From the NCBI GenBank assembly GCA_021805985.1, contig JAJZDN010000029.1, forward strand, positions 1 to 45,581: a DNA stretch of 45,581 nucleotides, in the 5' to 3' direction. Positions 1 to 45,581 of the stretch are shown here, piece by piece. Source of the stretch: Planctomycetota bacterium (GTDB lineage: Bacteria; Planctomycetota; Phycisphaerae; WQYP01). A model generated the notes under the pieces. That model searched no databases, was not told the origin of the DNA, and worked only from the letters and a program-made list of their open reading frames with translations. The translations under genes were made by a program, and so were the position numbers. Every line of letters starts with the position of its first letter. The stretch's first letter is position 1.

Positions 1-48
1 ATGTGCCTCCAACGCCGGAACCAGTGACTGTAATTGTTGGGCATCCAT
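1..48 (-). CDS. 5' end of an unknown gene running off the window
   Basis: Only the first 16 codons are inside the window. Reading leftwards from 48 the peptide begins MDAQQLQSLVPALEAH. An AAGGAG ribosome binding site lies 7 bases before the ATG, which is the main support for a real gene. Nothing here identifies a family. It is divergent from the DUF2442 gene, so both promoters should lie within about 49-130. Confidence 0.5.
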   Translation of the reverse strand, partial: MDAQQLQSLVPALEAH

Positions 49-215
49 GCCGTCGCTCCTTTCGTCTGCCCTTACTCATCGGTCATCCGAAATAAAATCT
101 TGAGCTTTTATAGCGCTGTCGTACTAGTGCCAATCGTGCTCGCCCGCCATACGCTGTTTGCGTCGCCTACAAAAATGGAACCAACCAACTGATCGTAAAG
201 CTATCTAACGGGGCG

Positions 216-497
216 GTGCTATTGTTGCCTCCGCAATTATTGCAGGGGCTTGAGCATGCCACGGCGGAACAGTTAAGCATCATTCAAATTACCGGGCCTG
301 GTACCGGATTGCATTGGCCGATGCTCAATATTGATCATGAGGTTTCCGGACTGCTGACCGGGATTTTCGGTACTGTAAAATGGATGGCAAAAATCGGCCG
401 CAAAGGCGGTCGTTCGCGCAGCAATGCGAAACGCGCTGCGGCCCGCCGAAACGGAAAAAGCGGTGGTCGCCCCGTGCGGATGGCGACGGCGCGTTAA
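216..497 (+). CDS. DUF2442-like protein, apparently lacking its N-terminus
   Basis: The product resembles the DUF2442 family: a PPxLLxGL segment, the core GTGLHWPMLNIDHEVSGL, then IFGTVKWM and an Ala/Arg/Gly-rich tail ending in a GGRP motif. The family is small, often sits near toxin-antitoxin or mobile loci, and has no firmly known biochemical role. The first usable start is GTG at 216. The same frame stays open back to a TAG at 111, and codons 141-215 still read like the family (ending in KLSNGAVLLLPP). No ATG, GTG or TTG lies in that upstream part. Either the gene has lost its 5' end or it uses an unusual start. Treat it as a possible remnant. Confidence 0.55.
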   Translation: MLLLPPQLLQGLEHATAEQLSIIQITGPGTGLHWPMLNIDHEVSGLLTGIFGTVKWMAKIGRKGGRSRSNAKRAAARRNGKSGGRPVRMATAR

Positions 498-602
498 TCC
501 CATAAGAGCCAAAACCGTGTGCGAGTTTTCGTGAAGTTGCCGCGATTGTCCGTGTGAGCTAAAAATTGCCACGCCCTGAATTTTTGCCGATTGTTCGACA
601 GC

Positions 603-630
603 TTGTAATTTTACGGGGTTTTCATATACT
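603..630 (+). promoter_or_regulatory. Candidate promoter of rpmB
   Basis: TTGTAA (603-608) and TATACT (625-630) are separated by 16 bases and lie 38 bases before the rpmB start. This fits a housekeeping sigma factor. It is a visual match only. Confidence 0.35.
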
Positions 631-667
631 TATGGGTCTGGAATGAACCTGAATTGGAGTTTAGACT

Positions 668-943
668 ATGCCTCATGTTTGTCATTATACCGGTCGGAAA
701 ACACGTATTGGCCGTCAGTGCACGTATCGTGGTAAGGCCAAATATCTCGGTGGAGTCGGTATTAAGATTACGGGCAGATCATCTCGTAAATTCAAGCCAA
801 ATCTGCAAAAGGTCCGTGTGCTTATTGATGGCAAACCGGCCCGCGTCTGGGCATCGGCCAAGGCCTTGAAAACCGGCTTGGTGACCAAGCGGGTGGCGCG
901 GCGGTTTGTGTATCGCAAGCCCACACAGGCCGCAGCCGCCTGA
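668..943 (+). CDS. rpmB: 50S ribosomal protein bL28
   Basis: A 91-residue bL28 protein of the large ribosomal subunit. It opens with [15 protein letters not shown], matching the N-terminal V/C-x-x-TGR/K signature of the family. The core [12 protein letters not shown] and the segment [14 protein letters not shown] follow in the expected order. The start is set by a GGAG site 8 bases upstream of the ATG at 668. The C-terminus has a basic then Ala-rich extension beyond the usual core. A promoter-like pair lies just upstream and a strong hairpin terminator downstream, so it looks monocistronic although gatC follows directly. Confidence 0.95.
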
Positions 944-1033
944 GGTCGTTTCGACCATTTTGGGTACTGTAATTGCGCTCGGATGCGCGGTGCCTGAGGT
1001 AGAAAAGCCCCATAATATAAATATTATCCGTAT

Positions 1034-1068
1034 AATACGAGGCCTGTAGAAGGCCTCGTATTTGTTTT
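1034..1068 (+). terminator. Rho-independent terminator after rpmB
   Basis: A 12-bp perfect stem (AATACGAGGCCT / AGGCCTCGTATT) with a 5-base loop is followed by a T-rich run (TTTGTTTT). It ends 13 bases before the gatC start, so gatC transcription either reads through it or starts in or near it. Confidence 0.75.
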
Positions 1069-1081
1069 GGATGGTGTAACT

Positions 1082-1393
1082 ATGGCTGATACGCTCAATG
1101 AAACGCAGGTTCGCCACGTGGCACAATTGGCCCGATTGAAACTGGCCGACAGCGACGTGCCGCGGCTAAGCAAACAGATTTCCTCCATATTGGATTATGT
1201 CGGGCAATTGCAGGAAACCAACGTCCAGGGGCTTGAGCCTATGGCGCATCCGTTGCCGCTGCATTCGGTGTTGCGCGAGGATGAGATTCGAGCGTCGCTG
1301 ACGGTTGAGCAGGTGCTGGCGAACGCCCCGGGTAAAGCCGGTGCGTTTTTTACCGTACCGAAAGTTTTGGATACCGGTATGGGCGGCGGTTAA
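1082..1393 (+). CDS. gatC: Asp/Glu-tRNA(Asn/Gln) amidotransferase subunit C
   Basis: GatC is the small belt-like subunit of the GatCAB amidotransferase, which converts misacylated Glu-tRNA(Gln) or Asp-tRNA(Asn) to the amide form and holds GatA and GatB together. The 103-residue product shows the family pattern: VRHVAQLARLKLADSD near the N-terminus, a helix ending ILDYVGQLQE, the GLEPMAHPLPL segment, and the C-terminal APGKAGAFFTVPKVLD. The frame stays open upstream to a TTG at 1067, but that lies in the terminator tail. ATG at 1082 matches the usual family start. gatA and gatB follow but are not adjacent. Confidence 0.93.
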   Translation: MADTLNETQVRHVAQLARLKLADSDVPRLSKQISSILDYVGQLQETNVQGLEPMAHPLPLHSVLREDEIRASLTVEQVLANAPGKAGAFFTVPKVLDTGMGGG

Positions 1394-1474
1394 GGGCGTG
1401 CGTGCCACCTCACTGGCAGCCCGGTGCCGGCAAGGACTGGACATCCAGAGGAGCGTCATCCAGAGCCGCCAATG

Positions 1475-1502
1475 TTGCGGGCAACTTATTGTGTCGTAAA
1501 AT
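1475..1502 (+). promoter_or_regulatory. Candidate promoter for the lipoprotein gene
   Basis: TTGCGG (1475-1480) and TAAAAT (1497-1502) are 16 bases apart and lie 27 bases before the ATG at 1529. It could also serve gatA downstream. Pattern match only. Confidence 0.3.
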
Positions 1503-1528
1503 AGAAGAGTTTTATTGGGGTCTTAAGT

Positions 1529-2152
1529 ATGTATGCAGTTCGTTATGCGGCATGTTTTTCAGCAGCGGTTGCCGTGCTGCTTTTGTCCGGATGCGCGGGA
1601 TACAATCCTTTGGCGCATCCGCAAAACAGTTATCGTGCGAATTTATCAGATCATGTCCTGTCGGTTCGCGAATTTTCTACACAGGCAGAGGAATCCGGGC
1701 AATCCGGTATATCAACCCAATCAGTCATGCCCGGACAGTTGCCACCCGCTGCTGTTACTGGCACCTATAGCTTTACTGTTCCTTATTCGATAACAAGTTT
1801 CAAAAAATCGACAGCTACCTATCGGCAGTACCTGCTTTATAATGGACGGCCAACTCCGAACCAGAAGCCGTTCTGCGTTTTAACTGTGGCCGCAAAAGTT
1901 GCCCGAAATTGCCGTAACGGCTTAAAATTTAACGTCAGCGCAAAACGGACGTTTATTCTTAACGGCCTGGCGGCACATGAGTGGACCGGCTATACCAATT
2001 CCGGCAATCCCTTTGCGGAATTAATTGTTTCCCATTTGGGTGGCGGTGACAAACTTGACGCGTTGGCCATTGCGCCAAATACTCAGATTCGCAGCATGGC
2101 GCTGAAAATCCTGGGATCCATTCATTGGACGCCGGATACCAGCGGTGAGTAA
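1529..2152 (+). CDS. Lipoprotein of unknown function
   Basis: The 207-residue product has a basic N-terminus, a hydrophobic stretch and a lipobox L-S-G-C with the acceptor cysteine at residue 22, so it should be a membrane-anchored lipoprotein. The rest (TYSFTVPYSITSFKKSTATY onwards) is soluble, with several Cys residues and a possible beta-rich fold. I recognise no family. It lies between gatC and gatA on the same strand with short gaps (135 and 75 bases), so it is probably co-transcribed with them. Nothing suggests a link to tRNA amidation. Confidence 0.8.
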   Translation: MYAVRYAACFSAAVAVLLLSGCAGYNPLAHPQNSYRANLSDHVLSVREFSTQAEESGQSGISTQSVMPGQLPPAAVTGTYSFTVPYSITSFKKSTATYRQYLLYNGRPTPNQKPFCVLTVAAKVARNCRNGLKFNVSAKRTFILNGLAAHEWTGYTNSGNPFAELIVSHLGGGDKLDALAIAPNTQIRSMALKILGSIHWTPDTSGE

Positions 2153-2227
2153 TGGGATCTTTGCGTCGGGCGGCTTGCGGGAATATTTTCAAGAATCGGT
2201 CACTGCTTTGGTTTATGGACACGCTCA

Positions 2228-3697
2228 ATGATCAATGAGTTCAGCGCTTTAGAAGTTCGCAATAAAATCACTGCCGGCGAATTAACCGCCGTCGCCGCTG
2301 CGCAGGCGTCTTTATCCGCCATTGCACAGGGCGATGGACAACTGCACGCGTACAACGCCGTGTTTGCGGATCGAGCCTTGCAGCGGGCCGAATCTATTGA
2401 CCGCGCGAAGGCCGCGGGCAAACCGCTGGGACTGCTGGCGGGCGTGCCCATTGCGATAAAAGATAATCTGTGCACCACATTTGGCGCTACCACGTGTTCG
2501 TCAAAAATGCTGAAAAATTTTCACAGCCCGTATGACGCAACGGTGGTTAAAAAGCTCGAGGAAGCGGGCGCGGTGATTTTAGGTAAAACCAACCTTGATG
2601 AATTCGCCATGGGAAGCTCGACGGAAAATTCCGCCTTTGGCCCAAGTCATAACCCCTGGAACACCCACTGCGTGCCAGGTGGATCATCCGGTGGATCAGC
2701 TGCCGCCACCGCCGCACGGCTGTGCGCCGCATCGCTGGGATCAGACACGGGCGGATCGATCCGGCAGCCCGCGTCATTGTGCGGAATTGTCGGCTTGAAA
2801 CCGACCTACGGCCTGGTATCGCGTTATGGCCTTGTGGCGTTTGCCAGTTCGCTGGATCAGATCGGGCCCATGGCGCGCACGGTGGAAGATGCCGCCTTAC
2901 TACTGCAAGTTATTGCGGGTCATGATCCATTGGACAGCACAAGTTGGCCGCAGCCGGTGCCGGATTATCTTTCAGATTTGGACAAGCCGCTGGAGGGCGT
3001 GCGCATCGGCCTGCCGGCGGAATTCAGCGGTGACGGCATTGAGCCGGAAGTCAGCAGTGCCATTGCCAAAGCGGTTGATTTTTATCGCAGCCAGGGTGCG
3101 ACGGTGGTAGACGTTCATTTGCCGCACACAAAATACGGCATCGCGGCCTATTATGTCATCGCACCGGCGGAGGCGTCGAGCAATCTTTCCCGTTATGACG
3201 GCGTGCATTACGGCCATCGCACAGCCAAACCGGAGAATTTATTTGATCTGTATGCGGCGAGCCGGGCTGAGGGCTTCGGCCCGGAGGTGCAGCGCCGCAT
3301 TATGCTGGGCACGTATGCGTTATCCTCCGGCTATTACGATGCGTATTATTTGCGGGCGTTGCGGGTGCGGCAGTTGATCAAGCGTGATTTTGATCAGGCG
3401 TTTGAAAAGTGCGATTTTATCGCGTGCCCCACCTCCCCCACCGTAGCATTTGAACTGGGAGCCAAAAGCGGCGATCCGTTGCAGATGTATTTGTGCGATG
3501 TCTTCACGGTAACATGCAACATCGCCGGCATTCCGGGAATGAATATTCCCTGCGGCTTTTCCAATTCCGGGCTGCCGATCGGCCTGCAGATATTGGGTCC
3601 GACATTCAGCGAACAACGCATGCTACGCTTAGCACGTATGTACGAAAAGCATCACGACTGGCACACGCGCAAGCCGAAAGGCTTTACCAATTCCTGA
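2228..3697 (+). CDS. gatA: Asp/Glu-tRNA(Asn/Gln) amidotransferase subunit A
   Basis: GatA is the amidase-signature subunit that hydrolyses glutamine and supplies ammonia to GatB. The 489-residue length is normal. The Ser-cisSer-Lys triad is visible: Lys78 in IAIKDN, cis-Ser153 in the GGSSGGSAAA loop, and nucleophile Ser177 in SDTGGSIRQP. The later GLKPTYGLVSRYGLVAFASS and the C-terminal IPGMNIPCGF...GLPIGLQILGP segments are typical of GatA and not of generic amidases. The start is ATG 2228, with no strong ribosome binding site in front. A metabolically complete GatCAB is encoded within 8 kb. Confidence 0.97.
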   Translation: MINEFSALEVRNKITAGELTAVAAAQASLSAIAQGDGQLHAYNAVFADRALQRAESIDRAKAAGKPLGLLAGVPIAIKDNLCTTFGATTCSSKMLKNFHSPYDATVVKKLEEAGAVILGKTNLDEFAMGSSTENSAFGPSHNPWNTHCVPGGSSGGSAAATAARLCAASLGSDTGGSIRQPASLCGIVGLKPTYGLVSRYGLVAFASSLDQIGPMARTVEDAALLLQVIAGHDPLDSTSWPQPVPDYLSDLDKPLEGVRIGLPAEFSGDGIEPEVSSAIAKAVDFYRSQGATVVDVHLPHTKYGIAAYYVIAPAEASSNLSRYDGVHYGHRTAKPENLFDLYAASRAEGFGPEVQRRIMLGTYALSSGYYDAYYLRALRVRQLIKRDFDQAFEKCDFIACPTSPTVAFELGAKSGDPLQMYLCDVFTVTCNIAGIPGMNIPCGFSNSGLPIGLQILGPTFSEQRMLRLARMYEKHHDWHTRKPKGFTNS

Positions 3698-3873
3698 TAC
3701 AGCGATATGCTCCTGAAAGCTGGGTTGGCTTGCATCAATGGAACAAGGGGAAGCGGCAAGACGTGTGGCGGGAATAGGCAGTTCCTCCGCCACGGTTCCG
3801 GGGTCTATTGCTTCCCGCAGCCCATTGGTTGGCCATCTGATTTTGGGTATAGCGCAGTCCTGAGGTGCACGTC

Positions 3874-6800
3874 ATGGTTACTCGCCGGCAGCGTTGTTTC
3901 ATTTTCGGTTTGCTTCTGCTCATGTTTTCCGGCTTACCAAAGGTGAGTGCCGCGACTTTCGACTCATCCAATGCGTTGTATATCAGCCACGCCAAATTTC
4001 AAAAGATCGCGACCGCCGCGTTGGCTTGGGCCAAAGGGCACCCGCAATCACCGGATAGCCCCCGATTGCTTTTCCGAGTTGTCATGGCGGCGACTGTGCG
4101 TGGCGACGATCCGCGGGATTTGAGCATTGCGCAGCGGCGGCTGATTCTGGATTTTCCCGGCAGCAATGAGGCCCGGTATTTTCTCGCGAACATCCCCGGT
4201 TCCAAGGCCTACCGGGCGGTCGTCACGAGTCTTTTACGGTGGTTCACTTACCACCCGAAGAAACGCAACGCCCACATTATTGACGGCGTAATCCGTAGCG
4301 GATTACAGCATTTTGGCATCGACGCGGTTTCTGTAAACTTTTCCCAGAATGCCCTGCTGTGCTACCTGGTAACGCACGAAGCCGGAGATACCGAGGTTGC
4401 CAACGAGATGCTCGGAGCCACGGAACCGTCATCCTCAGATGGAAAATATCCGAAGAAACTAGCTGGAGATGAGATACGCGAGGTGGTCGTTGACGGAACT
4501 ATGACGCCCCTTGCAAAGTTCCGCTTGCTGGGAAGGTTGGGGCAAACTGAGCCGACATACCTCCTGGAAAGGTACTATTTGCACTGTATGCCAGCGGCAG
4601 TGCGGTCATCAAAAAAGCTGCTGAAGCTGCACGCCGAAGAGCTGATATTAAACGGCCATTTCCGGCGTGCGCTGGCCTTGTTAACCGGAAGCAGCCGCCA
4701 CGAATCCAGCGCCAATGTCGAATTTCTTCGCATTTACTGCTACGCTGTTTTGGGCCACCCTGGGCGTGCGGCCAAGGCGGCAAAACAACTGGCGGCGGAT
4801 TTTCCGAAAAGCCCGTGGGAACACGATGCGCTGAAACTCGCTAAATTGGCGGCCGGTCAGAGCGCTGCCGAGGGTCAGGTCGTGTCGCAAGTTTTGCAGC
4901 TCCTGCACGCAGTGGGCAACAACGTCCGGGGATATGAACTTCGCGCAACGCTCAACGGTAAGCACAAGACCGCCTGGAGGTTCTACGGCGGAGTAGCCGG
5001 CCGCGCCGGGAATATTCAGATCCGGAAAAACGGCGACGTGGTCGCCGCGATTGCATGGAACTCCAGAGCGGTGCGACTTTTTAACCCCAGCGCAAAGCGT
5101 ACCTTTCGATTGCCGGTCGGGCTGGCAGGACGGGCATCGGCTGGCGATAGTTCGCCCTCTGCAGATCTGGCCAGGGTACTATCAGCCCTCGGCACTTCCG
5201 AACTTGATGCAAAGGGGATCTTGGCACGTTATCTGCCCGCCTCGCTCAAGACTTACGCCGGAACAATGCAGTTTTTCCACCAGGCCCGTCGGTTCGGCGT
5301 GTTCTTCACCCAGCAACGAGATCAAGGCGAAAAAACGTCATTTGGTGTGGTGATTGCGGGAATCTCAAATCCGAAATGGATGGAGGTTTCAGCCACGCTG
5401 AATCGTACGCACCATCTTCTGAAATTGACGTGCGGCGACCACGCTGAGCTGAGCCTTGTAGGGAGTTCATCTCCGCATTTTGCGCTCTCGCCGCCAAAGT
5501 GGCCGCCCGGAAGCGTACTCCAACAAAAGAAATCCATGGCCACGGCGCTTAAGGATGTTTCCGCCTTGCTGCCGGGATGGTTCGGGATTTTTGGCAACCT
5601 TATGACAACGGCTAATTCGTTGGAGCATGACAGCAACCATGATTACATCGCCGCTCTCAAGGCCAAGGCCCTCATAAAATATCCGGCGGAACTGCCTCCC
5701 GCATTTAACGGCACCGGCCCAGCTCTTTCTCCCCATTTTTCCGCAGCCGCGCAGCAAAAAGCAGTGGAGATGCTTGCGTGGGCCAGGAAAAACTCCAACT
5801 CTGCCCTTGCTCCGGAAAAATTATTTACTGGATTCATGTTGGCCAGGCTGGCAAAACAACCCGTTCTTGCCGGCAGACTTGAAAGGCGGTTGGTGCTGTT
5901 CTACGGTTCGAGCCTGCAGGGGCGGTATGATCTAACGCGATTTACCACAGCTTCGGAGTTCGGACATTTAGTCCAGGCACTTCTCAAACACAACGCCAAT
6001 AAAATGACCCCGCCCCGCGAAGCAGCGATTCTGCGGGTCGTTTACTATGGGGTGGAGGAATTCGGAAATACCAATGACCGGGCCGATATCTTTGGCACCG
6101 GGCACAGGGTCAGCGCCGTTTTTTGCGAGGCTATAGCCATGCAGGCAGGTTGGGCCAAGCTCGCACAGGAATTCCGCGGGGCAGTGGTCTCACTGGCCGC
6201 ATCAGATAAAACGCTCGCAAGCGTGTCGCACATTTTTGTCCAACCCGGGCTGACGCCCGCCGAGCGCATTGAGAAACTGACGGGAATTAAAAAGAGTAAA
6301 ATAAGCCCGTATCTGACGCTCTATCTGATTCACATGAGTCACCACCGGCACGTAAATCCTACAATAATGCGCGACGCTGAACAGCTATACGCTGCTACCG
6401 ACCAATGGAAGCGGGCCTGCATTTATGGCAATGACCTGGCCCGTTTGCATCGGGATTCGGCTCGAACAGCATTTATCCTTGGCTATTGTGAACTTCGGCT
6501 CCGCCAATCAGCCGCCGCCCGCCAGACCGCACTGGACGCGGTAAAAAAATTTCCCAAAAGCCCGTGGGTAACGAATCTGAACTTACTGGCTTCAGAAAGT
6601 CTTACCTACCGGAAAAACTCCCAACAATGCGCCCAAGCACTGCGCACAGTGGATCACTGGCTGATACGCAAACCGACCGGGTTCGAGATAACCGTGCATT
6701 TCCAGGCCGTTGGAAAGCCCGCATTTTTCGGCTACTTTGCCGCAACCACCCATTTTATTCAATTGTTTGGGAGCCTGAATGACAAGCCTTTTATGGCACT

Positions 6801-7455
6801 GCGAATGCGGCAGAAACACTTGGAAGTGTTATCGCCTGACACCGCGCGATTTCAACGCTACAGTTCCGGGGAAATCAATGTAGGGGCTGTGGTTTCTATT
6901 CATCGTTATACTGAAAATGGATGGGTATTCCAATTCGGGGTTCCGTTTTCTGCCAAACCCTACGGCTATTGCCCATTAGTCCAACAATTAAAGGGCCACT
7001 ATTTGAGCACGGACGCAGGCGTTAGACAGTTCTTAGCCTGCACTGGAAGGCAAGCATTACTGCTGCGGCCACAAAGTATCGGTAGCATTACGACGTTTGA
7101 GATGCGCCAATTCTCCTTACGCCGGCCCACTGATCACACGGTAACATTTCAGGTTGAACGCTCCGGCCGCCCCATCATGCTGAGATCGCACAGGATGACG
7201 CTGCATTTCCGTTTTCTCAGCGGAACAAAACATTATTTTCGCCACTTGGCCTGGCCGCAATACAAGGTCATCAACGGGCGCGCCACGGGGATGGAAATGT
7301 TCGGTCGGGTACTTTCCGAATTAAGCAGCGGTGCCGCCGCAGTTTATAAGCTCGCCGAAACGCATCCTTCGCACCATGCTGGAGGCAACGGTGCAAAAGC
7401 GGTAAAATCCGGGCCACGGAAATCCGCGGCCAATGGCCCCGGCATTAGCCGTTGA
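3874..7455 (+). CDS. Large exported protein built from two ~582-residue repeats
   Basis: The start at ATG 3874 is preferred because GAGGTG lies 6 bases upstream, with a GTG at 3865 as the alternative. Residues 1-26 form a signal peptide (basic start, then FIFGLLLLMFSG, cleavage near VSA|A). The 1193-residue mature region looks like two tandem copies. ALAWAKGHPQ near residue 50 matches MLAWARKNSN near 633, and a helical-repeat unit ending FPKSPW near residue 310 matches one ending FPKSPW near 892. Both offsets are about 582 residues. Each copy is alpha-helical (TPR-like) followed by a beta-rich part. The function is unknown. It overlaps no gene, and gatB starts 28 bases later. Confidence 0.85.
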   Translation: MVTRRQRCFIFGLLLLMFSGLPKVSAATFDSSNALYISHAKFQKIATAALAWAKGHPQSPDSPRLLFRVVMAATVRGDDPRDLSIAQRRLILDFPGSNEARYFLANIPGSKAYRAVVTSLLRWFTYHPKKRNAHIIDGVIRSGLQHFGIDAVSVNFSQNALLCYLVTHEAGDTEVANEMLGATEPSSSDGKYPKKLAGDEIREVVVDGTMTPLAKFRLLGRLGQTEPTYLLERYYLHCMPAAVRSSKKLLKLHAEELILNGHFRRALALLTGSSRHESSANVEFLRIYCYAVLGHPGRAAKAAKQLAADFPKSPWEHDALKLAKLAAGQSAAEGQVVSQVLQLLHAVGNNVRGYELRATLNGKHKTAWRFYGGVAGRAGNIQIRKNGDVVAAIAWNSRAVRLFNPSAKRTFRLPVGLAGRASAGDSSPSADLARVLSALGTSELDAKGILARYLPASLKTYAGTMQFFHQARRFGVFFTQQRDQGEKTSFGVVIAGISNPKWMEVSATLNRTHHLLKLTCGDHAELSLVGSSSPHFALSPPKWPPGSVLQQKKSMATALKDVSALLPGWFGIFGNLMTTANSLEHDSNHDYIAALKAKALIKYPAELPPAFNGTGPALSPHFSAAAQQKAVEMLAWARKNSNSALAPEKLFTGFMLARLAKQPVLAGRLERRLVLFYGSSLQGRYDLTRFTTASEFGHLVQALLKHNANKMTPPREAAILRVVYYGVEEFGNTNDRADIFGTGHRVSAVFCEAIAMQAGWAKLAQEFRGAVVSLAASDKTLASVSHIFVQPGLTPAERIEKLTGIKKSKISPYLTLYLIHMSHHRHVNPTIMRDAEQLYAATDQWKRACIYGNDLARLHRDSARTAFILGYCELRLRQSAAARQTALDAVKKFPKSPWVTNLNLLASESLTYRKNSQQCAQALRTVDHWLIRKPTGFEITVHFQAVGKPAFFGYFAATTHFIQLFGSLNDKPFMALRMRQKHLEVLSPDTARFQRYSSGEINVGAVVSIHRYTENGWVFQFGVPFSAKPYGYCPLVQQLKGHYLSTDAGVRQFLACTGRQALLLRPQSIGSITTFEMRQFSLRRPTDHTVTFQVERSGRPIMLRSHRMTLHFRFLSGTKHYFRHLAWPQYKVINGRATGMEMFGRVLSELSSGAAAVYKLAETHPSHHAGGNGAKAVKSGPRKSAANGPGISR

Positions 7456-7483
7456 TAAGATAATTAGAAGTAAGGATTCATTA

Positions 7484-9004
7484 ATGTCCACGACCACTGC
7501 TGTTGAACCGCAATATAAGGTGCTTATTGGCATGGAAATCCATGTACAGTTGGCGACAAAATCCAAGATGTTTACTGGAGCCGCCAATGGGTTTGGCGGC
7601 GAACCGAATTCGCAGGTGGACCCGGTGATTCTGGGGCTGCCCGGCGTATTACCCGTGATTAATAAACGCGCGGTGGAGATGGCGATGATGGTGGGCTTGG
7701 CCTTGAACTGCCAGATCGCGGCGCAGACCAAGTGGGACCGCAAAAGTTACTACTACCCGGATTTACCAAAAAATTATCAGATCAGCCAATACGATCAACC
7801 GCTGTGCGGTCCCGGTGCTATTGAATTGCCGTTGCCTGATGGCAGCAGTAAAACGATTCGCATACGCCGCGCACATCTGGAAGAAGATGCGGGCAAACTG
7901 ATGCATGAAGCCGGTATGACGGAATCTCTGGTGGATTTGAACCGTGCGGGAACACCGTTACTGGAAATTGTCACCGAGCCGGACTTGCACAGCCCGGAAG
8001 AAGCCCGACTCTTTGGCGAGGAACTCCGCAGGATTTGCCGGTACCTGGCGGTTTCGCACGGCATTATGCAGCAGGGGCATATGCGGTTTGAGCCTAATAT
8101 AAATTTACATATCTATCACAATGGAAAAACCGTTAAGACGGCCATCAGCGAGGTTAAAAATCTTAACAGTTTCCGTTCTGTTGAACGGGCGTGCAGCTAT
8201 GAAATTCAGAGACAGTTGGCGGAATTTCTGGCCAATCCGGAGGTTACGTCCAATGCGGGAAAATCCACCCGCGGCTGGGATGATGACAAAGGCATGACGC
8301 TATTACAGAGAGAAAAAGAAGAAGCCCATGATTACCGCTATTTTCCCGATCCGGATTTAGTTCCGCTGCATGTAGCACCGCAATGGGTCGAGGACATTCG
8401 CTCTGGCGTGGTGGAACTGCCGATTGCCCGGAGGAAGCGGTATCAGGAAAAATTTGGCATGTCCGCCAAGGAAGCGTTCTCGCTGACGGAAGAACGCGAG
8501 GTAGCGGATTTGTTTGATCGTGCGGCGGCTCTGGGTGCACCGGCGCGACGGCTGACGAATCTATTTTTAGGCCCGGCGGCAAAAATGGCCAATGAAGCAG
8601 CTTCTGCCGAGGCTGCCACGGTATTAATCAGCGATCTTCCCGTTACCGCTCAACAATACGCCCAACTGGCGGGACTTATTGAATCCGGCGGCATCAGCGC
8701 GACATCCGCAGTTCCGATATTTGAATATCTGGTCAAGCATGTGGGCGCTGATCCGGCCAAGGCGGCACAGGAATTGGGACTGGTGCAGGTGCGGGACCAA
8801 AACCAGACCGAAGCCTGGGTGGCACAGGCGCTGGCCGCCAATCCGCAGGCGATCAGTGATTACCAAAGTAATCCGAAGAAAAAACAGGCTTCACTGGGCT
8901 TTTTACGCGGTGCGGTTATGAAGGCCAGCCAAGGGAAGGCTGATCCCAAACTCGTGGGAGAAATTTTGGAAGCAAAACTCAACGCCGCAGCGCAGGAATC
9001 TTAA
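7484..9004 (+). CDS. gatB: Asp/Glu-tRNA(Asn/Gln) amidotransferase subunit B
   Basis: GatB binds the misacylated tRNA, phosphorylates the side-chain carboxylate and transamidates it with ammonia from GatA. The 506-residue product carries the family landmarks: IGMEIHVQLATKSKMF at the N-terminus, DLNRAGTPLLEIVTEPD, RFEPNINLHIY, and the block TRGWDDDKGMT...EEAHDYRYFPDPDL. The C-terminal Yqey/tail domain contains the K-A-A-Q-E-LGL and FLRGAVMKASQGKADP motifs. A longer frame reaches 7433, but ATG 7484 has TAAGGA 7 bases upstream and fits the family start. It lies directly behind the large exported protein gene. Confidence 0.97.
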   Translation: MSTTTAVEPQYKVLIGMEIHVQLATKSKMFTGAANGFGGEPNSQVDPVILGLPGVLPVINKRAVEMAMMVGLALNCQIAAQTKWDRKSYYYPDLPKNYQISQYDQPLCGPGAIELPLPDGSSKTIRIRRAHLEEDAGKLMHEAGMTESLVDLNRAGTPLLEIVTEPDLHSPEEARLFGEELRRICRYLAVSHGIMQQGHMRFEPNINLHIYHNGKTVKTAISEVKNLNSFRSVERACSYEIQRQLAEFLANPEVTSNAGKSTRGWDDDKGMTLLQREKEEAHDYRYFPDPDLVPLHVAPQWVEDIRSGVVELPIARRKRYQEKFGMSAKEAFSLTEEREVADLFDRAAALGAPARRLTNLFLGPAAKMANEAASAEAATVLISDLPVTAQQYAQLAGLIESGGISATSAVPIFEYLVKHVGADPAKAAQELGLVQVRDQNQTEAWVAQALAANPQAISDYQSNPKKKQASLGFLRGAVMKASQGKADPKLVGEILEAKLNAAAQES

Positions 9005-9020
9005 CAGGGACGATTGCCTC

Positions 9021-10268
9021 ATGACGATACGACATTATTACAAATGGGCGGTGGGATTTATTTTAGCCGCAGGCATGATATTCAGTGGCCCAAAGGTTCA
9101 AGGCTATCCCAAAAACAATCTTGGATCGACGCATCTGAAAGTGTATAACGCGCCGGGCTTTTATACCTTTCACACGGACGTGAGTCTGAAAAAATTGCGG
9201 CAAATTTGGCTGCGGATGAATTTTGTTGCCGAGGCGTATCAACAGCGGCTGCACGCCATTTTTGGCGGGGCCGTGACGCACAAGCTGCCATTTTATATCT
9301 TTAAGAAAGCCCATGAGTATTATAAGGACGGCGGAATGCCGGGCAGCGCCGGCGTATTTGAATACACCTACAAAGGCCAATGGCTGATGGCCATTGGCGG
9401 AGGGCAGTTGAATCATCAGATTTGGCATGTTATTCAACATGAGGGGTTTCACCAATTCACATTCGCCTTTATTCATCGGTTTCTCCCCGCGTGGGCCAAT
9501 GAGGGAACAGCCGAGTTTTTTGGGGAGGGATTATTTACCGGTTCAAGTTTTGTCACCGGCTGGCTACCACCCTATCGCGAAGCACTGATCAAATATGAAA
9601 TCAAGCACAATAAATTTAAAACCATTCACACCATGCGAGAAATGAGCTACAGCAAATGGAATGACGTGCTTATGGGCACGAATTATGATGAAGCTTGGTC
9701 GATGATTTATTTTCTCGCCTACGCCAATGGCGGCCGCTACGCCGTCCCATTTACACAATACCTGCGTCTATACCGGCACGGATTTGACGCTGAAACGGCA
9801 TGGGATCGGGTATTTGGCGATAATGATCTGGCTTTTCAGCGATTGTACGTTAAATACTGGATGAATCTACCGCCCAATGCCACAGCGGAACTTTATGCCC
9901 GGGTACAGACGGAAGCTTTAACTAATTTTCTGGCCCGAGCGATGACGCTTAAACAACGATTCTATTCCGCCAAACATTTTTTGGCCGCAGCCAAGGATGG
10001 CACGTTGAAGGTATATCATTTTCCGAACCGTCTCTGGCTGCCGCCAAGTCTACTGACCCATGCGATGCATGAATCCATGGGCATCGGTACATGGTCCATT
10101 GCGTCCGCGTCGCGCCTGCCAAAGCTCATCTGCCTGATGCCGGACGGCACAAAACTTATTGGCAGCTTCCATATTAACAATGGCCGGCCGATGGATGTAG
10201 CCGTTAAAGTTATTCGGGGCAGCAAAACCAAACAGCCAACCAACGGCTTGGAGACGGTGGCTCAGTGA
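9021..10268 (+). CDS. Exported HExxH zinc-peptidase-like protein (DUF1570 type)
   Basis: The 415-residue protein has an N-terminal signal or anchor (WAVGFILAAGMIFSG). A zinc-site pattern follows: His140-Glu141-Gly-Phe-His144, then WANEGTAEFF at 158-167 with Glu161 as the likely third ligand. This is the gluzincin arrangement seen in DUF1570-type proteins, which are common in planctomycetes. It should act outside the cytoplasmic membrane, and its substrate is unknown. The C-terminal third lacks recognisable motifs. It starts 16 bases after gatB, so it is likely in the same transcript. Whether it is an active peptidase cannot be told from sequence alone. Confidence 0.8.
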   Translation: MTIRHYYKWAVGFILAAGMIFSGPKVQGYPKNNLGSTHLKVYNAPGFYTFHTDVSLKKLRQIWLRMNFVAEAYQQRLHAIFGGAVTHKLPFYIFKKAHEYYKDGGMPGSAGVFEYTYKGQWLMAIGGGQLNHQIWHVIQHEGFHQFTFAFIHRFLPAWANEGTAEFFGEGLFTGSSFVTGWLPPYREALIKYEIKHNKFKTIHTMREMSYSKWNDVLMGTNYDEAWSMIYFLAYANGGRYAVPFTQYLRLYRHGFDAETAWDRVFGDNDLAFQRLYVKYWMNLPPNATAELYARVQTEALTNFLARAMTLKQRFYSAKHFLAAAKDGTLKVYHFPNRLWLPPSLLTHAMHESMGIGTWSIASASRLPKLICLMPDGTKLIGSFHINNGRPMDVAVKVIRGSKTKQPTNGLETVAQ

Positions 10269-10431
10269 TAAGCGGCACCGCCGGCAAACCCGGTGGCCAT
10301 GTGGAGAGGACAAGTCGTTTTTTGGGGGTGGCGCGCGCGGGGAGCGAGAATGTTGTCATCTCGGAGAGGCCTTGTGCTTGTGGCCTTGTGCTTGATAGCC
10401 AAGCCGGACGGGGCGGGGTAGAATTATCGAT

Positions 10432-11472
10432 ATGAACATAACACATGAAATATTCGGCCATACCAAAGAAGCGCAACCGGTGGACCTATTCACCCTGACC
10501 AGCCCAGCGGGGTTGACGCTCAAGATTTGTTCTTACGGGGCCACGATTACAGAATTGCACACACCGGACCGCAAGGGTGATCCGGCGGATATTACACTGG
10601 GGTTTGATAAGCTGGGGCCTTATCTTGGAGAGCACCCGTCGCTGGGTTGCGTGGTGGGCCGCGTGGCGAATCGCATTGCCAACGCCCGCTTCCGGCTGAA
10701 TAAAAAAGATTATGTATTGCATGCCAACAATGGCACACACAGCCTGCATGGCGGCAAAGTCGGCCTGGCCCGCAGGGTATGGAAATCCCAGCAGACCAAA
10801 GTTAATGGCGTGCCGGCCGTGGAGTTTTCCTACCATAGTCCGGATATGGAAGAGGGTTACCCCGGAACGGTAGATTTTAAAGCCGTGTATTTGATGCCTG
10901 ATAATCATTGCATTCGCCTGATTATGGAAGCCCGGACGGATCATCCCACACCAGTAAATCTTACCAATCATGCCTATTTTAATTTTCACGGTGCCGGTAA
11001 CGGCGATATTCTGGATCATGAACTGACCATTCATGCCGACCATTTCACGCCAGTGGATGGCTCGTTAATTCCCACCGGAGAAATTTCTACCGTACATGGC
11101 ACCCCGTTAGATTTTACTCACCCCACCACCATTGGGTCCCGCATTGCTCAGGTGCCCGGTGGCTATGACCATAACTTTGTCCTGCGAACCGGAGATGATG
11201 CGTTGCATCTTGCAGCGCGACTGACGGAAGAAACCACGGGACGAGCCATGGAAGTGTGGACAACCCAACCGGGTGTGCAGCTTTATACCGGTAATTTTCT
11301 TGATGGTAGCGTAAGCGGAATCGGTGGACCGTATCAGAAGCACGGGGGACTATGTCTGGAAACGCAGCATTTCCCGAATGCGGTGCATCATGGCCACTTT
11401 CCTTCGATTATTCTGCACCCGGGTCAGCACTATCACCATATTGCGGAGTATCGATTTCCGAAACCGGTATAA
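10432..11472 (+). CDS. galM: Aldose 1-epimerase (mutarotase)
   Basis: It interconverts alpha and beta anomers of aldoses such as glucose and galactose. The 346-residue length is typical. Visible landmarks are GRVANRIANARF (76-87), NNGTHSLHGG (99-108) with the substrate-binding His, the catalytic acid His180 in NLTNHAYFN, and the catalytic base Glu310 in CLETQHFPNA. There is no signal peptide, so it is cytoplasmic. It precedes gpx on the same strand. Together with the glgB gene 2 kb away it suggests glucose/glycogen metabolism, but no operon joins them clearly. Confidence 0.93.
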   Translation: MNITHEIFGHTKEAQPVDLFTLTSPAGLTLKICSYGATITELHTPDRKGDPADITLGFDKLGPYLGEHPSLGCVVGRVANRIANARFRLNKKDYVLHANNGTHSLHGGKVGLARRVWKSQQTKVNGVPAVEFSYHSPDMEEGYPGTVDFKAVYLMPDNHCIRLIMEARTDHPTPVNLTNHAYFNFHGAGNGDILDHELTIHADHFTPVDGSLIPTGEISTVHGTPLDFTHPTTIGSRIAQVPGGYDHNFVLRTGDDALHLAARLTEETTGRAMEVWTTQPGVQLYTGNFLDGSVSGIGGPYQKHGGLCLETQHFPNAVHHGHFPSIILHPGQHYHHIAEYRFPKPV

Positions 11473-11476
11473 CCGG

Positions 11477-11482
11477 TATAAT
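11477..11482 (+). promoter_or_regulatory. Candidate -10 box for gpx
   Basis: A TATAAT hexamer lies 63 bases before the gpx start, within a short direct repeat of ACCGGTATA (11463-11481). No convincing -35 box was seen. Confidence 0.3.
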
Positions 11483-11545
11483 ACGCACGCCTAAGTCGAG
11501 ATGACCGGCAGACAAATGATGTGGCATTATGATTGGAGAACAAAA

Positions 11546-12151
11546 ATGACGACCGTGACATTGAAGCATTTAAGCACCCTGTTAACGGCAATGATTTTAA
11601 TTGCGGCGGCCATTGCGGGAATTCAGGCGCGATCACGGGCAGCGGCGATGAATTCTGCGGCGGCACCGGTCCTTTCATTTACCATGCCGTCGCTGGGGGG
11701 AAGAAAAGTTCATTTAAGTCAGTATCAGGGCAAAGTTATTTTGATGGTTAACACGGCCAGCAAGTGCGGTTATACACCGCAATACGCCGGGCTTGAAGCA
11801 CTTTATAAGCGTTTTAAATCCAAGGGGTTTGTCATTCTGGGCTTTCCGTCCAATGATTTCGGTCATCAGGAGCCGGGAACAGATAAACAAATCAGCACCT
11901 TTTGCACATCGCACTATGGTGTAACGTTTCCCATGTTTTCCAAGATTGATGTGAAAGGCCCGCACCAGTGCCCGCTCTATCATTACCTCACGGGCCACAA
12001 GACCGACCCACGGTTTCCCGGGGTGGTGAAATGGAATTTTGAGAAATTCCTGATTTCCCGCAGCGGCAAAATCATGGCAAGATTCCGCTCCCCCATTACG
12101 CCGGAATCACCAATACTTGTGAATGCCGTCAAAACACAATTAGCACAGTAA
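11546..12151 (+). CDS. Glutathione peroxidase family protein, membrane-anchored or exported
   Basis: A thiol peroxidase of the glutathione peroxidase family, which reduces peroxides using thioredoxin or glutathione. The 201-residue product has the peroxidatic Cys74 in NTASKCGYTPQY, Gln108 in FPSNDFGHQEPG, and Trp163-Asn164 in KWNFEKFLI. A further Cys at 120 could be the resolving cysteine. Asp replaces the usual Gln in the NQFG motif (NDFG). Residues 8-28 are hydrophobic, so it is probably exported or membrane-tethered. The frame opens at 11501, but ATG 11546 has GGAGAA 8 bases upstream. The next gene starts 20 bases later. Confidence 0.88.
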   Translation: MTTVTLKHLSTLLTAMILIAAAIAGIQARSRAAAMNSAAAPVLSFTMPSLGGRKVHLSQYQGKVILMVNTASKCGYTPQYAGLEALYKRFKSKGFVILGFPSNDFGHQEPGTDKQISTFCTSHYGVTFPMFSKIDVKGPHQCPLYHYLTGHKTDPRFPGVVKWNFEKFLISRSGKIMARFRSPITPESPILVNAVKTQLAQ

Positions 12152-12171
12152 TCGGGTATGATGCCCACGCG

Positions 12172-13398
12172 ATGATCCAACTGTTTTTTGCACATTGGTA
12201 TATGGCTTACCTGCTGCTGCTTTGGGGCACAGCCTTGCTGATTGCCGGTTGGGCGGCGCGGGTGGCACAGTTCTTCAACTTGCGGATGCCGCGCGTGGTC
12301 GAACAGCCGCTGGCCAACAAATTTCCCATGGTGGCAGTCATAGCACCCATAAAATCTGTAGACGGCAATACCCGTGAAAACATTGCCGCTCTGTTGAACC
12401 AGGATTATCCCAACTATCGCGTTATTTTTGCGGTGCAATCCGCCGATGATCCCGTATGCGAACTGATTCGTTGGGCCCAGGAAAACCATGGGGGGGAAAA
12501 ACGCATTGACCTTGTGGTAGCTGGGCCTGCCGCTTCGCGTGGGCAGAAGGTTCATAATCAACTGGCAGCAGTGGAGATCACCACAGAGCAGGACTATTTT
12601 CTGGCGTTCATGGATGCTGACGCGCATCCCGCCGCCAACTGGCTGCACGCTCTGGTTTCCATGCTCAATTCCCATCATATCGGCGCCACCACTGGATACC
12701 GGTTTTATGTGCCCAGTAACGGTCATGCCGCCAATGCGGTTATCTGCGTGCTCAATGCCATGGTGGGAACCCTGTTAGGCCCCTACCGGCGCACCGTGGC
12801 ATGGGGCGGTTCGATGGCCATTCGGCGCAGGGATTTTTTCGAATTTGGTGTGCGTGACGCTTGGCAAGGCGCGTTAAGCGATGATTACGTGTTGACCCGA
12901 TGCGTAAAGAAAAATGCCCGTACAAAGATTCATTTTGTGCCGCAGTGCATCGTGGCGTCTCAGGCGGCCTTTGACTGGCCTAAAGCATGGGAGTTTGCCG
13001 TACGCCAATATCGAATTACGCGCGTATGCGCGTGGCGATTCTGGTTCACTGGCCTGGCGGGCGCGGGGCTGTATATTTCCGCGCTGGTAACCGCCTCGAT
13101 AGCAGCCATTATTGCGGCAGCGGAAGGATCCATCTGGTGGGTCATTCCCGCGGCCGTAGCTACCGGATTGTATGGAATGTCAATATATCGCGGATGGATG
13201 GTGCTTAAAGCGGCACGGAAGTTATTGCCTGACCATACGGCCGCGATTAACCAAGCGCAGTTCTGGTTCACGTGGGGCATGCCTCTGGTGCACTGTATTA
13301 ATGCGATTTTTCTGCTGGCAGCAGCATTCGGCAGGATTATCACCTGGCGCGGCATACGCTATAAAATGAAATCCCGCACGAAGACCATCGTGCTTTAA
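12172..13398 (+). CDS. GT2/GT21-type membrane glycosyltransferase (ceramide-glucosyltransferase-like)
   Basis: A processive-type glycosyltransferase with an N-terminal membrane segment (residues 11-29), a cytosolic GT-A domain and three or so C-terminal membrane helices (about 287-390). Key motifs are Asp-Ala-Asp (148-150) for metal/nucleotide binding, Ser-Asp-Asp-Tyr (236-239) with the catalytic acid, and RQYRITR (278-284), the counterpart of the (Q/R)xxRW motif. This layout is that of GT21 ceramide glucosyltransferase-like enzymes, including the hopanoid-associated HpnI group. The true acceptor lipid is unknown, and no hopanoid gene is nearby. It is probably co-transcribed with gpx (20-base gap). 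Confidence 0.82.
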   Translation: MIQLFFAHWYMAYLLLLWGTALLIAGWAARVAQFFNLRMPRVVEQPLANKFPMVAVIAPIKSVDGNTRENIAALLNQDYPNYRVIFAVQSADDPVCELIRWAQENHGGEKRIDLVVAGPAASRGQKVHNQLAAVEITTEQDYFLAFMDADAHPAANWLHALVSMLNSHHIGATTGYRFYVPSNGHAANAVICVLNAMVGTLLGPYRRTVAWGGSMAIRRRDFFEFGVRDAWQGALSDDYVLTRCVKKNARTKIHFVPQCIVASQAAFDWPKAWEFAVRQYRITRVCAWRFWFTGLAGAGLYISALVTASIAAIIAAAEGSIWWVIPAAVATGLYGMSIYRGWMVLKAARKLLPDHTAAINQAQFWFTWGMPLVHCINAIFLLAAAFGRIITWRGIRYKMKSRTKTIVL

Positions 13399-13422
13399 TT
13401 ATCCAACGGTAGATAAAACGCT

Positions 13423-13690
13423 TAGCTCAATGCGGCAGTGTTGAGTTGACCGCGGAAACAGGATTTGATGACTTGCCGCTTTTCTCTCCGCGCGGGCGTG
13501 GCAATTTTTCCGGGCAGGGCCGAAATAACGCCAAATCAGGGGCAAATCACGCCGTTTGGTCCCGGCGAGTCGGGATGCTTTTATGGTGCGTTCCACCACC
13601 GGCAAAGCCGGCGGCTTTGTGAAGTTTGCCCACACGGCCGTGTGGCCCGGAAATGTTGCCACGCCCTCCCGCGCGAGCATCAGATCTGCC
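13423..13690. repeat. Structured intergenic repeat element upstream of glgB
   Basis: This 386-base gap holds no convincing gene. It begins with a small hairpin (13426-13445, CTCAATGC / GTGTTGAG around GGCA) that recurs at 19364. A larger inverted repeat follows: 13489-13515 against 13645-13675, differing by 2 mismatches and a 4-base insertion. Between the arms are the 13-base palindrome-like CCGGCAAAGCCGG (13599-13611) and, directly before the right arm, a perfect 14-base palindrome CACACGGCCGTGTG (13631-13644). The pattern suggests a miniature mobile or REP-like element. Confidence 0.55.
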
Positions 13691-13784
13691 TGTTACTTCA
13701 AGCGGCTTCTTCGGGTATTATAATCAAGCATCGTGCCGACGCGCCCGGGTGGATGCGCGGCCACATCCAGCGAGAGGATCAGAC

Positions 13785-15884
13785 ATGGCGGTTGGGAAAA
13801 ATCTGAAGCCTGCGGCAGCGGAACACGCAGCGGCACCGGACGGAACAGGACTGATTGCCGGAGATTCCTGGCTTGAACCCTTTGCCCAGCAGTTGCGCCT
13901 GCGCTGGGAGCACTATACAAAAATGAGGGATGGCATTGAAAAAGCCGGGGGGCTGCTCAAATCAATGAGTTGCGGGCATCACTATTTTGGATTCAATCAC
14001 GGCCAGCACGACGGCCAAGCGGGAATATGGTACCGAGAATGGGCACCGGCGGCCGCGCAATTGCACGTGATAGGCGATTTTAATTCCTGGAACCGCGCAA
14101 GCCATCCCATGACACGCGACGCATTCGGGGTTTGGTCCATTTTTTTACCGGATGCAAAAGCCGGGCAGTCGGCTATCGCCCATGGCAGCAAAGTTAAAGT
14201 ACAGGTGGACTCCGCGATCGGTCGAATGGATCGTATCCCCGCGTATATCAAGCGGGTGGTGCAGGCACCGCAGGGCGTGGATTTTGTCGGGCAGTATTGG
14301 AATCCGCCCGAAGCTTACACCTTCAAGCACCCCTACGCGCCTCCGAAACAAGGCGGCCTGCGCATTTATGAAGCCCATATCGGTATGGCCCAGGAAGAAC
14401 CCAAGGTGGGAACCTTTGATGAATTTACCCGCCATATTCTGCCGCGGATTGCTGACCTGGGTTATAACGCCATTCAATTAATGGCGATCATGGAGCACCC
14501 CTACTACGGCTCGTTTGGCTATCATGTGAGCAATTTTTTTGCCGTATCTTCCCGGTTCGGAACCCCGGAAGATCTTAAGCACTTAATTGACACCGCCCAT
14601 GGCCTGGGCATCGTGGTGCTGCTGGACTTGGTGCATAGCCACGCCATAAAAAATATCAATGAGGGGTTGAATCGGTTTGACGGCTCAGATTTTCAATATT
14701 TTCATGCCGGTGCCCGGGGCCAGCATATTGCGTGGGATTCGCTGTGCTTTAATTACAGCGTGCTGGAAGTGCAGCGATTTCTGTTAAGCAACTTGCGGTT
14801 CTGGCTGGAGGACATGCACTTTGACGGCTTCCGTTTTGACGGCGTAACAAGCATGTTGTATCTGGATCACGGCCTGGGGGCGAAGTTTTCCAGCTATGAC
14901 AGTTATTTCGGATCCAATATTGATGATAATGCAGTTGCGTATCTGCAAATCGCCAATGAACTGGTGCATACCCTGCGGCCACAGGCGGTCACGATTGCAG
15001 AAGATGTTTCCGGTATGCCTGGCATGGCCCGGCCTGTGGCGGAAGGTGGTATCGGCTTTGATTATCGTCTGGCCATGGGTGTCCCCGATTACTGGATAAA
15101 ACTGCTGAAGGAACAGCGCGATGAAGATTGGAATCTCGGCGCCCTGTACCATACCCTGATGAACCGCCGGCGCAATGAAAAACATGTGGGATATGCTGAA
15201 AGTCATGATCAGGCACTGGTGGGCGATAAAACCCTGGCGTTCTGGCTCATGGATCAGCAGATGTATTGGAACATGAGCAAGCATCAGGGGCATCCGGTGG
15301 TGGAGCGGGGCTTGGCCCTGCATAAAATGATCCGGTTGATCACCTTTGCGTTGGCCGGGGAAGCGTATCTGAATTTTATGGGCAATGAATTCGGCCATCC
15401 GGAATGGGTCGATTTTCCAAGACCCGGCAACAATTATTCCTACCAGCACGCCCGTCGGCTATGGTCCCTGGCAGATCGCGATGATCTCCATTACATGGGG
15501 TTAAAAATATTTGACCGCGCCATGCAGCTACTGGATCAACAGCACGGCGTTCTGGAAGATCCTTTTATTGAACAACTTCTGGTGCATGAAGACACCCGGC
15601 AAATGGCGTTTCGACGTGGGCCGCTGGTATTTGCTTTTAACTTTCATCCTACCGAATCATACACCGGCTTGCGTATACCGGTACCCGACCCCTGTGACTA
15701 CCGGCTCATTTTGGATACCGACAGCCCGGTATTTGACGGCTTTGGCCGCGTGGCCGGGGATGTAGTTTATCCGCGGCAGGACGTACCGATGTATGGCCGA
15801 AATCAAAGTGTGCAAATTTACCTGCCATGCCGCACGGCACAAGTGCTGGCACCGGTCAATACGCTGCAGAAGAGAAAACGGTAA
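13785..15884 (+). CDS. glgB: 1,4-alpha-glucan branching enzyme (eukaryote-like GH13_8 type)
   Basis: It makes alpha-1,6 branches in glycogen. The protein has 699 residues from ATG 13785, which carries AGAGG 8 bases upstream. A longer frame from 13626 lies in repeat DNA. An N-terminal CBM48-like domain (about 75-170) precedes the GH13 barrel. Landmarks are DLVHSH (281-286), nucleophile Asp352 in GFRFDGVTSM, acid/base Glu406 in TIAEDVSG, and Asp475 in AESHDQALVGD. Motifs such as YYGSFGYHVSNFF and ESHDQALVGDKT resemble plant/animal-type branching enzymes and not the E. coli GlgB type. It runs convergent with the ABC permease gene, only 13 bases away. Confidence 0.93.
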   Translation: MAVGKNLKPAAAEHAAAPDGTGLIAGDSWLEPFAQQLRLRWEHYTKMRDGIEKAGGLLKSMSCGHHYFGFNHGQHDGQAGIWYREWAPAAAQLHVIGDFNSWNRASHPMTRDAFGVWSIFLPDAKAGQSAIAHGSKVKVQVDSAIGRMDRIPAYIKRVVQAPQGVDFVGQYWNPPEAYTFKHPYAPPKQGGLRIYEAHIGMAQEEPKVGTFDEFTRHILPRIADLGYNAIQLMAIMEHPYYGSFGYHVSNFFAVSSRFGTPEDLKHLIDTAHGLGIVVLLDLVHSHAIKNINEGLNRFDGSDFQYFHAGARGQHIAWDSLCFNYSVLEVQRFLLSNLRFWLEDMHFDGFRFDGVTSMLYLDHGLGAKFSSYDSYFGSNIDDNAVAYLQIANELVHTLRPQAVTIAEDVSGMPGMARPVAEGGIGFDYRLAMGVPDYWIKLLKEQRDEDWNLGALYHTLMNRRRNEKHVGYAESHDQALVGDKTLAFWLMDQQMYWNMSKHQGHPVVERGLALHKMIRLITFALAGEAYLNFMGNEFGHPEWVDFPRPGNNYSYQHARRLWSLADRDDLHYMGLKIFDRAMQLLDQQHGVLEDPFIEQLLVHEDTRQMAFRRGPLVFAFNFHPTESYTGLRIPVPDPCDYRLILDTDSPVFDGFGRVAGDVVYPRQDVPMYGRNQSVQIYLPCRTAQVLAPVNTLQKRKR

Positions 15885-15897
15885 CTCTTCAGAAGCC

Positions 15898-18501
15898 TTA
15901 TTCTCTACCGGGTGCCAGCAAGGATCTTACACCCACAATGGCCGCCCGCCAGGCGGGGATAAAGCCGGCGGCCAGCGTTGCCATACAGGAAACTCCCGCG
16001 GCAATAAGCATGGCGTTCCAAGCCCAGGCGTAACGGGAATCAAAGCCACTTAATCGATGATCCAGCAGGGTTCCCATGTAGGCCATGTATTGCCCTAACG
16101 CACAGCCCAATACAATGGCCGCCAGAATAATCAATGACAATTCCGCCAGAACCATCCGCAATAATTGCCATCGCCCAGCCCCCACCGCCCGGAGAATGCC
16201 GAATTCATAACGGCGTTGTCTCACCGCGGCCGCCGCCATAGCAGCCACCGCAATGGCCGCCAGACCCATTCCGCCCAACGCTGCCAGAGATAACGCCCGC
16301 ATGACGCGGGTGATAACATAATCCAACTCCCGCTTCATGTGCCGCACGGATGTACCATGCAGGGCGAAGCGTTGAAAATTCAGCAACCGCTGTAAAAAAG
16401 ATTGTTTGCCGCCGGAGGCCAGAAACGCTTTGACCGCCGCCACCGCTTTCATCCCGCTGGCACTGGGCTTTAACGTCAGCATGACCAGATTGGGGCCGGT
16501 AATGCCAAATAATTCTTTCGCCTGCGCCAGCGTACCAATCAAGGCCACGGCCGCCGCCTGATGAAAAGCCTGCCGCACGCGCAAAAAGCTCTGGGCGATC
16601 GAAACGCCTGGCGACGTTACCACACCCACCACCGCCAGCCGTTTTACACCCCCCAATGTACCAACGGCCAATGTTTTCCCCGCCGCCAGATGCAGCGAAC
16701 GCAGAGCGTCACCGGCGATCAACACGCCGGTACCGGCGTGCATGGCCTGCAGGGCGGAGGCTTGATGGCCTTGGGTAAAATGCACGCCCAGCATGCGCAG
16801 AAAGGTGTGAGGCTGCACGGCAACAAACAGCACCTGCTGTTGTTTTGCCGCACCGATCCGCGCGGGAATCCAAAAGGCCGTCAAGGCTGAAACTCCCGTT
16901 ACGCCTTGGACGTGTCCGGGAATTTCCATCGCGCGATGAACGGACAGCGGGGTAATAGGACTAAAGACAAAGGCGTCAGGAAATTGGGCGGGAAATTCCC
17001 AGGATTCCAGCAAACCAATGCCCCGCGCCTGCATGGAGACAAAAAAAGATATCGCCGCCAATAAGGCCGCCGCCATCATGCCCGCACGATAAGGCGATGC
17101 CGAGGTGGAAAACAACGTCGGTTCAACGTGCCAAAACCACGCCAATGGCCGCTTGAACCACCGCTCAAACACCGCGACAGTGACCGGTGCCAGCGCCACC
17201 GCCGCCAACAGGATCAATGGGCCACCCAATAGCACATACGCCCAAAGCGCCCAGATCGGGTTGGGAATCCACCACAGCAGAATTTGCAGTGCTAAAGCGC
17301 CTATGGCAACCCATAATGCGGGCCGCAAGGACTTAGCACTTGCGGCTTTGCTCATGTTGGCTACTGCGGCCATGGGGGTCACGCGCCAGGCTTTATACAC
17401 CGGCAGGGCAATGCCCACGGCCGCCGCCAGCAATCCGGCGGAGCCGGCGATGATAAAGCTTGCAATGCCGGGATGAAACACCAAATCTCCATGCCGCAAA
17501 TGATGCACCAGAAACCACGCCGCAGCCGCCCCGGCCGCCAGCCCCAGCAATATACCGCCAGCCATCGGCACCAAGGACTCTACCAGGGCGGTCAGGGCCA
17601 CTTGATTGCGCGCCGCACCAATACACCGCCTCTGTCCGAAAAACCGCACCCGCTCCTGAATGCCTATCGCAAAGACTGCTAAGATCAGCAGCCCCGCCCC
17701 CAAGGCCGTGGGAACGGCTATCAGCCAGCGCAGGCGCTGCAACAAGTTTTCCATGGGCGCAAAGGGCTGGCGACTTTTCCCCATGGATCGAATTTTTACG
17801 CCGTGCCCCATGGCTTTTTCTAACGCCGTCATACCCGCCGCGTTGGTGACGCCTGGCTGAAATTTTATATCAATGCGGCCCCACCGCGGGACGGTGCCTG
17901 TGAGCTTTTGCAGGGTCTGGCCGGTGATATACGCGGAAGGAAAAGAAAAATAACGCTTCACTGCCGAGCGCTGCACCAGGCCGACAATCTTTACCTGCTG
18001 GGTGCCGCCGGGGCCCAGCAAGGTGGCCGTCATGCCAACCCGCGCATTAAGGCTATGAGCCAGGGCGACGTTCAGCAGGATCTGCCCAAGAGGCCTGGTC
18101 AGCGGGCCGCCGGCGGAAAACACCGGGGGAATAATTTTCTGCGCCGCGGGCCAACTTCCCACGATAAGGTGTGCTGGCCGGACGCGATGGCCGATGCGAA
18201 TACGGGAAAAAGCCATGGTCCGGCCTGCGGCATATTGGACCACAGCGCAATTTGCTGCTTTGGATAATATGCCGGCCGGAATAACGGAATTTGCCCCCTG
18301 GGTAATAGGCGTAATGCGCGCGTCAACTTGCCCCAATACGGAAGCCAGGTTCTGTTGCAGCGAGGCTCTCATGCTGGAAAGCACGCTGCACGCAGTCATC
18401 ACCAGGGCCACGGCTGCGGTAATGACTAAGGCGGTCAATAAGGGCTTAACGGGTTTACGCCAAAGCGTGCTGATAGCGAGTTGCAATGCTGCCGGCATCA
18501 T
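15898..18501 (-). CDS. ABC transporter permease, FtsX/MacB type
   Basis: An 867-residue integral membrane protein with an N-terminal helix (LLTALVITAAVALVMTACSV), a large periplasmic domain, and two FtsX-like clusters of helices near the middle and the C-terminus. The last cluster reads EFGILRAVGAGRWQLLRMVLAELSL, the classic FtsX coupling segment. Single-chain permeases of this kind work with MacB/LolD-like ATPases in lipoprotein or small-molecule export and envelope stress. The start is ATG 18501, where GGAGG lies 6 bases upstream. A frame reaching 18777 is a shadow of the ATPase gene. The gene overlaps the ATPase end by 47 bases, so translation is coupled. Confidence 0.88.
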   Translation of the reverse strand: MMPAALQLAISTLWRKPVKPLLTALVITAAVALVMTACSVLSSMRASLQQNLASVLGQVDARITPITQGANSVIPAGILSKAANCAVVQYAAGRTMAFSRIRIGHRVRPAHLIVGSWPAAQKIIPPVFSAGGPLTRPLGQILLNVALAHSLNARVGMTATLLGPGGTQQVKIVGLVQRSAVKRYFSFPSAYITGQTLQKLTGTVPRWGRIDIKFQPGVTNAAGMTALEKAMGHGVKIRSMGKSRQPFAPMENLLQRLRWLIAVPTALGAGLLILAVFAIGIQERVRFFGQRRCIGAARNQVALTALVESLVPMAGGILLGLAAGAAAAWFLVHHLRHGDLVFHPGIASFIIAGSAGLLAAAVGIALPVYKAWRVTPMAAVANMSKAASAKSLRPALWVAIGALALQILLWWIPNPIWALWAYVLLGGPLILLAAVALAPVTVAVFERWFKRPLAWFWHVEPTLFSTSASPYRAGMMAAALLAAISFFVSMQARGIGLLESWEFPAQFPDAFVFSPITPLSVHRAMEIPGHVQGVTGVSALTAFWIPARIGAAKQQQVLFVAVQPHTFLRMLGVHFTQGHQASALQAMHAGTGVLIAGDALRSLHLAAGKTLAVGTLGGVKRLAVVGVVTSPGVSIAQSFLRVRQAFHQAAAVALIGTLAQAKELFGITGPNLVMLTLKPSASGMKAVAAVKAFLASGGKQSFLQRLLNFQRFALHGTSVRHMKRELDYVITRVMRALSLAALGGMGLAAIAVAAMAAAAVRQRRYEFGILRAVGAGRWQLLRMVLAELSLIILAAIVLGCALGQYMAYMGTLLDHRLSGFDSRYAWAWNAMLIAAGVSCMATLAAGFIPAWRAAIVGVRSLLAPGRE

Positions 18502-19228
18502 CCTGCTCCTCCACATCAAAACTTCCCGCCAAGGCTCCGTCCCGCAGCACCAGCACCCGATCCGCATAGGCGGCGGCCGCCGGTTCGTGCGTGACCACCA
18601 CAACGGTAGTCGGCGATGCCACAGAATCCGCCAGCACGCCTTTGAGTAATCGCCAGAAATTTTCCGCACTAATTGAGTCCAGATTCCCGGTGGGTTCATC
18701 GGCCAACAGGACACGCGGTTTAAGCAACAAGGCTCGGGCAATGGCGGCACGTTGCTGTTCACCACCGGAAAGGGCATCGGGCCGATGCGTGATACGATCG
18801 GCCAGCCCTAATGTGCCGGCGAGTTCAATGGCCCGATCCCGGATGGCTGGGGTATATTTTCCCGCCAGGCGAGCTGTCAACAGCACGTTGTCCAAAAGGG
18901 TTAAGGTGGGCACAAGATTAAAACTTTGAAATACAACCCCTACGGTTTCCCGGCGAAACAATGTGGCTTGGCTTTCAGAGAGTTGCGCCAAGTTGCGGCC
19001 ATCAACGCTGATGCTGCCGGCATCAGGTGTATCGAGAAGCGCACAAAGGTGCAGGAGTGTGGATTTTCCCGATCCGCTGGCCCCCATTATGGCGATAAAT
19101 TCGCCGGCCTTAATGGTCACGTCCACTCCCGCCAGCGCCCGCACGGTGCGGTGCCCAAAACGGTACGTCTTCTCCACGCCCGTAATGACAATTCCCCCCA
19201 CATGTTTATCAGCTGGTACATCCATCAT
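18455..19228 (-). CDS. ABC transporter ATP-binding protein, LolD/MacB type
   Basis: It hydrolyses ATP to drive the adjoining permease. Walker A is GASGSGKST, the Q-loop lies in VVFQSFNLVPTLT, the ABC signature is LSGGEQQRAAIARAL, Walker B is VLLADEPTGNLD and the H-loop is VVVTHE. FQSFNLVPTLT and DEPTGNLD are typical of the MacB/LolD/FtsE branch. The frame is open to 19360, but that N-terminus would be coded by a 7-bp tandem repeat. ATG 19228 is more plausible (19252 is the alternative). A TATTAT box at 19241-19236 sits only 7 bases before it, so the message may be almost leaderless. Confidence 0.88.
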   Translation of the reverse strand: MMDVPADKHVGGIVITGVEKTYRFGHRTVRALAGVDVTIKAGEFIAIMGASGSGKSTLLHLCALLDTPDAGSISVDGRNLAQLSESQATLFRRETVGVVFQSFNLVPTLTLLDNVLLTARLAGKYTPAIRDRAIELAGTLGLADRITHRPDALSGGEQQRAAIARALLLKPRVLLADEPTGNLDSISAENFWRLLKGVLADSVASPTTVVVVTHEPAAAAYADRVLVLRDGALAGSFDVEEQDDAGSIATRYQHALA

Positions 19229-19235
19229 GCCGTTT

Positions 19236-19241
19236 ATAATA
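19236..19241 (-). promoter_or_regulatory. Candidate -10 box for the ABC transporter operon
   Basis: TATTAT on the minus strand lies 7 bases from the preferred ATG (19228), with a weak TTTCCT 17 bases further upstream. No ribosome binding site is visible, which fits a leaderless transcript. Confidence 0.25.
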
Positions 19242-19282
19242 TGCGGCATCATGCCGGTAGGAAAGCGCCACGCGCGGGCGAA

Positions 19283-19345
19283 GCATTTGGCATTTGGCAT
19301 TTGGCATTTGCCATTTGGCATCCGGCATCCGGCATCCGGCATCGG
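19283..19345 (+). repeat. 7-bp tandem repeat, nine units
   Basis: Nine contiguous heptads: GCATTTG four times, CCATTTG once, GCATCCG three times, then GCATCGG. The word changes part-way but the 7-base phase holds. It belongs to the heptad family described in the findings and would encode a Met-Pro/Cys-rich peptide if the ATPase frame were extended into it. Confidence 0.9.
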
Positions 19346-19361
19346 GGCGCGATCCGCCATT

Positions 19362-19396
19362 AGCTCAATGCGGCAGCGTTGAGTTGCCGCGGAAAT
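19362..19396 (+). repeat. Second copy of the CTCAATGC hairpin repeat
   Basis: About 35 bases match 13424-13459 closely, including the hairpin 19364-19383 (CTCAATGC / GCGTTGAG, loop GGCA) and the trailing CCGCGGAAA. One stem position is a G-C pair here and a G-T pair in the other copy. Confidence 0.7.
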
Positions 19397-19533
19397 GGGG
19401 CCTGATGCCGCGACGCGCCTTGGCCCGTCGCGATCGACGCAGCGCGTGGCGAGTCGGCATGGGGGGATGGGCCAATGAAACAGCAGATAAATCCAAGGTT
19501 TTTTTAACGGGCATTTTGGTTTATCATAGTGGC

Positions 19534-20091
19534 ATGGCGGAGCAATTACTGACGGACAATTCGACCTCGCGCAAAAGGCTGCTGCTGGGAGCCTTGACGT
19601 TGTTGCTTCTGCTGGCCATTGGCAGCGCTTATGCCGTCACGCTGATCACGCGACTGGATGGCAATACGCTTTATGGCAACCGCGGCGCTATGCACGCCGC
19701 AATTAAAAGCTCGCGCGGATTGCAATACATAACGTCCGGCAATATTAACTTAGAAGGCCGCAACCGACATTACCAGCAAGTTTACCTGGTGTTAGCACCG
19801 GGATTAAAAGCACCCGCCAAGATGCTTGCCGGGCACGTGTACCGCAGGATGCTCTCCGGTGGGTGGCCGCATGAACGCAATGTGTATGTGGAGAGCACCT
19901 TTCGCCGGGGAAAGATGTATATTTATAAAGCCATGGGCGGTCCGCACGGTAAATTCATCTTTGTGGCGGCCATGCGACACCGACGCGTGGTGAATCTGAT
20001 CAGTTATGAGGGCCGGAATCTGGATTTACCGTTAGATGAACAGGAATTTGTTACGCTGATCCAGTGGGTTCGGCAGAACCAACCCCATTAA
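19534..20091 (+). CDS. Membrane-anchored protein of unknown function
   Basis: 185 residues with a short polar N-terminus and one strong membrane segment (about 15-38, LLLGALTLLLLLAIGSAYAV). A soluble extracytoplasmic domain rich in Arg, Tyr and Gly follows. I recognise no family. The frame opens upstream at 19294, but the first part lies in repeat DNA and ATG 19534 places the membrane helix normally. It is the first gene of a five-gene set with gaps of 23, 11, 25 and 6 bases that ends with two glycosyltransferases, so a role in cell-envelope assembly is a reasonable guess only. Confidence 0.75.
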   Translation: MAEQLLTDNSTSRKRLLLGALTLLLLLAIGSAYAVTLITRLDGNTLYGNRGAMHAAIKSSRGLQYITSGNINLEGRNRHYQQVYLVLAPGLKAPAKMLAGHVYRRMLSGGWPHERNVYVESTFRRGKMYIYKAMGGPHGKFIFVAAMRHRRVVNLISYEGRNLDLPLDEQEFVTLIQWVRQNQPH

Positions 20092-20114
20092 TATAATCTC
20101 GCACGGAGTTTTTA

Positions 20115-21722
20115 ATGCGCGCACTTGCGATGAAACAATCATCCCGAATACTTCACCGGTATCCCCAGATCACTGTGACAGGCATCATGCTGGCACTATG
20201 TCTTGCCAATATGGGAATATTCCCTGCAGCGCAAGGTGCCCCAATGGCCGGCATGAAAATGCTGGCACCGGTCTGGATTGACGCCATGGATGGTTTTGAA
20301 CTGCGCCCGCCCCTGAATTGCGAAGTATTGCAACCCAAGTTTAAGCCACCCCCGCCGCAAAAAAATGGAGCTATCCCCGTGATGCCCGGGACACTGGTGA
20401 CGTTCGTAAATAATTCTCTGCGCTGGGGTGTTGTGGTACATCTTAGTGAATTGGAAAAAGATGTGCCCCTGAAAACCTTGCTGAACCAGACTGTTGCCGA
20501 AGCGCAACATAATTATCCGAAGGTCAAGGTCCTGGCGCAGCGAATGATAACCAACTCTGGTAAACCTGCGGGCATTCTGGTTTTACAACTCACAACCGCT
20601 GCCAACAATAAACCTGTCATGCGGCAACAACTTATTGTCCGCGCGGCACCCAAGCTCTATTACCTGCTGACATTTTTCAGTCCCGCCAATCAGGCTGATG
20701 GAGCGCGGGCCTGCTTTCTGGCCATGACCCAGCACTTTCATCTCTTGAACCTGAAAGTACTTCAGCAACAGCGGGCGGCGGCGGTAAGCGCCGGGCGCAG
20801 CTGGTTAAGAGGTATCTCCGCACTGAATCTTGCCCATAAAGCTATTCATCCTCATTTGTATCAGATTCAAGCCGGCGGGCGCGATATTGGATATGTACTT
20901 TTGTCATGTTACACCGGCACGGAAGATGGGTACACTGGCGTTTTCAGCGGCACCAACGCGCGCACGTTTTTACCCAATGGCACGGTAATATTTTCCAAGA
21001 CCAGCAGTTTCTGGGCGTACGGCCAACAAGGCAAAACCCCCGGTCCCACGACGCATTACACCACATGGGATAAAGCCGTGGAAACGCTGATACCCATTAA
21101 TAATCCACAGGAAGTCAAATTGCGGCAGGAACGCATTGTCATTGATCCGCAGACCCATAAGCCCAAATTAATACATATCAAAATCCCGTACCCCAACATG
21201 CAAATTCACTGGGCGCGGGAAACCGGCGATGAACAGGCCGCATATGTTCCGGCGCTGGATAAGCACGGTAATCCAACCGACTTGCTGGTTCATCACCGTT
21301 GGATGACAGTGTATATGCAGCGGAGGCATGTTGTGCCGGGCCAACCCAATAAGCCCACGCACTTTGAACTGCCCTCTTATATGCCGGCCTATCTACCGCT
21401 GACATTAAAATATTTCTGGCCCCGGTTAGTGAATCTATCCAAGCCCTCGGCTATGGGATTTGTCACCTTTAATTCCAGTACGCGCCATCTGGGCCTGCGG
21501 CTGCTGATGGTCCACGGCACCCAACGCATCACCGTTAATGGCCGGAAGATCACGGCATATCATCTCACTGAACAACTGGATCCAGGAATTTCAAACTTCT
21601 GGGTGAATGCCAAGGGCGTATTGATAAAATATCAGGCGTCTGATGGCACGGTATGGAAGCCAACAACCGCGGCGGCCATGAACACAAAATGGAAAGCGTC
21701 TCTGGCTGCCCTGAAACAATAG
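20115..21722 (+). CDS. Secreted protein of unknown function
   Basis: 535 residues from ATG 20115 (CGGAG about 6 bases upstream). A signal peptide is likely: a basic N-terminal stretch, ITVTGIMLALCLANMGIF, then AAQGAPMA. The mature part is beta-rich and includes a proline-rich patch (FKPPPPQKNG). No family motif is recognised. It lies second in the envelope gene set, and its partner downstream at 21734 is also a membrane-tethered unknown. Confidence 0.8.
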   Translation: MRALAMKQSSRILHRYPQITVTGIMLALCLANMGIFPAAQGAPMAGMKMLAPVWIDAMDGFELRPPLNCEVLQPKFKPPPPQKNGAIPVMPGTLVTFVNNSLRWGVVVHLSELEKDVPLKTLLNQTVAEAQHNYPKVKVLAQRMITNSGKPAGILVLQLTTAANNKPVMRQQLIVRAAPKLYYLLTFFSPANQADGARACFLAMTQHFHLLNLKVLQQQRAAAVSAGRSWLRGISALNLAHKAIHPHLYQIQAGGRDIGYVLLSCYTGTEDGYTGVFSGTNARTFLPNGTVIFSKTSSFWAYGQQGKTPGPTTHYTTWDKAVETLIPINNPQEVKLRQERIVIDPQTHKPKLIHIKIPYPNMQIHWARETGDEQAAYVPALDKHGNPTDLLVHHRWMTVYMQRRHVVPGQPNKPTHFELPSYMPAYLPLTLKYFWPRLVNLSKPSAMGFVTFNSSTRHLGLRLLMVHGTQRITVNGRKITAYHLTEQLDPGISNFWVNAKGVLIKYQASDGTVWKPTTAAAMNTKWKASLAALKQ

Positions 21723-21733
21723 AGGATGGTGCA

Positions 21734-22501
21734 ATGCGAAATTTTCTCAAGCGCGTGATTGTTCTGGTGGTTCTGACAACCATCATGGCGGCCGGCGTTA
21801 ATATGGCCATCTATTTCGCGTCGCGCAATGCCCGTATCCTGGAACTGCAACGCGAGCGTAAACACCTGCTGGTGGTCATCAACCGCCTGACGGGGAAGCG
21901 CCGCATGGCCGAGCTGGTGGTGGATGGACAAGTCACCAACGGCAAACGGCAGGTGCGACAAACCACGCTTCTATGGGAGGAATTTGTCACCGGCAGTGAT
22001 GGCAAGCGCAAGGCGCTGCCGTTAAAACAAATAGTCATTCCGGGTGATACGCCCTATGTGGATGGATATGTCTTGAAATTCCGCAAGAAGTTTGTGGAAA
22101 ATGGCGACCTGCTTCGGGGCAAATCTCTGGCCTTCTTCCGCCGAATTTTCTCCAGCAAACAATCCCCGCAGTTAGGCAGCAGTCTGCTGGGTTCCCACGG
22201 CGTACCAGAGTGCCTGACTGGAAAATCCGGACGCCCCGATACTTTTACGCTTAATCTGTGGCGGCATATCCGGCAGCTCATGCAGCATCCCACCGCCGCT
22301 GCAAAGTTGGGGCTGGACGTGGTGCAGGGACAGGCGGTCTACCGGCCCGTTAAACCGGGTCGCTTGTATGTGATTTATCTGCAAAATGACGGCGGTCTGG
22401 AATTCACGCAACAAGCGGGTGAATCTTCTCTTATTAATCGCCTGCTGAAGGAAGCGGATCAGATGCATTCTCAAACCGCTACCACGGCCACTTCTCCGTG
22501 A
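21734..22501 (+). CDS. Single-pass membrane protein of unknown function
   Basis: 255 residues. A basic start is followed by a membrane helix (about 7-29, VIVLVVLTTIMAAGVNMAIYF) and a short charged helix that could be coiled-coil (ARILELQRERKHLLVVINRL). A soluble domain faces outwards. ATG 21734 has GAGG 8 bases upstream, which is why the longer frame from 21653 is not used. There is no recognisable family. It is third in the five-gene envelope set. Confidence 0.78.
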   Translation: MRNFLKRVIVLVVLTTIMAAGVNMAIYFASRNARILELQRERKHLLVVINRLTGKRRMAELVVDGQVTNGKRQVRQTTLLWEEFVTGSDGKRKALPLKQIVIPGDTPYVDGYVLKFRKKFVENGDLLRGKSLAFFRRIFSSKQSPQLGSSLLGSHGVPECLTGKSGRPDTFTLNLWRHIRQLMQHPTAAAKLGLDVVQGQAVYRPVKPGRLYVIYLQNDGGLEFTQQAGESSLINRLLKEADQMHSQTATTATSP

Positions 22502-22526
22502 ATTCTCAATGAGTTAAAGGTGACAC

Positions 22527-23975
22527 ATGGCGCGTGATGGTTCTGCCGCTGCAACGGCCAGCGATTCCGGACTTTTGCCGGCGGCGTCTCCCCTGGTATC
22601 CGCCGTGTGGGTGGGTGCCGGCCTTTTGCTGATGGCTTTGGCCTTATTGCTGCGGCTTAACTCGCCGATGCTGGCCGACAGCGCGTTGCATCATCTCACG
22701 AGTCGCAATTTATTGGTCGCCGGCAATGTGCTGGCTGGTGCCGTATTTTTATGGAGTTGCCTGCTTCTGCGGCGGCGCATGGGGAAACATCTATTCCTCT
22801 GGATGCTGCTGACCGGCCTGATGTGTCGGATTATCCTGCTGGGCGGCACGCCGGTATTATCCACCGATTACTATCGGTTCCTATGGGATGGCGCGGTACT
22901 GGCGCACGGCCAAAATCCATGGCGCTATAGTCCACAGGCCGTCCTGGATCATACGCAGGCCGGGGTACCGGCTGTTTTAACTGCCCTGGCGCAAAGCCAT
23001 CGCCAAATCATGCTGCATATCAACCACGCCAAGCTGGCCACGATTTATCCACCGGTCAGTGAAGTTGCCATGGCGCTGGCGGCTAAAATTTCACCCTTGA
23101 GCGCAACTGCACTGCGCTGCGTATATTTATTGTTTGACTGTGCCACGGCAACCGCGATTGCCCTGATATTGCGGCGTCTGCATCGGCCCATGTCCTGGTT
23201 GCTGATTTATTGGTGGAATCCCGTTCTCATCAACGCCTTTTACAATGAAGCCCACATGGATGTGATAACGTTGGCGTTTGTTGCCCTGTTTGCGCTGATG
23301 CTCATCATGGATCGCCCAAAATCTGCCGCCGCCGCATTGGGACTGGCCGTGGGAGCAAAATTCTGGCCCATCGCTCTGGCACCGGTCCTGTTACGACCGC
23401 TTCTGGGCGACGCAAAAAAATGCGCCACGGTTGCCTCCGTGCTGGCGTTGGTAAGCGCAGGGGCTTTAGCTCCCATGTTATTAACGGGCAAGCCGGCCTT
23501 TCATTCTCTGATCAGTTATGGACGCTACTGGCATGATAACGACGGGGTATTTCGACTTATTTCCCTGTTCTGGCGATGCGTGTTCCCGGCTGGGGCATAT
23601 TACGGGCCTGCCTTGGCGGCACGCGTGAGCGTCGCAGTTATTTATCTGGCAGCGCTGTTTACGCTGAACCGCCGCAGCGCAAGAGGAAGCAACGCGATTC
23701 GTGTAGGCCTGTTTTCCGTGATGTTTATTTTTTTGTTAAGCCCGACGGAATTCGCATGGTATTACACCTGGATGTTGCCTTTGCTTGCCATTTACCCGCG
23801 GATTTCAATACTCCTCTGGTCCGTGACGCTGGGCCTGTATCACGCCCATTATTTCTACCCGTGGATAGTCTGGGTTGAACACGGCCCGGTTTGGGCGCTG
23901 TTGATTATTGAGATGTTCCAGCCGAAGGTGGCGAATTGGTTTGTGGGCGTGGCAAATCAGTCGGCCGTGCCGTAA
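22527..23975 (+). CDS. Polytopic GT-C-type glycosyltransferase (GT87/DUF2029-like)
   Basis: 482 residues with about ten or more membrane helices. The first extracytoplasmic loop contains the acidic motif STDYYRFLWDGAVLAHGQNPWRY, typical of GT-C mannosyl/arabinosyl-type enzymes that use polyprenyl-phosphate sugars (GT87, DUF2029). Further GT-C-like features are IYPPVSE and WWNPVLINAFYNEAHMD. AAAGG lies upstream of ATG 22527. The next gene encodes a polyprenyl-phosphate-sugar synthase-like enzyme that could make its donor. The acceptor cannot be inferred. Confidence 0.8.
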   Translation: MARDGSAAATASDSGLLPAASPLVSAVWVGAGLLLMALALLLRLNSPMLADSALHHLTSRNLLVAGNVLAGAVFLWSCLLLRRRMGKHLFLWMLLTGLMCRIILLGGTPVLSTDYYRFLWDGAVLAHGQNPWRYSPQAVLDHTQAGVPAVLTALAQSHRQIMLHINHAKLATIYPPVSEVAMALAAKISPLSATALRCVYLLFDCATATAIALILRRLHRPMSWLLIYWWNPVLINAFYNEAHMDVITLAFVALFALMLIMDRPKSAAAALGLAVGAKFWPIALAPVLLRPLLGDAKKCATVASVLALVSAGALAPMLLTGKPAFHSLISYGRYWHDNDGVFRLISLFWRCVFPAGAYYGPALAARVSVAVIYLAALFTLNRRSARGSNAIRVGLFSVMFIFLLSPTEFAWYYTWMLPLLAIYPRISILLWSVTLGLYHAHYFYPWIVWVEHGPVWALLIIEMFQPKVANWFVGVANQSAVP

Positions 23976-23981
23976 ACTCTT

Positions 23982-24740
23982 ATGATGAATGTTGCGCCAG
24001 CCACACCTGAAAGCCTAAGTTCCATCCACGTGGCGGTGATCATACCTGCTATCAATGAACAGGAATCGATTGGACAGGTTATTGCCGCCATACCCGCATG
24101 GGTCGCTCGCATCATTGTGGCGGATAATGGCTCAACGGACAACACGGTAGCCATCGCACAAAACGCCGGTGCCACCGTAATCCCGGCAAAAATTCGCGGT
24201 TACGGCAGTGCCTGTCTGGCGGGCATAAGGGCGGCCGGAAACGCCGATGTTCTGGTATTTATGGATGGCGATTTCAGCGATTATCCCGAACAAATGGGGT
24301 TGCTGGTGCAACCGATTGCTGAAAATCGCGCGGATATGGTCATTGGGTCACGGACGCTGGGGCACCATGAACGCGGCTCATTAACGCTTCAGCAGCGCTT
24401 CGGCGGGGCCTTGGCTTGCGGGCTTATGCGTCTGTTCTGGCACGCACACTATACGGACCTAGGTCCCTTTCGCGCCATATCCCTGGGGGCGCTGGAGCAA
24501 TTGCACATGGATGATCGCAATTTCGGTTGGACCGTGCAAATGCAGATTCGCGCCGCAGCAGCGGGCTTGCGAACCCTGGAAGTGCCTGTAGATTATCGCC
24601 GGCGCATCGGAAAATCAAAAATTTCCGGCACGTTGCGGGGCGTGATCATGGCGGGGTACAAGATTATTTATACCATCGGCAAAGAATTTTTTGTGGCACG
24701 GTCATATCCGAAACACGCCGAGAAAAAAAGGCGGGATTAA
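23982..24740 (+). CDS. GT2 glycosyltransferase, polyprenyl-phosphate mannose/glucose synthase-like
   Basis: 252 residues with a GT-A fold. VAVIIPAINEQESIGQVI at the start, IIVADNGSTDNT, then FMDGDFSDYPEQM (the DxD-like metal site), and VIGSRTLG. The pattern matches dolichol-phosphate-mannose synthase-like enzymes. There are no C-terminal membrane helices. It begins 6 bases after the GT-C gene, which fits a donor-maker/donor-user pair. Its 3' end overlaps the convergent bioD end by 4 bases. Confidence 0.85.
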   Translation: MMNVAPATPESLSSIHVAVIIPAINEQESIGQVIAAIPAWVARIIVADNGSTDNTVAIAQNAGATVIPAKIRGYGSACLAGIRAAGNADVLVFMDGDFSDYPEQMGLLVQPIAENRADMVIGSRTLGHHERGSLTLQQRFGGALACGLMRLFWHAHYTDLGPFRAISLGALEQLHMDDRNFGWTVQMQIRAAAAGLRTLEVPVDYRRRIGKSKISGTLRGVIMAGYKIIYTIGKEFFVARSYPKHAEKKRRD

Positions 24741-25573
24741 CTCCTGGCCGTCTGGTTCCACCATTGCCGCGCGAAGGGTTCCAGTGCATCAACAAAATTG
24801 GTTGGCACATGGGTTAGTGTTACCTGGGAATCTTGAGGCAGCACGGCGAGCATGGGCGTATGCATAAGCTGCGGCAATTCATCCAAACTGCTTTGGACGG
24901 ATATATCCCGCTCGATCGGCACCCGATTAGCCACCAGACCCACTACGGGGATATTGCGTGCCCGGATGGATTCCACCGTCAACGAGGTGTGGTTCAGCGT
25001 ACCTAGATAGGCCCCGGTTACCACCACGGTTGGCAGAGCCAGTATCTGTGCCAGATCGGCGATGGTAAAGAGTCTCCGATTTAATGGCACCAGCCACCCA
25101 CCGGCCCCCTCCACCAGCAGAAAATCACAGGCTTCACGCCAATAGTTGATGGCTAACGCCAGACGATTCCAATCCGGCTCGCGATTCTCTATTTGTGCCG
25201 CGACATGGGGTGAAACCGGAGCGGCAAATCGGATGGGGCTTATCGCCCGCATGATGTCCTCATTGGTGGTATCCAGCCCGGCCATAGTCGCCGCCAATAG
25301 GGCATCGGGTGAAAGCAAATCATCATCCGTGAGGTGCTTACCATTGCCGCGATTGGGATTTTTAGGACACCCCGACGCGACAGCTTTGCACACGCCCACC
25401 CTGATATTTAAACGTCGAAACGCCCCCGCCAGCGCCCCGGTCACTGTGGTTTTTCCAATATCGGTATTCGTGCCTGTAATAAACAGCCCGGGCTTACCGA
25501 ATGCAGAGAGGATTTTATTGGGATGAACGGGAGTTTTTAGCTCCTCGACTTCATTGAATTTATCGGATTTCAT
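24737..25573 (-). CDS. bioD: Dethiobiotin synthetase
   Basis: It closes the ureido ring of dethiobiotin from 7,8-diaminopelargonate, CO2 and ATP. The P-loop GTNTDIGKT is at 34-42. VCKAVASG (61-68) and VEGAGGWLVPL with Glu155 are the expected substrate-binding segments. GLVANRVP corresponds to the guanine/adenine-contacting region. The 278 residues include an N-terminal extension of about 25 residues beyond the usual protein. It overlaps bioA by 4 bases (ATGA), so the two are translationally coupled. bioB, bioF and bioC/H are not in the window. Confidence 0.93.
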   Translation of the reverse strand: MKSDKFNEVEELKTPVHPNKILSAFGKPGLFITGTNTDIGKTTVTGALAGAFRRLNIRVGVCKAVASGCPKNPNRGNGKHLTDDDLLSPDALLAATMAGLDTTNEDIMRAISPIRFAAPVSPHVAAQIENREPDWNRLALAINYWREACDFLLVEGAGGWLVPLNRRLFTIADLAQILALPTVVVTGAYLGTLNHTSLTVESIRARNIPVVGLVANRVPIERDISVQSSLDELPQLMHTPMLAVLPQDSQVTLTHVPTNFVDALEPFARQWWNQTARS

Positions 25574-26991
25574 GACGACTGCATCTCCTGCTTGCGACCA
25601 ATGACCTCGTCCACGTTGCCTATAGATTCTACAACAATTTCCGTCATGCGTTGAATACTTTGCGCCTTGGCCGCCAACGGCGGCATCAGCACCAGCGTGT
25701 CCGCCAGCGGCCGCAAGATCAGTCCCTGTTCACGCATGGACGTGCACAATTCGCCCCCGATGCGCCAATGATAATTAAAGCGCGATCCCGGCTTGCGATC
25801 CGGTACAATATCTACTGCCGCCAGCAGCCCAACCTGCCGGATGTCCCCCACATTCGGATGCTGGCGTAACGGGGCCAGGCCTTGAGCCATAATGGTGGCG
25901 ATCTCCCGTGCATGATCCAGCGTATGGGCCGATTGCATTAAATCCAGTGAGGCCACGGCCACCGCGCAGGCCAGCGGATGACCTGTAAACGTATGGCCAT
26001 GAAAAAATGTTTTACCCTCCTGCGGGTCCGCGTAAAAAGCGTCAAAGATTTTATCGGTGGTCAACGTGGCCCCCAGGGGCATATATCCCGCAGTAAGGCC
26101 TTTAGAAATACACAGTAAATCCGGTGTGATGTTTTCATGATCGCAGGCAAACATTTTGCCCGTGCGCCCGAAACCGGTCATCACTTCATCACAAATTAAT
26201 AGCACATCATGTTTATCGGCTATTTGCCGCAGTGCCTTAAGCGTGCCCGGCGGATGCATCAGCATTCCCCCGGCCCCCTGCACCAGCGGCTCAAGCACAA
26301 TGGCCGCGTATTGCCCGGGATGCTGTGTGAAAAGTTTTTCGATATCCGCCTGCCAATGAAGGTTTCCCGCGTGCGGTGCGGACGCTTGCGGCGGCGCAAT
26401 GGCGGCGTTGGTGCCGGCAAAGGGACGCAACAGCGGCGGAGCGATGCGATCCACCGAAAAACACAGCGGCTCATAAACCTGATGAAACGCCGGGATGCCG
26501 CCCAGAGCCACCGCGCCCAGCGTATCCCCATGGTACGCATCACGCAGGGAAATAAAACGACTTTTTTCCCTTTGCCCCCGATTCACCCAGTATTGATACG
26601 CCATCTTGCAGGCCACTTCCACTGCGGTGCTGCCGTTGTCCGAGTAAAATACGCGCGACAATCCTGCCGGGGCAATTTCCACCAGCCGCTTCGCCAGCAC
26701 GATGCTGGGCACATTGCATAATCCCAGCAGCGAAGTATGGGCAATTTTATCAAGCTGCTGCCGAACTGCCTGATCCAGTTCTGCAACATGATGTCCATGC
26801 ACATTGCACCATAATGATGACACTCCATCAATATATTGGCGACCCTGTGTATCAAAGAGAAATTCATCCTGCCCGCGTTCAATAATCGGAGGATCGGATT
26901 TTTCCATCCAGGCTTTCATAGGTGTAAACGGGTGCCAGAGATATTGGCGGTCCCACTGAATCAGTGTTTGCGTATCCGGTTGGTTCATCAT
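25570..26991 (-). CDS. bioA: Adenosylmethionine-8-amino-7-oxononanoate aminotransferase
   Basis: A class III PLP aminotransferase that uses S-adenosylmethionine to make 7,8-diaminopelargonate for biotin. The 473-residue sequence shows WHPFTPMKAW (19-28), Tyr153 in DAYHGDT, Asp268 in CDEVMTGFGRTG and the PLP-lysine Lys297 in CISKGLTAGYMPLGA. The middle of the protein has a Pro/Ala-rich insertion (about 194-210). Two adjacent ATG codons (26991, 26988) could start it. It is divergent from pcm, with the two start codons only 29 bases apart. Confidence 0.95.
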   Translation of the reverse strand: MMNQPDTQTLIQWDRQYLWHPFTPMKAWMEKSDPPIIERGQDEFLFDTQGRQYIDGVSSLWCNVHGHHVAELDQAVRQQLDKIAHTSLLGLCNVPSIVLAKRLVEIAPAGLSRVFYSDNGSTAVEVACKMAYQYWVNRGQREKSRFISLRDAYHGDTLGAVALGGIPAFHQVYEPLCFSVDRIAPPLLRPFAGTNAAIAPPQASAPHAGNLHWQADIEKLFTQHPGQYAAIVLEPLVQGAGGMLMHPPGTLKALRQIADKHDVLLICDEVMTGFGRTGKMFACDHENITPDLLCISKGLTAGYMPLGATLTTDKIFDAFYADPQEGKTFFHGHTFTGHPLACAVAVASLDLMQSAHTLDHAREIATIMAQGLAPLRQHPNVGDIRQVGLLAAVDIVPDRKPGSRFNYHWRIGGELCTSMREQGLILRPLADTLVLMPPLAAKAQSIQRMTEIVVESIGNVDEVIGRKQEMQSS

Positions 26992-27020
26992 AATGATTAT
27001 AATAGCATGTGGAGGTGGCT

Positions 27021-27743
27021 ATGGATGACTTTGCACCGCAATCCGCGACGGCACCTGGCTCCCAGGGGCAGGCTGCGGTATGGTTCGACTCACCGGAAGA
27101 CCGCCGCCGACGCCATGATATGGTACGCCAGCAGATTCTCGCACGCGGGATCCGCCAGCCACGGTTAATCCGAGCCATGGCACGGCTACCCCGGCACTTT
27201 TTCACCCACAGCCACGAGCGTCTGGTGGCCTACGACGATCATGCGATGCCGTCAGATCATGGTCAAACCATCAGCCAGCCGCTGATCGTGGCGGTTATGA
27301 CTGCGGCGCTTGATGCGCGGCCGCAGCAGCGGATATTGGAAATCGGCACGGGCACAGGATATCAGACGGCCTTACTTGCCATGCTGTATGCTCAGATATT
27401 TACCGTGGAACATGTTCGCGAATTATCCGTTGCGGCACAGGAGCGATTGCAGCATCTGGGCTTAAATAATATTAGCTATTGCGTCGGCGATGGCTCCAAA
27501 GGCTGGGAGGCGCACGGTCCGTATGACGGCATTCTGGTAACCGCCGGCGCGGTGGTGGTTCCCGAACCGCTGCTTGCCCAACTGGCTGACGGAGGCAGAT
27601 TAATTATTCCGATAGGAAAGCAGAAGCTACAAATGCTTAAGCAGTTTGAGCGTTGCGGGCAGGAAATCCGATCTACGGATATTTTGGAATGCCGCTTTGT
27701 GCCGCTGGTAGGAGAATATGGCTGGCAGCTGGGAAGGAGCTAG
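27021..27743 (+). CDS. pcm: Protein-L-isoaspartate O-methyltransferase
   Basis: It methylates L-isoaspartyl residues with S-adenosylmethionine so that damaged proteins can be repaired. Landmarks in the 240-residue product are DHGQTISQPLIVAVMT (79-94), SAM motif I LEIGTGTGYQTALLA (106-120), then CVGDGSKGW, PYDGILVTAGA and LADGGRLIIPIG. ATG 27021 is chosen because GGAGG lies 5 bases upstream; an in-frame GTG at 27009 overlaps that site. N-terminal residues 1-25 are an unconserved extension. It is followed by 829 bases without a gene. Confidence 0.93.
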   Translation: MDDFAPQSATAPGSQGQAAVWFDSPEDRRRRHDMVRQQILARGIRQPRLIRAMARLPRHFFTHSHERLVAYDDHAMPSDHGQTISQPLIVAVMTAALDARPQQRILEIGTGTGYQTALLAMLYAQIFTVEHVRELSVAAQERLQHLGLNNISYCVGDGSKGWEAHGPYDGILVTAGAVVVPEPLLAQLADGGRLIIPIGKQKLQMLKQFERCGQEIRSTDILECRFVPLVGEYGWQLGRS

Positions 27744-27829
27744 GATTTGGGAGTTAGTAGTTAGAATTATTTGGAAGTGCTGCGCGGCGTTTTTGGTTTG
27801 CTCGGCAGATAAATCTGCCGGCTAACATT

Positions 27830-27878
27830 ATTCCAGATTCAATACTTCAGGTTCCAAGTTCCAGATTCCTGGTTCCGC
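27830..27878 (+). repeat. 7-bp tandem repeat, seven units of the TTCC word
   Basis: The units read ATTCCAG, ATTCAAT, ACTTCAG, GTTCCAA, GTTCCAG, ATTCCTG, GTTCCGC. The phase is exactly 7 bases throughout while the word drifts. Confidence 0.8.
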
Positions 27879-28108
27879 GGGACGCATGTTCCACCGATTA
27901 CACCGATGGACACAGATTACGCCGATTACGCGGCTACCAGTGGGGTTGGTCTGGGACGATTGCGGTATGGGCGGCGCTCGTCGCCGGGCGACGACGCTAA
28001 ACAGGGGGAGTTTACGTGCAGGGCAAGGGGTATAGGACGCAACGCGTGGCGGTTCTGGATGGCGGGCCATGCGATCCGGGGGATTATTTAGTTTTCAAAT
28101 AGCGGGCG

Positions 28109-28157
28109 GTGATCAGTTATCACGGATCGCTGATCGCGGATCACGGATCACGGATCA
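28109..28157 (+). repeat. 7-bp tandem repeat, seven units of the GATC word
   Basis: The units read GTGATCA, GTTATCA, CGGATCG, CTGATCG, then CGGATCA three times. This is the clearest local array of the GATC-containing variety. Confidence 0.88.
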
Positions 28158-28188
28158 ATTCCGGGGCCATAGGGCGCGAGGGCGCGGG

Positions 28189-28407
28189 AAATCGGGCGGC
28201 GGCCCGATTAGAGCAAGTGAATTTAGAACAGGTGAGCAGTAGAGCACGTTCGGCTGGCGCAAAAGAGAGGCTGCCGCCGGAACATGAGACTCCTTCTGCG
28301 CTCGCCGGTTCTGATCAGCTTTCACATTTTTTCCCCCACACGCCGGATTGGAGCAGGAGAGAGTGGAGAGGTGAGCAGTAGAGCGAATCGGGCGGCGGCC
28401 CGATTAG
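28189..28407 (+). repeat. Duplicated hairpin plus GGTGAGCAGTAGAGC motif
   Basis: AATCGGGCGGCGGCCCGATT (7-bp stem, 6-base loop) occurs near 28189 and near 28385. GGTGAGCAGTAGAGC occurs near 28231 and again near 28370, directly before the second hairpin. This is an imperfect local duplication of non-coding DNA. Confidence 0.7.
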
Positions 28408-28420
28408 AGAGGGGGAATTC

Positions 28421-28530
28421 GGAACCTGGAATTTGGAATCTGGAATCTGGAATCTGGAATTGGGCATCTCGCATCTGGCATTTAGCGGCGATGGCGCTTC
28501 AAGGCATTCTAACTTCTAACTCCTGGCTCC
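28421..28530 (+). repeat. Composite heptad block (GGAATCT, GGCATCT, spacer, CTAACTC)
   Basis: Six GGAAxxx heptads lead into GGCATCT, CGCATCT and GGCATTT (28421-28483). A spacer AGCGGCGATGGCGCTTC plus AAGGCATT follows, then CTAACTT, CTAACTC and CTGGCTC. The same order is seen at 42661-42750 and 43780-43868. Confidence 0.85.
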
Positions 28531-28572
28531 CCGGCACTGAGTGCTGGGTCTGCAATCCGTAACTTCCGGGCC

Positions 28573-28980
28573 TTACCAGATTGTCCGCACAGCCTTCGAT
28601 CGGCGGATTGCTGCATCTGCGGTGATCAACTCCATTCCCGCGGCCTGGGCGGTGGCTCCAATTAGCCGGTCGGCGGGATCCTTTGGATAGCTTGCGGGCA
28701 ATTGTGATAAACGAGCACAGGCGGCTCCGGTGATCGGGAGCACCACAAACCTCGCTTCGATTTCCGTAAGAAATGATTCCAGAGGTACTCGAAGATCAAT
28801 ACGCCCCTTATTCACCAGCATGGCCAGTTCCAGCAGGCTGATGTCCGAGATGGCCAGCCCATTACCCTCTTTCCGGGCTTTATCGATCCCCGCTTTGGCA
28901 TGAGTTGAGAGCAGGTCGGGCGAAAATGCCAACCAGACGACGATATGTGTGTCCAGAAGGATCAAATGAGGTCTCCCCAT
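28573..28980 (-). CDS. VapC-like PIN-domain toxin
   Basis: A 135-residue PIN-domain ribonuclease, expected to cleave RNA when free of its antitoxin. The acidic residues are in place: Asp10 in LLDTHIVVW, Glu51 in ISLLELAML, Asp101 and Asp104 in KDPADRLIGATA, and Asp122 in ITADAAI. Its DTHIVVWL start and DPADRLIxATA motif match the VapC group that pairs with Phd/YefM-type antitoxins. The start at 28980 lies inside the antitoxin gene end (19-base overlap), so the pair is translationally coupled. A longer frame from 29160 is a shadow of the antitoxin. Confidence 0.88.
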   Translation of the reverse strand: MGRPHLILLDTHIVVWLAFSPDLLSTHAKAGIDKARKEGNGLAISDISLLELAMLVNKGRIDLRVPLESFLTEIEARFVVLPITGAACARLSQLPASYPKDPADRLIGATAQAAGMELITADAAIRRSKAVRTIW

Positions 28981-29195
28981 TCCTTGGCGGCCAGCACGGG
29001 GCTGATTATATCGCCTGTAACAGCCCCTTTGCCCCGGAGAAAGTGATAGATGCTGTCCCCGCTGGTCTCGACCGGCACAAGCTTCGCGATGGCGCGGCCC
29101 CGCTTGGTGATAGTCACCGCTTCGCGCCTGGTTTGAACCTCGTCCATAATCGCCAGACATCGCGCCTTAAACGCACCCGCTGCAATCGTCTTCAT
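28962..29195 (-). CDS. Phd/YefM-family antitoxin
   Basis: 77 residues starting MKTIAAGAFKARCLAIMDEV, with the typical Phd/YefM core EAVTITKRGRAIAKLVPV. The N-terminal half should bind the operator and the C-terminal tail (VLAAKEWGDLI) should wrap the VapC-like toxin. ATG 29195 is chosen because AAAGGAG lies 6 bases upstream; the frame opens 24 bases earlier. The paired palindromes directly upstream are a likely autoregulatory site. Confidence 0.9.
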   Translation of the reverse strand: MKTIAAGAFKARCLAIMDEVQTRREAVTITKRGRAIAKLVPVETSGDSIYHFLRGKGAVTGDIISPVLAAKEWGDLI

Positions 29196-29207
29196 GGAAA
29201 ACTCCTT

Positions 29208-29233
29208 TACCATGGTCATAATACCATGGTCAT
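29208..29233 (-). promoter_or_regulatory. Double palindromic operator of the Phd/VapC pair
   Basis: The palindrome ACCATGGT occurs at 29209-29216 and 29223-29230. It sits in a direct repeat TACCATGGTCAT (29208-29219 and 29222-29233) with centres 14 bases apart. It lies immediately before the antitoxin ribosome binding site, where Phd-type antitoxins bind to repress their own genes. The binding role is inferred. Confidence 0.65.
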
Positions 29234-29280
29234 TTTAGCTAAACAAATGGGACAACAGCAGGTGGCAGCGGCGATAGAGT

Positions 29281-29400
29281 TGGAAACTAGAAGTCAGGAG
29301 TTAGAAGTTAGAAGGTTTTGGAAGCGCTGGCGCTTGGCGGCATTTTGCATCGAGCATCTTGCATCTCGCATCTGGCATTTAGCGGAAGCGCTGTTGCTGT
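29281..29400. repeat. Composite heptad block with an inverted spacer
   Basis: GGAAACT, AGAAGTC, AGGAGTT, AGAAGTT and AGAAGGT (29282-29316) are the reverse complement of the CTAACTC word set. They are followed by the spacer in inverse orientation (GGAAGCGCTGGCGCTTGGC). Six forward heptads then run from GGCATTT to GGCATTT (29339-29380). A second AGCGGAAGCGCTG closes the block. Confidence 0.82.
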
Positions 29401-29423
29401 TGCTTTGTTCGGCCGTAGCCGCG

Positions 29424-29560
29424 CCGGTTACTGAATTTACTGCAATTACTGCTAATATTGCCAATACTGACACTGGGACCGGGAACCTGCAACCTGGAAG
29501 CCAAGCCGACTACTCAATATTGAATCTACTCATCAATACTGCAATTACTGCCAAATACTG
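29424..29560 (+). repeat. Short 7-9-base repeats of an ATTACTG word
   Basis: GAATTTACT, GCAATTACT, GCTAATATT and GCCAATACT lead into GGGAACCT, GCAACCT and GGAAGCC. A second run, CAATACTGCAATTACTG, sits near 29535. The phase is mostly 9 bases in the first part. No gene is seen between the antitoxin gene and 29581. Confidence 0.6.
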
Positions 29561-29580
29561 ATTTATTCTCGCGGAAGCGG

Positions 29581-32500
29581 TTATCCGCGGAAGGTTCCTA
29601 TTACTTGATTTGTTAAGCTCACGGACCGGGCGGGTGAACGGAAGCGGCTGTCGGCTTTGCCGGCGGAAATAGCGGATTGGAGTTCCTTCACCCGGCTTTG
29701 AACGGCGTCCATTTTGGGATAACGCACTTCCCGGAAGCCGGTGACCGGTTCGGGGGCCATGAGAATATCCAGCCACAGGTTATAAAGCCACGGCTCATGG
29801 AGTTCGCAGGTGTCCACCAGACGGGTGTACCATTCACGGAAGGCCTTTTCACGTGCATGCCAGGCGGGCATGAGCGTGCGCAACCAGCGGCAGTGACGCA
29901 ACACGCGCATTTGCCAGTCATAGCCTTTGAAATGGAATCGGAGCTTAAAGCCGGCGATATCAAATTCCGGTCGGTTCAAATGGACATATTTAATTTTGTC
30001 GCCATTGGCGGGATTCACATTATACCGGCGGCGATCGCGGCGATATTTTTCCGGGCTGGTATACATCATGGCAACATATACTTCGTCTTTAATCATCATC
30101 ACTTTGGCCAAATTCCAGATCACCGCGCGGGTCACGGCAAAATTTCGCGCCAGGTTATCCTGTTGATAGGTTTTTACGACGCGCGAAGCGTAGCCGCGGG
30201 CGTAGGGCAAGGCACCCCATTGGATAGCGTCAAACAAGCGGATGACATAATCCCGCTTGAGACCATCTTCCAACTGCGGCATTTGCTCGAGCGTTTCGCG
30301 GCATATCCGGCGATATTCATCGGCGTTGCGCTTTCCCCAGATGGAACTGACCATTAAAATGTTGGCCTTGCGTTCAATGGCCTGATCCACGGTTTCCACT
30401 TCGCGCGGGGCGGCAACACCAAAAAGATCCGGACGCAGAACAATTTTCCGGCCGATGTTAAACGCACGATAATTACGTTCAAATTCGCGGCGGACGGCAT
30501 GGCGAATCGCCCAGGTAATACTCTTGTAAGAAACGGGAATAAACCCAAGCTGGTAGGCTACCCCCAACATCATAATGTTGGCATAGAGTTTGGAATCCAG
30601 CAGGCGCTCGCATAAATCACCTACATTAAAGCTGAAAAACTGCCCCGGCTTGCATTGGGCTTTAATCATTTCAGCGAGTTGTTCCGGCGAAAAATCTTCC
30701 CGGCCCAGTAAGGTCAGAATAGTGGGCGTTTTTCCGGTGTTAATTACAGCATGCGTGTATTTGGGCGAGGCCACGCGAAGATTGTCCTTAGGTGAAATGG
30801 CGCGGGCCGCCTCCAGTGCGTCGATGCCAATGAGCAGGTCCGCCTTGCCATAGGGAGTAATGGCTGAGCCTTGCACGCTTTGGCGGGCAAAAAGTAATTG
30901 GCTGAACACGCCGCCATTACGAATGGCCAGACCTTTTTTATCTACAAAGGCAATCTGATAGCCTTCTTTATGGCCCGCGCGAACCAGAATTTCACCGGCC
31001 ACACCGATGCCCATACCGCCCACGCCCGCCAGGTAGCAACGCCAATGCTCGCCCATTTTCATCATGGGCGGTTCGGGCATTCCGGTGAGGTCCACCACTT
31101 CATCCGGCATGCGAGGCGGGCGTTTGCGGGTAACAATTACCTGCTCAAAACTGGGACAGGCATCAATCCGCGAGCAGGCCGCATCATTGACGCAACTGGT
31201 AAAGTCCGTCTGGATTTTCGGACCGTAATCGGTCTGGGAAACTTTCAGCGCGGGGCACCCGGTCTGCTTGGTGCATTCCAGGCAGTATTCACAGACTTCA
31301 TCGGTAATGTTCATGTACGCTTTGGAGCGGATGAAGCCATGCTCTTTTTTCTCCTGCACTTCGGCGCGGTGCTTGCGGCGATTAAACGTAATGCCGCACT
31401 CTTTGTCCGCGATGATGATCTTGACGCCATCCTGGAGAATCACAGATTCCAGCAGGTCTTTATATTTATCCCGTTCAGCGGGATTCACGCGAAATACCCG
31501 TGCCTGAGGTTCATCGCGGCCATCTTTGCCTTTGATTCGTAAGGTGCCAGCTGCATCAGGAATCAGAGAGCGCACGATGCGTTCAATATCATGAGCCAGA
31601 ACGGGTGCTCCGGTAATATCTTCGTGGAGTGTTGGGTTGGGTTGATGCCCGGTCATGGCGGTGGTGCCATTCTCCAGGATGATGTAGGTTATGTCCTGTC
31701 CCTGATTGATCGAATTTCCAATTGCCAATTGTCCGGAGTGGAAAAATGTGCCATCGCCCATGAACACAATTTGCTTATTGGTAATAAACGGATCGACTCC
31801 GCCGCCGGTAGCACCGCCCAGGCCCATGCCGCTGTAATTGTGCATCAGCGGCTTATTAGGCTCAAACATCATCATTGTATAGCAGCCGGTATCACCATGG
31901 GCTACAAGGTCCATGGGGGGTTTGCCGTAACGTTGCTGCATGTATTGGGCATTGAGGAAGTTACCGCGAATTTCCAGCAGAGCGCTGGAAGAGTCTCGAT
32001 GCGGGCAACCTGGGCAATACGCGGGGGTGCGAATCGCGACATCCACCTTGGAACTGTTGGCCAGGGCGATGGTGTCGAGTTCTTCGGTGAGGCGCCCGTT
32101 GGAAAGCTCGTAGGGTATATTGGGCGTATCGCGTAGAAAGCCGGTGAGCAATTCAATAAGAATCGACGGATGCAACCCGCGAGTCGAAGGAATGCCGGGG
32201 CGATTATTGGGAAATAATTTACCCCAGATTTGCGAACTGACGGCGGGATTGTCCGGCTCAAGCTGGCGCAACTGCGATAGATGATCTGTGACTTGCCGTT
32301 CTATAAAACTGCGTCGCTCTTCCACGACAATGATACGTTCACACATTTCCGAGAGTTGATTTACCAGGGTGGTATCGACGGGATAACTGATGGCTAGTTT
32401 GAGCATGGGAAATTGTCCCAGTAGCCCCATTTCCTGCAAGGCGTGCATGAGCAGCATGTGCGAAGGCCCGGAGGATATAAATCCTACGGGAGCCTTTTGG

Positions 32501-33297
32501 GATCTGCCACCGCGCCAGGTGCGTTCAATGGGATAGAGAATTCGCGATAATCCCAGTTGCCGACAGCGTGCCAGAAGTGCTGCAAAACGATCATCAAAGG
32601 TCAGTTCCTGCCGCCAACTGCGGGGTGGAAGCAGCACGGTGGTTTCAACGGGAATTTTGCCGGTTTCAATGGCGATACGATCATTGGTGCTGATGGTGGG
32701 CCAATAATTGGGTCGGCATTCCACGGTGCCACCGCCATCGGCGATCGCCACGGTGACCATCATGCCGATATATAATTTAGAGGCTACGGATAGATCAAAA
32801 CCGTGCGGCACCCAATCTTTGAGTTCCTGGGATGTGGCGGGTTCGAGCACGGGCACACGCAAATGCTCAAAGAGAAACCGCGAATCCGCCGGGACTTGCG
32901 TGGAATCACTCCAGGGATCATCACCAGAAACGATCATCGCTCCGCCGGTGGGATGCGGTATTCCAGATAAATTGCCCAACGCCAGAGCATCCGCGGCCAC
33001 GTGCAGGCCGACGGATTTGAACACCGCAATTCCTTTCACGCCGACCATTTGAGCGCCATTGAGCATAGCGACACTGATGGCCTCATTGTTAGCCATTTTG
33101 GCGCAAACGCCTTTTTCCTTCAGGAGTGCGGCAATATCATGGCAAGAATCAAAGAAGCCGGCCAGCGGAGAACCGGGATAACCTGTGAGTAGCGCAACGC
33201 CCCCCGGAGTCTCCAGGCAGCCTTTAAGAATCAATTCGGCCCCACCGAAGATTTCCGAGCCTGACTCAATTTGAAAACGTTGATCAATCTTCATCAT
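29581..33297 (-). CDS. Single-chain indolepyruvate:ferredoxin oxidoreductase
   Basis: It oxidatively decarboxylates aryl-pyruvates to acyl-CoA, reducing ferredoxin. One 1238-residue chain carries all domains. The N-terminal pyrimidine-side domain has LLTGYPGSPLAGF. The TPP-binding domain has CPGCPHRD, HGDTGCYTM, FMGDGTFFHSG and ENGTTAMTGHQPNP. A cysteine-rich iron-sulphur part follows (CEYCLEC, TGCPALK, then CVNDAACSRIDACPSF). Next comes the gamma domain with AGVGGMGIGVAGEIL, and last a long C-terminal DUF6537-like region. This is the layout of the long proteobacterial-type enzymes (about 1150 residues). It is isolated, with no ferredoxin or CoA-ligase gene beside it. Confidence 0.9.
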   Translation of the reverse strand: MMKIDQRFQIESGSEIFGGAELILKGCLETPGGVALLTGYPGSPLAGFFDSCHDIAALLKEKGVCAKMANNEAISVAMLNGAQMVGVKGIAVFKSVGLHVAADALALGNLSGIPHPTGGAMIVSGDDPWSDSTQVPADSRFLFEHLRVPVLEPATSQELKDWVPHGFDLSVASKLYIGMMVTVAIADGGGTVECRPNYWPTISTNDRIAIETGKIPVETTVLLPPRSWRQELTFDDRFAALLARCRQLGLSRILYPIERTWRGGRSQKAPVGFISSGPSHMLLMHALQEMGLLGQFPMLKLAISYPVDTTLVNQLSEMCERIIVVEERRSFIERQVTDHLSQLRQLEPDNPAVSSQIWGKLFPNNRPGIPSTRGLHPSILIELLTGFLRDTPNIPYELSNGRLTEELDTIALANSSKVDVAIRTPAYCPGCPHRDSSSALLEIRGNFLNAQYMQQRYGKPPMDLVAHGDTGCYTMMMFEPNKPLMHNYSGMGLGGATGGGVDPFITNKQIVFMGDGTFFHSGQLAIGNSINQGQDITYIILENGTTAMTGHQPNPTLHEDITGAPVLAHDIERIVRSLIPDAAGTLRIKGKDGRDEPQARVFRVNPAERDKYKDLLESVILQDGVKIIIADKECGITFNRRKHRAEVQEKKEHGFIRSKAYMNITDEVCEYCLECTKQTGCPALKVSQTDYGPKIQTDFTSCVNDAACSRIDACPSFEQVIVTRKRPPRMPDEVVDLTGMPEPPMMKMGEHWRCYLAGVGGMGIGVAGEILVRAGHKEGYQIAFVDKKGLAIRNGGVFSQLLFARQSVQGSAITPYGKADLLIGIDALEAARAISPKDNLRVASPKYTHAVINTGKTPTILTLLGREDFSPEQLAEMIKAQCKPGQFFSFNVGDLCERLLDSKLYANIMMLGVAYQLGFIPVSYKSITWAIRHAVRREFERNYRAFNIGRKIVLRPDLFGVAAPREVETVDQAIERKANILMVSSIWGKRNADEYRRICRETLEQMPQLEDGLKRDYVIRLFDAIQWGALPYARGYASRVVKTYQQDNLARNFAVTRAVIWNLAKVMMIKDEVYVAMMYTSPEKYRRDRRRYNVNPANGDKIKYVHLNRPEFDIAGFKLRFHFKGYDWQMRVLRHCRWLRTLMPAWHAREKAFREWYTRLVDTCELHEPWLYNLWLDILMAPEPVTGFREVRYPKMDAVQSRVKELQSAISAGKADSRFRSPARSVSLTNQVIGTFRG

Positions 33298-33587
33298 TTA
33301 TCCGCTGAGAACCTCTATAAACCATGACCGATGAACTTGCGCCATCGATTCCCGCCGCCCGTTCCCGCGAGGGCCTCATTATACCCGTTGCGGGGTCAGA
33401 TAACCAGAAAACGCTATCAACAAAAACGCCATTAACATTCCACAGGGCATGCAGGAACGCCCATGGGCATGCACCGCCTGCGGAATCAATGCGCCACGGC
33501 CCTGCCCGCCAACAAGCGGATGCGCCATTAAAGGTTAAACGGATAAGAGATACTCGTATTGCCGATGCCTTTGGTCGGTTCTAATCT
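33298..33587. other. Gap between the oxidoreductase and PEP-CTERM genes
   Basis: A minus-strand TATAAT (33383-33378) lies about 80 bases before the oxidoreductase start and may be its -10 box, without a good -35. An 86-codon plus-strand frame (33324-33584) has no ribosome binding site and no recognisable product, so I do not call it a gene. Confidence 0.35.
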
Positions 33588-34457
33588 TCAGCCTTGTCGC
33601 GAAGCCCCGCGGCGCAGTGGCAGCAATAACAAGCTGCTGCCGGCCGCCAGCAACAGACTTAACATGCCGGGTTCCGGTACTGGGGTGGTGGAATTCGCAT
33701 AGTTGAAATTACTGATGGTCTGCTGATAGGCGGTTGCGGGAGTACTGCCGGTTTTTCCCTCAAAGCCGAAGTTGGTGCTGACCCCCAGCGTCGATGCAAG
33801 GTTGATATTAAAGGTAAAGACTTGCCGTTGCCCGGTGGACGTGCTGATTATTTCCTGCAAACTTGTCGTGCTGGGGTCATAATTTAGCGCTACGCCAACA
33901 ATCGAGCCGGTGTAGAGAAAATTGGTGGTAATCGAGTAGGCCCCTTGCGATGGCGTGGAACTTGTGCTTCCGCCCGCGCCACCACCGTTAATGCTGCTGC
34001 CACCGCCGCCACCGCCAGTGTTGCCGGGATTACTGTAATAGGTGACGTTGCTGGCATACGGATTAATTGTAAATTCCAGGCCCGGCGTGGACGAGGAACT
34101 ATTGCTTAGAAAAAAATTAGCCAGCGTGCCGTTTAAGGCCGCCGGCGGTGTGCTGGTGTTGGGAGAAATGCCTGCACCACTGACACCATAATCAAACGAA
34201 ATTGAAAATGGACTGGCAGTGGAAAGCGAATCGTTGGATAAAAAAGTATTATCTTCCGCCGCCGATAGATCAGACGCGGTGCTGGTGGTAATGTTGAACG
34301 CCTGTCCGGCTACGCCACTGGCACCGGACCCGTTGTTCGAAAAGCCGCCCAGATCACTTGGCGGAACGGTTGTCGCTTGAGCCGCAACCGCACCAGCCGC
34401 TGTCGCTGCGGCAAATACCGCACTGAAAACCCAACCACGATGTTTTGAAATAGTCAT
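33588..34457 (-). CDS. PEP-CTERM sorted secreted protein
   Basis: 289 residues with a signal peptide (about 1-28, ending AAQA|TTV) and a C-terminal sorting tail. The tail has VPEPG, then the hydrophobic LSLLLAAGSSLLLLPL, then a basic RRGASRQG end. Proteins with this tail are processed by an exosortase and exported or anchored at the surface. The mature part is Ser/Thr/Gly/Asn-rich, with a flexible glycine-serine linker near residue 150 (GGGGGGSS). ATG 34457 is preferred for its GGGGA site 8 bases upstream; ATG 34472 is the alternative. No exosortase gene is in the window. Confidence 0.88.
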   Translation of the reverse strand: MTISKHRGWVFSAVFAAATAAGAVAAQATTVPPSDLGGFSNNGSGASGVAGQAFNITTSTASDLSAAEDNTFLSNDSLSTASPFSISFDYGVSGAGISPNTSTPPAALNGTLANFFLSNSSSSTPGLEFTINPYASNVTYYSNPGNTGGGGGGSSINGGGAGGSTSSTPSQGAYSITTNFLYTGSIVGVALNYDPSTTSLQEIISTSTGQRQVFTFNINLASTLGVSTNFGFEGKTGSTPATAYQQTISNFNYANSTTPVPEPGMLSLLLAAGSSLLLLPLRRGASRQG

Positions 34458-34480
34458 AATTCCGATCCCCATAACCTTAT

Positions 34481-34520
34481 GGCACAGATATTACCCCGAT
34501 GGCGCAGATATTATCTCGCC
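34481..34520 (-). promoter_or_regulatory. 20-bp tandem repeat before a PEP-CTERM gene
   Basis: Two adjacent 20-base units (34481-34500 and 34501-34520) share GGCxCAGATATTA and a C-rich end. On the minus strand each contains TAATATCTG. They lie 23-63 bases before the start at 34457, a place suited to a promoter or activator/repressor site. The role is inferred. Confidence 0.45.
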
Positions 34521-34713
34521 CCGGGAGCCTGTCCCAGTAAATCACCACGTTGCTAAAGTTCCATCCTGCCATCGCGCTGCGATCGCCCTTATGCACCTGA
34601 CCAGCAAGTGCCATCCCGCCGAGTTCGGTAGAGACACTATTCCCAACGTCTCACCGCACTAATAGTTGCAGCACACCTGCATGGCCCCGCCGATTGACCG
34701 CACCCCCGTGCCG

Positions 34714-35346
34714 TCAAACAGGCAATAAGTGCCCGCTCGCCCGCCGCTTCGGCAACAGCAATATTCCCAAGCCGGCCAAAGCCATGAGGCTCAACGCCGC
34801 CGGTTCCGGCACGGCTACGGTAATCGATCCGTGATGCGCGGGGTTCACCGAAGCCGGGAATCCGAATTGCGGCACTGGATTAAAAGTTCGCACATAATAC
34901 GGTGCATTTTCCGGCAGGGAATAATTAGAACGTGCCGCGCCTGATTGCCTGGCTCCGCCAAATAATTCCGAGACAAATTCCTGATTATCATCCACCTGCA
35001 CCAACTGCCCACCGGTGATAAAATTCGGCACCGCCGTTTTATTACCGCCTTCAGTTACCACAAACATCGAGAGTTTTTCATTGAGGACATTGGCCTCTTC
35101 GGGAGTCACAGCGCCGCCGGTTTGTGAGGAATAATCGCTGTTACCGGAGTTGGAAAAGCTTGAACCACCAGAGCCAATAGTCCAAAATGATTTGGCATTT
35201 ACACCGGAATTCATCAGTGCCGTAGGGCCGTTGTCGCTGAACGTCACCACGCTGGTAGTTGATGCGTTAACCACCGGGGCGGCACCTGATGCTAACAAGG
35301 CCGCGGCGGAAATTAAGCCTGCTAACGATAATTTGATGTACTGCAT
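34714..35346 (-). CDS. PEP-CTERM sorted secreted protein
   Basis: 210 residues from ATG 35346 (AGAAGG 5 bases upstream). A signal peptide ends about residue 29 (VVNA|STT). The C-terminal tail is VPEPAALSLMALAGLGILLLPKRR plus a short end, the standard PEP-CTERM arrangement. The mature region, with NxGNSDYSS and a polar central part, shows no known domain. It is on the same strand as the neighbouring PEP-CTERM gene but unrelated in sequence outside the tail. Confidence 0.9.
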   Translation of the reverse strand: MQYIKLSLAGLISAAALLASGAAPVVNASTTSVVTFSDNGPTALMNSGVNAKSFWTIGSGGSSFSNSGNSDYSSQTGGAVTPEEANVLNEKLSMFVVTEGGNKTAVPNFITGGQLVQVDDNQEFVSELFGGARQSGAARSNYSLPENAPYYVRTFNPVPQFGFPASVNPAHHGSITVAVPEPAALSLMALAGLGILLLPKRRASGHLLPV

Positions 35347-35648
35347 AGAAACCTTCTCTCTTTACCTGAAACTCTGACTCACTTCCGGCGGACGCCCGCC
35401 ATGGGTGTCCAAGAAATCCGGCGATTTTTTTTACCGTGCATTATTTCAGAACTTGCTCTCACGCCCATGAGCTTAGCAGTGCAGAAACATGCGCACCGGG
35501 CATTCATGGCCCTAACAAGATTTGAGCATAGAATCTTCATCGGTGATCGTCAATAGGAACATCAGTAATATTACAATTTTTGCCGACAAAATCGCGTTAT
35601 CAGACGCGAAGTGTTTCCGATAACTTCTTTTTACTGCTTTTTAGAAGA
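35347..35648. other. 302-base gap upstream of a PEP-CTERM gene and downstream of infC
   Basis: No gene is seen. An 8-bp hairpin (GGACGCCC / GGGTGTCC, about 35391-35411) would lie in the 5' leader of the PEP-CTERM message. Imperfect hairpins with a GTTATC / GATAAC stem (about 35596-35626) may end infC transcription, but no T-run makes this clear. Confidence 0.35.
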
Positions 35649-36167
35649 TCAGTGCGATTTTGGGGTCAGTATCATGATCATCCGGCGGCCTTCAAGTTTG
35701 GCGTCGCGTTCAGTTTTACAAACGTCTTCCAGATCGGCGCGAATCTTATCAAGAACTACCCGACCCAGATCCACATGAGCCATCTCACGGCCCCGAAACA
35801 TCAGATTGAACTGCACTTTGTGGCCATCTTCCAAAAACTTGCGGGCTTTGTTCATGGTGGTGTCGCGGTCATGGGCGTCAATTTTCACACTGCGAATGCG
35901 CAGTTCTTTCAGCTGCGCAACGTGCGACCCGGCGTGCGACTTCTGTTCTTTTTTCCGTTGTTTATATTTCCATTTGCCGTAGTCCATCACACGGCAAACT
36001 GGTGGCTTATCCATGGGGGAAACTTCAACGAGGTCCAATCCCGCCTCCCGCGCGAGGCGCAAAGCCTCAAGCAGCGGGATAATGCCCACTTGATCATCAT
36101 TTTCGCTAATCAGGCGAACCGGAGATATGCGAATCTGTTCGTTGCAACGCAAACCGTGATGGCTAAT
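35649..36167 (-). CDS. infC: Translation initiation factor IF-3, probable AUU start
   Basis: IF-3 binds the 30S subunit and checks start codon-anticodon pairing. The sequence has the N-terminal NEQIR...VRLISENDDQVGI, the linker YGKWKYKQRKKEQKS and the C-terminal domain (ELRIRSVKIDAHDRDTTMNKARKFLEDGHKVQ). No ATG or GTG is available at the correct N-terminus. AGGAG (36180-36176) is 8 bases from an in-frame ATT at 36167-36165 but only 2 bases from the TTG at 36173. AUU is the natural infC start in E. coli and some others and allows self-regulation. rpmI and rplT, the usual partners, are absent. Confidence 0.92.
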   Translation of the reverse strand: MSHHGLRCNEQIRISPVRLISENDDQVGIIPLLEALRLAREAGLDLVEVSPMDKPPVCRVMDYGKWKYKQRKKEQKSHAGSHVAQLKELRIRSVKIDAHDRDTTMNKARKFLEDGHKVQFNLMFRGREMAHVDLGRVVLDKIRADLEDVCKTERDAKLEGRRMIMILTPKSH

Positions 36168-36180
36168 AGTCAATGCTCCT
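36165..36180 (-). promoter_or_regulatory. Ribosome binding site selecting the ATT start of infC
   Basis: AGGAG at 36180-36176, an 8-base spacer (CATTGACT), then ATT at 36167-36165. The spacing argues for ATT over the in-frame TTG at 36173. Confidence 0.6.
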
Positions 36181-36320
36181 GAAAACTTCTGCCGGTGGCC
36201 TTATGGCCCCACGCATAAAACAATGGTTATTTGTACCGTATTATGGCCCCAGAGTCAAAAGTGATGCAATTTTTTATTTTTTTCACGCATTGTGTTATAA
36301 ACAAATTGCTTGCGGATACG

Positions 36321-36326
36321 TATAAT
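36321..36326 (+). promoter_or_regulatory. Candidate -10 box for the Bax-inhibitor-1 family gene
   Basis: TATAAT lies 88 bases before the start at 36415 in an AT-rich stretch. I see no good -35 hexamer at the right distance. Confidence 0.3.
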
Positions 36327-36414
36327 AGCCGCAATGAGGTCTGCCATGGCCGGCTGACGACAAGGCGTTTGCGGTGCGGCCTGGTTGGCTTAGTGCTATG
36401 TAAAGGAAGGTTTT

Positions 36415-37143
36415 ATGGGTCAGTTTTTTAATTCATCCGGTTCAGGATACAACGATTCGCTGGTGCCCGGCGTACAGTCCGACATATTGGAACAGCGACA
36501 TTTTATGAGCCGGGTGTTCGGTTGGATGACCGTCGGGCTGCTGATTACCGGGATTGTGGCGTTACTTGTTTCAGAGAACACTAAATTTGTGGACAGCCTG
36601 GCAGGGGGCGGATACTGGATTGTGATGATCGCGCAGGTCGGCCTGGTTATATGGTTTAGCGCCGGCTTAAACCGCATGAGTGCGGGCCTGGCCACGCTGC
36701 TCTTTCTGGCCTACAGCGCAGTAACGGGGCTGACGTTTTCAATTCTGTTCCTGATTTATACCCAGGCGTCAATCGCTTCAACATTTTTTATTACGGCCGG
36801 CACGTTCGGCTCTATGGCCCTGTACGGATATGTCACCAAACGCGATTTAACCGGCTTGGGCCATTATGCGGGTATGGCGCTGTGGGGTGTGATCATTGCC
36901 ATAATCGCCAATTGGTTTATGCATAGTTCCGGGTTGCAGTCGCTTATTAATGTGGTGGGCGTGTTGGTGTTCGTCGCACTGACCGCCTACGATGTTCAAA
37001 AGGCCAAGTTTATGTACCTGGCCGGCCCCGACGGGAGCCAAGTGAGTCAAAAAGCAGCCGTCAGTGCGGCATTTAATTTGTATCTGGACTTCATTATTAT
37101 GTTCGAGTTCCTGCTGATGATGTTCGGAAACCAGCGCGATTAA
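36415..37143 (+). CDS. Bax inhibitor-1 family membrane protein (YccA/YbhL-like)
   Basis: 242 residues with seven predicted membrane helices after a polar N-terminus (residues 1-30). The family pattern is visible: FMSRVFGWMTVGLLITGIVA, a long run of short helices, FGSMALYGYVTKRDLTGLGHY, VALTAYDVQKAKFMY and a C-terminal NLYLDFIIMFEFLLMMFG. Relatives act as pH-sensitive calcium leak channels or interact with FtsH. The role here is unknown. GGAAGG lies directly upstream of ATG 36415. Confidence 0.9.
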   Translation: MGQFFNSSGSGYNDSLVPGVQSDILEQRHFMSRVFGWMTVGLLITGIVALLVSENTKFVDSLAGGGYWIVMIAQVGLVIWFSAGLNRMSAGLATLLFLAYSAVTGLTFSILFLIYTQASIASTFFITAGTFGSMALYGYVTKRDLTGLGHYAGMALWGVIIAIIANWFMHSSGLQSLINVVGVLVFVALTAYDVQKAKFMYLAGPDGSQVSQKAAVSAAFNLYLDFIIMFEFLLMMFGNQRD

Positions 37144-37677
37144 TTTTTTCACGGCCCGTGTGGACGCCGCGGCTAGGAGCCTGGCCGAGTGCGAGTAATC
37201 GCCGGGTTGTGACGAGGTGCATCCGCCAAGCGGCGACGACGGCCTGCGCCAATCCAACCACCCGCCATGCACCACCTGTTTCATCCGTACCGGCCGCCAG
37301 CTGCGAAGGCCACTTCTTCAGGTTCATCGCTGGCGGTGGCTGGCCAAAGCAGTATCGGACGGATCCAGCGTCCACGGCCGGGGGCCGCAAGAAAATAGCG
37401 CAGCAGGGACACGGAAAAGTCCGGCAACTGTGGCATATATGGCAGCAGATGGTATCGGCGAAAGGAAAGTGCTGCGTTAAGCAGCCCCACGGCGGCCCGC
37501 AGCCGGGTTAAAGTACATGCCGCTCCCTGGAATAGCACCCAATATCCGACCGCAACGTCGCTGTTCACCTGAGCGCATATACCAAGTCCAGTCTCCGCGG
37601 TAACCTGTAACCCGCGTATAGCATCTCGCCGTTAGCATCCCCAGCAACTCCAAAGCATTTTTATCCGGCGAGCGCGC
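37144..37677. other. 534-base gap with repeat motifs
   Basis: No convincing gene is present; open frames here lack ribosome binding sites and familiar products. It contains a GGAGCCTGGCCGAGT motif (37176) related to 34523 and 40998, and a small heptad block (37599-37640). Confidence 0.5.
37599..37640 (+). repeat. 7-bp tandem repeat block
   Basis: The units read GGTAACC, TGTAACC, CGCGTAT, AGCATCT, CGCCGTT, AGCATCC. The same GTAAC-then-GCATC order is seen in the two 182-bp repeat copies. Confidence 0.7.
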
Positions 37678-38365
37678 TTACCGCTGGAACTCCGCTTGTA
37701 GCTTCTTTGCAATCAGTTTTGCCCGCTCTGTGAGGAACTCGTCAAAGTTCTCGACCAGGTAGAGGCGCGGGTCGTCGGGAATCAGGTGCCGCTTGACAAA
37801 GCCGGGCCTGTCATTCACGTTGTCGGGGGCGTTGAGCCATTGGTCGAAGGATAGATCGTTCTTCCGGCCTCGGTTGGTCTCCACGTCGAGCAGTTGGAGG
37901 GTTGCGATGCTGTTGATCTTCTCGTCGCTGAATTTTCCCTTCGTTCTTGACCGCGAAATGGGCATCCTCCGCACTGATGCTGCCCATTTCCGTCCGGGCG
38001 TCGCCTTGGAGAAGGAACACGAGCTTGATCGGGTTATCCTGGTTGAGTCCCATTGCCCCGTACTTATTAAGGGTCGTATCCAGAAAAGTCTCCATCTCCC
38101 AGTTGAAACCTTTTAGCATCGACGCGAATAAGTCGTAGGTGGACAGGCGTGTCCCACCGTCATTGAGCCGACGGAACAGCTCGACAACATGCTGCGTGTT
38201 CCTAATTGAATCCAACTCACGGTTCAGACTTACCGAATCCACCCCGACGCGCGCATCGACGAACACGTTCCGCCAGAACGCATCCACGTTCATGCGGAGG
38301 GTGCTCGCCCTCAATTCGTCAATTCGCCCTTCGCGGATGAGCGTATCTGCCACTGCCAAGGCATT
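37678..38365 (-). pseudogene. 5'-truncated, frameshifted DUF262 (GmrSD/ParB-like) gene
   Basis: The remaining part resembles the C-terminal half of DUF262 proteins, found in type IV restriction (GmrS-like) and other defence genes. It contains VVELFRRLNDGGTRLSTYDLFAS, then a frame change, then DEKINSIATLQLLDVETNRGRKNDLSFDQWL. An extra A in the minus-strand A-run (TTTT at 37933-37936 on the plus strand) explains the shift: the frame upstream ends NEGK and the other continues KFSDEK. The N-terminal DGxQR-type domain is missing, with an in-frame stop near 38375, directly behind the PIN gene. One base could be an assembly error, but the missing 5' part could not. Confidence 0.75.
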
Positions 38366-38380
38366 TTGTCGGCACCTATT

Positions 38381-38956
38381 TCAAACACTGGCATTGACGT
38401 TGCGCAAGGCTTTCACCGTTTTGACAATCCCGCTTATCTCAAGATTATGCAGATACGCGTCCACAGTCATTGGCGGAGACTTAAGAGATAAACGGTGGCG
38501 GCGGGCTGCGCGGCATGCCATATCGGGCACCATCTCAACCAGAAAGCTAATGAAATCGTCTGGGGAACGGGCCTCAATGTCATATTGCTTCAGTGCGGAC
38601 ACGGGAAAATGCTTCAGGTTAAAGGTTACAATCATGCTAGCCCGACAATGGAGTGCCGCGGCTAATACATGACGATCAGACGGGTCCGGCAACGTGAGAT
38701 TACCAATTCGATTTTCGAATCCAAATACCAGCGAGTCAGTGGCGTTCTCATTCATCAAATCGCGAATTCGCTCAACCTGACGCCACGTAATGTCAGGCCG
38801 ATTTTTCAAGACCGCCCGCATCCACTCTTCGTGGACTGTATTGCTCCACCGCGCCAGAAACAAGCGGTCGACTGCCATATACATTAATAGACTGCGTAGT
38901 GCCGCAGGGTACAAGACGCATGCATCAAAGAAGACAACGGGGGGCAGGTCGGCCAT
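38381..38956 (-). CDS. PIN-domain toxin of an HTH/PIN toxin-antitoxin pair
   Basis: 191 residues. Asp11 in VVFFDACVLYPA, Glu43-Glu44 in TVHEEWMRAV, Asp91/Asp94 in LPDPSDRHVLAAA and Asn113 in IVTFNLKHFP form the PIN-type acidic centre. It is longer than standard VapC, with an extra C-terminal 60 residues. The start codon overlaps the stop of the upstream HTH gene (TAATG), so the two are coupled. It matches the group of PIN toxins paired with excisionase-type HTH antitoxins. A DUF262 remnant follows directly. Confidence 0.85.
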   Translation of the reverse strand: MADLPPVVFFDACVLYPAALRSLLMYMAVDRLFLARWSNTVHEEWMRAVLKNRPDITWRQVERIRDLMNENATDSLVFGFENRIGNLTLPDPSDRHVLAAALHCRASMIVTFNLKHFPVSALKQYDIEARSPDDFISFLVEMVPDMACRAARRHRLSLKSPPMTVDAYLHNLEISGIVKTVKALRNVNASV

Positions 38957-39423
38957 TAAATTAAGCCCAGCTTTTGGTCAAGCGCGGATAGTTTTGACAA
39001 TGTTTTCAAGCGGCGGCGGTTCATCTGTTTTTTATACGCCAAGGCATCGTCAAGCAGTATGCGCCGATGGCTTCCAACTGTATGGAACGGAATCAGGCCC
39101 GTTTCCAATTGTGATATAAGAAACGGCCGCGATACCTGGAGCAGGTCGGCAGCCGCCTGCGTTGTCAATTCGCTGTGCATGGGAAGGGCCGCGACTTTTC
39201 GGCCTTGCGCCATTTGTTCCAGCACGTCCACCAAAACTCGCGCCGCGGAAACGGGTATCGTGATAATGGGGCCGGACTTTGCTTTGAGTTGAATTTCCAG
39301 CGTCTGTCTTTCAGAGCGCCCCTGGGTCAGCACGGAACGAAGCCGGCGGCCGGCCTGACGCGCCAAATCCGAGTCGCCGCGAATCGGATTGCTTTGCGGT
39401 AATGTTTTCACCAGTGTACGCAT
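38956..39423 (-). CDS. Excisionase/MerR-type HTH antitoxin
   Basis: 155 residues with an unconserved N-terminal half (1-80, including a GPIITIPVSAARVLVDVLEQM helix pair). A winged HTH of the excisionase type follows at about 85-130 (ELTTQAAADLLQVSRPFLISQLETG, then RRILLDDALAYK). Such proteins precede PIN toxins and likely act as antitoxin and repressor. ATG 39423 has AAGGAG 12 bases upstream, slightly far. The TAATG junction with the PIN gene supports a two-gene operon. Confidence 0.85.
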   Translation of the reverse strand: MRTLVKTLPQSNPIRGDSDLARQAGRRLRSVLTQGRSERQTLEIQLKAKSGPIITIPVSAARVLVDVLEQMAQGRKVAALPMHSELTTQAAADLLQVSRPFLISQLETGLIPFHTVGSHRRILLDDALAYKKQMNRRRLKTLSKLSALDQKLGLI

Positions 39424-39756
39424 ATGAGATTTTCACTCCTTTATGGCTTTCCAGAATAGCATCTAATCGAAATAAACGCAAATCAAGATCGCTACGCGGA
39501 AGCGCGTAAAAAAACGATCCAGCGAGGCCGTCCAAGCCGAATCCGACCTCCAGTACTCTTTCCCAGCAAGAAATCAGGGTACGCAGCAAGGCCGTGCACT
39601 GCGGACGCGGCTTGAGGGGAATCCAGACTAAAGTTCCTGCACATTGTATGGAGTCCAAAATGAACTGAAAAAAGACGGCCGCCTTCATTCAAGGGAAGAG
39701 AGTTGCAAGTCGCCCCACCGGCGGTTGAGGCGAGCAAAATTACCGGCTTCCTTGTA
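39424..39756. other. 333-base gap
   Basis: No gene recognised. A nested hairpin (GATCG, then TACGCG-GAAG-CGCGTA, then CGATC, about 39486-39520) is present near the promoter side of the HTH/PIN operon. Open frames here give no familiar product. Confidence 0.35.
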
Positions 39757-40728
39757 TCAGCGACTGTCGTCCTTTGCCCCATCTCCCCGCAGTTCCACGT
39801 AATCATGCTGTCGATCGTTACGCCGCGCCAGTTCACTGGCATATCTGCGTCCCAGCCACGCGCTGTTGGATGCCGCCCACTGCGTAAGCTTTGCGGTGCC
39901 CGCCGGCGGTGCGTCCACATACAAGCGGCCCTCCATCAGCCCGCGTATCTCATCGCGGGTAATTATTACATCGCCCACATACTTGCCCATCAGCCACGCC
40001 AGGCTGTATCCCAGAACAGGGTTTACGGAAACGATCGGCCGCACGCAGCCGATCGTTTTCCCCGTCACCTCAACAAGTTCCCGGTAGGTGAAGGTTTCCG
40101 GGCCGATGGCCTCTACAATGCGGTTACCCTCATCCGCCGCACATTGGACCGCCAATTCAGCTAAATCATCCACGTAAATCGGTTGCATTTTGTAGTGGCC
40201 ATCGCCAAACACCCCAAACACCGGCAGATGCCGCAACACCCATGCGATATTATTAACCAGAATATCTTCCTGGCCGAAAATCACGGCAGGTCGCAATATT
40301 GTGTAATTAACACCGCACTGCGCCAGTGCCTTTTCCACCTGTGCTTTGCCGCGGAAATATTCCAGATCTGATTTTTCATCCGGATGGGTAATGCTCACGT
40401 GCACAATGCGCCGCACGCCGGCCGTCTTGGCCGCGGCAAACAATCGCCGGCTGTTTTCAATGGCCTCTGCAAAACAGAATTGCCTGGTATTAAACCGTAC
40501 CCAGTAGGTATTAAACAGGACGGTTACGCCCGCAAGTGCCTCCGCCAGCTTTTCCGGCTCCTGCCAGTGAAACGGTTGAACCTCCACGGACTGGCCAAAA
40601 GGATTATGCCGCTGCGGCGAATTGGTCAATGTTCGTACGCGCGCTCCCTGTGCCAGCAACCGCCTGGTGATATATTTTCCCGAGTAGCCAAAGGCCCCCG
40701 TAACCGCATGCAGCGGCGAATCGTTCAT
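39757..40728 (-). CDS. NAD(P)-binding NmrA/complex-I-39-kDa-like oxidoreductase
   Basis: 323 residues with a Rossmann fold. The nucleotide motif is TGAFGYSGKYI (Gly11, Gly14, Gly17), followed by typical steps ALAGVTVLFNTYWVR, VRRIVHVSITHPDEKS, and ILRPAVIFGQEDILVNNIAW. The C-terminal part (YRELVEVTGKTIG) is like the atypical short-chain dehydrogenase group that includes NDUFA9 and NmrA. The substrate is unknown. ATG 40728 is chosen because GGAGG lies 5 bases upstream; the frame opens at 40764. Confidence 0.82.
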   Translation of the reverse strand: MNDSPLHAVTGAFGYSGKYITRRLLAQGARVRTLTNSPQRHNPFGQSVEVQPFHWQEPEKLAEALAGVTVLFNTYWVRFNTRQFCFAEAIENSRRLFAAAKTAGVRRIVHVSITHPDEKSDLEYFRGKAQVEKALAQCGVNYTILRPAVIFGQEDILVNNIAWVLRHLPVFGVFGDGHYKMQPIYVDDLAELAVQCAADEGNRIVEAIGPETFTYRELVEVTGKTIGCVRPIVSVNPVLGYSLAWLMGKYVGDVIITRDEIRGLMEGRLYVDAPPAGTAKLTQWAASNSAWLGRRYASELARRNDRQHDYVELRGDGAKDDSR

Positions 40729-40791
40729 TCCATCCTCCATCATTTTCCTTTTCTTTTCCAACATCCCACCATCGCAATACTACCGCCAACA

Positions 40792-41000
40792 TTATAGAAA
40801 GGCGGGCAACAGGAATAAAAACAATGCCAAGCTGAATAGCAGCACAGGTAGCCCGGTGATGAACCACCAGACGTACATAATATCAGGCATTTCCTGACCA
40901 CGATGCCTCAGCAGCGACATACAGAAACTACCAAGATACCACGTTCCCAGGCAAGAAAAAATGGCAAGGACGGCAAAATCTCCGGTTTGCCCCGCCAGGA
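40792..41000 (-). pseudogene. 3' remnant of a membrane-protein gene cut by a repeat
   Basis: Reading leftwards from about 40996 the frame gives two hydrophobic segments (FAVLAIFSCLGTWYLGSFCMSLL and VWWFITGLPVLLFSLALFLFLLPAFL). They are joined by a short polar loop and followed by a stop. Upstream of this point the same frame runs into the GGAGCCTGTCC repeat (40998 onwards), which gives no membrane pattern. The start of the original gene is not seen. It could still be expressed as a 104-residue chimera from 41106. Confidence 0.45.
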
Positions 41001-41178
41001 GCCTGTCCGAGTAATGGCCGGGATTGCGATGGGTCTGAAATGTCCCATATGCACGCCGGAGGATCGAGCCGACTCTTAATAATGAGTCTGCGAGATCCGA
41101 CAACAAAGCAGACGGGGCATTTCAGGCTCACCCCGCGGGGCGGTGTGACAGGTACCGTCCGGGGCAAAAAACACCGCC
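40998..41178 (+). repeat. Dispersed repeat with two strong nested hairpins
   Basis: The element starts with GGAGCCTGTCCGAGTAA, also found at 34523 and, altered, at 37176. A 16-bp stem (41031-41046 with 41114-41129, mostly Watson-Crick plus G-T pairs) encloses a 5-bp stem (41061-41065 / 41094-41098) and an inner 5-bp stem (41071-41075 / 41084-41088). An 8-bp hairpin (41139-41146 / 41171-41178) follows. G-T pairs only make sense on the plus strand, so the RNA would be read rightwards. Confidence 0.55.
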
Positions 41179-41459
41179 GCCTCATTTCTTCGCTCTCGTG
41201 CGCCCACCGGATCCAACGCAAGCCAACCAGAGCAGCGCTAATCCTGTCCCTGCAAAAAGCCCCACTGCCAGCTAAGTGGTTTTCCCGGACCCACTCTACA
41301 CGGCTTGCAGTTTTCAAATTCCTTAGGCGATGGAACGCCCGCTGGATTCCCACGAGCCCCGGCCTGATACCAGTCCAGTTTCTGCAGGACGGGGTTGGGT
41401 GATATACCCGGCACGATACCCGCTACGTTCGCGTTTCACCTCCCTTTTCGATGTACTAA

Positions 41460-41966
41460 TTACACTTTAATTCCTAAGCTCCGCAAACGGTTGCGTTGGC
41501 GGATCGTGAGTGGTTTCCCAAAATCAGATCGCATCCTGCAATACCCGAGCAAGTACTTGTCGTCGGCAGCCACGCGCAGCAATGCGAAGGCGGCTACAGA
41601 AAGTGCACCCGATTCCCTGCTCCCAATCTCATAACCCTCTGCGACCTTTGCCAATATACTGAGGCTCCTTTGTATTTTTCGTCGCGCTTGCCCAAGTCGT
41701 TGCGCTTCGCCGTTACCCCGCGCACCCGTTGCCTTCGGCTGGCCGTAGGAGAATACGGCTTTCTTCTCCAGCCAACCCCGCCTCCGGGCACCCCCGCTAG
41801 TTTCGAGCATTCGATAATCCGCATCCCGAACAATGGCATTTATCGCTATTGCACCGCTCACTAGGGCGGTATATGCCCTGCTGCGGGCGGAGTACCTGCT
41901 GGCAATCCCTTCAAGAATTTCCAGAGTCGGCCCCTGCTTTTCGAAAAATGGGTGCTCCGTCGCCAT
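41460..41966 (-). CDS. Hypothetical protein downstream of the Rhs tip
   Basis: 168 residues from ATG 41966, which has GAGG 6 bases upstream; this is the main support. The N-terminal 55 residues include a small hydrophobic stretch (TALVSGAIAINAIV). The rest is basic and carries one more hydrophobic patch (SVAAFALLRVAA). No family recognised. It starts 104 bases behind the Rhs tip on the same strand. Immunity genes sit there in Rhs loci, but nothing in the sequence confirms such a role. Confidence 0.4.
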   Translation of the reverse strand: MATEHPFFEKQGPTLEILEGIASRYSARSRAYTALVSGAIAINAIVRDADYRMLETSGGARRRGWLEKKAVFSYGQPKATGARGNGEAQRLGQARRKIQRSLSILAKVAEGYEIGSRESGALSVAAFALLRVAADDKYLLGYCRMRSDFGKPLTIRQRNRLRSLGIKV

Positions 41967-42556
41967 AGCAATCCTCGTGAATGTGGAGGCGTATTCCTCC
42001 GAATGTTAATCAAACAGACCCCGTCTAATGTGAAAATACAGGCTCACGAGGCCGACCGGCATCTTCACTTCAAAATAGTGCTATTCCTATTATAACATCG
42101 ATCACGACATCGCCTACGGTAAGGTCTCCGGCAGCAGCCCCGGCCCCTTCCGCGATATCAATGGCAGGCCCAGGCCACGGGCAATCAGCGGGTTCAAGGC
42201 TTTTAAGGCATTCGAGATACGCCTTATTACAGCCCTTCTCACACTCAATGTAATAGCCCTTATTACGGCGGAACGGCCATGGTGGGGGTCTATTCCAGCA
42301 ATCGCTGACGCAGTTGTTTAATTCGAAATCGCGATCTGCCTTAGTGAGTATCCTCGTCGGGTCCACCGCCACCACCGCCCCTCCACCGACATACCCATAC
42401 AAATTCACCCCGCCGGCGTAGCCGATGGGGTCGCGTTGCAGCCAGCGGCCCAGCATGGCGTTGTAGCTGCGATTAGGCACGTAATAGGGTTCCACTTCGG
42501 GATCGTACCGGTAGCCGCAGAAGATAATTTCATTGGCACCGGCGCTGCGCTCAAAT

Positions 42557-42584
42557 ATCAATGAGCAATGATCAATGAACAAGT
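42557..42584 (+). repeat. 7-bp tandem repeat inside the Rhs frame
   Basis: The units read ATCAATG, AGCAATG, ATCAATG, AACAAGT. The block lies directly next to the first recognisable Rhs codons, at the point where Rhs similarity stops. Confidence 0.75.
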
Positions 42585-42640
42585 CATCGGAACTTCCAAA
42601 TTTTTGATCCGTGGTCCGCGGGCCATGAAGATTGCAGACG

Positions 42641-42822
42641 TCCACAGTTTCCCCGTCCCGCTGTAACCCGCAACCTGCGTCCGGCATCTCGCATTCAGCG
42701 GCGCATCGCTTCCATAGCCTTCCAACTCCTAACTCCCAACTCCTAAATACTCGTCCCGCCCCCATCCCCTTTAACCTCAGTGGTGGGTCGTTGTGGTTAT
42801 ATTGTTCATTCAGTGCGACCAT
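42641..42822 (+). repeat. 182-bp direct repeat, copy A
   Basis: It matches 43760-43941 base for base in length. It begins TCCACAGTTTCCCCGTCCCG and ends CATTCAGTGCGACCAT. It includes CTGTAAC, CCGCAAC, CTGCGTC, CGGCATC and TCGCATT heptads, the spacer, and CAACTCC / TAACTCC heptads (42723-42750). Confidence 0.88.
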
Positions 42823-42937
42823 CAGAGCTGTTCCGCAATCGACAATTACCAACTACAGCTTACCCCGCCACACATGTTCTCACAACTCCGAAATCGGGAA
42901 CATCGCTACACGCTCATATTGCACCGCAGCTCGCAAA

Positions 42938-43636
42938 TTAGTCGCGTCCCCCTTTGGCTTCGCCCCGTTCAGCTGCTTTGACGGATATCACTGGACGCTC
43001 CGAAGGTTTTCCACGGGCGTAATAGATTTTCAGCCCGACTGGCCGCAGGGCGTATATCCCGGTTACGCACGTGTACCATGCGCGAACAGGCATGTTCACC
43101 TGCAATTTCCCCTTGGCGAATGTTTCGCTTTCGTGGCTCATCCAGTCAAGCAACGGTGCCGGTATTCTGCCGGCCCGAGAGCTTCTGTTCCGCAGGGAAG
43201 GGGGAGCTTTTTTGATCAGTGTCTCTGCTTCGGACCTGATATTGTTGCAAACCGCCGCATCGTACATCTGCTGTCCGCGAGGCCACTCCGTATGGTTCAC
43301 GCGTATAAGCGACCAGGCAAGGTAGAATGATACGCACCCTAAAGCGAGGATGCTTCCTGCCATAGCCACACTGCGCCAGCCTCGAGAGACGGCCACTGTT
43401 GCAATCATCATAGTGGCCGTTAGAATCGTCTGGATTACCGGCCAACCCCTATGCCAGAAGGGCGTCAACATGCTCGCAATAGTGTATATACCTACTCCAG
43501 CGAATATGGCAGCAATTAGACGATACTTGTTAAAGAGTCCTCTGTTGGCAATGGCCACGCCAAGGGCTACAAGACCCGTTAAGAGTTGAGCGCACATGAT
43601 AAATACCAGCAATGTCGCCATTTCAACGCACACCAT
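42938..43636 (-). CDS. Membrane protein between two 182-bp repeats
   Basis: 232 residues. The first half holds about four membrane helices (7-29, 40-60, 66-84, 90-110). The second half is soluble and ends in a basic segment. No family is recognised. The start is uncertain: ATG 43636 and ATG 43621 are both possible and neither has a good ribosome binding site. It is enclosed by the direct repeats and lies between an IS element and an Rhs tip, so it may be cargo. Membrane proteins act as immunity partners in some Rhs loci; that role is only a possibility here. Confidence 0.5.
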   Translation of the reverse strand: MVCVEMATLLVFIMCAQLLTGLVALGVAIANRGLFNKYRLIAAIFAGVGIYTIASMLTPFWHRGWPVIQTILTATMMIATVAVSRGWRSVAMAGSILALGCVSFYLAWSLIRVNHTEWPRGQQMYDAAVCNNIRSEAETLIKKAPPSLRNRSSRAGRIPAPLLDWMSHESETFAKGKLQVNMPVRAWYTCVTGIYALRPVGLKIYYARGKPSERPVISVKAAERGEAKGGRD

Positions 43637-43759
43637 TAATGACGGAAGGTGGAAAGGTCATTTGCATAAGAAATACTTCAATCGACCACCTCGCATACAG
43701 GCAGTGTGTCCATTCCATTTTTCCGATCCGTGATCAAGGATCCTTGGTGATTTTAAAAA

Positions 43760-43941
43760 TCCACAGTTTCCCCGTCCCGCTGTAATCTGTAACCTGCGTC
43801 TGGCATCTCGCATTTGGCGGCGCAGCGCTTCCGAAGCCTTCTAACTCCTAACTCCCAACTCCTAAATACTCGTCCCGCCCCTGCCCCGTGTAACCTCGAC
43901 GGCGTGCTGTTGTGGTGAAATTGTTCATTCAGTGCGACCAT
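43760..43941 (+). repeat. 182-bp direct repeat, copy B
   Basis: Same length and order as copy A. The heptads are CTGTAAT, CTGTAAC, CTGCGTC, TGGCATC and TCGCATT (43780-43814), then the spacer with AGCGCTTCCGAAGCCTT, then CTAACTC twice, CCAACTC and CTAAATA (43841-43868). Directly before it, GATCCGTGATCAAGGATCC (43725 onwards) adds GATC-type words. Confidence 0.88.
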
Positions 43942-44085
43942 GCGGTTTTCCTGATCACGATCCGGCTGATGATGGTATCGCCATTCTACTGCAAATCTCC
44001 GGTTTGCAAACCATTGAACATTACCCACTCTAACCGGCGGTGAGTGTTTCGCCGTTGCCGCGACAGCCCCCCTTTTGCGCCAGCC

Positions 44086-44112
44086 TGTCAAGTCCTGATC
44101 TAAAGTTGTCAC
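44086..44112 (+). repeat. IS3 terminal inverted repeat (left)
   Basis: It starts TGTCAAGTCCTGATC and ends GTTGTCAC. It pairs with the reverse complement of 45556-45581. Confidence 0.85.
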
Positions 44113-44139
44113 ATTATTGTTCACTGTTCGCATCCAAGT

Positions 44140-45105
44140 TTAGCTTCCTTCGGGGGATCGCGTGGGGGCGTCTGCGCAGCGCAGGGAGGGCGAGCGCAGC
44201 GAGTCCGACCGCAGCGGAGCAGACGCCCCCACGCGGCGCGATTCCTCATCCTCTTGCCGGACCTTCTGGCACGCTGCTTCGCCTCCCGCTTTTGGCCTTA
44301 CCATCTCCGGTATTATCCCATCGCTGTGCACCTCCTGCGGTACACGCATCTTGAGCTTTCCGTGCGGACGGCATTGGTTGTAAATCGCTACCGCCTCCGC
44401 CACCGCTGGGGCCACCATCGCCTTGCGACTAAAGCTTGTTCCCATTCCCAGTTCCTGTTTGAGAATCCCGTTCAATCGTTCCGCCTTCCCGTTCTCGTAG
44501 CAGTGGTTCTCTTCCGTCATGCTTATTCCCATCCCAGCTGCCTTTAACCGCTTGATATACGGCTGGGAGCAGTACTGACTTCCCCGATCCGAATGATGCA
44601 CTGCATACGCATCAGCAGGTAACTGCTTGATCGCCTGGGCCCCGGCCCGAATGACACCTTCCATCTCCAGTGTATCGCTGCTATCGAATCCTATGATCTT
44701 GCGACTAAAGGCATCCATCACCAGGCTTAAATACATAAACCCTTCGCCTGTTCGGATATACGTTATATCGCTAACCCAAAGCTGATGTGGACCGGTGACC
44801 TGCATATCCTTGGCAATGTTAGGATACACCGCAAATCCATGCCTGCTGTCGGTTGTGCGGGCACCACGCTTGGGGCGTTCTATGAGCATATTGTGCCGCC
44901 TTAACAACGCAAAGAATCTATCCCGCCCTATCCTCACTCCGGCCGCCTCCAGCTCTGCCTCCACTAAATGCCGTAACTTCCGGCATCCCAGACGCGGCAT
45001 ATAGCTGCGCTCTTTGCGAATTAATTCCAACACCAACGCTTCATCAACCGCCAAACGTTCCCGAACCAGCCGGGATTTGTAATAATTCTGCCGCGTCATG
45101 CCCAC
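44140..45105 (-). CDS. IS3-family transposase OrfB (DDE integrase domain)
   Basis: 321 residues. An N-terminal HTH_21-like segment (SYMPRLGCRKLRHLVE) precedes the rve integrase core. The DDE residues lie in WVSDITYIRT, HHSDRGSQYCS and NGKAERLNGILKQELG. The usual end motif is YNQCRPHGKL. Residues after about 270 are an unusual basic tail, coded partly by a perfect 17-bp inverted repeat (44159-44175 / 44219-44235). The product is normally made as an OrfAB fusion: in the frame upstream of 45105, VRKLCQTVGMTRQNYYKS continues from the slippery run at 45175-45182. The internal GTG at 45105 need not be used. Confidence 0.92.
   Translation of the reverse strand: MGMTRQNYYKSRLVRERLAVDEALVLELIRKERSYMPRLGCRKLRHLVEAELEAAGVRIGRDRFFALLRRHNMLIERPKRGARTTDSRHGFAVYPNIAKDMQVTGPHQLWVSDITYIRTGEGFMYLSLVMDAFSRKIIGFDSSDTLEMEGVIRAGAQAIKQLPADAYAVHHSDRGSQYCSQPYIKRLKAAGMGISMTEENHCYENGKAERLNGILKQELGMGTSFSRKAMVAPAVAEAVAIYNQCRPHGKLKMRVPQEVHSDGIIPEMVRPKAGGEAACQKVRQEDEESRRVGASAPLRSDSLRSPSLRCADAPTRSPEGS
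44159..44235. repeat. Perfect 17-bp inverted repeat in the 3' end of OrfB
   Basis: CGCGTGGGGGCGTCTGC at 44159-44175 is the exact reverse complement of 44219-44235, with a 43-base GC-rich interval. It extends the coding region beyond the usual IS3 OrfB end and resembles a REP-like insert. Confidence 0.75.
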
Positions 45106-45122
45106 CGTCTGGCACAGCTTTC

Positions 45123-45524
45123 TTACCCCGCCTGGCCAGTCCCCTTCGGACCGGTGGACCGCTTCCCATCGGAGTTTTTTTTAAAGATCTCTACGTCCAT
45201 GCCCATATGCTCGCAGGCTAGCTTCAAAAATGTCGCATTCAACACATTCTCCGCCTGGGTCTGCCCCAAGGCCTGCTCCAACTGGCCTATCCTCTTTTTG
45301 AATCCACGTATCTGATCCTGTTCGTCTGGCTTTTCCACTCGTACCACCTTTGCCTGTAAATGATTCCTACCGTAGTTTTTTATCCATTTCTGAACCGTTC
45401 CCATGCCGGAAATCCCATGATGCAACCGCGCCTGGGTAATCGAATCGAATCGACCGCCTTCCAACTCCTCAACCACCTGCCTTTTGAAGCACTCACTATA
45501 CCGCTTTATTACCCGTATACGCAT
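45123..45524 (-). CDS. IS3-family OrfA (HTH, frameshift partner of OrfB)
   Basis: 133 residues with a helix-turn-helix (about 8-50: RYSECFKRQVVEELEGG, then ITQARLHHGISG and VQKWIKNYG) and a leucine-zipper-like helix (LEQALGQTQAENVLN). It would bind the element ends. The zero-frame protein ends at 45123. A run of eight A on the minus strand (45182-45175) precedes the stop in the codons KKNSDG. Slipping back one base there joins the frame to OrfB without any stop. Confidence 0.9.
   Translation of the reverse strand: MRIRVIKRYSECFKRQVVEELEGGRFDSITQARLHHGISGMGTVQKWIKNYGRNHLQAKVVRVEKPDEQDQIRGFKKRIGQLEQALGQTQAENVLNATFLKLACEHMGMDVEIFKKNSDGKRSTGPKGTGQAG
45175..45182 (-). promoter_or_regulatory. Programmed -1 frameshift site of the IS3 transposase
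   Basis: Eight consecutive A (T on the plus strand). In the zero frame OrfA reads K-K-N and ends 20 codons later. In the -1 frame the reading continues L-R-W-E-A-V into OrfB. Homopolymer A runs are common slippery sites in IS3 elements. Confidence 0.7.
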
Positions 45525-45555
45525 ACCATAACTCCTGATAATTCCGTTGCCAAAA

Positions 45556-45581
45556 GTGACAACCTATATCAGGACGTGACA
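45556..45581 (-). repeat. IS3 terminal inverted repeat (right), at the window end
   Basis: On the minus strand it begins TGTCACGTCCTGATATAG and ends GTTGTCAC. It finishes at the last base of the window. Confidence 0.85.

Follow-up and report, generated by a model that had tools for sequence, protein, structure and literature searches.

MITEs of bacteria are commonly regarded as hollow shells of insertion sequences. In Pseudomonas syringae, ISPsy36 (IS1182 family) and ISPsy32 have been described with GGCC and CTAG as their target repeats (PMC8027508). The IS630 family is also known for CTAG or TA targets. Among structured nucleic acids, the Skipping-rope RNA (RF02924) is a long hairpin with conserved loops that occurs in many phyla, and integron attC sites are characterized by RYYYAAC and GTTRRRY boxes together with an integrase. 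In addition, the table of Weinberg 2010 (PMC2864571) lists 'Rhodopirellula-1' from Proteobacteria and Planctomycetes, without an Rfam identifier and marked as an uncertain RNA.

In this context, we analyzed a folded stretch within a contig of a Planctomycetota bacterium; the whole stretch of 45,581 nucleotides is referred to as the window. The explanation that we favor as likely is that positions 40998-41178 hold a truncated MITE mobilized by an IS1182-type transposase and carrying an older arm that folds as a single strand, with both transposition and transcription being inferred. As a mobile element it is of an ordinary type. What stands out is the arm, which combines a covarying fold with a core that is invariant across phyla and is absent from our Rfam 15 scans.

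The element and its target site

The stretch 40998-41178 is best read as a non-autonomous TIR element in a copy that is truncated on its right side, and its features are collected in Table 1. The genome it belongs to (4.68 Mb in 197 contigs) contains 19 other near-full matches of 129-156 nt with 85-97% identity, and 55 matches in all when shorter ones are included, many of which comprise the element's first ~36 nt. With up to 3 mismatches allowed, the 24-mer of the TIR has 98 matches in this genome and a reversed control pattern has 0. All 73 regions with TIR matches were fetched and yielded 32 facing TIR pairs of 41-370 bp, with element ends reading GGAGCC...GGCTCC. Half of these pairs (16) span 41-57 bp and consist of two ends with almost nothing between them, leaving no room for an arm; the other 16 span 160-370 bp. 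Complete elements carry, between their TIRs, two structured arms that read inward from the ends, and the MITE criterion of dispersed non-coding copies with TIRs is met, although no right TIR was found in the window copy. In full relatives the second arm stands opposite the first. Only 13-15 nt of the window's second hairpin align with the right halves of three copies, so that its identification as a collapsed second arm is probable but inferred. For the solo fragment of the leading motif at 34524 the chance expectation is 0.02 at up to 3 mismatches; the copy at 37176 lies outside this limit of the pattern search.

The element was inserted into CTAG. The congener G007 preserves the empty site, CCCCG-CTAG-CAGG, where the window reads CCCCG-CCAG-GAGCC; the minus-strand ORF is continuous in G007 (...YLQACQSDLLAGQTGDF...), and the match to the window ORF ends at LLAG. 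Across the 32 TIR pairs, the dinucleotide outside the left end is TA or CA in 26 and the one outside the right end is TA or TG in 26, while TA stands on both sides in only 8. The combination of TA/CA on the left with TA/TG on the right therefore identifies the target as CTAG. Whether TA or CTAG is duplicated cannot be distinguished here.

These results bear out the observations of the sequence-only reading. It had proposed that the element cuts a membrane-protein gene, which held given the uninterrupted ORF and intact CTAG in G007. Its repeats of the leading motif also held, the first with its position corrected from 34523 to 34524 and the second, which has a small insertion, by eye. A 16-bp outer stem with G-T pairs on the plus strand (3 of the 16), two inner stems with an internal loop of facing G-A bases, and a second hairpin at 41139-41178 are all present in the sequence. 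Of the two natures it had offered, a mobile repeat is supported by the TIRs, the CTAG site, the empty site and the transposase partner described below.

Two further observations concern the surroundings. Near the empty site, G007 has a further element with two arms, whose stems differ (locus L280, 28-135 on the plus and 139-248 on the minus strand); its first arm is also found at the end of contig C149 (L286), so that two contigs appear to meet there. At 44140-45524 on the minus strand, the window holds a two-ORF transposase that by eye resembles the IS3 type.

Table 1. Positions of the element, its parts and related fragments within the window
Feature	Position	Strand	Basis or remark
Solo TIR fragment	34524-34541	+	2 mismatches in 18
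Solo TIR fragment with short insertion, GGAGCCTGGCCGAGTGCGAGTAATCGCCGGG	37176-37206	+	CTA directly before; by eye
Interrupted membrane-protein gene, 3' part	40792-40997	-	ORF unbroken in G007 through CTAG (LLAG)
Remnant of CTAG target, reads CCAG	40995-40998		sister genome G007 reads TTTGCCCCG-CTAG-CAGG
Left TIR, GGAGCCTGTCCGAGTAATGGCCGGGATTG	40998-41026	+	24-mer recurs genome-wide; ends common to IS1182-type IS
Structured arm	41027-41134	+	covariance model R1, 113.6 bits
Outer stem, 5' side	41031-41046	+	partner 41114-41129; double changes in relatives keep pairing
Core UGC, start of conserved internal loop	41050-41052	+	pairs with GCA 41108-41110
Middle stem GGATC/GATCC	41061-41065 / 41094-41098	+	doubly compensated in relatives
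Tandem G-A motif	41066-41067, opposite GA 41092-41093	+	28-30 of 32 distant arms retain each of G and A
Terminal hairpin GACTC/GAGTC	41071-41088 (41071-41075/41084-41088)	+	GTGTC/GACAC in other copies
Core GCA	41108-41110	+	partner of UGC 41050-41052
Outer stem, 3' side	41114-41129	+	partner 41031-41046; double changes in relatives
Second hairpin GGCGGTGT...ACACCGCC	41139-41178		probable collapsed second arm

Fold of the arm and its conservation among relatives

The plus strand of 40998-41178 reaches a folding energy of -81.9 kcal/mol compared with -61.7 +/- 4.0 for shuffled versions (z -5.0; 0 of 200 as good), and the minus strand is less stable (-72.3 kcal/mol, z -3.1). The outer stem is built from 13 Watson-Crick and 3 G-T pairs on the plus strand. 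Within the arm, the core UGC and its partner GCA are nearly invariant in 44 distant arms, and the middle stem occurs in relatives as GCATT/AATGC, GGGCC/GGTCC or GAGCC/GGCTT. No T-run follows the stem of the window arm, where the sequence is CACCCCGCGGGG, or that of the aligned family copies.

Among 60 relatives the element was found in 13, namely 6 of 7 from its genus, 7 of 20 from its family and 0 of 33 from its class; a diverged query detected it in 15 of 28 family genomes, the own genome included. A MAFFT alignment of 84 arms (A1) misplaced those copies whose apical part is shortened, and its consensus comprised only 18 pairs, 9 of them with double changes. It was replaced by an alignment of 29 representatives (A2) that leaves out 55 rows, among them near-identical copies, most shortened copies of G024 and G026, and L217. 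With a hand-drawn structure, the 29 arms show 91.5% standard pairs, compared with 84.1 +/- 0.6 in shuffled and 28-42% in slid alignments. Double changes occur in 17 of 34 pairs, and covariation amounts to 0.261 versus 0.134 +/- 0.009 for shuffled and at most 0.092 for slid controls.

A CxxC-like pattern noticed in the outer stem would hint at a coding body, which is unlikely given stops in most copies. Apart from this, the covariance model alone found three arms of the own genome whose stems have diverged from the main family (G000:C5:9548, C152:3180 and C182:16712).

The arm beyond the family

The covariance model R1, built from the 29 arms of the window's relatives, matches 22 of 392 genomes of the phylum at E <= 1e-3, the own genome included, with a best value of 9.7e-13 outside it. 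In the arms it found in 21 genomes of other lineages of the phylum, stems and TIRs differ and the loop letters are kept, with AUGCA-A-GGCG / CAACGC-GCAGA and tandem G-A pairs as the shared internal-loop letters. Several complete elements in these lineages likewise have two facing arms between TIRs. For sequence comparison without the core as a selection rule, 32 arms were taken from 49 rows after removal of 5 antisense rows and 12 from the window and its family; 2 rows come from the congener G007 and the rest from other lineages. Of their pair cells, 89.7% are standard versus 57% after shuffling (maximum 60.6%), and 26-32 of the 32 arms retain GGCG, the facing GAs and CAACGC.

Scanning named genomes for an exact core pattern, ATGCAAGGCG-(30-60)-CAACGC[AC]GCAGA, returned at least 120 contig stretches from many phyla, where rough arithmetic expects ~2 by chance. 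The 80 loci returned derive from Pseudomonas, Comamonas, Thiomonas, Variovorax, desulfobacteria, Bacteroidales, Lachnospiraceae, Acidobacteria, Nitrospirae, Omnitrophota and others, and include many MAGs. R1 matches 61 of the 80 at E <= 0.01, down to 7e-18; as these loci were selected by their core, only the stem part of the score is independent. The flanks of 76 pattern-found arms form a duplex with a mean of -42.1 kcal/mol compared with -21.7 for swapped flanks. In 47 rows across phyla, covariation reaches 0.808 versus 0.186 +/- 0.012 in shuffled and at most 0.132 in slid alignments. These rows are matches from 38 chosen sources and include 3 antisense hits of palindromic arms, and both the 47-row and the 32-row alignments were fitted to the model's structure, which biases them toward it. 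The core pattern occurs in only 5 stretches of viral contigs, and plasmid records gave one unannotated match to a Variovorax element.

Among 63 pattern-found arms with enough flank, a permissive test assigned a TIR-like pair to 31 and a facing second arm to 14; some of the 31 are chance matches, judging by odd sizes among them. Two classes are clear: elements of ~265-280 bp with two arms and ends such as CTAGGGTCTGTTCACG, and elements of ~161-170 bp with one arm. Thiomonas, Variovorax and Xenophilus carry the same ends again, in ~265-bp pairs and once in a 44-bp palindrome. A search for an autonomous partner in beta-proteobacteria found no long TIR pair among the listed matches.

Taken together, there is strong reason to regard the arm as a covarying structured family that extends far outside its own genome. 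The sequence-only reading had suggested a structured RNA family as its other possibility, to be checked with a covariance model, and stated that copies varying without keeping the pairing, or the lack of any other copy, would refute it. Neither was the case: relatives with compensatory changes were found, beyond shuffled controls. The structured family is thus supported, while its RNA nature is inferred, without data on transcription.

The arm is also not accounted for by the catalogued families we scanned. Rfam 15 gave no match to the whole window, to 40998-41178, to 20 loci of the own phylum or to 20 loci of other phyla. No scanned arm matches Skipping-rope at gathering, nor at E <= 2 in 8 loci, and the sole TwoAYGGAY hit (L362, 185-343) is far from the arm at 4832-4911. 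The literature searched, which did not extend to subscription papers and supplements, describes neither the core nor its sequence, and an earlier description is thus not ruled out.

Several neighborhoods may be recorded in their own right. Acido-Lenti-1 RNAs (RF01687) lie between a few hundred bases and ~1.2 kb from arms at two loci (L291, 1813-1859 on the minus and 1960-2009 on the plus strand; L298, 2801-2847 on the plus strand). A Paramuribaculum MAG carries two arms in tandem and in the same orientation (L321, 290-496), which suggests small clusters. In Pseudomonas-type genomes (L326, L335 and L347) an arm is found near the 3' end of a gene whose last residues resemble those of purH.

Strand and type of molecule

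G-U cells outnumber A-C cells by 58:25 in the family arms, 78:15 in the 32 arms and 87:28 in 44 arms, the last count excluding the 3 antisense hits of palindromic arms. This 2-5 fold excess of G-U over A-C mismatches suggests that only one of the strands is folded. In 57 dereplicated pattern-found arms, with the core excluded, 152 G-U pairs on the plus strand face 86 on the minus strand, a moderate bias (37 versus 16 by arm, sign p 0.0055). Selection thus seems to act on the plus strand as a single strand, as inferred without expression data. RNA is the simplest reading of the arm; without transcript data, single-stranded DNA is not excluded.

The genes neighboring 39 intergenic arms are oriented (-,-) in 16, (+,-) in 9, (-,+) in 9 and (+,+) in 5 cases and show no preference for the sense strand. 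This count is noisy, as the crude ORF finder also placed 24 of the 63 arms inside ORFs. The absent sense bias and the symmetric facing arms count against a simple RNA in mRNA tails, and inverted facing arms could suit a role as DNA as well as one as RNA.

The likely transposase partner

Four transposase families were searched in 8 genomes of the genus, and only at DDE_Tnp_1 loci do TIR pairs surround the gene. Three IS copies carry the ends of the MITE (L154, L160 and L152), fulfilling the MITE criterion of TIRs shared with an autonomous transposon, and all six of their ends are flanked by CTA|G. The congener G006 has an intact IS of 1,726 bp with a transposase of 477 aa, which contains DUF772 and DDE domains and scores 347 bits against the cut-off of 270 of the NCBIfam IS1182 model (NF033551); membership in the IS1182 family is met. 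The copy in the own genome is identical at 1,656 of 1,726 positions with a broken frame, and the one in G005 is shortened. An IS1182-family transposase is therefore the likely mover of the MITE, as inferred from the shared ends without biochemical data. The autonomous IS (L154) gave no arm match; because neither it nor the 41-57 bp forms have an arm, the arm is unnecessary for transposition.

A RAYT/REP partner was considered and rejected, with 0 of 30 fetched Y1_Tnp loci of the genus enclosed by a TIR pair. TIRs of the MITE type do occur near Y1 transposase genes, the REP-associated type, at 2 of the 30 loci (L195, 1409; L201, 578-628).

Proposed explanation and its rivals

In the explanation we favor, an IS1182-family transposase made in the cell would cut and paste the MITE at its TIRs. 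The arm would be a module of far greater age: a long hairpin, its stems variable and its core invariant, kept as a single-stranded fold by selection on one strand. This fold would most likely be RNA, produced when the element is transcribed, and may be recognized by a conserved, as yet unidentified bacterial partner. In different lineages the arm would ride on the ends of different transposons.

The most serious rival, which remains possible, sees the arm as a single-stranded DNA hairpin, likened to REP dimers or attC, that an HUH/tyrosine or hairpin-binding enzyme would use as its site and that was inserted into TIR palindromes. Facing arm pairs resemble head-to-head REP dimers, such dimers have been reported inside palindromes (Di Nocera 2013, PMC3733652), arms are found in unrelated TIRs, and the one-strand folding bias fits single-stranded DNA also. 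Against it, only 2 of 30 Y1_Tnp loci in the genus have a TIR nearby and none is enclosed by a pair, the ends are not GTAG/CGTC-tagged REPs of 20-40 bp, and no recombinase is linked. A bidirectional intrinsic terminator module is harder to defend and we judge it unlikely. Many solo arms outside the phylum do have an A-tract and T-tract at the base of the stem, and several of them are separated by 19-34 nt from a predicted gene end; yet the T-run is missing in the window arm and the aligned family copies, there is no sense-strand bias, and a terminator has no need of an invariant internal loop.

Two other rivals are very unlikely. One holds the arms to be functionless palindromes whose pairing is kept by intrastrand (quasi-palindrome) correction. 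Template switching can homogenize perfect inverted repeats, and the minus strand of 40998-41178 folds as well. However, conservation across phyla is highest in the unpaired letters, and one-strand wobbles are kept 2-5 fold over A-C; correction would erase G-T pairs and would not preserve the G-A loops. The other replaces IS1182 by an IS630/Tc1-type or IS5-type transposase as the mover. The CTAG/TA target fits IS630 and had suggested such a partner, and one-arm elements in other phyla have IS5-like ends. The searched loci do not support this: 0 of 15 IS630-type loci (PF13358) have a pair of these TIRs, the DUF4096 search gave only one locus, where the one TIR match is weak, and the matching TIR pairs enclose an IS1182-family gene.

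Returning to the favored explanation, a bolder version would take the arm as an undescribed pan-bacterial family of structured RNA or single-stranded DNA, a MITE cargo that changes from the ends of one DDE transposon to those of another, unrelated one and whose invariant core is read by a conserved bacterial factor. We see slightly more reason to doubt this version than to accept it. If it is true, the arm is the constant part and the transposon ends are the replaceable one; it is the interior of the MITE that is conserved here, while stems and TIRs turn over across phyla. Should the arm act as an RNA or as a single-stranded DNA site, a widespread regulatory or recombination module is missing from Rfam 15, and it would account for many hairpins that lie between genes in Proteobacteria, Bacteroidota, Firmicutes and the window's phylum. 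With its two conserved loop strands that face each other, the core offers an exact handle for finding the partner of the arm.

Comparison with known systems

'Rhodopirellula-1' overlaps the arm in taxonomic range, and identity is neither shown nor excluded; without a sequence comparison, an earlier sighting of the arm under this name is no more than a possibility. The likeness to REP/BIME dimers with RAYT (PMC3733652) lies in the head-to-head pairs of hairpins, which are intergenic and sometimes within palindromes. Unlike these, the arm shows no GTAG/CGTC tag, has no tyrosine transposase linked to it, and measures ~108 nt with several internal-loop motifs compared with 20-40 bp. The IS1182 family (NF033551) includes the partner IS by score, and this IS, unlike the MITE, is itself without an arm. 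The closest agreement is with bacterial IS MITEs: the elements are short, non-coding and dispersed, share TIRs with an autonomous IS, have a target preference and include internally deleted forms of 41-57 bp. What sets them apart from such MITEs is the presence of one or two structured arms, with a core that is common to several phyla and combined with unrelated TIRs.
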